Positions 1-35,356 of a stretch of DNA of 35,356 nt are shown piece by piece. The DNA lies in NCBI GenBank assembly GCA_902762435.1, contig CACWOH010000019.1, forward strand, positions 1 through 35,356. The letters run 5' to 3'. Both the position numbers and the translations under genes were made by a program. The notes beneath the pieces were generated by a model. It was not told the DNA's origin, searched no databases, and saw nothing but the letters and a program-made list of their open reading frames with translations. Every line of letters starts with the position of its first letter. Positions within the stretch are counted from its first letter, which is position 1. This stretch comes from an uncultured Bacteroidia bacterium. Lineage in GTDB: Bacteria > Bacteroidota > Bacteroidia > Bacteroidales > UBA932.

Positions 1-186
1 AACGAGGTCGCCTGCTATGACCGCACGCTCTATTTCTGGTTCAGGTCGGAAACCGGCGGAAAGTTCCAGGACTTCGTGATCGGGCGCTTCAGCGCCGACG
101 GCCGGCTGCTCGAGGCCACCAAGGACCCCGATTCCCTGCCGACCTATCCCGCCCTGCAGATGCTGAAAGACCAAGGGCGGCTCTAG
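1..186 (+). CDS. C-terminal fragment of an unknown protein
   Basis: An open frame enters from the left edge and ends at the TAG at 184-186, giving the last 61 residues. The residues read as a mixed alpha/beta soluble protein with several aromatic positions (CYDRTLYFWF near the start). I do not recognise the family. Its stop codon overlaps the stop of the convergent minus-strand gene at 183-185 because both use the same CTAG tetranucleotide. The start and full length lie outside the window. Confidence 0.6.
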   Translation, partial: NEVACYDRTLYFWFRSETGGKFQDFVIGRFSADGRLLEATKDPDSLPTYPALQMLKDQGRL

Positions 187-581
187 CCGGATGAAGAGCC
201 CTCCCGTTCTTTGCGCTTCCTTCGACGTTGTTCCCGATTATTCTTCTGGGATTCAAGCACTTCCACCACGGCGTCCGTCATTTCGTCCGGCCATGTCCTT
301 CCCGTGACAACGGCATCTGACCAGGGGCATAAACTTTCATAATCCGAATCGAACACGATCGTATACGGGGGGCCACACCGGTCGTTGACGGACATGAACA
401 GACTGCGTCCTTCATGGATCAGGCTTGCCGGCCATTCAACGTCGGGATCGTCCACGTGATCGTAGATCTCTTTGGTTATCTCAAATAAGGAGCAGTTCAC
501 TCCGCCGCCGATTTGTGCCGTGTACAGCTCCCTATCCTCGTCGAAACAGGCTTTCCAGCCGGGTCCTTCTTTAAATTGCAT
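183..581 (-). CDS. Hypothetical 132-residue acidic protein
   Basis: This ORF starts at ATG 579-581 and ends at 183. It has no signal peptide or membrane segment, so it is probably cytoplasmic. The body is acidic and rich in Trp, Asp and Glu, while the last 20 residues or so form a strongly basic tail ([12 protein letters not shown]) followed by a Ser/Gly end. I do not recognise a domain. It is divergent from the rubredoxin gene. A degenerate -7 element, TATCTTTA on the minus strand, lies close upstream of its start. Size and composition resemble orphan or immunity-type small proteins, but this is only a guess. Confidence 0.6.
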
Positions 582-608
582 AGGGTAAAGATAGTTTTAC
601 TATATTTG
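576..608 (+). promoter_or_regulatory. Bacteroidota-type promoter of the rubredoxin gene
   Basis: A TATATTTG box at 601-608 matches the TAnnTTTG -7 consensus exactly, and a TTG at 576-578 sits 22 bases upstream as a possible -33 element. The rubredoxin start codon is 27 bases downstream of the box. Confidence 0.6.
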
Positions 609-635
609 TACAGTTACCTCAATTCCTTTGATAAT

Positions 636-794
636 ATGAAGAAATACACTTGCAACATCTGCGGATACGAGTACGATCCGTCAGTGGGTGACCCGGACAA
701 CGGCATCGCCCCCGGCACCGCTTTCGAAGACCTTCCCGCCGACTGGGTATGCCCGCTCTGCGGCGTGGGCAAGGACGACTTCTCCGCCGAATAG
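636..794 (+). CDS. Rubredoxin
   Basis: A 52-residue protein with two CxxCG knuckles: [10 protein letters not shown] at residues 6-15 and [11 protein letters not shown] near residues 39-49. The four cysteines bind a single iron ion. It is a cytoplasmic one-electron carrier, in anaerobes typically serving reductases that detoxify oxygen or peroxide. Length and spacing fit a classic single-domain rubredoxin. I chose the ATG at 636 because the open frame continues upstream into the promoter without resembling the family. The gene appears monocistronic, since the next gene is convergent and its stop lies only 6 bases away. Confidence 0.95.
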
Positions 795-800
795 CGGGAA

Positions 801-1637
801 TCAATCGAACCCGACGGCCTCGGTATACTTGTCCTGGAAATACATCAGGCCGAGCCGGGCCATCTCGTTCGTCCCCACACTTCCGTCCAGGGTGCTCCCA
901 CCGCTGAAGAGGATGTACATCAGGTCATACTCCAGCATCTTTTCCACGACGTCGGCACCCGCGGACGCATACATCGGATAACCGGCATCCAGTTCCCCCT
1001 TGCGGTACCATTCCTCGAGGGGGATGAGTACTTGGCTGTCCTCATCTTCCTCAAGCGTTTCCAGGTCCTTGTACTTGCGGAAAAGCAGGCCCGGATTCTC
1101 CTGGGCGGACTCGGGGAAGAAGATGTGCAGTTCCGGCTCGGAATCCACGTCATCCGGCAGCACGACCATGATGTGGAAGTAGCTCTCGACGGGATTGCCG
1201 GCACTTTGGTCCGAAGCATAGTACATATCCCGCCAGACACTCGTCAGCCCGTCCTCCGTGGTATAGAGCCACAGGTTCACCGCCTCGAGGAGCGGGTTCA
1301 TCATGTCGTTGAACTCTTCATAGGGGATGTCCTCCCCGGCCTTCCCCAGGCGGCCGATCTTGGCGGCCAGCATTTCGATGGTGACGTAGGCGTACTGCTG
1401 CGCGGTCATGCGCGTCTGCAGGCTGACGGTGTCCGCCGCCGCCCGCCGGAGGCTGTCCGCCCAGGGAAGGACCGCCGCGCGGACCTGCTGGAACGTGGAT
1501 GTCGAGTCCAGGAGGACTTCGAAACAGGAAGCGGGCGCCCGGGTGCCGGACGCCGCCTGCCGGGCTTTCCGCCCGCAGGACACCGGAAGGATCAGGAGCG
1601 CCGCCAACAGGGCGGCCTGGAACGATCTTCTACCCAT
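801..1637 (-). CDS. Unknown lipoprotein, 278 residues
   Basis: The N-terminus is a lipoprotein signal peptide with lipobox LPVSC (Cys21), so the mature protein is probably anchored to a membrane facing the periplasm or outside. The rest is acidic and mostly helical in appearance, with a Glu/Asp cluster (ETLEEDEDSQ) near residue 195. I recognise no catalytic motif or named domain. It starts only 6 bases after the stop of the type B carboxylesterase and is very probably co-transcribed with it and the acyltransferase-like gene upstream. A role linked to that esterase is inferred from position only. Confidence 0.75.
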   Translation of the reverse strand: MGRRSFQAALLAALLILPVSCGRKARQAASGTRAPASCFEVLLDSTSTFQQVRAAVLPWADSLRRAAADTVSLQTRMTAQQYAYVTIEMLAAKIGRLGKAGEDIPYEEFNDMMNPLLEAVNLWLYTTEDGLTSVWRDMYYASDQSAGNPVESYFHIMVVLPDDVDSEPELHIFFPESAQENPGLLFRKYKDLETLEEDEDSQVLIPLEEWYRKGELDAGYPMYASAGADVVEKMLEYDLMYILFSGGSTLDGSVGTNEMARLGLMYFQDKYTEAVGFD

Positions 1638-1643
1638 AAGCGG

Positions 1644-3206
1644 TTAATAGGCAAGCAGGACGGCGTCGTGGTTCTTCTTGAGGACGGAGACGTTGTCGAA
1701 CACCATCGTGGGTTTCTCGTCCGGGTTGAACGGCTCCCAGCGGGGAAGGCCCTTGCAGTTGGGGTCGCCGGTCCGGATGAAGGCGAGCCAGGCACCGCTG
1801 ACAACCTCCTCCATCTTGTACGCTTCGGGCGTGCCGCCGGTCATCTCCCGCTGGTTCGCGACGTTGTGGAACATGAACGGAAGTTCCATCCCGTGGCAGG
1901 CGGCCAGCGCCCCGTCGTTCACCGGGGACTTCCAGGCGAAGAGGTACACATACGCGTCCGCACCGCCCAGGGCCTGCTTCGCCGCGGCCTGCCGCAGCAC
2001 GTTGCCGCGGGTCCGGAGGTCCGTATTGACCAGCTCCTTCGGGGCCTGGCCCGGATAGACGCTCTCGAAGTCCTGCACGAACTGATCGAACTTCTCCCCC
2101 AGCCTGGGCTGCAGGCGGGCCTTCGCCTCGTCCATCGTCATCGGGATGTTGTTGGTATAGCAGAACTCGTTGAGGTTGGAGCCGATCAGCATCGGGACGT
2201 CCTTGCTGCATTCGGCCGCGATGGGGTCGAAGGGATGCTGGACCAGGTACTTCCCGTCAACGACAGGTGAGAATCCGCCCCGTCCGAAACGGCGGGACGC
2301 CCGGTTGCCGGCAGCCACCAGTTCCTCATAGGAGAAGCCAGACAGGTCCACGTCGGGTCCCGGCTTGAGGCCCAGTTCCTCCACGACGGCAAGGCCCAGT
2401 GCCCGGCTCTGCTCCGGTTCCTGCTGGCGCAGGGTGGAGCCGCTCTGCACGATGGCCCGGTGGAACAGGCCCTTCGCGGAGGGCATCGCCATCAGGGTGG
2501 AGGTCTTTCCGCCGCCGCCGCTCTGTCCGCCGATCGTGACGCAGCCTGGGTCGCCGCCGAAGGCAGCAATGTTGTCATGCACCCACTCGAGGGCCTTCAC
2601 CAGGTCCTGCTGGCCCAGGTTGACGGACTCGGCATACTTCCCGCCGAGCGCGGTCAAGTCTATGTAACCCAGGATGTTGAGCCGGTGGTTGACGGTCACG
2701 ACCACGATGTCGCCCTTCTCGGCCAGCGCACGGCCCTCCTGTGCGGGGAGGAAGATGGCGGAACCGTTGGCATAACCGCCGCCGTGGAACCAGACGAACA
2801 CCGGGCGCTTCTTCCCGTCCAGCGCCGGGGTCCAGACGTTGAGCATCTGGCAGTCCTCGGAGTTCAGCTCCTTCTTGAACTGGAAACCGAAGTCGTAGTC
2901 GCTGGGGGTGCCGCCCCAGTTCATGTTCTGGCCCTGCATCGCCTGGGGGCCGTAAACCTGGGTCTTCCGGACGCCGTCCCACTTGTCGGGCGCCTGCGGG
3001 GGCATGAAGCGTTCTGCCTTGGCGTACGGGACGCCCTTGAAGGTATAGATGCCGGCGTCGTTGTAGCCCAGTATCTTACCATAAGCGGTGCTGACGATAC
3101 AATCCTCTCCGGTGGTGATGGGGCCAAGGACGGCGCCCTGCCGGTCGTTTCCGCAAGAACAAAGCAGCAAAGCCACTCCCGCTGCGATGGTCAATAATTT
3201 CTTCAT
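1644..3206 (-). CDS. Type B carboxylesterase, lipoprotein
   Basis: A 520-residue serine esterase of the carboxylesterase type B family (alpha/beta hydrolase fold), predicted to be a lipoprotein (LLLCSC, Cys18). The oxyanion motif HGGGY is at 141-145, the nucleophile Ser229 lies in GGQSGGG, the likely acid is Glu347 (SNLNEF) and the likely base is His438 (ACHGMELPF). In Bacteroidota such esterases often remove ester groups from plant polysaccharides or related small esters, but the substrate cannot be read here. It lies 46 bases after the acyltransferase-like gene and 6 bases before the unknown lipoprotein, so the three probably form an operon. The nucleophile elbow is GQSGG, where the family usually has GESAG. 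Confidence 0.9.
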   Translation of the reverse strand: MKKLLTIAAGVALLLCSCGNDRQGAVLGPITTGEDCIVSTAYGKILGYNDAGIYTFKGVPYAKAERFMPPQAPDKWDGVRKTQVYGPQAMQGQNMNWGGTPSDYDFGFQFKKELNSEDCQMLNVWTPALDGKKRPVFVWFHGGGYANGSAIFLPAQEGRALAEKGDIVVVTVNHRLNILGYIDLTALGGKYAESVNLGQQDLVKALEWVHDNIAAFGGDPGCVTIGGQSGGGGKTSTLMAMPSAKGLFHRAIVQSGSTLRQQEPEQSRALGLAVVEELGLKPGPDVDLSGFSYEELVAAGNRASRRFGRGGFSPVVDGKYLVQHPFDPIAAECSKDVPMLIGSNLNEFCYTNNIPMTMDEAKARLQPRLGEKFDQFVQDFESVYPGQAPKELVNTDLRTRGNVLRQAAAKQALGGADAYVYLFAWKSPVNDGALAACHGMELPFMFHNVANQREMTGGTPEAYKMEEVVSGAWLAFIRTGDPNCKGLPRWEPFNPDEKPTMVFDNVSVLKKNHDAVLLAY

Positions 3207-3252
3207 ATCTCCTGGAATAACTGATTCTATTCCGCAAGATACGAAAAAGTTT

Positions 3253-4515
3253 CTAGATATCGGATTCTTCCGCTTCCGTTCCGATGCCGAGGGCGTCCAA
3301 CTGGCGCAGGAAAGCGTCTTCGAAGGCCCGGTCGGCGATGCGGCGGGACATATTCAGCACCAGATGGTCCCCGTAGCCCGTGCAGGCGGAGGCGCCGGAA
3401 TTGCCGCGCTGGCGGCCCAGGATGAAGTCCACGTCGCGCACGTAAGGGCGCAGCGTCTCCGGGAGTTCGATCCGGCCCAGGTTGGACAGGGTGTGCGAGC
3501 AATAGCGGTCACCCTTGAGTCTGTTGATGATGTCGATGATGGGCTTCTTGAGCACACGGGGGATGCAGTTGATGGCGAAATTGTCCTCCAGTTCCACGTT
3601 CTTCGCCACCTTGGGTTCCAGCTGGCTGGGCATCGAGAAGAGCCGCTTCTGGGCGGAGACCACCTCCAGGATGTGCCCGAAGTCATACTCTCCGTTGCAC
3701 ACGTCCACGCCGAGCATCACGTAAGAGGAGAAGTTGCGCAGCGTATTGCCACCGAAGATGCGCCGCAGGTCCACCGGCACGTTGACCTTGAGGACGGAGC
3801 GGCGGGCGAAACGGTCGTTCCGGCGGACATCCTGCAGGGCGGCCACCATCGCTGCCGTCAGCAGTTCCGTCACCGTGGCGTTCCGGGCCTTCGCCGCAGC
3901 GGCGGCCTCCGCCATCGGAATGCGGACGCGCAGGTTCCGCAAGACCTTGATTCCCAGGGGCCGGCCGCAGATGTGGTAAGCGGGATCGTTCTGCTCCAGG
4001 CAACCCCGCTTGCCGCTGAAATCGTCGAAGGCATCGGCCAGTTCGGATGCCGCCGGGGCGTCGGAAGTGTCCAGGATGCGCCCGCCATACACCGGTTGGA
4101 TGCCGTAACGCAGGCGCAGGTACTCCGCCGTCAGCGTGAGCAGGAAGGTCATCCCCCCGTTCCCGTCCGTCAGCACGTGGAAGATGTCCAGCACGATGCG
4201 GCAGCCGTCCGCGGAGATCCGGAAAAGGAAGCCGCCGTTGCCGGGGATGCTGAAATGATGCAGCGGCTGCAGGGGCAGCACGCGGGGCGTACAGTCCAGT
4301 TTGCGGAGGTACCACCAGAGCGTGCCGCCGGTCAGGGTGTAGCCGAAAGTCGGGATGCGGGCGACGGACGCCTCCAGCGCCTGCTGGAGGACGGCTTCGT
4401 CCACCGGCTCGTTCAGCGTGACGGACATCCGATACAAAGACGAATACTTCTTCGACTGACTCGCGGGATATATGAAGGAGGCGTTGTCAAGCCTCAGCAA
4501 ATTCCGTGCAACCAT
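3253..4515 (-). CDS. Condensation/acetyltransferase-like acyltransferase
   Basis: The protein has 420 residues from the ATG at 4513-4515. An upstream in-frame start would place 38 extra low-complexity residues across the promoter, so I rejected it. The sequence HVLTDGNGG (His113, Asp117, Gly118) matches the HxxxDG active-site motif of the chloramphenicol acetyltransferase/NRPS condensation/alcohol acetyltransferase superfamily, and DFILG near the C-terminus may correspond to the family's DFGWG structural motif. Members transfer acyl groups from thioesters to hydroxyl or amino groups. It appears cytoplasmic, with no signal peptide. An AAAGAG purine stretch precedes the start. It heads a probable minus-strand operon with the esterase and lipoprotein. 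Substrate unknown. Confidence 0.8.
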   Translation of the reverse strand: MVARNLLRLDNASFIYPASQSKKYSSLYRMSVTLNEPVDEAVLQQALEASVARIPTFGYTLTGGTLWWYLRKLDCTPRVLPLQPLHHFSIPGNGGFLFRISADGCRIVLDIFHVLTDGNGGMTFLLTLTAEYLRLRYGIQPVYGGRILDTSDAPAASELADAFDDFSGKRGCLEQNDPAYHICGRPLGIKVLRNLRVRIPMAEAAAAAKARNATVTELLTAAMVAALQDVRRNDRFARRSVLKVNVPVDLRRIFGGNTLRNFSSYVMLGVDVCNGEYDFGHILEVVSAQKRLFSMPSQLEPKVAKNVELEDNFAINCIPRVLKKPIIDIINRLKGDRYCSHTLSNLGRIELPETLRPYVRDVDFILGRQRGNSGASACTGYGDHLVLNMSRRIADRAFEDAFLRQLDALGIGTEAEESDI

Positions 4516-4537
4516 GATCTCTTTGTTTTTGCTGACA

Positions 4538-4568
4538 CAAAAATACCCAGCTCCGCCCCCTCCGGCAA
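4538..4568 (-). promoter_or_regulatory. Promoter of the acyltransferase-esterase operon
   Basis: On the minus strand TATTTTTG (4538-4545) matches TAnnTTTG, with TTG at 4566-4568 spaced 20 bases upstream. The start codon at 4515 is about 22 bases downstream. It is divergent from the promoter at 4705. Confidence 0.6.
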
Positions 4569-4704
4569 GGAAACCACACAAACGGGCCGGGAATGTGACC
4601 GAAATGGCACTCCGGCGGACTTTTCCCATAGATCAAGGGACGAAAAACGGGTAATTTCAAGCTTGTCCCAACCCTTACGGGGACGAATGATACGCCTTTT
4701 TTGC

Positions 4705-4712
4705 TATCTTTG
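4705..4712 (+). promoter_or_regulatory. -7 box of the L-galactose operon
   Basis: TATCTTTG is an exact match to the Bacteroidota -7 consensus and lies 18 bases before the ATG at 4731. No convincing -33 element was seen. This box also argues against the upstream TTG (4701) as the start, since that would put the promoter inside the gene. Confidence 0.65.
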
Positions 4713-4730
4713 TCCAAGACTACAGCCAAG

Positions 4731-5615
4731 ATGACGATCATAGACGCACATTCCCACCTTTGGCTCCGGCAGGATGCCGTGGTGGACGGGCAGCCGATCC
4801 GCGCCCTGCCGGACGGCCGGGCCCTCTTCTTCGGCGAGGAGCGCCAGATGCTCCCGCCCTTCCTGATCGACGGACGCAACAGCGCCGAGGTGTTCCTGTC
4901 CAATATGAATTACGCGCAGGTGGGCGCCGCCGTGGTCGTCCAGGAGATCATCGACGGCAACCAGGACGATTACCTGCGCCAGGTGCAGCAGCGCTGGCCG
5001 GACCGCTTCTTCTGCTGTGCGATGATGGACATCGACCGGGGCGGCCTGACCGTGCCGGAGGGTTTCCGTGGGGCCGCGATTCCGGGCCACCGGATGCGGC
5101 GCGATCTCGATTCGCCGGAGATGATGGCCGCCTTCAAGGAACTCGAGCGGCGCGGGATCATCCTGTCGATGTGCCTCGGCGACGACGCTGATCAGATTGC
5201 CCGGTTCGCCACCGTCATCCAGGAATGCCCCCGCCTGAAGGTCGCCGTCGGCCACTTCGGACTAGCCCGCTCGAAGCACTGGCTGGCGCAGGTCCGGCTC
5301 GCCCGCGCGGAGAACGTCCGCATCGAGAGCGGCGGCATCACCTGGCTCTACAACGACGAGTTCTATCCTTTCCCTTCGGCCGTCCGCGCCATCCGGCAGG
5401 CCGCCGACGAGGTCGGGATGAACAAGCTGATGTGGGGCAGCGACTACCCGCGCACCATCACCGCCATTACCTACCGGATGTCCTACGACTTCATCCTCAA
5501 GACCCCCGAACTGTCCCCCGAGGACAAGGCCGCCTTCCTCGGCAGCAACGCGCAGGCCTTCTACGGCTTCCGTGGTCTCCCTGAACTTCCGTACATCAAA
5601 AATATGTCTGAATGA
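4731..5615 (+). CDS. Amidohydrolase-superfamily sugar lactonase (COG3618), probable L-galactono-1,5-lactonase
   Basis: The 294-residue protein begins with the metal-binding HxH motif (DAHSHLW, His7 and His9) and carries His175 (VGHFG) and Asp238 (WGSDYP), the layout of the Amidohydrolase_2/COG3618 family. Characterised members hydrolyse L-fucono-, L-rhamnono- or L-galactono-lactones to the open acids. It appears cytoplasmic. The stop overlaps the start of the next gene by four bases (ATGA), and a zinc dehydrogenase plus an L-galactose dehydrogenase-like reductase follow. That context matches the B. vulgatus L-galactose pathway, where the equivalent enzyme opens L-galactono-1,5-lactone. The L-galactose assignment over L-fucose rests mainly on the neighbours. 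Confidence 0.85.
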   Translation: MTIIDAHSHLWLRQDAVVDGQPIRALPDGRALFFGEERQMLPPFLIDGRNSAEVFLSNMNYAQVGAAVVVQEIIDGNQDDYLRQVQQRWPDRFFCCAMMDIDRGGLTVPEGFRGAAIPGHRMRRDLDSPEMMAAFKELERRGIILSMCLGDDADQIARFATVIQECPRLKVAVGHFGLARSKHWLAQVRLARAENVRIESGGITWLYNDEFYPFPSAVRAIRQAADEVGMNKLMWGSDYPRTITAITYRMSYDFILKTPELSPEDKAAFLGSNAQAFYGFRGLPELPYIKNMSE

Positions 5616-6646
5616 AAGCATTACAGATTCCCCAGCCCCGGCTGGTCCGCGTGATCGACCTGCCGGAACCCACCCCCGGCCCCGGCGAAATCCTCCTCCG
5701 GCTGCATTATGTCGGCTTCTGCGGCAGCGACCTCAACACCTTCCGCGGGCGCAACGCGATGGCAAAGCCGGACGTCATCCCCGGGCACGAGATCGGCGCC
5801 GTCATCGCCGCCACCGGCCCCGGCGTACCGGAGCGTTTCCGGCCCGGACAGGTCGTCACCGTGAACCCTTATACGAATTGCGGCGGCTGCGCCTCCTGCC
5901 GTGCGGGCCGCTACAACGCCTGCGAGAACAACGAGACGCTGGGCGTGCAGCGCGACGGCGCGATGCGCGAATACATCGCCCTCCCCTGGCAGAAGATCAT
6001 CCCCGCCGACGGGATCGACCTGCGCGACGCCGCCCTCATCGAGCCGATGAGCGTGGGATTCCACGCCGTCGACCGCGGCTGCGTCGTCGATACCGACACC
6101 GTGCTGGTGATCGGCTGCGGCATGGTGGGACTGGGCGCCGTGATCCGTGCGGTCCGGCGCGGCGCCACCGTGATCGCCGCCGACCTGGACCCGGAGAAAC
6201 TCGCCCTGGCGCGTGACCTGGGGGCCGCTTTTACTTACAATACCGCGGAGGAATGGCGCGGCCTCCCCGCCCCGAGCGTCGTCGTCGAGGCCGTCGGCGC
6301 CCCCGCCACCTACCGGCTTGCCATCGAGCGGGTGGACTTCTGCGGGCGCGTGGTCTGCATCGGTTACGCCAAGGGCGACGTGGAACTGCCCACTTCGCTC
6401 ATCGTCAAGAAGGAACTCGACGTGCGCGGCTCGCGCAACGCCACCCCGTCCGACTTTGAGGCCGTCATCCGGGCCGTCCGCCAGGCATACGACGCGCCCG
6501 CGTCCCCGGGCCTGAACCGGGATCTCCTCGCCAAGTTCGTTTCCGGAACCGTCAAGCCCGGCGAAGCGCAAGCGGCGCTCGAGCGCTGGGACGCCGCTCC
6601 GGGCAAAGTCTTCAGAATCCTTACGCAATGGAATACAGAGAATTAG
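5612..6646 (+). CDS. Zinc-dependent alcohol dehydrogenase, probable L-galactonate 5-dehydrogenase
   Basis: A 344-residue medium-chain dehydrogenase. Likely catalytic zinc ligands are Cys37, His59 and Glu60 (GHE), with Glu144. Structural zinc cysteines are at 90, 93, 96 and 104. The Rossmann motif GCGMVG is at 168-173, followed by Asp191 at the end of the second strand, which favours NAD over NADP. In the B. vulgatus L-galactose pathway a homologous enzyme oxidises L-galactonate to D-tagaturonate. It is translationally coupled to the lactonase (ATGA overlap), and its 3' end overlaps the reductase by 19 bases. Other possible substrates in this family are sorbitol, threonine and galactitol phosphate, so the specific call is inference from context. 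Confidence 0.85.
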   Translation: MKALQIPQPRLVRVIDLPEPTPGPGEILLRLHYVGFCGSDLNTFRGRNAMAKPDVIPGHEIGAVIAATGPGVPERFRPGQVVTVNPYTNCGGCASCRAGRYNACENNETLGVQRDGAMREYIALPWQKIIPADGIDLRDAALIEPMSVGFHAVDRGCVVDTDTVLVIGCGMVGLGAVIRAVRRGATVIAADLDPEKLALARDLGAAFTYNTAEEWRGLPAPSVVVEAVGAPATYRLAIERVDFCGRVVCIGYAKGDVELPTSLIVKKELDVRGSRNATPSDFEAVIRAVRQAYDAPASPGLNRDLLAKFVSGTVKPGEAQAALERWDAAPGKVFRILTQWNTEN

Positions 6647-7560
6647 GCAAGACCGGCCTGCGCCTTTCCGCATTGGGATTCGGCGCATCGAGCCTCGGCG
6701 GCGTCTTCCATTCCCTCCGGGAGGAAGACGGCATCCGGGCCGTATTCGCCGCCATCGAAGGCGGCATCAACTTCATCGACGTCTCCCCTTACTACGGCTA
6801 TCTCAAGGCGGAACAGGTGCTCGGCAAGGCGCTGCGGCAGATCCCGCGCGACAAGTATATCCTGTCCACCAAGGTGGGCCGCTACGGCAAGGACGGCGTG
6901 AACAGCTGGGACTATTCCGCGAAACGCGCCCACGACAGCGTGTTCGAGAGCATGGAGCGGCTGGGCGTGGATTACATCGACCTCATCAACGTCCACGACA
7001 TCGAGTTCGCCGACCTGGACCAGGTCTGCAACGAGACGCTCCCCGCCCTGGTGGAACTGCGCTCGCAGGGCGTCGTGGGGCACGTGGGCATCACCGACCT
7101 CCAGCTCGAGAACCTGCAGTACGTGGTGGAGCACACCCCGGCGGGCACGGTGGAGTCCGTGCTGAACTTCTGCCATTACTGCCTGTGCGACGACAAACTC
7201 CTCGACTTCCTCGACTTCTTCGAGGCGCGCGGCATCGGCGTCATCAACGCCAGTCCGTTGTCGATGGGGCTGCTGTCCGGCCGGGGCGCGCCCGCCTGGC
7301 ATCCGGCACCGGCTCCCCTGCAGGAGGCCTGCCGTGCCGCGGCCGCACACTGCGCCGCCGCCGGTTACCCTATCGAGCGTTTGGCGATGGAGTTCTCCGT
7401 CCGCGAGCCCCGGATCACCTCCACGCTCTTCTCTACCACACGTGCGGAGAACGTCCGGGCCAACCTGGAATTCATCGCCTCGGAGCCCGACCCGGAACTG
7501 CTCGCGCAGGTGCGGGAAATCCTTGGAGGGACCTTCCGGATGAGCTGGAAAAACACTTGA
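6628..7560 (+). CDS. Aldo/keto reductase, probable L-galactose dehydrogenase
   Basis: The 310-residue protein has the full aldo/keto reductase tetrad Asp51, Tyr56, Lys82 and His123 (NVHDIEF). Long stretches follow the pattern I recall for plant L-galactose dehydrogenase, including GFGASSLGGVF, the SPYYG motif, HDIEF.DLDQ..NET.PAL, FCHYCL.D and ASPLSMGLL..RGAPAWHPA. The reaction would be NAD(P)-dependent oxidation of the C1 hydroxyl of L-galactose (or L-fucose) to the 1,5-lactone, which the lactonase two genes upstream would open. It is the last gene of a tightly overlapping three-gene operon. No transporter or tagaturonate reductase is adjacent, so later steps must be encoded elsewhere. Confidence 0.88.
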   Translation: MEYRELGKTGLRLSALGFGASSLGGVFHSLREEDGIRAVFAAIEGGINFIDVSPYYGYLKAEQVLGKALRQIPRDKYILSTKVGRYGKDGVNSWDYSAKRAHDSVFESMERLGVDYIDLINVHDIEFADLDQVCNETLPALVELRSQGVVGHVGITDLQLENLQYVVEHTPAGTVESVLNFCHYCLCDDKLLDFLDFFEARGIGVINASPLSMGLLSGRGAPAWHPAPAPLQEACRAAAAHCAAAGYPIERLAMEFSVREPRITSTLFSTTRAENVRANLEFIASEPDPELLAQVREILGGTFRMSWKNT

Positions 7561-7652
7561 CAATCAGTTGATTAGACGACACCTTTCCGCACCTGTCCTA
7601 GTCTGTTGAAAACTTTTTTACGCAAAAGCATATCATATATCGATTTTATTTA

Positions 7653-7660
7653 TACTTTTG
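7653..7660 (+). promoter_or_regulatory. -7 box of the DUF2795 gene
   Basis: TACTTTTG matches TAnnTTTG and lies 22 bases before the ATG at 7683, inside a markedly AT-rich intergenic stretch. No clear -33 element is visible. Confidence 0.5.
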
Positions 7661-7682
7661 CGCAAAACTAGAAGGCACGACT

Positions 7683-7904
7683 ATGTATTGGACACTAGAA
7701 CTGGCCAGCGCCCTGGACGATGCTCCGTGGCCGGCTACCAAAGAAGAACTGATCGACTATGCAAACCGTTCCGGCGCCCCCGAAGAGGTGATCGAGAACC
7801 TGGAAGAACTGGAAGAGGAAGGCGAGATATACGAAACCATCGAAGACATCTGGCCCGACTACCCTACCAAAGACGATTTCTTCTTTAACGAAGAAGAGTA
7901 CTAA
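7683..7904 (+). CDS. DUF2795-family small acidic protein; integration target
   Basis: A 73-residue, highly acidic, soluble protein ending in DDFFFNEEEY. The pattern MYWTLELAS...DAPWPATKEELIDYA...EDIWPDYP is, from memory, typical of a small protein conserved in Bacteroidota and annotated DUF2795; its function is unknown. It has its own promoter and stands alone. Its last 23 bases (7882-7904) are repeated at 14456-14478 with only two synonymous third-position changes. The mobile element has therefore inserted into the 3' end and supplied replacement final codons and a new terminator, leaving the encoded protein intact. Confidence 0.88.
   Translation: MYWTLELASALDDAPWPATKEELIDYANRSGAPEEVIENLEELEEEGEIYETIEDIWPDYPTKDDFFFNEEEY
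7882..7904 (+). repeat. attL, left copy of the attachment sequence
   Basis: These 23 bases encode the final residues FNEEEY and the stop codon. They match 14456-14478 at 21 of 23 positions: TCTTTAACGA, one mismatch, GAAGAGTA, one mismatch, TAA. Sequence to the right (the terminator at 7944 and the integrase) belongs to the element. The likely crossover lies within TCTTTAACGA, the longest perfect block. Confidence 0.85.
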
Positions 7905-7943
7905 CGGACAAGTTGCTGATTTTCAGTAAATAACACTTACCTT

Positions 7944-7970
7944 ACCGCCTTTCGGGGCGGTTTTTTTCTT
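7944..7970 (+). terminator. Rho-independent terminator brought in by the element
   Basis: ACCGCCT, TTCG loop, GGGCGGT forms a 7-bp stem with one G-T pair, followed by seven T residues from 7961. It lies 39 bases after the DUF2795 stop and inside the element boundary, so it replaces the gene's original terminator, now at 14510. It also insulates the integrase from read-through. Confidence 0.85.
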
Positions 7971-7978
7971 TTCTTGCA

Positions 7979-8008
7979 ATCGCATTCCTACGCATTTGAG
8001 CGCAATAC
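7979..8008 (+). repeat. Left 10-bp-phased CGCAtt repeats, candidate integrase or Xis arm sites
   Basis: CGCATT, CGCATT and CGCAAT begin at 7981, 7991 and 8001, exactly one helical turn apart and in the same orientation. A matching trio with the same spacing lies inside the right end (CGC at 14369, 14379 and 14389). Short repeats inside both element ends are typical of arm-type sites bound by the integrase N-terminal domain, or of excisionase sites. The binding protein is inferred. Confidence 0.55.
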
Positions 8009-8051
8009 ATAAAAATATAACTTACCTTAAAGTTTATCCAAAACTTTACTT

Positions 8052-8059
8052 TAACTTTG
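8052..8059 (+). promoter_or_regulatory. -7 box of the integrase gene
   Basis: TAACTTTG matches TAnnTTTG, 28 bases before the integrase ATG at 8088. No clear -33 element is visible. Confidence 0.5.
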
Positions 8060-8087
8060 CGACAGGAATACTAAAAACCAGAAAGTT

Positions 8088-9434
8088 ATGCCACGGACAA
8101 AAGCCCAACTCCCGCAAGGAGGCTTTGCTTTGTTGAATAAATGCAATGGAAAAGGCGAGCAAGCCATATATATTCGCTACTACGTCGGCAAGTACATAAA
8201 ACGCAGTACGGACGTATGGATAGAACCCGATGACTGGGACGCAAAGAAACAAGAGGTAAAGCCCAGAAATAAGAATGCTGCACGGATCAACAATCGCTTG
8301 GCCCTTATCAAACAGAAGGTGGATGCTCAACTCCTCGCATACGATGATGGGAGGATTACGCCCGACGTTGTTCAGCAGATGCTGGATGGTTCATTCGTTC
8401 CAGAGGACAAACGTGCAAAGCATACTGATTTAGTAGAGTATGCATTAAATGTAAACGAGTTGTTCTACAAACGTGGGGACTTTGGCTACTCGGTTTATTA
8501 CAACAAGAAGTTGAACATCGAGACATTTGGCAGGTATGTTACCGAAGAACTCAAACTTCCCCCGCTCTCGTTAAACCAACTCACCCCTGAACTGATTGAC
8601 AAGTATATCAAGTACCGCCGCGATACACGCCACAACACCAGTAACGAGGGCATAAACAAGACTTTGGTTCCGCTCGTTAAAGCAATCGGATATGCCAAGG
8701 ACAATGGGTTGCTGGATCCCAAAATTGCCATGCCGGTCATAGAGAATGCTTATGTTGAGGTTAAGGATAGGCACTATGACCCGGATGTAACGGGAAAAAA
8801 GAGTGTCCGGTATCTTACCCCTGAGCAGTTCAAGGCGCTGCAGAATTATAAACCAGCTTCCAATTCCAAGGAACGGACGAAGGAACTGCTGGACATATTC
8901 TTCTTCTCTTATTATGCGTGCGGCCTCCGGGTATCTGATGTCATTACGTTGGAATGGTCGCAGGTGGATTGGGAGAAGAAACGGCTTGACAAGGTGCAAG
9001 TAAAGTCTAAACAGAAGGGCAAAGTGCAGCCAATGCTCGCCCCTCAGGCGATAGAGATTCTTAATCGCTGGAAGACGAAGAAGCGGAACGCGCGGTTTGT
9101 CTTTGACTTTTTCCCGGAAGACTTTAAATTCTCCGATGACACAGAGGCTCAACGGCAGTTCAAGATGCGCTGCAATGCCGTTGAACGCACCCTCAACCAG
9201 TCGTTGAAACAGATTGGTGAGAACCTTGAGTTTCCGTTCCATTTGAGTATGCACGTTGCACGGCACACCTTCTGTGTCAACGCGATTTCCCAAGGGTTCT
9301 CCCTACACTTCGTCAGCCAGCTTATGGGCCACCAAAGTATTCTGGCAACGGAGAAAACGTATGCAGAGTTCCTGGACACCACGATTGACAAGGAGTTCAA
9401 GAAGATTCGGAAACTCTACAAGGAGCAGGCATAA
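8088..9434 (+). CDS. int: Tyrosine integrase of the element
   Basis: A 448-residue site-specific recombinase of the Bacteroidota type. The N-terminal 100 residues or so form an arm-binding domain (IYIRYYVGKYIKRSTDVWI, then a basic linker), residues of about 110-220 form a SAM-like core-binding domain, and the rest is catalytic. Catalytic residues visible are Arg281 (CGLRVSD), a Lys in the 305-312 hairpin, His389 and Arg392 (HVARH), His415 (LMGHQS) and nucleophile Tyr425 (EKTYAEF). It would catalyse insertion and excision between attL and attR. It lies next to attL, as integrases normally do, and its 3' end overlaps the convergent excisionase-like gene by 19 bases. It appears intact. Confidence 0.95.
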   Translation: MPRTKAQLPQGGFALLNKCNGKGEQAIYIRYYVGKYIKRSTDVWIEPDDWDAKKQEVKPRNKNAARINNRLALIKQKVDAQLLAYDDGRITPDVVQQMLDGSFVPEDKRAKHTDLVEYALNVNELFYKRGDFGYSVYYNKKLNIETFGRYVTEELKLPPLSLNQLTPELIDKYIKYRRDTRHNTSNEGINKTLVPLVKAIGYAKDNGLLDPKIAMPVIENAYVEVKDRHYDPDVTGKKSVRYLTPEQFKALQNYKPASNSKERTKELLDIFFFSYYACGLRVSDVITLEWSQVDWEKKRLDKVQVKSKQKGKVQPMLAPQAIEILNRWKTKKRNARFVFDFFPEDFKFSDDTEAQRQFKMRCNAVERTLNQSLKQIGENLEFPFHLSMHVARHTFCVNAISQGFSLHFVSQLMGHQSILATEKTYAEFLDTTIDKEFKKIRKLYKEQA

Positions 9435-9691
9435 GCGTCGTAGTGGTGGCTCCGCAGGAAGTCCTCGATGTCCTTACCGGAGTAGTAATAGGTAGCCCCT
9501 ATTAAGGAGTAGGAGAGTTCACCCTCGTCCCGCCATTTCTTCAAGGTCGCAGAAGAGGCGTCCAGAAGTTCCATCATCTCCTTATTGGTATAGATGGTTT
9601 TGCTTTGCGGATTATTCAGCGCTTGAACCTGCCTAATCAGTTCTTGCAGGGTGTTTGTCAGTGATGCGTAGAAATCTGCTTCATTTGTCAT
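9416..9691 (-). CDS. Excisionase-like helix-turn-helix protein
   Basis: A 91-residue protein. Residues 1-30 look like a coiled coil or helix (ASLTNTLQELIRQVQAL), and residues of about 33-80 form a MerR/HTH_17-type winged helix (YTNKEMMELLDASSATLKKWRDEG, then a YYYSGKDIEDFL wing and helix). Such proteins in Bacteroidota mobile elements act as excisionases or regulators that bend att DNA. It sits tail-to-tail with the integrase, overlapping it by 19 bases. Its upstream region (9699-9747) holds two tandem palindromes that could be its own binding sites. The role is inferred from fold and position. Confidence 0.8.
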   Translation of the reverse strand: MTNEADFYASLTNTLQELIRQVQALNNPQSKTIYTNKEMMELLDASSATLKKWRDEGELSYSLIGATYYYSGKDIEDFLRSHHYDAYACSL

Positions 9692-9698
9692 TCTTGCG

Positions 9699-9747
9699 TT
9701 TGGTATCTGCCCGCCGGCAGTGATTATTGCCCGAAGGCAGTACCAAT
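9699..9747. promoter_or_regulatory. Two tandem CTGCC-N4-GGCAG palindromes inside a larger inverted repeat
   Basis: CTGCCCGCCGGCAG (9707-9720) and TTGCCCGAAGGCAG (9727-9740) are spaced exactly 20 bp apart, so they face the same side of the helix. They are flanked by TTTGGTA (9699-9705) and TACCAAT (9741-9747), which extend the symmetry. A TATATTGG on the minus strand just beyond (9742-9749) is one mismatch from the -7 consensus. This suggests an operator upstream of the excisionase-like gene. No T-run follows, so a terminator is less likely. Confidence 0.45.
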
Positions 9748-9774
9748 ATACAAAAATGATTTTTCTTCACATGA

Positions 9775-10335
9775 TCAAAGGAGCTCCTCAATGTCGTTCA
9801 TTATGTTCCGGGCGATGTAGTTTGCGACGAGTTCGTCCGTGTAGTGGTACTTGGTAATAAACTTATCATCTGGCTCATACACGATGGTTGTGTAATCATC
9901 TCCCTTTGGGCAAAAAGACAAGAACAACCTTCTACTCTTGTTGTCATACAACAACGCCACCGGGTAAGCGCCTTCATACAAACCGCATAAGGAGATTGTC
10001 CCATCGGTTTTGAGGCATCGAAGCACGAACCCCTCCACTTCTTTTAAAAAACGCGCCGAACGGAAAATATAGGGCTTTTCAGACACTTCCACAGGGACAA
10101 GGACGTAATGCCTTTCTCCCATCTGTAATGTCCCGGCGGTGAAAGAGGGTTGTGTCTCCGGGAATAGCTCCCGCACCTCAACACCCAAGGCAGAGGCGAC
10201 ATCCACCAACGTGGAAAGTTTGGGATTACCTTTCAAACTGGCGGACAGGTTCGATTGATCAATATTTAGTTTTTTGGCCAAGTCAGCCATCCTCATACCC
10301 CTTTCTTTGAGGATTTCGTAGATTTTTAGTTCCAT
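9775..10335 (-). CDS. XRE-family transcriptional regulator of the element
   Basis: A 186-residue protein whose N-terminal 60 residues form a Cro/CI-type helix-turn-helix (ILKERGMRMADLAKKLNID, QSNLSASLKG, STLVDVASALGVEVRELF). The remaining 120 residues or so are an unrecognised beta-rich domain, with no Ser/Lys autocleavage motif that I can see. It is transcribed divergently from the WYL_2-type gene across a 151-base AT-rich region. An inverted repeat, ACCTATTT/AAATAGGT, brackets its own -7 box, suggesting autorepression. It is probably the switch deciding between quiescence and excision. A purine stretch (GGAGGTG) lies upstream of the start. Confidence 0.85.
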   Translation of the reverse strand: MELKIYEILKERGMRMADLAKKLNIDQSNLSASLKGNPKLSTLVDVASALGVEVRELFPETQPSFTAGTLQMGERHYVLVPVEVSEKPYIFRSARFLKEVEGFVLRCLKTDGTISLCGLYEGAYPVALLYDNKSRRLFLSFCPKGDDYTTIVYEPDDKFITKYHYTDELVANYIARNIMNDIEELL

Positions 10336-10338
10336 AAC

Positions 10339-10385
10339 ACCTATTTTTCACCTCCAAAAATAAGAAATAGGTTTTTAATAACAAA
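10339..10385 (-). promoter_or_regulatory. Promoter and probable operator of the XRE regulator
   Basis: On the minus strand TATTTTTG (10355-10362) is preceded by TTTG (10382-10385) at 19-base spacing, a full match to the Bacteroidota promoter consensus. The inverted repeat ACCTATTT (10339-10346) / AAATAGGT (10365-10372) flanks the -7 box symmetrically and is a plausible repressor site. Confidence 0.65.
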
Positions 10386-10422
10386 ATAATAGCATTTTTT
10401 ACATAAAAGAAAACCAAGAATA

Positions 10423-10454
10423 TTTGGATAACACATTATAAAGTACTATATTTG
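10423..10454 (+). promoter_or_regulatory. Promoter of the WYL_2-recombinase operon
   Basis: TTTG (10423-10426), a 20-base spacer and TATATTTG (10447-10454) match the Bacteroidota consensus exactly. The ATG at 10487 lies 32 bases downstream. It is divergent from the XRE promoter, with about 40 bases between the two -33 elements. Confidence 0.75.
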
Positions 10455-10486
10455 TATTAGAAATATATGACAAAGCACCAAGAATT

Positions 10487-10825
10487 ATGAATACCCTTGC
10501 AATCACCACCTCCGATGCTCTCCTCGCCCGTCAAATCGTAGCCGTATCCACCAAGAAAAACTCCGCTTACGTCGGAATCGCCAAGTCCCTCCTCATCGAG
10601 GAAGCCAAGCGCCAGATGCGCTCCGGCACCTGTCACTTCCTCTATGTCAAGAAAGACGGCTCCATTCGGGAGGCTTTCGGAACCCTCAACGCCACCCTCT
10701 GTGGCAAGCATATCAACGGACGCGGACAATCTCCGGAGAGCTGGGGCTGTTCCTGCTACTTCGACATCGAGAAAGGGCAGTTCCGCTCTTTCCGCTGGGC
10801 CAACATCATTGACATACTCTCCTAA
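10487..10825 (+). CDS. WYL_2 / DUF2693-like small protein
   Basis: A 112-residue soluble protein. The central pattern FLYVKKDGSIREAFGTLN, followed by a variable loop and YFDIEKGQFRSFRW, is what I recall for the DUF2693 (WYL_2, SH3-like barrel) family common in Bacteroidota phages and mobile elements; its molecular role is unknown. It is preceded by a consensus promoter and followed after 11 bases by the small recombinase, so the two are probably co-transcribed. It is GC-richer than the neighbouring regulator and cargo genes, which points to a mosaic origin of the element. Confidence 0.75.
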   Translation: MNTLAITTSDALLARQIVAVSTKKNSAYVGIAKSLLIEEAKRQMRSGTCHFLYVKKDGSIREAFGTLNATLCGKHINGRGQSPESWGCSCYFDIEKGQFRSFRWANIIDILS

Positions 10826-10836
10826 TCCTCAACGAG

Positions 10837-11427
10837 ATGGCACTTAAGAACCAATACACGACGGCGGACTACATCGAATGGGACGAGGCGATGAACCTCG
10901 TCCGCCGCCTGTATCGGGACGGAGATTACCGGATGTCCCTGCTCATCGGCTGCGGCTGCTTCTTCGGGTTGAGGTTCTCCGACCTGCGGACGCTCCGATG
11001 GGAGCAGGTGCTCTCCAAGGACGGCACGTTTGCCCTGTATGAGCAGAAGACCGGGAAGCGCCGGGAGATAAAGATCAACAAGGGCTTCCAGCAGCACGCC
11101 CGGGACTGCTGGCGGGCCCTTGGGGGTGTTGATCTTTCGCAGCCGTGCTTCACCAGCAGATACGGATCGGTCTTGACCTCGCAGATGGTAAACCGCCATC
11201 TTAAAAAGATCAAGACCGCCTATCAGTTGAAAGCAAAGAACGTCAGCACACACTCCCTTCGCAAAACCTTTGGCCGCCGGGTCGTGGACATGGCTGGCTC
11301 CGACGCTGAAATGGCTCTAATCAGACTCTCTGAGCTCTTTAACCACTCCAGCCCTTCCGTCACCAAACGTTACCTCGGCCTCAGGCAGGAAGAACTTGGG
11401 GAGGTGTATGAAAGGCTGACGTTCTGA
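10837..11427 (+). CDS. Second, minimal tyrosine recombinase (catalytic domain only)
   Basis: A 196-residue protein that consists almost entirely of a tyrosine recombinase catalytic domain. All expected residues are present: Arg46 (FGLRFSD), Lys71 (EQKTGK), His139 and Arg142 (STHSLRKTF), His170 (FNHSS) and Tyr179 (TKRYLGL). It lacks the N-terminal arm- and core-binding domains of the integrase at 8088, so it is not a duplicate of it. Length resembles stand-alone inversion or resolution recombinases such as the Fim/Mpi type. It might resolve dimers, invert a promoter or assist excision; no target inverted repeat was found. It follows the WYL_2-type gene by 11 bases. Confidence 0.88.
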   Translation: MALKNQYTTADYIEWDEAMNLVRRLYRDGDYRMSLLIGCGCFFGLRFSDLRTLRWEQVLSKDGTFALYEQKTGKRREIKINKGFQQHARDCWRALGGVDLSQPCFTSRYGSVLTSQMVNRHLKKIKTAYQLKAKNVSTHSLRKTFGRRVVDMAGSDAEMALIRLSELFNHSSPSVTKRYLGLRQEELGEVYERLTF

Positions 11428-11453
11428 GGCTTCGTTTATATGTGGAATACACC

Positions 11454-11831
11454 TCATTCTCTTTGTCTTCGGTATTCATGCCACTTACTGTTTACATTTA
11501 GGTCTCGCACCGCCTCATCCTCGGTGCCAAAATATATCGCACCTCTTTTCTCGCTAATAATCAACGTTTTACTTCCTCCGTAATAAACAAAGTAATATGG
11601 TTGAGGTGGCCAATTCAACCGCCCTTTATCTTCAACGTATGACCAATCACCACTTACACCATTGACAGACGCTGTTTGAGGTTTGTCATTAAGAATAATC
11701 TTGCCACCGTCATAAGTAAAGACTGTTTTCGTGGGCAGTGAAGGGTTGGTATTACCGTTATTTTGGTTCCCACATGATGTTGCAATAAACATCACGCAGC
11801 AAATAAATAATGCGAAATAATAGTTTCTCAT
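11454..11831 (-). CDS. Unknown small lipoprotein, cargo gene 3
   Basis: A 125-residue protein from the ATG at 11829-11831. Starting at 11867 would add 12 residues in front of an otherwise perfect signal peptide and overlap the upstream gene, so I prefer the later start. The signal peptide ends in IATSC (Cys20) followed by an Asn/Gly-rich linker. The mature part is short and beta-rich (TVFTYDGGKIILN, YYFVYYGGSKTLIIS), a possible small beta-sandwich. Family not recognised. It starts 8 bases after the stop of the other lipoprotein gene and is the last gene of an AT-rich minus-strand cargo block. Confidence 0.7.
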   Translation of the reverse strand: MRNYYFALFICCVMFIATSCGNQNNGNTNPSLPTKTVFTYDGGKIILNDKPQTASVNGVSGDWSYVEDKGRLNWPPQPYYFVYYGGSKTLIISEKRGAIYFGTEDEAVRDLNVNSKWHEYRRQRE

Positions 11832-11839
11832 ATTCGATG

Positions 11840-12319
11840 TTATTTTCGTGTCATTTTCCAGTGCCATCCTTGAGTGCTTGGAGTATCAAGTAGGGATTTA
11901 AAACGGGACCACGTATCACATTTCTCGGACACAACGTTTCCTTTTGTATCAATAGAATACCAATAATGATAATCTTTACTCTCATGGTCTATCCGCATAA
12001 TATACCAAACATGTTTTTCTCCGTCAAAAGTCTCGGTGAGTTTTTCAGTCAGCATTCCTGTTGAATTCCTATATGACACTTCACCATTAAATGTATTCTT
12101 CAAATGTTTGGATAATGAGTGGTCGGCATTGATGGTTAATTCTTCTTCATATATGTCTCTTAATCCACCAGCATTATTGGTGCTAGTGTGTGTTGAAGAA
12201 AGAACACCGGGTGTTATTACTCCTTCAAAAAAAGTGTCCGACTTTGAATTCCCACCATTGTTTCCACCACAGGAGAAAATCATGAAAATGCTTAGAAAAG
12301 CGACTACTACTTTTTTCAT
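11840..12319 (-). CDS. Unknown small lipoprotein, cargo gene 2
   Basis: A 159-residue protein. Its signal peptide ends in IFSC (Cys17) and is followed by an Asn/Gly linker like that of its downstream neighbour. The mature domain (FEGVITPGVLSSTHT..., FNGEVSYRNSTGM, EKHVWYIMRIDHESKDYHYWYSID) looks like antiparallel beta strands, perhaps lipocalin-like, but I do not recognise the family. It starts 10 bases after the first cargo gene and ends 8 bases before the third. Codon use is AT-rich, unlike the chromosomal lipoproteins in this window, consistent with acquisition. Two surface lipoproteins as cargo suggest exclusion, competition or adhesion, which is speculation. Confidence 0.75.
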   Translation of the reverse strand: MKKVVVAFLSIFMIFSCGGNNGGNSKSDTFFEGVITPGVLSSTHTSTNNAGGLRDIYEEELTINADHSLSKHLKNTFNGEVSYRNSTGMLTEKLTETFDGEKHVWYIMRIDHESKDYHYWYSIDTKGNVVSEKCDTWSRFKSLLDTPSTQGWHWKMTRK

Positions 12320-12329
12320 ATCCTTTTAC

Positions 12330-12896
12330 TTATTTCAAACAACGTAAAGCGTCTTCAACAACAGAGAAGTCTTTTGCAGACTCAAACTGAATGGTTAGGG
12401 GATAGATACCTGTTTTGAGGAGCTCGGCAAGCCGCTCAGAAAGAGAAAGAGAATTACCATCACCTTCTGCGAAATAATTCGCGTTTTTTGGTTCAATTAG
12501 TTTCATAATAACTGAGTTGCGTAGCTGACTCCTCGCTACAAAAAACAACAACAAAAGTGTGGAGCCCTCTTCCGCATATTCTTCAGGAGGCTTCGCAGGG
12601 CCTTGACAGAAATAAACTTCGGATAAAACTCCACACTCGGCTTGATATGGAGTTCTGTCCTGAGAACCGGGACATACCGCATAACCAATGCACGAGCGGA
12701 AATAATTATCACCGTCCTTCTGTCGTTGAAACTGCGAATTTCCTGAAGAGGACGCGAAAACACTTTCGCTAATATGTACGCCATCTTGCGATGACTGCTC
12801 TAATATACGAATTCTATTGCAGAATTCCCAGCAAAAGATCAAGATAATGAAAAAACACAACTTTGCTGGATCAGCGCCTCGGGTTTCACATATCAC
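12330..12896 (-). CDS. Unknown membrane-anchored protein, cargo gene 1; start uncertain
   Basis: The open frame has 188 residues but begins with GTG (12894-12896); a TTG at 12858-12860 is an alternative, and the only in-frame ATG is at 12504-12506. Residues 14-33 are hydrophobic (CFFIILIFCW...) and would act as a membrane anchor or signal. The rest has several cysteines and a C-terminal part that reads convincingly as protein (KLIEPKNANYFAEGDG, SLSERLAELL). The codons follow a purine-any-pyrimidine pattern better than the competing frame at 12536-12784. It is 10 bases upstream of the lipoprotein gene, so the three probably form one operon. The N-terminus could be decayed or frameshifted near a T-run at about 12850. 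Confidence 0.45.
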   Translation of the reverse strand: MICETRGADPAKLCFFIILIFCWEFCNRIRILEQSSQDGVHISESVFASSSGNSQFQRQKDGDNYFRSCIGYAVCPGSQDRTPYQAECGVLSEVYFCQGPAKPPEEYAEEGSTLLLLFFVARSQLRNSVIMKLIEPKNANYFAEGDGNSLSLSERLAELLKTGIYPLTIQFESAKDFSVVEDALRCLK

Positions 12897-12986
12897 ATAA
12901 GTGAAACTCGTAAATAACGAAAAACGAGCACTTTAGCATTTTGCCGCTTGGTACTCGTTTCACTTTTGCCTCCCGGGCTCGTTTTT
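12883..12986. repeat. Nested and interleaved inverted repeats between cargo and the DUF6291-like gene
   Basis: GTTTCAC (12883-12889) pairs with GTGAAAC (12901-12907). The longer AAGTGAAAC (12899-12907) can instead pair with GTTTCACTT (12957-12965). AAAAACGAGC (12920-12929) pairs with GCTCGTTTTT (12977-12986). The last two pairs interleave (A-B-A'-B'), a pseudoknot-like topology. Together they cover the whole intergenic stretch upstream of the cargo operon and downstream of 13008. They could be a terminator, a regulatory RNA fold or protein-binding sites. Confidence 0.4.
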
Positions 12987-13007
12987 GGGACTTCAAAACC
13001 CGCTGGA

Positions 13008-13538
13008 TCAAAACGGCTTGTCGTCCTCATCATCCTCCTCGCTCCGGTGTATTTGCTCGTTACGGCTCTCTTGAATTGCCTGGACCCCCGCTTGGATGTC
13101 CTGAATAACGCCTCCTTTCGCCTCCTTAAAGGTTGGGAGCCGTTCATATCTTTGGAGGATAAGTGCCGCCTCCACTGCAAGTGCCCCTTCCGAGTTCAGT
13201 TCCCTGCCCTGCACCTTGGAGAGTGCTATCTTGTCAATAGCGTGCTCGTACCGCTCTACGAGTTCCGTCCGCGACATGCCTTCGACCAGTTGGTGTATCC
13301 AAGGAGCATCCTCCATCGCGAAGGATACCGACAGCCCGGGTCCAGAATTTCTTTCTGGAATAGGAGAAAAAGAATTACCAATAGTCCTCCCGGAACCCCT
13401 TGCGGGTTCCATCGCCGCAGGCGACTGGATATATTCAACATTATCATTCTCTTTTTCATCTTCATCAACATCTACATTAAGGGGTTTTCTTGGGGTTTCA
13501 CCCAGCTTCTGTGCTATCCGACGCTTATTCCTCTCCAC
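13008..13538 (-). CDS. C-terminal part of a DUF6291-like protein split by an in-frame TGA
   Basis: This 176-residue frame formally starts at a GTG (13536-13538), but the frame is open a further 14 codons up to the TGA at 13581-13583 and is the same frame as the ORF upstream. Those 14 codons encode KGGRPRKGESREAY, a basic linker typical of the middle of DUF6291 proteins. The fragment then has an acidic Asp/Asn-rich linker (NVDVDEDEKENDN) and a C-terminal helical region ending in a Glu/Asp cluster. Without read-through or an independent start it would not be made. No strong ribosome site precedes the GTG; an AAAGGAGAG lies about 15 bases upstream. Confidence 0.55.
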   Translation of the reverse strand: MERNKRRIAQKLGETPRKPLNVDVDEDEKENDNVEYIQSPAAMEPARGSGRTIGNSFSPIPERNSGPGLSVSFAMEDAPWIHQLVEGMSRTELVERYEHAIDKIALSKVQGRELNSEGALAVEAALILQRYERLPTFKEAKGGVIQDIQAGVQAIQESRNEQIHRSEEDDEDDKPF

Positions 13539-13580
13539 GTAGGCTTCCCGGCTCTCTCCTTTGCGCGGCCGGCCGCCCTT

Positions 13581-13832
13581 TCACCCGTGTTCCTTTCCCA
13601 ACTCGCCGTTCTCCACGGCTTTCTTATAACGGCTTGTTGCCGCTTTGATATTCGGCTTCGCCATCATCAAGATGATATTGACAACCGGGTCCTTTGAAGA
13701 AACCTCTTCACCATATAACGCGTAGTCCCTCAACTTGAGCACACACTCCTTGAAAGCCTCTCCATCCAAACCTTCCGCCGCCTCCAAGAACGAGGCGTAC
13801 ATTACAAAACTCTGCTTACTCTTGTCCATCAT
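13581..13832 (-). CDS. N-terminal DUF6291-like domain, ending at a premature TGA
   Basis: 83 residues: KQSFVMYASFLEAAEGLDGEAF..., then a helical segment and KPNIKAATSRYKKAVENGELG. This is the pattern I recall for DUF6291, a domain found in phages and mobile elements of Bacteroidota and Firmicutes, with unknown function. Family members normally continue into a GGRPRK-type basic linker and an Asn/Val/Asp-rich tail. Here the frame stops at TGA (13581-13583) and then resumes in the same frame with exactly such a linker. The start overlaps the stop of the upstream small gene by 17 bases, indicating translational coupling. Confidence 0.65.
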   Translation of the reverse strand: MMDKSKQSFVMYASFLEAAEGLDGEAFKECVLKLRDYALYGEEVSSKDPVVNIILMMAKPNIKAATSRYKKAVENGELGKEHG

Positions 13833-14055
13833 ATTCTTCAGTTTCTAGTATTATGTCATCAATGGTGGTGCCTCCGGCATCCATAGTGCTTCCGTTCTTG
13901 GGAGGAATAGCAGCCCACGCTCGCCTCAACCCTGCGGAGATTTTCGCTTTCGTTTCGGGTGATTTTGGTTTTTGCAGGTTAGCGTTGTTTCTTAATTTCG
14001 CTTTTACGTACTCCGGCATCTCGCGGGAGGTACGCTTATAATTCTTCGTATCCAT
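13816..14055 (-). CDS. Small basic protein with a NUMOD3-like motif
   Basis: A 79-residue protein. Residues 1-50 are basic and include the stretch KSPETKAKISAGLRRAW, which resembles the NUMOD3 DNA-binding motif of homing endonucleases and mobile-element proteins. The C-terminal 25 residues are acidic. It has no nuclease motif, so at most it is a DNA-binding accessory protein. It is the first gene of the minus-strand block and overlaps the DUF6291-like gene by 17 bases. No exact TAnnTTTG box lies directly upstream. Function unknown. Confidence 0.6.
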   Translation of the reverse strand: MDTKNYKRTSREMPEYVKAKLRNNANLQKPKSPETKAKISAGLRRAWAAIPPKNGSTMDAGGTTIDDIILETEEYDGQE

Positions 14056-14455
14056 AGTTTCTAAACTTTTTACACTATAAATACTTACTAACTCCGGAAA
14101 GTGACATAAATCCGCAGTTTTTATACACGGGACAATCCGGGAGCCTCAACACGCCTGTATTTTCGGGATAATCGTTGACGAATTCTTACCCTGTTTTGAA
14201 CAGACTAAAAATCCGGCCGGGAATTTACACACGCCTCCGGGGGCGGCTAGGAGCATACTAACCCTACGGCAGACTTTTTCATCGACTTACACTGGACGCT
14301 TTCCCGAGATGGAGTTTCCCCCTGGGGGAGTCCGGTATCCGGAGGTGGAGTTTCCCATAGCAATTTATCGCATTTTATCGCTTTACATCGCATCTATAAT
14401 CACCTTAAATTTAAACTAAAATACAATAGAATACGTTATAAGAGACATAAATTAA
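14056..14455. other. Gene-free right end of the element
   Basis: 400 bases without a convincing ORF. It holds several short symmetric or repeated sequences: the palindrome CCGGCCGG (14212-14219), CCCCCTGGGGG (about 14318-14328), a direct repeat TGGAGTTTCCC (14310-14320 and 14346-14356, 36 bases apart), and the phased ATCGC repeats near attR. It could contain the promoter of the 14055 gene, an origin of transfer or replication, and recombinase sites. None of these can be fixed from sequence alone. Confidence 0.5.
14367..14395 (+). repeat. Right 10-bp-phased ATCGC repeats, candidate arm sites
   Basis: ATCGCATTTT, ATCGCTTTAC and ATCGCATCTA begin at 14367, 14377 and 14387, exactly one helical turn apart. 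They mirror the trio at 7979-8008 inside the left end, same strand and spacing, giving a shared consensus near ATCGCATTT. They lie about 60-90 bases from attR. Confidence 0.55.
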
Positions 14456-14478
14456 TCTTTAACGAGGAAGAGTATTAA
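14456..14478 (+). repeat. attR, right copy of the attachment sequence
   Basis: This copy still reads in frame as the last residues of the DUF2795 protein (FNEEEY, stop) but is not attached to any gene. It differs from attL only by GAA to GAG and TAC to TAT, both synonymous. It is the original chromosomal 3' end, displaced by the element, and is followed within 32 bases by the original terminator. Confidence 0.85.
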
Positions 14479-14509
14479 GAGAGAATCTTACTCTTAACAT
14501 ACTGATTTA

Positions 14510-14552
14510 CAGCGAGATAAGCAAAATTAATTTGTTTGTCTCGCTGTTTTTT
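14510..14552 (+). terminator. Orphaned original terminator of the DUF2795 gene
   Basis: CAGCGAGATAAGCAAA (14510-14525) pairs with TTTGTTTGTCTCGCTG (14531-14546) as a 16-bp stem with two G-T pairs and a 5-base loop, followed by six T residues. It has no gene upstream at its present position. Its place 32 bases after the displaced 3' end of the DUF2795 gene explains it. Confidence 0.85.
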
Positions 14553-14784
14553 GCATCAGGTTCGGTCGTAAACAGTACTACAAAACGCCAATAATCGCGT
14601 GTTTTACAGATAAACTTGTCTATTTTTCATCCTGCGGATTCTTCCTCGTGAATACTGTTCGGTTTTCGACAGAATACGGGAAACTGAGGCTAAAACAATC
14701 AAAAGCCTCGTAAATAATGTTAAACCGTCCGACTTTCGGGGTTCACATCAGTGTCCGGGAGGTTCTTGTCCCCAAACGGAAGGT
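14553..14784. other. Chromosomal intergenic region right of the element
   Basis: No ORF, RNA gene or strong terminator was seen. A weak inverted repeat GAGGCT (14686-14691) / AGCCTC (14704-14709) is present. The stretch lies between the orphaned terminator and the stop of the minus-strand esterase gene. Confidence 0.4.
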
Positions 14785-15960
14785 CTATTTCTTCCAGAGT
14801 TTCGGGAGGAATCCGTAATAGAGGAGATGCCGCCAGGTGGACCAGTCGTGGCCGGTTTCCCCGATACAGAAGTACTCGTATTCGATCCCGTGCTTGTCGA
14901 GCGCATCCCGGAAGCCTTTGACACGCACGTTGAACATGCCCTTCTCTTCCGCGCCTCCCTGTCCGATGAACAGGTAATCCACCTTGTCGTTGGCTTTCGG
15001 GTCATTGAGGAACCCGGCCAGGGTCTGCTCGGGCGTGTTGTCACCGGCGCTGAGCACACCGAAATTCGCGAAAAGATCCAGGGACTTCAGCCCGACGAAG
15101 ATCGTGTGACGCCCCCCCATCGAGAGACCGGAAATGGCGCGGCCATGCGGATTGGCGATGGTCTTGTAGTGGCTATCGACGAAGGGGATGACGGCCTCGC
15201 GGTACTCACGCTCCATGATATCGAACGTGAGGTCCGCGTGCTGCGGATGATTGCGGTGAACGACCTGATTGTTCACAAGTGCGATCAGCATCGGTTCGGC
15301 CTTCCCTTCTGCGAGAAGGTTGTCCATGATGAAGTTCACGCGGCCGTCGTACATCCAGTTGGACGGGAGTTCGCCGCTGCCGCCCATGAGATAGAGGACG
15401 GGGTACTCCTTCTGCGGGTCATACCGGGGAGGGGTATAGACATAGATCTCCCGCTCCCCTTTGGTAACCGGACTGTAGTAGATATGGCGGGTGACGGCCC
15501 CGTGGGGCACATCCTTCGCGTCCCACCAGGAGGGGCCGTCGCCGTGGACGATAAGCTCGCTGTAAGGAGGCATGGCCGTGAAGGAGGCATACGTATTGTT
15601 GGGATCCGCCATCTTGACTCCGTCGACGACGAGATTGTACTGGTACATATCGACCGGAAGCGGGCCGATGGTAAGGGTCCAGATGCCGTCTTCCCCCTTG
15701 GTGAAAGGGATGTTTCCGCGGGCGCCCATGACCGTGGTCATCGCGCCAGAAAGGGCCACGGACTCCGCTTTCGGGGCCCTGAGCCGGAAAATGACGGTAT
15801 GGTCGTCATTCACCTGCGGCGAATTCAGGTTCGCGCTGAAGGGAATCAGGCCCTCGGTGTCTTTCTGAGGGTTGTAGCTGAGGTTTACGTTCGACTGCTG
15901 GGCGAAAGCCGTCAGGGCGACAAGTAGCGAGACCGCCACGGAGATTGTTTTTTTGTTCAT
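14785..15960 (-). CDS. CE1-like secreted esterase with N-terminal Ig-like domain and altered active-site motifs
   Basis: 391 residues from the ATG at 15958-15960, chosen because the signal peptide (ending TAFAQQ) begins there; the open frame extends 13 codons further up. Residues of about 48-140 form an E-set/CBM48-like Ig domain (VIFRLRAPKAESVALSG, YQYNLVVDG). Residues 150-391 form a feruloyl/acetyl esterase-type alpha/beta hydrolase with Ser280 (GLSMGG) and His371 (ETGHDW). The usual LHGxGG oxyanion motif reads LMGGSGE, and the usual Asp motif (GDTDF in its paralogues) reads GQGGAEEK. Either acidic residue could serve, or activity may be changed. An imperfect -7 box (TATATTGC, 15996-16003, minus) lies upstream. 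It is separated from the related 32822-35185 cluster. Confidence 0.88.
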   Translation of the reverse strand: MNKKTISVAVSLLVALTAFAQQSNVNLSYNPQKDTEGLIPFSANLNSPQVNDDHTVIFRLRAPKAESVALSGAMTTVMGARGNIPFTKGEDGIWTLTIGPLPVDMYQYNLVVDGVKMADPNNTYASFTAMPPYSELIVHGDGPSWWDAKDVPHGAVTRHIYYSPVTKGEREIYVYTPPRYDPQKEYPVLYLMGGSGELPSNWMYDGRVNFIMDNLLAEGKAEPMLIALVNNQVVHRNHPQHADLTFDIMEREYREAVIPFVDSHYKTIANPHGRAISGLSMGGRHTIFVGLKSLDLFANFGVLSAGDNTPEQTLAGFLNDPKANDKVDYLFIGQGGAEEKGMFNVRVKGFRDALDKHGIEYEYFCIGETGHDWSTWRHLLYYGFLPKLWKK

Positions 15961-16043
15961 AGTAGTGTTATTTATACGCTGCAATGGAATACCCTGCAAT
16001 ATACGAAAAATTCTGATGGTATTTCGCTCCCTGTTACATCATT

Positions 16044-16071
16044 AACAGAAAACCTCCTATGCCCGGGAGGT
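16044..16071 (-). terminator. Possible terminator of the MATE gene
   Basis: On the minus strand ACCTCC, an 8-base loop and GGAGGT are followed by TTTC and a T-rich stretch, 19 bases after the MATE stop. The 6-bp stem is short and the T-run interrupted, so this is a weak call. Confidence 0.4.
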
Positions 16072-16089
16072 CGCCGAGTATAAAGGGGC

Positions 16090-17421
16090 TCAATAGCCGT
16101 ACCGCCGGCGGAAGGCCAGGATGAGCACGACGCCCAGGATGCAGCAGCACACGTCCGCGGCGTCGACGGCCAGCCAGATGCCGTCGGGTCCCAGGAGCGC
16201 CGGCAGCAGGAAGACGAAACCCAGTTCGAACACCAGGTTCCGGGTGAATGAAACGGCGGCGGAAACCTTTCCGTTGCCCAGGCCGGTGAACCAGGCGGAG
16301 ATGAACAGGTTGAAGCCGGCGATGAAGAAACTGAGCATATACAGCCGGATGGCGTGCTTCGTCAGGGCGGACAGTTCCGGATCATAACCGACGAACAGCC
16401 GGGCGGCCGGTCCGGCGGAGAGTTCCGACACCAGCATCATCAGGAAGCCCAGCGCCAGCAGCAGGGTGACCGAGTGCCGCAGCAGGCTCTTCAGTTCGGC
16501 CTTGTCCCCGGCCCCGTAGTTGTAGCCGATGATGGGCGTGACCGAGATATTGAAGCCGAAAAACACCGCGGCGAAGATGTATCCGTAATAGAGCAGCACC
16601 GCATAGGCCGCCACGCCGGCCTCTCCCATCATCCTGAGCAGCTGCAGGTTATAGCAGATGGCCAGGACGTTCCAGGAGATGTTGCCCACGTACTCCGACA
16701 GCCCGTTGCTGCAGGCCTTCAGGAGCGGCTCCCGCTCGAAGCGGGTGCGCACGAGGCGGAGCGAACTGCTGTTGCGCCGGCTGGAGAAATACCACAGCGG
16801 AAAGATGCCGCTGACGCAACTGGCGAGCGTCGTCGCGGCCGCGGCCCCGGCGAGCCCCCACTTGAACACCACGATGAACAGCGCGTCCAGTACTATGTTC
16901 GTGACGGCGCTGACAAGTGACATCACAGTCCCGAGCTGCGGCCGCTCCGCTGTCATGTAGAATGACTGGAAACACAGTTGCAGCATGTACGTCGGCAGGC
17001 CGAGCGTGCAGATGCTACCGTAAACGACGCACAGACGGACGGTTTCCCCTTCCGCCCCGAGCAGGCGCGCGAGCGGTTCCATGAACACCAGCAGCGGGAC
17101 CATGAATACCAGCGAGAGGATGACCGTGAAGCGGACGAGCATGCTGAACACGGCGCCGGCCCGGGCCGGGTCGCCCTCCCCCATCGTCTTGGACACCAGC
17201 GCCGATCCGCCGGTCCCCACCATCAGCCCGAGCGCCCCCACCAGCATGACCGCCGGCCAGATGATGTTCAGCGCGGCGAAGGCCGACGTGCCCACGAAAT
17301 TGGACACGAACAGGCCGTCCACCACACCGTATATGCTCTCCACGAGCATCATCAGGATACTCGGAACCGAGGATACGGCCAGGCGCCTGTATCCGTAATG
17401 GCCGTGCAGCGCTATCTCCAT
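16090..17421 (-). CDS. MATE-family multidrug/toxin exporter
   Basis: A 443-residue inner-membrane protein with about 12 hydrophobic segments in two halves. The N-terminal half has the MATE pattern PSILMMLVESIYGVVDGLFVSNFVG, ALNIIWPAVML and GTGGSALVSK, and the second half repeats it with NISVTPIIGYNYGAGDK. Such carriers export cationic drugs or metabolites in exchange for sodium ions or protons. Length is normal for the family. A -7 box at 17430-17437 sits only 8 bases before the ATG, so the transcript may have almost no leader. It is divergent from the GH43 operon and follows no obvious partner. Confidence 0.93.
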   Translation of the reverse strand: MEIALHGHYGYRRLAVSSVPSILMMLVESIYGVVDGLFVSNFVGTSAFAALNIIWPAVMLVGALGLMVGTGGSALVSKTMGEGDPARAGAVFSMLVRFTVILSLVFMVPLLVFMEPLARLLGAEGETVRLCVVYGSICTLGLPTYMLQLCFQSFYMTAERPQLGTVMSLVSAVTNIVLDALFIVVFKWGLAGAAAATTLASCVSGIFPLWYFSSRRNSSSLRLVRTRFEREPLLKACSNGLSEYVGNISWNVLAICYNLQLLRMMGEAGVAAYAVLLYYGYIFAAVFFGFNISVTPIIGYNYGAGDKAELKSLLRHSVTLLLALGFLMMLVSELSAGPAARLFVGYDPELSALTKHAIRLYMLSFFIAGFNLFISAWFTGLGNGKVSAAVSFTRNLVFELGFVFLLPALLGPDGIWLAVDAADVCCCILGVVLILAFRRRYGY

Positions 17422-17429
17422 GGGGGCTG

Positions 17430-17437
17430 CAAAGATA
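17430..17437 (-). promoter_or_regulatory. -7 box of the MATE gene
   Basis: TATCTTTG on the minus strand matches the consensus exactly and lies 8 bases upstream of the ATG at 17419-17421. This implies a transcript start within a few bases of the start codon. No clear -33 element is visible. Confidence 0.5.
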
Positions 17438-17477
17438 AGGAATCCTGATGCAGATATGAAAAAACGGCGCGACTTTC

Positions 17478-17507
17478 TTGCAATGGCGCATTAATTTGTT
17501 ATCTTTG
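17478..17507 (+). promoter_or_regulatory. Promoter of the GH43-esterase gene run
   Basis: TTG (17478-17480), a 19-base spacer and TATCTTTG (17500-17507) match the Bacteroidota consensus. The ATG at 17537 is 29 bases downstream. Confidence 0.7.
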
Positions 17508-17536
17508 TATAACATAACCACATTAAATTCATCATT

Positions 17537-19057
17537 ATGAAAAGGCTTGTCTTTTTGGTGGCTGCCATGCTTTTCACGGCAGGTTGGCTCGATGCCCAGA
17601 CCCTGGGCAAAGACGCCCGTTACTGCAATCCCCTTCCTATGGAAATAGGTCAGGGAAGCGCCTCGGGAGACGTCAGCGTCTTCAAGTGGGAAGGTAAGTA
17701 CTACATGTTCTGCACGGGCGGCGGCGCCTGGGTTTCGTCCGACATGCTCAACTGGGACTACCACTATGTGGCCGGCGTCCCCGTCGCACCGGACGTATGC
17801 CCTTACAACGGTAAGTTCTACATGACCGGAAACAGCATGAACGTCTGGGTGGCGGACAACCCCCTCGGACCGTACGAAGTGCTCGGACAGTGGAAAGGCG
17901 TACCGGACCGCGAGCATGGCTGGAGCCAGGGCTTCGACCCGCACATCTATGTCGACGAGAACAACCAGCCCTACCTTTTCTGGCCGGGCATGGCCATCAG
18001 CGGCATCTATTCCGTCAAGCTGGACCCGAACGACATCACTCAGTTCGTGGGTCCCGTCACGCACCATTTCAGCTTCAATCCCAACCACGTCTGGGAGCGT
18101 CAGGGCGAGCAGAACGAGTTCATCGACGTCGCCTGGATCGAGGGTCCGTGGATCTACAAGCACAACGGAACCTACTACCTGCAGTACTCCGCTTCGGGCA
18201 CCCAGTGGAGGACCTACGCGGAAGGATACTATAAGTCGAAGGACCTCCAGGGCCCGTACGAGTACGCCCCGAACAACCCGCTGCTCCGCCGCACGGACGG
18301 CATCGTGACCGGCCCGGCACACGGCAGCATGGTCACCGGCCCCGACGGCAACATCTGGCAGTTCTACACCGTCGTGCTCCGCAGCGGCGGCCGCCGCATC
18401 GGCATGGACCGCGTGACGGTGGATGCGGACGGCAACCTTACCTGCAACGTCACCGACACGCCCCAGTGGGCCCCCGGTGTGGTCAAGGATCCCGCCAAGG
18501 GCGATTCCGGCTCCATCATCGTCTCCGTCGGCAAGACCAGCATGAGCACGGGCCAGGGCTTCCCCGGCGCGGCCAAGGTCGCTTCCAGCTCGAAGCCCGG
18601 CAGGGGCCCCGAATATGCGCTTGACAATTCCACCGCGACCTGGTGGGAGCCCGAAGACGGCGACGCCAACCCGACGCTCACCATCAGCCTGTCCCCCGCG
18701 GTCGACCGTGACCGGGTGCAGATCTTCAAGATCGACGGCAGCCGCATCCTGTTCGGCGGCGGCACCGGAAGAGGTTTCGCCGGCACGGCAGGCGCCTTCC
18801 CGACCTACCGCTACAAGATCGAAGTGTCCATGGACGGCGAGAACTACACCACCGTGCTCGACAGGTCCGGCAACAACGTTCCCCGGAACGTGCTGTTCGA
18901 CGAAATCGATCCCGTCGAGTGCCGTTATGTCCGCCTGACGATGCTCGACTGGCCGAAGGCCAGCCCGCTCAGCATCCTGGACTTCTCCGTGTTCGGCGTC
19001 CCGACCCGGTATCTGCCTTCCCAGGTTCCCGTCCCGACCCCGCTGGTAATGAACTGA
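17537..19057 (+). CDS. Secreted GH43 glycosidase with C-terminal F5/8-type carbohydrate-binding domain
   Basis: A 506-residue protein with a cleavable signal peptide (about 20 residues, ending LDA-QT). Residues of about 25-345 form the five-bladed GH43 propeller: probable catalytic base Asp45 (SGDVSVF), pKa-modulating Asp134 (GFDPHIYVD) and acid Glu202 (WIEGPW). Residues of about 360-490 resemble a discoidin/F5/8 type C (CBM32-like) beta-sandwich (EYALDNSTATWWEP, ECRYVRLTMLDW). The family contains beta-xylosidases and alpha-L-arabinofuranosidases acting on hemicellulose or pectin side chains; the exact specificity cannot be read. It is first in a run with a paralogue and esterases and has its own consensus promoter. 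Confidence 0.93.
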   Translation: MKRLVFLVAAMLFTAGWLDAQTLGKDARYCNPLPMEIGQGSASGDVSVFKWEGKYYMFCTGGGAWVSSDMLNWDYHYVAGVPVAPDVCPYNGKFYMTGNSMNVWVADNPLGPYEVLGQWKGVPDREHGWSQGFDPHIYVDENNQPYLFWPGMAISGIYSVKLDPNDITQFVGPVTHHFSFNPNHVWERQGEQNEFIDVAWIEGPWIYKHNGTYYLQYSASGTQWRTYAEGYYKSKDLQGPYEYAPNNPLLRRTDGIVTGPAHGSMVTGPDGNIWQFYTVVLRSGGRRIGMDRVTVDADGNLTCNVTDTPQWAPGVVKDPAKGDSGSIIVSVGKTSMSTGQGFPGAAKVASSSKPGRGPEYALDNSTATWWEPEDGDANPTLTISLSPAVDRDRVQIFKIDGSRILFGGGTGRGFAGTAGAFPTYRYKIEVSMDGENYTTVLDRSGNNVPRNVLFDEIDPVECRYVRLTMLDWPKASPLSILDFSVFGVPTRYLPSQVPVPTPLVMN

Positions 19058-19079
19058 TAACTTCGGATAATCCATTACT

Positions 19080-19115
19080 GAGGGTGCGGCAGGACCTGCT
19101 GCACCCTCGGTTTTA
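19080..19115 (+). terminator. Strong intergenic hairpin between the two GH43 genes
   Basis: GAGGGTGCGGCAGG (19080-19093) pairs with CCTGCTGCACCCTC (19095-19108) over 14 positions with one G-T pair; the innermost bases must open to form a loop. It is followed by GG and four T residues. It lies 23 bases after the first GH43 stop. The short T-run suggests partial termination or mRNA stabilisation, letting the two paralogues be expressed at different levels. Confidence 0.6.
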
Positions 19116-19131
19116 TCAAACTTTCGACCAT

Positions 19132-20724
19132 ATGAAAAACAGATTCCTGCTCCTTACCCTGGCCGCGCTCTTCCTCTGCGCGACGGCCGGCGCCCAGCGT
19201 TACTGCAATCCCCTGCCCATGCCCGTCGGCGAAGACGGCGTCGCTTCCGGAGACGTCTCCGTCTTCCTGGACGATGACGGAACCTACTATATGTACTGCA
19301 CCGGCGGCGGCGCCTGGGTGTCCAAAGACCTCCTGAACTGGGAGTACCACTATGTACCGGGCATCGTCACCGCCCCCGACGTCCACAAATACAGGGGAAA
19401 GTACTATATGACCGGCAACGACATCACCATCTGGGAAGCGGATTCCCCCCTGGGTCCCTTCCACGACCTGGGCCTCTTCAAGAACACCGGCGGCCCGGAA
19501 CTCGGCTGGAAGGTGCCCTTCGACTCGATGTTCTATGTGGATGACGACGGCACGCCGTACCTGTTCTGGCCCGGACGCGGCCGCACGGGCATCTACGGGG
19601 TGGAACTGGACAAGGACGACCTGACGCGCTTCGTATCCCCGCCCACGCACCTGTTCAGCTACAATCCCACACACTGGTTCGAGCACTTCGGCGAAGCCAA
19701 CGAATACCAGAATGTTTCCTGGATCGAGGGCCCCTGGGTGTTCAAGAAGGACGGCATCTACTATTGCGCCTATTCCTGCTCCGGAACCCAATGGCAGAGC
19801 TACGCGGCGGGATACTACACCGCAACATCCCCGCTCGGCCCCTATACCTTCGCCGGCAACAATCCGCTGCTCCGCAAGAAGGAAGGCCTCGTGCAGGGTC
19901 CTTCGCACGGTTCCATCGTCCTGGGCCCCGACGGCAACTACTGGGCCTTCTACACCATCATCATGACCATGGGCGGCCGCCGCATCGGCATGGACAGGAT
20001 CGTCTTCGACGACTACGGCAACATGTCGGTGGACGTGACCGAGACGCCCCAGCCCGCGCCGCTCGCAGGACCCGGCACGCGTTCCGGCAAATCCCTGCCC
20101 ATCTCCATCGGCAAGGCCGGCCGCAGCCGGCTGCCCGGACAGGCTCCCGCGACCGAGCAGCCCGGCTTCTATGTCTCCTACGGCTTCGACAACTACAGCG
20201 GCACCATCTGGAAACCGGATCCTTCGGACAAGACGCCGAGCGTGATCATCGACCTTTCCACGGCCGACGGCATCAACGTCATCGACCTGTTCGACGTGGA
20301 CGGCCTCCGCATCATCTTCGGCAACAACGAGCGCGTCAGGAACTTTGCGGGACCTGCCGCCCAGGGTGCGGCCCCCGCGCCGGGAGCCCGTCCCGCCGCA
20401 CGCCCGGCCGCCCCGTCCTTCCCGACCGGCGGCGGCATGTTCATGCCTGCCGGAGGACTCCCGGTCTACAAATACAAACTGGAGGGTTCGATGGACGGAA
20501 AGGACTTCTATATGCTGGTGGACCGGACGGACAATACCAGGATCGCCGACTGCACCTTCGACGACATCGCTCCCAGGCAGTGCCGCTATGTGAAGCTGAC
20601 CGTTACCGGCTGGCCGGAGGGCATCAACCTAGGTATCATCGAAGCCACCGTATTCGGGCGGTATTCCGGATACATCAACCCGGTGAATCCCCAGGAGAAC
20701 GACCGCTATCTTTTCAATTATTAA
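19132..20724 (+). CDS. Secreted GH43 glycosidase, paralogue of the upstream gene
   Basis: 530 residues from the ATG at 19132, where the signal peptide (ending ATAGAQ) begins; the open frame extends further upstream but through the hairpin. It parallels the preceding gene: YCNPLPM start, Asp41 (SGDVSVF), Asp131 (PFDSMFYVD), Glu199 (WIEGPW), and a C-terminal F5/8-type domain (GFDNYSGTIWKP, QCRYVKLTVTGW). Unlike its paralogue, it carries an Ala/Pro-rich low-complexity insertion at about residues 405-440 (AAPAPGARPAARPAAP) inside the C-terminal domain. The two probably arose by tandem duplication and act on the same or related glycan side chains. The next gene follows after 6 bases. Confidence 0.93.
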   Translation: MKNRFLLLTLAALFLCATAGAQRYCNPLPMPVGEDGVASGDVSVFLDDDGTYYMYCTGGGAWVSKDLLNWEYHYVPGIVTAPDVHKYRGKYYMTGNDITIWEADSPLGPFHDLGLFKNTGGPELGWKVPFDSMFYVDDDGTPYLFWPGRGRTGIYGVELDKDDLTRFVSPPTHLFSYNPTHWFEHFGEANEYQNVSWIEGPWVFKKDGIYYCAYSCSGTQWQSYAAGYYTATSPLGPYTFAGNNPLLRKKEGLVQGPSHGSIVLGPDGNYWAFYTIIMTMGGRRIGMDRIVFDDYGNMSVDVTETPQPAPLAGPGTRSGKSLPISIGKAGRSRLPGQAPATEQPGFYVSYGFDNYSGTIWKPDPSDKTPSVIIDLSTADGINVIDLFDVDGLRIIFGNNERVRNFAGPAAQGAAPAPGARPAARPAAPSFPTGGGMFMPAGGLPVYKYKLEGSMDGKDFYMLVDRTDNTRIADCTFDDIAPRQCRYVKLTVTGWPEGINLGIIEATVFGRYSGYINPVNPQENDRYLFNY

Positions 20725-20730
20725 CAGGAT

Positions 20731-22215
20731 ATGAAGAAGTATTTCAGCATCATCGCCTGCGCCGCGGCGCTGTTGTCCGCCGCATGCGGACAGACGGAAA
20801 AACCCTGCCCCGTCCTCGACATCGAAGGCGGGCAGGTCCAGGGTGTCGCCGCCGACCTGGACGGCGTTTACGTGTATCGGGGCATCCCGTATGCCGCCCC
20901 GCCCGTCGGGGACCTGCGCTGGAAGGCGCCCCAGCCCGTCGTGCCCTGGGAAGGGGTTCTCAAGGCGGATGCGTTCGGCCACCCGAGCTACCAGGCCGTG
21001 CACTACCCCGGCAACTACTTCACGGAGTGGGGTTATGGCGACGAGAAGCAGTGCAGCGAGGACTGCCTGTACCTGAACGTGTGGACCAAGTATCCGGGCC
21101 AGGCGGACCGCAAGGCTCCCGTGGCCGTGTGGATCCACGGCGGCGGCTACCGCGAGGGCTGGGGCTCCGAGCCCGAGTTCGACGCGCAGGAGTGGGCCGC
21201 CCGGGATGTCGTCCTGGTGTCCATCAACTACCGGCTCGGCATTTTCGGGTTCATGGCGCATCCGGAGCTTTCGGCTGAAAGCCCCGACGGCGTTTCCGGC
21301 AACTACGGCATCCTCGACCAGATCGAATCCCTGAAATGGGTGAAGAAGAACATCGCCCGCTTCGGCGGCGACCCGGACAACGTGATGATCTTCGGCCAGA
21401 GCGCCGGCGGCGGCAGCGTCAGGACGCTCTGCGCCTCGCCCCTGGCCAAGCCCTACTTCCACAAGGCCGTCATTATGAGCGCCAACGGACTGAACGTCGT
21501 CAAGGACCAGCAGTTCACGCTCGCCGCGGGTCCGGCCGTTCCGCCGGCGATGATCAAGATGATGTTCGGCGGCCAGACGCTGAAGGAGGCGGAAGCCGAG
21601 GGCAAGGCCGTGATGGACTGGGCTGGCCTGACCGACCTGAAGAAGATGCGCGCCGCCGCCACGGACGTCGCCCACGCCGCCAGCGCCCTCTATACCTCCG
21701 CCACCGGCAAACCCGGCATCACCATCACGCCCATCATAGACGGCCGCGTGTCCGTGGAGGTGTTCGACGATGCGGCCGCGGACGGCTCCCTGGCCGACGT
21801 CCCGTACATGATCGGCTACACGATGAACGACATGGGGGACATGTCGGAGGGCATCGTCGCCTTCTGCGAGAACCGCCGCGAGAAGGGGAACAAGGCCTGG
21901 GCCTACGAGTTCGCCCGGCCGCTGCCGGACGACGGCAGCCACCCCGAGGACCGGCTCAAGGGCGCGTTCCACTCCTCCGACCTGTGGTTCGTGTTCAAGT
22001 CGCTGCAGCACTGCTGGCGTCCCTGGGCGCCGGGCGACTGGGACCTCTCCGAGAAGATGATCACCGCCTGGACCAACTTCGCCAAGTACAGCGACCCGAA
22101 CGGCCCGGACGGCGGCGTCTGGACGCCCTGCACGAAGGAGAATCCCGCCTTTATGGTCTTCAAGCTCGATTCCGCCGACGCCGAGGCGTCCGAAATGGGC
22201 AGTCCCGTCAAATAA
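20731..22215 (+). CDS. Type B carboxylesterase, lipoprotein
   Basis: A 494-residue lipoprotein (LSAAC, Cys19) of the carboxylesterase type B family. It shows RGIPYAAPPVGDLRW near residue 50, EDCLYLNVWT, oxyanion motif HGGGY (136-140), nucleophile Ser224 in FGQSAGGGS and probable base His414 (AFHSSDLWFVF). The acid is probably Asp367 or Asp370 (TMNDMGD), where the family often has Glu. It follows the second GH43 gene by 6 bases, so it is likely co-expressed. In this context it may remove acyl or aromatic esters from the hemicellulose that the GH43 enzymes trim. It is distinct from the esterase at 1644, with clear divergence outside the motifs. Confidence 0.92.
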   Translation: MKKYFSIIACAAALLSAACGQTEKPCPVLDIEGGQVQGVAADLDGVYVYRGIPYAAPPVGDLRWKAPQPVVPWEGVLKADAFGHPSYQAVHYPGNYFTEWGYGDEKQCSEDCLYLNVWTKYPGQADRKAPVAVWIHGGGYREGWGSEPEFDAQEWAARDVVLVSINYRLGIFGFMAHPELSAESPDGVSGNYGILDQIESLKWVKKNIARFGGDPDNVMIFGQSAGGGSVRTLCASPLAKPYFHKAVIMSANGLNVVKDQQFTLAAGPAVPPAMIKMMFGGQTLKEAEAEGKAVMDWAGLTDLKKMRAAATDVAHAASALYTSATGKPGITITPIIDGRVSVEVFDDAAADGSLADVPYMIGYTMNDMGDMSEGIVAFCENRREKGNKAWAYEFARPLPDDGSHPEDRLKGAFHSSDLWFVFKSLQHCWRPWAPGDWDLSEKMITAWTNFAKYSDPNGPDGGVWTPCTKENPAFMVFKLDSADAEASEMGSPVK

Positions 22216-22222
22216 CGCCCGG

Positions 22223-22897
22223 ATGGACGACTTCCGCATAGGCGGGCGGACGTGCCGGCTGTTCGGCTCCGACGCTCCGGCCTGCATCCTGGTCCAGCCG
22301 TCGGCGCGGCATGAGAATGCCACGCTGGCGGCCGAGGCCGGGAGGCTGGCGGAATTGTCCGCCGTGCCCTTCGTGCTGGCGACCGTCGAACTGGCGGACT
22401 GGACGCTGGACCTGATGCCCTGGCGGGACGGGAACATCTCCCGCGACCCGGAAGCCGGGATTCACGCCCAGGAGACGCTGGCGTACGTCCTGACGGCGCT
22501 GATGCCGGAACTCCGGGATCGTTTCGGCCCCCTGCCTGCCATATTGGGCGGCTACTCGCTGGGCGGGCTGTTCGCCCTCTGGGCGTCCACGCAGACGGAT
22601 ACCTTCCGTGCCGTGGCCGCCGCCTCGCCCTCGGTCTGGATCCGCGACTGGGTGCCCTTCGCCCGGAAGCACGTGCCGCTGGCGGAGGACGTCTACCTGA
22701 GCCTGGGCGACCGGGAGGAACACGTGCGGAACCAGGCCATCGCCCGCGTCGGGGAAAATATCCGGACGCAGTACGGGCTGCTGCAGGAGCAGCTCGGGCC
22801 GGAGCACTGCACCCTGGCTTGGGAACCCGGCAACCACTTTACCGACAACGAAGGGCGGCTCTCCCGCGCCTTCGCCTGGTGCATCCGGAAACTTTGA
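22223..22897 (+). CDS. Small alpha/beta hydrolase, esterase-like
   Basis: A 224-residue protein without a signal peptide, so apparently cytoplasmic. Nucleophile Ser112 sits in GGYSLGG, followed by LFALWAS, a pattern of the CE1/Fes-like esterase group (putative esterase D family). His208 (PGNHFTD) is the probable catalytic base, and an acidic residue in LGDREEH (near 186-190) may complete the triad. It begins 7 bases after the type B esterase and is followed 3 bases later by the phosphatase gene. Possible roles are hydrolysis of small acyl sugars or siderophore-like esters; the substrate is unknown. Confidence 0.8.
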   Translation: MDDFRIGGRTCRLFGSDAPACILVQPSARHENATLAAEAGRLAELSAVPFVLATVELADWTLDLMPWRDGNISRDPEAGIHAQETLAYVLTALMPELRDRFGPLPAILGGYSLGGLFALWASTQTDTFRAVAAASPSVWIRDWVPFARKHVPLAEDVYLSLGDREEHVRNQAIARVGENIRTQYGLLQEQLGPEHCTLAWEPGNHFTDNEGRLSRAFAWCIRKL

Positions 22898-22900
22898 TCC

Positions 22901-23356
22901 ATGAGAAGTCTGATGAGAATCCTTTTCGTCTGCCACGGCAACATTTGCCGCAGCCCGATGGCAGAGTACATCCTCAAGGCGATGGTGAAAGCCCGGGGGC
23001 TGGAGGGCCTGTACCGGATTGAATCCGCAGCTGTGTCCGAGGAGGAGATCGGGAACCCGATGTATCCCCCGGCCCGGCGCTGCCTGACCCAGCACGGCGT
23101 GCCGTTCGACGGCACCCGGCATGCGCGGCAGGTCACCCGGGCCGACTACGACCGCTTCGACCGGATCATCTGCATGGATGCATCCAACCTGCGCTGGATC
23201 CGGCGCATCATCCCCGAGGACCCGGAGGGGAAGATCCACCTGATGATGTCCTACGCGGGTTCAAGCCGTGACGTCGCCGACCCGTGGTACACCGGCGACT
23301 TCGAACGGACCTTCCAGGACCTCCTGACAGCCTGCGAGGCGATGCTCTCGCTTTGA
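22901..23356 (+). CDS. Low-molecular-weight protein tyrosine phosphatase
   Basis: A 151-residue cytoplasmic enzyme. The P-loop VCHGNICRSP (CX5R, Cys11 and Arg17) is near the N-terminus, and the general acid is the Asp in DPWYTGDF near residue 127. The reaction is hydrolysis of phosphotyrosine. Length is typical. A second possible start (ATG at 22913) would remove only four residues. It is the last gene of the plus-strand run beginning at 17537; in many bacteria this enzyme is encoded alone, so sharing a transcript with glycan-degradation genes may be incidental. Confidence 0.93.
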   Translation: MRSLMRILFVCHGNICRSPMAEYILKAMVKARGLEGLYRIESAAVSEEEIGNPMYPPARRCLTQHGVPFDGTRHARQVTRADYDRFDRIICMDASNLRWIRRIIPEDPEGKIHLMMSYAGSSRDVADPWYTGDFERTFQDLLTACEAMLSL

Positions 23357-23388
23357 TTCAGTTCCTGGTCCCTATTTTTGATAATTTA

Positions 23389-23419
23389 TTTGGAAATTCC
23401 GTTTTCCGTTGTATCTTTG
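23389..23419 (+). promoter_or_regulatory. Promoter of the SPFH gene
   Basis: TTTG (23389-23392), a 19-base spacer and TATCTTTG (23412-23419) match the Bacteroidota consensus exactly. A direct repeat TGATAT follows at 23420 and 23431 in the leader and might be a regulator site. The ATG is 45 bases downstream of the -7 box. Confidence 0.75.
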
Positions 23420-23464
23420 TGATATCAAAATGATATTATTTTACAAAACAAAACCCATAAAGTC

Positions 23465-24400
23465 ATGGAAAACAAGGAATTCTCTTACAAAGGCCTGGTC
23501 CTGAACGGCTTCCTCGCACTGCTGATCGACATCGCACTGTTCGCCGCGGCCATCTTCCTCTTCGTCAAATCGGAAGGCAACCCCGCCTTCGGCCTTCCCG
23601 GCGGCATCACGATGCTCCTCGCCATCTTCTGCACGGGCGGCTTCGTCAAGCAGGAGCCGAACGAAGCGTCCGCGCTCGTGTTCTTCGGCAAGTACAAGGG
23701 TACCTTCACGCGCACGGGATTCTATTGGTTGAACCCGCTGCTGAGCAAGAAGAAGGTCAGCCTGCGCGCCCGCAACCTCAACCCCGAGCCCATCAAGGTC
23801 AACGACAAGGTCGGCAACCCCGTCTTGATCGGCATGGTGCTGGTCTGGAAGCTCGAGGACACCTACAAGGCCCTCTTCGAGATTGACAGCCAGTCCATTG
23901 CGCCGACCGTCAAGACCACCGGCAGCAGCACCTCTCGCTACCTGTCCCTGGCCTTCGAGAACTTCGTGCGCGTACAGAGCGACGCCGCCCTCCGCCAGGT
24001 GGCGGGCTGCTACGCCTATGACAATCCGGACACGCCGGACGAACTCACGCTCCGCAGCAACGCCGACGAGATCAACGAGAAACTGGTCGCCACGCTGAAC
24101 GAGCGCCTGGCGATGGCCGGACTCCACGTGACCGAGGCCCGCATCAACTACCTCGCCTACGCCCCCGAAATCGCCGCCGTGATGCTGCGCCGCCAGCAGG
24201 CTGACGCCATCATCGCCGCCCGCGAGAAGATCGTCGACGGCGCCGTGAGCATGGTCAAGATGGCCCTTGACAAACTCAAGGCCGAGGGTGTGGTGGATCT
24301 GGACGAGGAGCGCAAGGCCGCGATGGTCAGCAACCTCCTGGTCGTCCTCTGCGGCGACGAACCGGCCCAGCCGGTGGTGAATTCCGGAAGCCTCTATTAG
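23465..24400 (+). CDS. SPFH/band 7 domain membrane protein
   Basis: A 311-residue protein. Two hydrophobic segments (about residues 13-33 and 46-60) anchor it in the inner membrane. The SPFH domain follows ([68 protein letters not shown]), then a helical region ([35 protein letters not shown]) typical of stomatin-like proteins that oligomerise at membranes and organise proteases or microdomains. The Arc-like 55-residue gene starts two bases after its stop, a pairing I recall in other Bacteroidota. The molecular function is not established. Confidence 0.9.
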
Positions 24401-24401
24401 T

Positions 24402-24569
24402 ATGGCCAAGGAGAAGGATGCAGTGAAGAGCTTCGTCCTGCGGGTCGATCCCGAGACGATGGAAGCTTTGGAACGTTGGGCTGCGGACGAGTTCCGCAGC
24501 ACCAACGGCCAGCTGCAGTGGATCATCAGCGAAGCCCTCCGCAAAAGCGGCCGCCTGAAAAAGAAATGA
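24402..24569 (+). CDS. Arc-like ribbon-helix-helix protein, 55 residues
   Basis: A short gene translating as MAKEKDAVKSFVLRVDPETM, then EALERWAADEFRSTNGQLQW and a final 15 residues ending in KKK. The layout of one beta strand (SFVLRVDPE) followed by two helices (METLERW-like, then STNGQLQWIISEAL) is that of an Arc/MetJ-type ribbon-helix-helix DNA-binding protein, which acts as a dimer. It starts immediately after the SPFH stop and is surely co-transcribed with it. It may regulate this operon, for example through the TGATAT repeats near 23420, but this is inference. Confidence 0.85.
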   Translation: MAKEKDAVKSFVLRVDPETMEALERWAADEFRSTNGQLQWIISEALRKSGRLKKK

Positions 24570-24627
24570 CGGTCCGGACGCGCTTTGGAACGAAAGTTGA
24601 AGCAAAAAAAGTAAAATATCTGACGAT

Positions 24628-25107
24628 ATGAAAAAATTCTTCCTTCTGGCGGCCATCGCCGTCCTCCCCTTCCTTTTCGCCTCCTGCGAGAAAAACGGCG
24701 TTCCCCATACCGGTGACGAAACCGGCACCCTGTACGGCGTCTGGTACCTGAAAACCAAGACCGAAGCGACCGGCAGCGACACCAAGACGGTCGATTACTC
24801 CGGCTGCCACTTCTACCTGGCCCTGTCCGAATTCCCCTTCCCGCACGCCATCGGCAAGAAAGGCAGCTTCACCGACCTCGACCTCAAGGACGTCGACGTG
24901 GACGCCGTCATGTTCTCCTACAACGAGAACCTCAAGAAGATCAGCTTCAACAAGCAGATCTGGCTGTCGGACGACCTCCTCAAGTACAACATGCTCCTGA
25001 GCGGCACCTTCGACATCGTGGAACTAAGCGACAAGGTCCTCGCCCTGCAGCAGGAGAACGGCTTGCTCGGGGTCACGACGACCTACACCTACGAGCGGAT
25101 GAAGTAG
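24628..25107 (+). CDS. Unknown lipoprotein, lipocalin-like
   Basis: A 159-residue lipoprotein (lipobox LFASC, Cys20). The mature domain begins TLYGVWYLKTKTE, resembling the GTW-like opening of lipocalin-like beta-barrel domains common in Bacteroidota, and continues with alternating strands (FYLALSEF, AVMFSYNENLKKISF) to a C-terminal TTTYTYERM. The ligand and function are unknown. It follows the Arc-like gene by 58 bases and may be part of that transcript. A hairpin lies between it and the clpX-like gene. Confidence 0.8.
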   Translation: MKKFFLLAAIAVLPFLFASCEKNGVPHTGDETGTLYGVWYLKTKTEATGSDTKTVDYSGCHFYLALSEFPFPHAIGKKGSFTDLDLKDVDVDAVMFSYNENLKKISFNKQIWLSDDLLKYNMLLSGTFDIVELSDKVLALQQENGLLGVTTTYTYERMK

Positions 25108-25137
25108 GCGCCGCTTCCCGGACATATTCCTTTTTCG

Positions 25138-25169
25138 TTTTTCCCGGTTGAAAGATTCGCCGGGAAAAA
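25138..25169. repeat. Perfect 10-bp inverted repeat upstream of the clpX-like gene
   Basis: TTTTTCCCGG (25138-25147) and CCGGGAAAAA (25160-25169) are separated by 12 bases. The T-run precedes and the A-run follows the GC part, and no T-run comes after the second arm, so it is not a standard plus-strand terminator. It ends 3 bases before the -7 box and covers the expected -33 position, so it could be an operator. Confidence 0.5.
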
Positions 25170-25172
25170 TCG

Positions 25173-25180
25173 TATATTTG
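25173..25180 (+). promoter_or_regulatory. -7 box of the clpX-clpP operon, almost touching the start codon
   Basis: TATATTTG matches the consensus exactly and ends 3 bases before the ATG at 25184. If the transcript starts the usual few bases downstream, it would begin at or near the A of the ATG, giving a leaderless mRNA. A TTG at 25148-25150 is 22 bases upstream. Confidence 0.55.
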
Positions 25181-25183
25181 AGC

Positions 25184-26260
25184 ATGAAAGCATTCCAATT
25201 GAAGCGGCCCGACCAGATCAAGGCGCATCTGGACAAGTACGTCATCGGGCAGGACGAGGCGAAAAAGACGCTTTCCGTCGCAGTCTATAACCATTACAAG
25301 CGCATCCTCCACAGGGGCGACCCGGAGCGAAAGGCGAACATCGACAAGAGCAACATCCTCCTGCTGGGGCCCACCGGCTGCGGCAAGACGCTCCTCGTGA
25401 AGACCATCGCGAATATGCTGGGCGTCCCCTGTTACATCGGCAGCGCCACCTCGCTGACCGCCTCCGGCTACGTCGGGGACGACATCGAGAGCCTGCTCTC
25501 CGGCCTCCTGATGAACTGCGGCTACGACGTCGAAAGGGCGCAGGCCGGCATCGTGTTCATCGACGAGATCGACAAGATCGCCAAGAAGGACGCCGGCGTG
25601 TCCATCACCCGTGACGTCTCCGGCGAATGCGTCCAGCAGGGCCTCCTGAAAATGATCGAAGGACACCGGATGGGCGTCCAGCCCGCCGGCGGCCGCAAGC
25701 ACCCCGAGCAGCCGCTCATCTACGTGGACACGACGGACATCCTGTTCATCTGCGCCGGCGCCTTCGTCGGACTGGACGGCATCATCGCCCGCAGGACCGG
25801 GCGCGACCAGAGCCGCATCGGTTTCGGCAGCGGCGCCCCCGCGGACGGCCCGGCGAACATCTTCGCGGACGTGACGCCCCAGGACCTCCGCGACTTCGGC
25901 CTTATCCCCGAGTTCGTCGGACGCCTGCCGGTGGTCTCCTACGTGGACCCGCTGGACAAGGACGCGCTGAAGCGCATCCTCACCGAGCCCAAGGATTCCC
26001 TGGTGAGCCAGTACACGGAACTCCTGCGCGAGGACGGCGTCAAGCTGACCTTCGCTCCCGACGCCCTGGAGACGGCGGCCACGCTGGCTTCCGAGACGGG
26101 CACGGGCGCCCGCGGCCTGCGCAGCATCCTGGAAAAGGCGATGCGTGACGTGATGTTCTCGGCGCCCAAGTCCGCGGCAAAGAGCGGCCCGCTGGAGATC
26201 GTCGTCACGCGCGAGATGATCCTGGGCACCGCAAAACCCGTACTCCGACTGAGTGTATAG
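25184..26260 (+). CDS. clpX: ClpX-type unfoldase lacking the N-terminal zinc-binding domain
   Basis: 358 residues from the ATG at 25184. An upstream TTG would add 12 residues across the promoter. It is an AAA+ ATPase that unfolds proteins and feeds them to ClpP. Motifs: Walker A GPTGCGKT (62-69), pore loop GYVG (95-98), Walker B IVFIDEID (123-130), GGRKHP (169-174), ClpP-binding IGF loop (212-214), GLIPEFVGRLP (239-249) and sensor 2 GARGLR. Ordinary ClpX has about 60 extra N-terminal residues with four zinc-binding cysteines that bind substrates and adaptors; here the protein begins directly at the AAA+ domain. It is 19 bases upstream of clpP, the reverse of the usual clpP-clpX order. Probably a specialised second ClpXP set. 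Confidence 0.92.
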   Translation: MKAFQLKRPDQIKAHLDKYVIGQDEAKKTLSVAVYNHYKRILHRGDPERKANIDKSNILLLGPTGCGKTLLVKTIANMLGVPCYIGSATSLTASGYVGDDIESLLSGLLMNCGYDVERAQAGIVFIDEIDKIAKKDAGVSITRDVSGECVQQGLLKMIEGHRMGVQPAGGRKHPEQPLIYVDTTDILFICAGAFVGLDGIIARRTGRDQSRIGFGSGAPADGPANIFADVTPQDLRDFGLIPEFVGRLPVVSYVDPLDKDALKRILTEPKDSLVSQYTELLREDGVKLTFAPDALETAATLASETGTGARGLRSILEKAMRDVMFSAPKSAAKSGPLEIVVTREMILGTAKPVLRLSV

Positions 26261-26279
26261 CAAAGAAACACAATAAGAT

Positions 26280-26942
26280 ATGAACGATTTCGAGAAATTC
26301 GCCTCGCAGGACCGGGGCATCAGTTCCCTCACGCTGGGACGCTACACCGCTGCCGTGAACGGCTACATCAACCCCACCATCATCGAGGAGCGCAAGATGA
26401 ACGTGGCCTCGATGGACGTGTTCAGCCGCCTGCTGATGGACCGCATCATCTTCCTGGGCGTGCCCATCGACGACGACGTCGCCAACATCATCCAGGCGCA
26501 GCTGCTCTTCCTGGCCTCCCTGGACGCCAAGGCCGACATCTCCCTGTACCTCAACACCCCGGGCGGCGTGGTGAGCGCCGGACTGGCCATCTACGACACG
26601 ATGCAGCTCATCGCCCCGCCGGTCGGGACCATCTGCACCGGCATGGCCGCCTCGATGGGCGCCGTGCTGCTGTGCGCCGGACAGAAGGGCAAACGCTCCG
26701 CCCTCCCCCACTCCCGCGTGCTGATCCATCAGCCGTTGGGCGGCGCCAAGGGCCAGGCCTCGGACATCCTGATTGCCGCCAAGCAGATTGAGAAGACGCG
26801 CACCGAACTCTGCGAAATCCTCGCCGAGCGCACCGGCCAGCCTTACGAGAAGGTGCTCGCCGACGTGGACCGCGACTACTGGATGACCTCCGCGGAGGCG
26901 CTGGAGTACGGCATGATTGACAACATCCTGACGAAGAAATAA
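26280..26942 (+). CDS. clpP: ClpP serine protease subunit
   Basis: A 220-residue cytoplasmic peptidase subunit with the complete triad Ser125 (GMAASMGA), His150 (VLIHQP) and Asp199 (DRDYWMT). The handle region and oligomer contacts ([26 protein letters not shown]) fit normal ClpP, which forms a double heptamer capped by ClpX. The N-terminus of about 45 residues is longer than a typical mature ClpP and may be a propeptide. It follows the clpX-like gene by 19 bases and is followed 14 bases later by a GH3 gene, an unusual neighbour for a protease. Confidence 0.95.
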
Positions 26943-26956
26943 GCCACCCGACGCCT

Positions 26957-29185
26957 ATGAAACGCTGTTCCCTCTTTCTGCTGGCCGCGCTGACGGCCGC
27001 GCTGGCCGCCTGCGGCCCGAAATGGCAGGAGTCGGAAGCCGACGGCTACCGCCTCATCACCCAGAAAGGCGGCGCCACGCTCGGCGTCACCTCCGCCCCC
27101 ATCCTGCAGGACCGGGGCTACGCCTTCAAGGACCTCAACCGCAACGGCGTCCTGGACGTCTATGAGGACTGGCGCCGGCCCGCCCGGGAACGCGCCAGCG
27201 ACCTGGCCGCGCAGCTCAGCATCGAAGAGATCGCCGGCCTGATGCTCTACAGCGGGCACCAGGCCGTCCCGGGGCCGGACATCACCGAGCGGCAGAAGAA
27301 GTTCCTCGAGGAGGACAACCTCCGGGCCGTGCTCGTGACCACGGTCGGCAGCCCGGAGATCGCGGCGCGCTGGAACAACAACGTCCAGGCGTTCGTGGAG
27401 GCCCTCGGCCACGGCATTCCGGCCAACAATTCCTCCGACCCGCGCAACGAGACCAGCGCCACGGCGGAATACAACGAGGGCTCCGGCGGGCAGATCTCCC
27501 AGTGGCCCACGCCGCTGGGCCTCGCCGCCACCTTCGATCCCGCGCTCGTGAAGCACTTCGGACAGGTCGCCTCGTCGGAATACCGCGCCCTCGGCATCGC
27601 CACCGCGCTCAGCCCGCAGATCGACCTCGCCACGGAGCCGCGCTGGAACCGTTTCACCGGCACTTTCGGAGAAGATCCCGAGCTAGACATCGCGATGGCC
27701 CGCGCCTACGTGGACGGATTCCAGACCACGGAGGGCGCCGACGGCGGCTGGGGAAAAGAGAGCGTGAACGCGATGGTCAAGCACTGGCCTTCCGGCGGCC
27801 CCGAGGAAGGCGGCCGCGACGCGCACTTCAACTACGGCAAATACGCCGTCTATCCGGGCGGCAACTTCGCCACGCACATGCGGCCCTTCACCGAAGGCGC
27901 CTTCCGCCTGGAAGACGGCACGGAGAGCGCCACGGCGGTCATGCCCTACTACACCATTTCCTACGGTGTCGATCCCTCCGGCAAGAATGCCGGGAACAGC
28001 TATAACAAATACATCATCAGCGACTTGCTCCGCGGCGAGAACGGCTTCGACGGCGTGGTGTGCACCGACTGGGGCATCACCGGCAACAACGCCGCCATCG
28101 AATCCTTCGACGGCAAATGCTGGGGCATGGAGGAGCTGACCGTCGCCCGGCGCCACTATGAGGTCATCAAGGCCGGCGCGGACCAGTTCGGCGGAAACAA
28201 CGACAAGGGCCCAGTGCTGGAGGCTTACAGGATGTGGGTGGAGGAATTCGGTGAAGAGAGCGCCCGGGCGCGTTTCGAGCAGTCCGCCGTGCGTCTGCTG
28301 ATGAATTCCTTCCGCACCGGACTCTTCGAGAATCCCTACACCGACCCGGCGTTCGCCACGGCCGTCGTGGGCAATCCCGCCTTCATGCAGGCGGGGGCCG
28401 AAGCCCAGCTGCGGTCCGTGGTGATGCTCAAGAACCACGGGAACGCCCTGCAGGGGCTCGGGAAAAAAGTCTATGTCCCCCGGCGTTTCTATCCGCAGAG
28501 TTTCGGGATGTTCGGGCTGGCGCCCGGCCCCGCCGCACACTGGGATTATCCCATTGACCGCGAGCTCGTGGAACGGCGCAGCCTGCAGTGGGTGGACGAC
28601 CCGGCGGAGGCGGATTTCGCCCTCGTGATGATCCAGGAGCCTGCCGGCGGCAGCGGCTATGACGTGAACGACCGCAAGAAAGGCGGCAACGGCTACGTGC
28701 CCATCTCGCTGCAGTACCGGCCCTACAAGGCCGATTTCGCCCGGGCCGTCTCCATCGCCGGCGGCGATCCCAAGGAGTCCTTCACCAACCGCTCCTACAA
28801 GGGGAAGCACGTCACCACGGCCAACGAGGCCGACCTTGACCTGGTCATCGATACCAAGAAAAAGATGGGGAACAAACCCGTCGTCGTGTGCGTGGCCGCG
28901 ACGCGTCCGCTCGTACCGGAGTTCGAACCCTGGGCCGATGTCATCCTGCTGTCCTTCGGCGTCCAGAACACGGCGCTGCTCAGCCTGGTCAGCGGCCAGA
29001 CGGAACCTTCCGCCCTGCTGCCGATGCAGCTGCCCGCCGACATGCGTACCGTCGAAGAGCAGGCCGAAGACGTGCCCCGCGACATGCGCCCCTACGTAGA
29101 TGCCGACGGGAACACCTACGACTTCGCCTTCGGCCTGAACTGGAGCGGCGTGATCGACGACGAGCGTGTAACCCGTTTCAAATAG
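26957..29185 (+). CDS. GH3 family glycoside hydrolase, lipoprotein
   Basis: A 742-residue lipoprotein (LAAC, Cys19). After the anchor comes a calcium-loop-like DLNRNGVLDVYEDW (59-72), seen in a GH3 subgroup. The GH3 catalytic barrel follows with KHWPSGGPEEGGRDAH (275-290) and nucleophile Asp371 in VVCTDWG, then the second alpha/beta domain (RSVVMLKNHGNALQGL). It probably hydrolyses beta-glucosides or beta-xylosides released from hemicellulose, outside the cytoplasm. It differs strongly from the other GH3 here (30560). It follows clpP by 14 bases and may be on the same transcript, and it precedes an esterase lipoprotein by 13 bases. Confidence 0.92.
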   Translation: MKRCSLFLLAALTAALAACGPKWQESEADGYRLITQKGGATLGVTSAPILQDRGYAFKDLNRNGVLDVYEDWRRPARERASDLAAQLSIEEIAGLMLYSGHQAVPGPDITERQKKFLEEDNLRAVLVTTVGSPEIAARWNNNVQAFVEALGHGIPANNSSDPRNETSATAEYNEGSGGQISQWPTPLGLAATFDPALVKHFGQVASSEYRALGIATALSPQIDLATEPRWNRFTGTFGEDPELDIAMARAYVDGFQTTEGADGGWGKESVNAMVKHWPSGGPEEGGRDAHFNYGKYAVYPGGNFATHMRPFTEGAFRLEDGTESATAVMPYYTISYGVDPSGKNAGNSYNKYIISDLLRGENGFDGVVCTDWGITGNNAAIESFDGKCWGMEELTVARRHYEVIKAGADQFGGNNDKGPVLEAYRMWVEEFGEESARARFEQSAVRLLMNSFRTGLFENPYTDPAFATAVVGNPAFMQAGAEAQLRSVVMLKNHGNALQGLGKKVYVPRRFYPQSFGMFGLAPGPAAHWDYPIDRELVERRSLQWVDDPAEADFALVMIQEPAGGSGYDVNDRKKGGNGYVPISLQYRPYKADFARAVSIAGGDPKESFTNRSYKGKHVTTANEADLDLVIDTKKKMGNKPVVVCVAATRPLVPEFEPWADVILLSFGVQNTALLSLVSGQTEPSALLPMQLPADMRTVEEQAEDVPRDMRPYVDADGNTYDFAFGLNWSGVIDDERVTRFK

Positions 29186-29198
29186 AATCCCGGCAAGC

Positions 29199-30476
29199 AT
29201 GAAAAAGAGTATCCTGCTGATTGCCGTCGCCCTGACGGCCCTCGCCTGCGGCCGGCCGCAGGCCATCGTGGAACGCACCGACGTCTTCACCCATGTCGGA
29301 GATGTCAGTCTCGAAGTGGATGCCATCGAGATCACCGTGAGCAATCCGGCCTCCCTGCGCGGACTGAGCTCCGCAGACTTCTACCTCACTGGCAACGCCC
29401 CGGGCGGCTTCATCGACGTGAAGACCGGAGAGGCCCCCGCCGAGTATGCCGAAGACGGCATCGTGGCTTTTCGGGGCCTGGACGGCAAGCGCATCCGCAT
29501 CCAGGGAGAGCCCTTCAACTACGACGGGCTCCGGGAAGGCTGGACGAAACGCATCCCCTGGGAGCTGCACTGCAGCGCCGACTCCGCCCTCAACGTCACG
29601 GCCGCCACGGCCACGGAGCGGCACATCGCCGTACTGGACGACTGCATTACCGGCAGTTTCAGCTATGCCGGGCTCACCCGCGAGTATATGCTGCACCTGC
29701 CGAAGGACGCCGACGGGAAGCCCATCCCGAACGTGCCGCTGATGGTCTGGCAGATTGGCGGCGGCGAATACGACAAGGACCTGATGACCGTCGCCACGGC
29801 CAACCGCTGCCTGGTTTCGCTGGCCACCGAGGGCGTCCCCTGCGCCGCGCTGGTGTTCGCCATCGCCAACCCCAACTACTCCTACAGCGCTTCGCTCGAT
29901 CCGGAGAAAATCAAGCTCGTGGACCGGAACAACGCCCTCCAGATGGCCTTCATCGACACGCTGATCGAAGAGGGAAAGGTGGACGGTTCGCGCCTCTTCT
30001 GCGCCGGCGCCTCCAGCGGCGGCGGCTGCACGATGCGCTTCATGATGCAGTTCCCGGAGCGCTTCAAGGCGGCAATCCCCTGCTGTCCGATGGATCCCAT
30101 CGTACCCATCCACCGGGTTACGGAGAAGTACCCCGGCCAGTTCGTGAAAGACCTCGTCAAGGCTTTCCAGGGCCAGGTGTACAAGTGGAACGGAACGGAT
30201 ATGGTGCTCGCCCCCATCGACACCAAGGCCTTCACGGACCTGCCGATGCATTTCGTGCACGCCTCCTCCGACCAGACCTGCAAGATCGCCAGTTCCTACT
30301 CCTACATCGAGGCCCGCAAGCAGCTGGGCGCCACGCAAGACCGCCTGCGCATCTATTCCGACGAAGATATGGCGGCTTACGGCCTGCCGGTCATGCTCGC
30401 CCACTTCTCCTGGGTGCCGCTGCTGGACGACTACTCCGAAGGCAGCGTCATGCGCTGGATGACGGATCAGTTCTGA
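29199..30476 (+). CDS. Secreted alpha/beta hydrolase (esterase), lipoprotein
   Basis: A 425-residue lipoprotein (TALAC, Cys17). Residues of about 25-145 form a beta-rich N-terminal domain and the rest a hydrolase of the esterase/PHB-depolymerase type with nucleophile Ser272 in CAGASSGGG. An Asp in HASSDQT (about residue 354) and a His in LAHFSW (about residue 406) probably complete the triad. The oxyanion region reads VWQIGGGEYD. Together with the GH3 gene just upstream it suggests removal of ester groups from an oligosaccharide before or after glycosidase action. The gene ends shortly before the bidirectional terminator at 30495. Confidence 0.85.
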   Translation: MKKSILLIAVALTALACGRPQAIVERTDVFTHVGDVSLEVDAIEITVSNPASLRGLSSADFYLTGNAPGGFIDVKTGEAPAEYAEDGIVAFRGLDGKRIRIQGEPFNYDGLREGWTKRIPWELHCSADSALNVTAATATERHIAVLDDCITGSFSYAGLTREYMLHLPKDADGKPIPNVPLMVWQIGGGEYDKDLMTVATANRCLVSLATEGVPCAALVFAIANPNYSYSASLDPEKIKLVDRNNALQMAFIDTLIEEGKVDGSRLFCAGASSGGGCTMRFMMQFPERFKAAIPCCPMDPIVPIHRVTEKYPGQFVKDLVKAFQGQVYKWNGTDMVLAPIDTKAFTDLPMHFVHASSDQTCKIASSYSYIEARKQLGATQDRLRIYSDEDMAAYGLPVMLAHFSWVPLLDDYSEGSVMRWMTDQF

Positions 30477-30494
30477 TCCTTGAATATCAAGGAA

Positions 30495-30538
30495 TTACAA
30501 AATGACTCCGGGTGTTTCTTCCCGGAGTCATTTTGTAA
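30495..30538. terminator. Bidirectional terminator with perfect 18-bp arms
   Basis: The arms 30495-30512 and 30521-30538 are perfect inverted repeats with an 8-base loop (GC core ACTCCGGG/CCCGGAGT, flanked by AAAA and TTTT). It lies between convergent genes ending at 30476 and 30560 and gives a T-run on both strands, so it should terminate both transcripts. Confidence 0.9.
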
Positions 30539-30559
30539 ATAGCTGATGATCAGCAACGT

Positions 30560-32812
30560 TTAGATGGCGACTTCCGCGGTCTGGCGGATGTCGTCGGAAG
30601 CGGCGCCGAGCAGGAGCTGCAGGGTGCCGTGCTCCAGGTCCCAGGCGTTCTTCTCGACATTCCAGTAGCGCAGGTCCTTGACCGGGATGCTCAGCTCGAC
30701 GGTCTTCTTCTCGCCGGCCTTCAGGCTCACGCGGGCAAAGGCCTTGAGTTCCTTGGCAGGCCACTCGACCGTGGCGCCGGGACGGGCCACGTAGAGCTGC
30801 ACCACCTCGTCGGCGGGCATCGCGCCCTCGTTGGAGAGTTCGAAGCTGACCGTCACGGTGTCCTTGCCGGCGGCGGCCGTCATTGCGCCGTAGCCGAAGT
30901 CCACATAGGACAGGCCGTGGCCGAAGGCGTACATCGGCTTCACGTTCTTCGTGTCATACCAACGGTAACCCACGAGGGAGCCCTCCGTATACTGGGAGAC
31001 CGGCTTCGGGAGCTTGGCCATGATCTCGGCGCGCTCCTCGCGGCTGAGATCCTGCCGGTACAGCATCGTGAAGAGGTCGCCGCCCTGCGTCTTGTCCGGG
31101 AAGTTGCCCAGGGCGAAGGCCGGAGAATCATCCAGCTTGGCCGGGAAGGTGAACGGAAGCTTGCCGGACGGGGCGATGTCGCCGAAGAGCACTTCGGCCA
31201 GCGCGGTGCCGCCCTCGGTGCCGTTCCACCAGCCCTGGACGATGGCCGGGGAAACCGGCTCGAGCTGCCGCAGGTCGGTGGGACCGCCGGAAATCAGCAC
31301 GGTGACGAGGTTCTTGTTGGCCTCGTAGAGGGCCTTCACGACCTCGTTCTGGCCGGTCGGAAGGTCGATATTAGCGCGGTCGCTGCCTTCCGTCTCGATG
31401 CTCTTGTTGGTGCCGCCGAAGAAGATTACGACATCGGCCTGCCTCGCCAACTTGACGGCCTCGGCGAGGAGTTTCTTGTCGGCCGGCTCGTCGATGGCGG
31501 TGGCCACGAGCGGATCGGGCGTGGCGGGGTTGCGGCCCCAGCGGCGGCCCGGGAAGTTCTTGTAGCCGGGCGCATAGTCCACCTGGACATCGGCGCCGGC
31601 GCGCTTGCGGATACCCTCGAGCGGCGTGATTTCGTAAAGGGCCTTCACGCCGGCACCTACGCCGCCGGACTGGGTCTTCAGCACGGCGTTCTGGCCGATG
31701 ACGGCGATCTTCTTCACGCCGGGCTTCAGCGGCAGGGCGCCGCCCTCGTTCTTCAGCAGGACGATGGACTTCTCGGCCACGGCCTTCGCAATGGCCTGGC
31801 TTTCAGGCTGGGAAGTCTGTTTCGTGTTGGCCACGTCGTCGGGGATGGCCTCGATGGCATAGCGGACACGAAGGATCTGCCGGACCTTCTCGTCGACCAT
31901 TTCCTCGGTCAGCTTGCCGACCTTGATGGAATCGATCACCGGCTGGCCCAGGTAGTTGTCGCCCGTCATCTGGACGTTCAGGCCGTGCAGCATCGCACCC
32001 ATCGTGCTGTGGGTGCCGCCCCAGTCGGACACGGTGAATCCCTTGAAGCCCCACTCGCCGCGCAGGATCTCGTTCAGCAGATGCTCGTTCTCGGAGCAGT
32101 AGTCGCCGTTGACCTTGTTGTAGGCCGGCATCACGCTCATCGCACCGCCCTCGACGACGGCGCGCTCAAAGGGCTTGAGGTAGATCTCGCGGAGGGTCCG
32201 TTCGTCCACCTGGGCGTCCACACTGCCGCGGTTGGTCTCCTGGTTGTTCACCGCGAAGTGCTTGATACACACGGCGGTACCCTGATCCTGGACACCTTTC
32301 GTGTAGTACAGCGCAAGGGCTGCGCTCAGGATGGGATCCTCGCTCAGGTACTCATAGGTGCGGCCGCCGACGGGCAGGCGCTGGATGTTCACGGCCGGGC
32401 CCAGGATGACGTCCTTGCCGCGCAGGCGGGCCTCGACGCCCATCCCGGTGCCGTACTGATAGGCCAGGTCTTCGGACCAGGTGGCCGCGAGGGCGGAACC
32501 CGTGGGGAAATAGGTGGCGGAGTCGAGCTGCCAGCCTGCGGACTGGAACCCGTTCGGGACACCCTCTTCACGGATGCCGAAGGGACCGTCGGCATAATGC
32601 ATGTCGGCGATGCCGAGCCGCTCCACGCCTGCGGAAGACATGTTCGTCTTGCTGTGGAGCATATTCACCTTCTCCTCGAGGGTCATCTGCGCGATGACGG
32701 CGTCGATCTTCTTGTCATTGACGGTCAGCAGGTCCTGCGGACCTTTCGGGGCCGTCTTGCAGGCGGCCAGGCACAGGGCCAGGCCGACGAGGGTCAGGAT
32801 TCTTCTATACAT
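30560..32812 (-). CDS. GH3 family beta-glucosidase (BglX-like), lipoprotein
   Basis: A 750-residue lipoprotein (LAAC, Cys18). The GH3 barrel includes DGPFGIR, KHFAVNNQETNRG (184-196) and nucleophile Asp263 in FTVSDWGG. The second domain carries RKIAVIGQNA-like and FFGGTNKSIETEGSDR motifs, and the C-terminal 110 residues or so form a fibronectin type III-like domain (YAFGHGLSYVDFGYG, then ADEVVQLYVARPG). This is the standard architecture and length of BglX-type beta-glucosidases/xylosidases. It is the last gene of a minus-strand operon behind two CE1-type esterases (9-base gap) and ends at the bidirectional terminator. Confidence 0.95.
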   Translation of the reverse strand: MYRRILTLVGLALCLAACKTAPKGPQDLLTVNDKKIDAVIAQMTLEEKVNMLHSKTNMSSAGVERLGIADMHYADGPFGIREEGVPNGFQSAGWQLDSATYFPTGSALAATWSEDLAYQYGTGMGVEARLRGKDVILGPAVNIQRLPVGGRTYEYLSEDPILSAALALYYTKGVQDQGTAVCIKHFAVNNQETNRGSVDAQVDERTLREIYLKPFERAVVEGGAMSVMPAYNKVNGDYCSENEHLLNEILRGEWGFKGFTVSDWGGTHSTMGAMLHGLNVQMTGDNYLGQPVIDSIKVGKLTEEMVDEKVRQILRVRYAIEAIPDDVANTKQTSQPESQAIAKAVAEKSIVLLKNEGGALPLKPGVKKIAVIGQNAVLKTQSGGVGAGVKALYEITPLEGIRKRAGADVQVDYAPGYKNFPGRRWGRNPATPDPLVATAIDEPADKKLLAEAVKLARQADVVIFFGGTNKSIETEGSDRANIDLPTGQNEVVKALYEANKNLVTVLISGGPTDLRQLEPVSPAIVQGWWNGTEGGTALAEVLFGDIAPSGKLPFTFPAKLDDSPAFALGNFPDKTQGGDLFTMLYRQDLSREERAEIMAKLPKPVSQYTEGSLVGYRWYDTKNVKPMYAFGHGLSYVDFGYGAMTAAAGKDTVTVSFELSNEGAMPADEVVQLYVARPGATVEWPAKELKAFARVSLKAGEKKTVELSIPVKDLRYWNVEKNAWDLEHGTLQLLLGAASDDIRQTAEVAI

Positions 32813-32821
32813 AAGCGGCCT

Positions 32822-33958
32822 TTATTTGAACAGCTTCTGGGCGAAGGTATTCAGGTAGAGGCGCCAGTTGGACCAGACGTGGCCGCCGTCGGACACGTAG
32901 AAAATGTGGTCCAGGCCCTGCTCGGTAAGGGTCTTGTCCAGCGTCTTGGAACCCTCGAAGAGGAAGTCCGTATCACCGCAGGCCAGGAAGTACAGTTTCA
33001 CACCGGCCTTCTTGAGCGTCGCGATCTGCTCGGGCGTAGCCTGTCCGGCCGCGGAGAGCGGGCAGATGTAGTCGAACATCTCCGGATACAGGATGGAGGC
33101 GGAAATGGTGTGGCCGCCGCCCATCGACAGACCCGCGATGGCGCGGGACGCCGGCTTCGGGATGGCGCGGAAATTCTTCTCGATAAACGGGACGATCTCC
33201 TCGCAGAGGCTCTTGACATAGATGTTCTGGAATTCGGGAGCACGCCAGTCCATCTGCTTCTCGGGAATGCCCAGGGTCCGGGCGGCCTGCTGGCCGGGGT
33301 TGCCGTTCGGCATCACCACGATCATCGGCTCGGCGAGCCCCTTCTCGATCAGATTGTCCAGGATCTGGGCAGTGCGGCCCATCGAGATCCAGGCCTCCTC
33401 GTCGCCGCCGGCGCCGTGCAGGAGGTACAGGACGGGATACTTCTTCTTGGGATTGGCCTCGTAGCCGTACGGGGTATAGACGCTCAGGCGGCGGCTGTAG
33501 CCGAGCAGTTTGCTGTCATACCAGGGATGGCTCACGGTGCCGTGGGTCTTGGCCTCGCCGTAGTTCTCGGTGCGCTCGCCCGGGACGATTAGCATCGGGA
33601 GGTAGCGGGTGCCGTCCCGCTGCACGTACACGTTCTGCGGGTCGTTCACGGCCACTCCGTCCACCACGAAATTGTAGGTGTAGATCTCCGGCGACGGGAG
33701 GGCGATCTTGACGGCCCAGACGTTGTTCGCGCCGCGGGTCATATCGATCGTGTCGCCCCAGGGATTCGGCATCCAGGAGCCGGACAGCTTCACCACCGTG
33801 GCGTAGTCAGCCTTCAGGCGGAACGTCACGCTGTCGCCCTGGATCTCCGGAGAGATGACGGGGGCCTGGCCGCCGAAGTTGAAATTGGTCAGTTCCTGCG
33901 CTTGCAGGGACGCGGCCAGCACGAGGGCGGCCGAAAGGATAGTAACGATTCTTTTCAT
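32822..33958 (-). CDS. CE1-type secreted esterase with N-terminal Ig-like domain
   Basis: 378 residues with a cleavable signal peptide (ending SLQAQE). Residues of about 35-125 form an E-set/CBM48-like domain (VTFRLKADYATVVKLSGSW, YTYNFVVDGV). The catalytic domain has LLHGAGGDEEAW, nucleophile Ser278 (AGLSMGG), acid Asp329 or Asp331 (CGDTDF) and base His360 (GGHVWSNW). The CE1 group includes feruloyl and acetylxylan esterases, which remove ferulate or acetate from arabinoxylan. It starts 3 bases after the related gene at 33962 and ends 9 bases before the GH3 gene, so the three are an operon. Confidence 0.93.
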   Translation of the reverse strand: MKRIVTILSAALVLAASLQAQELTNFNFGGQAPVISPEIQGDSVTFRLKADYATVVKLSGSWMPNPWGDTIDMTRGANNVWAVKIALPSPEIYTYNFVVDGVAVNDPQNVYVQRDGTRYLPMLIVPGERTENYGEAKTHGTVSHPWYDSKLLGYSRRLSVYTPYGYEANPKKKYPVLYLLHGAGGDEEAWISMGRTAQILDNLIEKGLAEPMIVVMPNGNPGQQAARTLGIPEKQMDWRAPEFQNIYVKSLCEEIVPFIEKNFRAIPKPASRAIAGLSMGGGHTISASILYPEMFDYICPLSAAGQATPEQIATLKKAGVKLYFLACGDTDFLFEGSKTLDKTLTEQGLDHIFYVSDGGHVWSNWRLYLNTFAQKLFK

Positions 33959-33961
33959 TGG

Positions 33962-35197
<1,236 letters not shown>

Positions 35198-35209
35198 TTA
35201 GTTTCAATA

Positions 35210-35217
35210 CAAATATA
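35210..35217 (-). promoter_or_regulatory. -7 box of the CE1-CE1-GH3 operon
   Basis: TATATTTG on the minus strand matches the consensus exactly, 24 bases before the ATG at 35185. It lies in the short gap after the preceding esterase gene, so the operon can be transcribed independently. No clear -33 element is visible. Confidence 0.55.
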
Positions 35218-35226
35218 ATAGAAAAA

Positions 35227-35356
35227 TCAGAAAGTCTCACCGGCTTTCTTCAGCGCCTTCGGCAGGCACTCCTGCCAGAAGTCCCAGAAATGGTAGCCGT
35301 TGCGGGCGACGTACTCCACCTGCAGCCCGTTTTTCTTCATATAGCTGGCCAGGAGC
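35227..35356 (-). CDS. C-terminal fragment of an esterase, probably CE1-type
   Basis: The frame enters from the right edge and stops at TGA (35227-35229), giving the last 42 residues. The segment YVARNGYHFWDFWQECLP resembles the GGHxWxxW region that carries the catalytic His in the two neighbouring esterases, and the position near the C-terminus agrees. It is probably a further tandem esterase gene of the same cluster. The nucleophile and N-terminus lie outside the window. Confidence 0.65.
   Translation of the reverse strand, partial: LLASYMKKNGLQVEYVARNGYHFWDFWQECLPKALKKAGETF

Follow-up and report, generated by a model that had tools for sequence, protein, structure and literature searches.

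What placed a second copy of the last 23 bases of a DUF2795 gene more than 6 kb downstream of that gene? The locus lies in a window of 35,356 nucleotides, the whole stretch of DNA that was analysed, from an uncultured Bacteroidia bacterium. A sequence-only reading had proposed that the two copies are the attachment sites of an integrative element of about 6.6 kb that leaves the host protein unchanged. The repeat described there was recovered exactly: positions 7882-7904, at the end of the gene, and 14456-14478 share 21 of 23 bases, and both mismatches (7892/14466, A/G; 7901/14475, C/T) fall at third codon positions, in the synonymous pairs GAA/GAG and TAC/TAT. A pattern covering both copies, searched with up to three mismatches, found only these two sites in the window (0.00 expected from 100 shuffles) and only the same two places in the source assembly (2.30 Mb, 46 contigs, 95.87% complete). 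The copies bracket an insert of 6.55 kb (7905-14455), and the C-terminus reconstituted at the insert reads FNEEEY-stop, in agreement with the proposed size and the unchanged protein. The target gene was single-copy in 53 of the 54 genomes having a match (61 searched). Neither a tRNA nor a tmRNA was detected in the window by ARAGORN. Both borders carry the target gene's 3' end as a direct repeat, as in integrative elements, and 7905-14455 is very probably such an element, inserted into the 3' end of DUF2795 by site-specific recombination as one occupant of a multi-family site. The features of the locus are listed in Table 1.

Table 1. Features of the DUF2795 locus, with positions in the window
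Feature	Position	Strand	Basis
DUF2795 target gene, 73 aa	7683-7904	+	PF11387, E=1.6e-20
attL core	7882-7904	+	23-bp repeat; 2 bases plus the last 7 DUF2795 codons, counting the stop
End motif YTGANWWWCAR, here CTGATTTTCAG	7916-7926		just inside attL
Terminator-like hairpin, from element, behind rebuilt gene end	7944-7961	+	one found, against 0.5 expected from shuffles
Tyrosine integrase, 448 aa, complete	8088-9434	+	Arm-DNA-bind_5, Phage_int_SAM_5, Phage_integrase (Pfam); PHROGs; DUF2795-site integrase clade
HTH_17 protein, probable excisionase	9416-9691	-	HTH_17, E=1.4e-10; excisionase PHROGs, 3.5e-6 and 5e-6
Cro/C1-type repressor-like regulator	9775-10335	-	Pfam, PHROGs
WYL_2 domain protein	10487-10825	+	PF10902, E=1.1e-19
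Short second tyrosine recombinase of 196 aa, with the catalytic domain alone	10837-11427	+	Phage_integrase, E=4.9e-15; phrog_216, 1.9e-32
Predicted small lipoprotein	11454-11867	-	lipobox-like Cys (by eye); no Pfam or PHROG match
Predicted small lipoprotein	11840-12319	-	lipobox-like Cys (by eye); no Pfam match; one PHROG, E=0.057
ORF without assigned family	12330-12896	-	no Pfam, PHROG or PADLOC match
ORF in the frame of the DUF6291 ORF, past an in-frame stop	13008-13538	-	sequence, Pfam
DUF6291 protein, N-terminal part	13581-13832	-	PF19808, E=1.5e-12
Small ORF	13816-14055	-	weak PHROG matches, E=0.02-0.03
attR core, probably pre-insertion DUF2795 3' end	14456-14478	+	repeat; identical to G001 tail
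Left-end-like sequence of a different element subtype	14479-14547	+	similar to L113, L160 and L165 left ends, L016, L014
Motif CTGATTTACAG (14502-14512) and hairpin (14509-14547)	within 14479-14547	+	motif and hairpin search
Esterase-like gene, right flank, outside element	14785-15999	-	94% identical protein in G003

If the region was inserted, relatives should carry an intact DUF2795 gene with the sequence from 14479 onwards immediately behind it, as the sequence-only reading had suggested. This arrangement was found in two genomes of the same genus as the source, G001 (L016; 98.9% over 92 bp) and G017 (L014; 89.7% over 97 bp). The DUF2795 tail of G001 is identical to the right copy of the window at 23 of 23 bases, and the right copy is therefore most likely the pre-insertion allele, as had been claimed. 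The check thus came out positive, with the qualification that the joined flank itself resembles the end of an element. Since 14479-14547 shares homology with left ends of other integrase-bearing elements (L113, L160, L165), the site was probably already occupied before the window insert arrived, and the joined site tested in relatives, judged by this homology, is probably not virgin chromosome. No strictly empty chromosomal site for the window locus was seen among the relatives. Beyond this stretch, the esterase of G003 lies downstream of DUF2795 in the same orientation as in the window, and a large extra ORF separates it from the tail copy.

We also considered whether 14479-14547 is the host's own terminator, and set this aside because in L165 such a sequence sits between the tail copies and not to the right of them. 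By eye, L141 resembles L165 in the position of this sequence. Five further loci (L062, L064, L076, L098 and L139) have a similar sequence behind DUF2795 but show no integrase match in the 4.6-10 kb that follow; we read these as element remnants, though they may instead reflect a host terminator.

The integrase is the first gene of the insert and lies just inside the left copy, where the earlier reading had placed it. Its arm, core-binding and catalytic domains are all present, and the catalytic residues R, H-x-x-R, H and Y are all conserved. A PDB profile search gave only distant matches, to Xer recombinases, IntI4, HP1 integrase and one ribosome-associated chain. Relatives of the neighbouring HTH_17 protein occur no more than a few kb from the integrase at L116, L117, L130, L151, L158, L159, L160, L165, L177 and L178. 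Among the ten window proteins submitted to PADLOC, the HTH regulator alone was matched.

The sequence itself shows the repeats and how often they recur, the DUF2795 site joined in relatives, the clade formed by the integrases and the ends of tandem units; from these a mode of movement can be proposed. To enter, a circular form would recombine, through a core of 21-23 bp, with the matching core in the DUF2795 3' end, with the complete tyrosine integrase as the presumed catalyst. Because the circle would carry a synonymous copy of the last codons, DUF2795 would keep its C-terminus and gain the terminator-like hairpin. At each of the two variable positions the right copy agrees with G001, from which we infer that the crossover fell within 7882-7891. 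The element would also be able to excise and circularise; excision is likely to be directed by the HTH_17 protein encoded next to the integrase, acting as directionality factor, and a repressor role is likely for the Cro/C1-like protein.

A different possibility is that only the ends of a former mobile element survive and that the present copy, decayed or composite, is immobile. An in-frame stop splits DUF6291, which may be a sign of decay, a second recombinase of a different kind lies inside the insert, and the left-end-like sequence of another element stands behind attR. Furthermore, no relaxase and no mobilisation or transfer family was recognised by Pfam or PHROGs among the insert ORFs, whereas an integrative mobilisable element (IME) would be expected to have its own relaxase or another mobilisation gene. 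However, the integrase and both att cores are intact and the excisionase-like and repressor-like ORFs are open, so that the insert also differs from a CIME, which keeps its att sites and has lost its integrase. Immobility is thus a possibility that we hold to be doubtful.

A phage satellite or prophage remnant, instead of a mobilisable island, is still less probable. PHROG families were matched by the Cro/C1-type regulator, WYL_2, DUF6291 and the second recombinase, but no capsid, portal or packaging family was found with Pfam or PHROGs, save for a chance-level capsid match of the HTH_17 protein (E=0.094). At a threshold of 1e-10 the window integrase had no match in a phage collection of 50,697 records or in a plasmid collection. 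A comparison of the integrase alignment with viral contigs gave 23 relatives; the top match, at 34% identity, was the second of the integrase ORFs on L192. Larger elements at the same DUF2795 site encode Mob_Pre, which also argues against a phage origin.

The reading of 7905-14455 as an integrative element further agrees with the use of the same site elsewhere in the order. The DUF2795 tail was repeated downstream in 22 of 163 scored records, a count that includes two loci twice, the short gene duplication L107 and the non-synonymous L114, and upstream in none; five other 24-mers of the gene recurred downstream in 0, 0, 0, 1 and 5 of the 163. Among 392 genomes of the order, 257 have the tail and 23 have at least two copies, and the reversed control of the 23-bp degenerate pattern gave no match in any of the 392. 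Codons 2-8 of 20 left/right repeat pairs, detected with codon-conserving letters, have 32 synonymous and no non-synonymous codon differences. An unbiased scan added one non-synonymous candidate, L114, whose altered tail (EEHG) adjoins an end motif and which was excluded from the pair table. The first of the eight codons is already amino-acid-changing in 11 of the 20 pairs, and the repeat therefore has a common 5' limit in many genomes. A right copy could also be the leftover of a duplicated DUF2795 gene, beside a coincidental integrase. We accept a duplication for L107, whose 108-bp repeat extends into the coding sequence ahead of the tail, but hold it to be highly improbable for the window: similarity there has a sharp start at 14456 and nothing resembling DUF2795 precedes it, the same 5' limit recurs in many genomes and integrases are found repeatedly at the site.

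Judged from these comparisons, the DUF2795 tail is an insertion site common to many Bacteroidales families and used by many related elements. Units at the site range from 0.4 to 28 kb and have the same core, and some stand in tandem. Four encode Mob_Pre relaxases (L158, L159, L160 and L165), several carry defence or toxin-antitoxin genes, and the site-integrase profile matches nothing in 15 of the 23 units found at tail pairs. We tentatively suggest that the tail might be an order-wide, last-in-first-out stacking site resembling a cassette array on the final codons of a protein gene. Integrase-bearing elements and integrase-free cassettes would share their ends and both enter behind DUF2795, and the cassettes, with defence or toxin-antitoxin genes, could be moved in trans by the integrases of co-resident or incoming elements.

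A search for integrases next to DUF2795, which the sequence-only reading had recommended, found them in other Bacteroidales genomes. All 18 DUF2795-site integrases in the tree fall within one clade of 20 (support 100/100). Nineteen of the 21 sampled clade members have a DUF2795 tail no more than about 0.7 kb away, as do 14 of 15 matches of the window integrase; of the 84 further Bacteroidales SAM-like integrases whose position could be established, none does. The two clade rows without a tail are L157 (G019; 36% identity, E=7e-53) and the integrase on the viral contig L192, whose entry in the tree is the first integrase ORF, the neighbour of the best-matching second one; no DUF2795 tail was found in 12.8 kb of L192 contig sequence. 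The L190 integrase (E=1e-32) is also placed away from a DUF2795 tail. The closest relatives of the window integrase are only 40-44% identical, and thus no second copy of the window element was found.

NBU1 and NBU2 use tRNA sites. They are, with Tn4555 and Prevotella MTnPi, small integrative elements of Bacteroidota, like the window element (PMC5704250); NBU1 and Tn4555 have a tyrosine integrase and a directionality factor, Tn4555 has two preferred sites and MTnPi uses short degenerate sites. The same IME review covers directionality factors, accretion and CIMEs, and DUF2795 is absent from the part of its text that was examined. The use of a small protein gene in place of a tRNA had been considered the unusual feature, but protein-gene targets as such are already published. 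SGI1 is located in the 3' end of trmE (PMC8409611), which likewise encodes a protein, and, unlike IMEs of the SGI1 kind, the window element has no recognised relaxase. The dusA islands (PMC4482086) similarly combine one tyrosine integrase family and one conserved protein-coding target with highly varied cargo; they enter the 5' end of dusA, whereas the window element occupies the DUF2795 3' end in Bacteroidales. No paper naming the DUF2795 site was found in an open-access library. Islands with accretion at the 3' end of protein genes are a known kind, whereas the DUF2795 site, its integrase clade and the stacking appear new to us. In E. coli, defence hotspots likewise gather varied defence cargo at a fixed chromosomal position, and in some defence islands integrases are the only known mobility genes (PMC10121019). 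However, those hotspots belong to a single species and are defined by the core genes on either side, whereas the DUF2795 site is the tail of a single coding gene, used by one integrase clade in many families.

These observations add a fixed, conserved Bacteroidales insertion site with its own integrase clade, recognisable by a 23-bp degenerate pattern. Through the site, anti-phage and toxin-antitoxin cargo can be located and its boundaries defined exactly, and an integration tool might be made from the integrase and its attB. If integrase-free units do move in trans, this would be a further route for spreading defence genes.

The ends of the units have features of their own. The motif YTGANWWWCAR is present at 32 of 161 left ends, compared with 0.57% of random 50-bp windows, and at 8 of 18 right ends; the right end of the window insert lacks it. 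Short repeats also occur within the ends of the window insert, 17 nt twice at the left and 24 nt twice at the right, and these could conceivably be arm sites.

The DUF2795 gene ends in 23 bases that are repeated, with 21 matches, at the far side of a 6.55-kb insert, and both differences fall at third codon positions. A pattern fitting both tail copies with up to three mismatches matched the window at these two places only (0.00 expected), and the entire assembly (2,301,878 bases) gave no further place. The element and its target in the DUF2795 tail, as proposed in an earlier sequence-only reading, are real. A complete tyrosine integrase is the first gene of the insert, followed by an oppositely oriented HTH_17 gene, a Cro/C1-like regulator, a WYL_2 protein and a second short recombinase, a tyrosine recombinase with a catalytic domain only. 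The insert also carries two ORFs resembling lipoproteins, one DUF6291 ORF and several unknown ORFs. The DUF6291 ORF stops at a TGA and its frame goes on into the neighboring ORF; the two are likely parts of one broken gene inside the element. No tRNA or tmRNA was found within the window.

Features of the DUF2795 site and the inserted element
Feature	Position	Strand
DUF2795 gene	7683-7904	+
Left tail copy	7882-7904	
YTGANWWWCAR motif	7916-7926	
Tyrosine integrase	8088-9434	+
HTH_17 gene	9416-9691	-
Second recombinase	10837-11427	
Likely broken gene	13008-13832	-
ORF continuing the DUF6291 frame	13008-13538	
DUF6291 ORF	13581-13832	-
Right tail copy	14456-14478	
Right flank, resembling an element's left end	14479-14547	
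YTGANWWWCAR motif	14502-14512	

A DUF2795 match was found in 54 of the 61 genomes searched, as a single copy in 53 of them. An uninterrupted gene running into the right-flank sequence in relatives had been set beforehand as a test, and it was seen in two genomes, G001 (98.9% over 92 bp) and G017 (89.7% over 97 bp), whose contigs both stop 111-158 bp downstream of the gene. The G001 tail is identical to the window's right copy (23/23), which would place the crossover left of 7892 if the G001 allele is the older one. G001 also has the esterase of the window's right flank, but on a different contig that ends nearby, so the two flanks are not seen together there. In G003, an esterase 94% identical to that of the window is found on the downstream side of DUF2795, in the same orientation, with a 1.2-kb unit and an ORF of 825 aa in between. 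Among 30 DUF2795 records of the same genus, the contig ended within 250 bp downstream in nine and within 250 bp upstream in none. Such ends would be expected from a population mixed at that point; repeats could give the same pattern.

A search with the window integrase at 1e-40 gave matches in five of the 61 relatives (the window, G004, G023, G034 and G019), lying directly behind DUF2795 in G004, G023 and G034 and away from the site in G019. At 1e-30, the 392 genomes of the order yielded 15 matches in 14 genomes, and 11 of these, the window among them, directly follow a co-oriented DUF2795 gene. Others were found behind a second tail copy (L191), immediately before a tail copy (L178), and on the strand opposite DUF2795, some 0.63 kb away from it (L188); only the weakest match, L190, lies elsewhere. 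A tree of 51 integrases placed the 18 site rows, without exception, in a 100/100 clade with L188 and one ORF of the viral contig L192, leaving 31 outside. The G019 match (L157, 333 aa) also fell within this clade once added, bringing the sampled clade rows to 21, of which 19 lie at the site. Some are truncated, such as L151, whose ORF has only the arm and SAM domains. A control search with PF13102 across 26 genomes found 88 integrases in 20 of them. None of the 84 with a known DUF2795 place lay next to that gene, the remaining four coming from G061, a genome in which DUF2795 was not found. This control covers other integrases by design, because its cut-off of 1e-8 excludes the integrase of the window itself, which scores E=3e-6 for the domain. 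HTH_17 relatives are found no more than a few kb from the integrase in L116, L117, L130, L151, L158, L159, L160, L165, L177 and L178. By eye, L157 (contig C6 of G019) is flanked by two ORFs resembling the N-termini of SusC-type receptors; it may have arisen from this clade as a recombinase that inverts DNA locally.

The tail, searched as a codon-degenerate pattern, was present in 257 of the 392 genomes, and the reversed pattern matched in none. Two or more copies occurred in 23, which is a lower bound because copies with a changed first codon can miss the pattern (e.g., in G402). At least 12 of the 23 have two copies on one contig and strand, 0.4-28 kb apart, and at least five, among the matches listed, have copies on separate contigs. 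The tail was repeated downstream in 22 of 163 scored locus records (including two double-counted loci, the plain duplication L107 and the non-synonymous L114) and upstream in none; five other 24-mers of the gene gave 0, 0, 0, 1 and 5 downstream repeats. Codons 2-8 of 20 tabulated pairs of tail copies showed 32 synonymous versus 0 non-synonymous differences, compared with a chance yardstick of 8 synonymous outcomes in 63 random single changes; 18 pairs came from an unbiased scan, and L250 and L253 from codon-conserving search letters that favor synonymy. The first codon alters the amino acid in 11 of the 20 pairs, marking the 5' limit of the core.

No paper on DUF2795 together with an integrase was found in an open-access library, where DUF2795 alone gave two papers, by title on xylan catabolism and ammonia oxidisers. 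The dusA system, described in PMC4482086, is an analogue of the DUF2795 site. Passages of a review (PMC5704250) describe accretion and CIMEs, and passages of PMC10121019 describe E. coli defence hotspots, including integrase-only islands. A term search of PMC6907783 returned no 'attachment site', 'integration site' or 'DUF' in the text covered. The kind itself is known; what was not found in print is the attachment site, the integrase clade dedicated to it and the stacking of units, some of them integrase-free.

The 20 pairs together with G291, L164 and L166 enclose 23 units, L164 and L166 being retrieved stretches with two tail copies and without the DUF2795 gene itself. A site integrase, whole or truncated, was found in eight units, and 15 gave no match to the site-integrase profile. 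One of the latter, L167, looks decayed, as it retains an HTH_17-like stretch. The right ends of integrase-free L058 and L164 share 83-91 of 100 positions with those of integrase-bearing L159, L165 and G291, versus 28-53 with seven other right ends. L058 and L164 may be either cassettes mobilised in trans or derivatives formed by deletion. Mob_Pre relaxase domains occur in L158, L159, L160 and L165, with DUF3987 and DUF6371 proteins also in L158. PADLOC was run on selected proteins of nine units picked as promising (the window for completeness), so no rates can be read from its matches: DruE (L119), FRG (PDC-S15) and CAP12/TIR-type (PDC-S35) (L118), type I restriction proteins and PDC-S02 (L159), HEC-06/Orf5-like and REase_I-like (L160/L161), an SspH-like stretch (L158), weaker matches (L122, L163, L164) and the HTH regulator only (window). 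Pfam matches were HipA parts (L164), Gp49 and HTH_3 (L163), SLFN_AlbA_2 (L122), DUF1848 (L141) and ORF6N (L166). The site elements in L250 (G402) and L253 (G424), about 11 and 14 kb long, each carry a small serine recombinase with a Resolvase domain. In G402 an integrase lies at the right end, and the repeat extends, almost unchanged, at least 76 bp past the core.

The sequence-only reading holds for the element itself and needs correction at the right flank, which looks like another element's left end. This flank can be aligned to the 70-75 bp directly behind DUF2795 at loci where a second-subtype integrase is the next gene, such as L160, L165 and the broken L113. L165 has such a sequence between its two tail copies and lacks it to their right, which argues for element rather than host sequence. 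Against this count L062, L064, L076, L098 and L139, which carry it without an integrase match in the 4.6-10 kb downstream; we read these as remnants. If the flank is another element's end, the window would record at least two occupations of one site. Tandem occupation was seen directly in L158, where a second, interrupted integrase has its start codon about 160 bp past the second tail copy.

Among 161 left ends (a few records overlap), 32 have the motif YTGANWWWCAR no more than 50 bp from the stop, versus 0.57% of random windows; it stands mostly at +1, +11 to +14, +21 to +24 and +33, with one at +18. Of 18 right ends, eight have it within 45 bp ahead of the core (versus 0.48% of random windows), seven at -23 and one at -33; it was not found at the right end of the window's own element. 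Terminator-like hairpins stand behind both tail copies of the window. In L114 (contig C33 of G030), around +907, a left end 92.9% identical to that of the window's element over 168 bp gives way to other DNA, and a tail-like FNEEEHG after an end motif may mark a secondary site or a copy that has decayed. By eye, an element ORF in L133 (G005) appears to enter a tail copy in frame near +1521, ending WWNEEEY-stop. G061, of the same genus and given as 100% complete, has one tail-pattern match and no DUF2795 gene at 1e-5; this is perhaps a copy left after gene loss, or an assembly gap.
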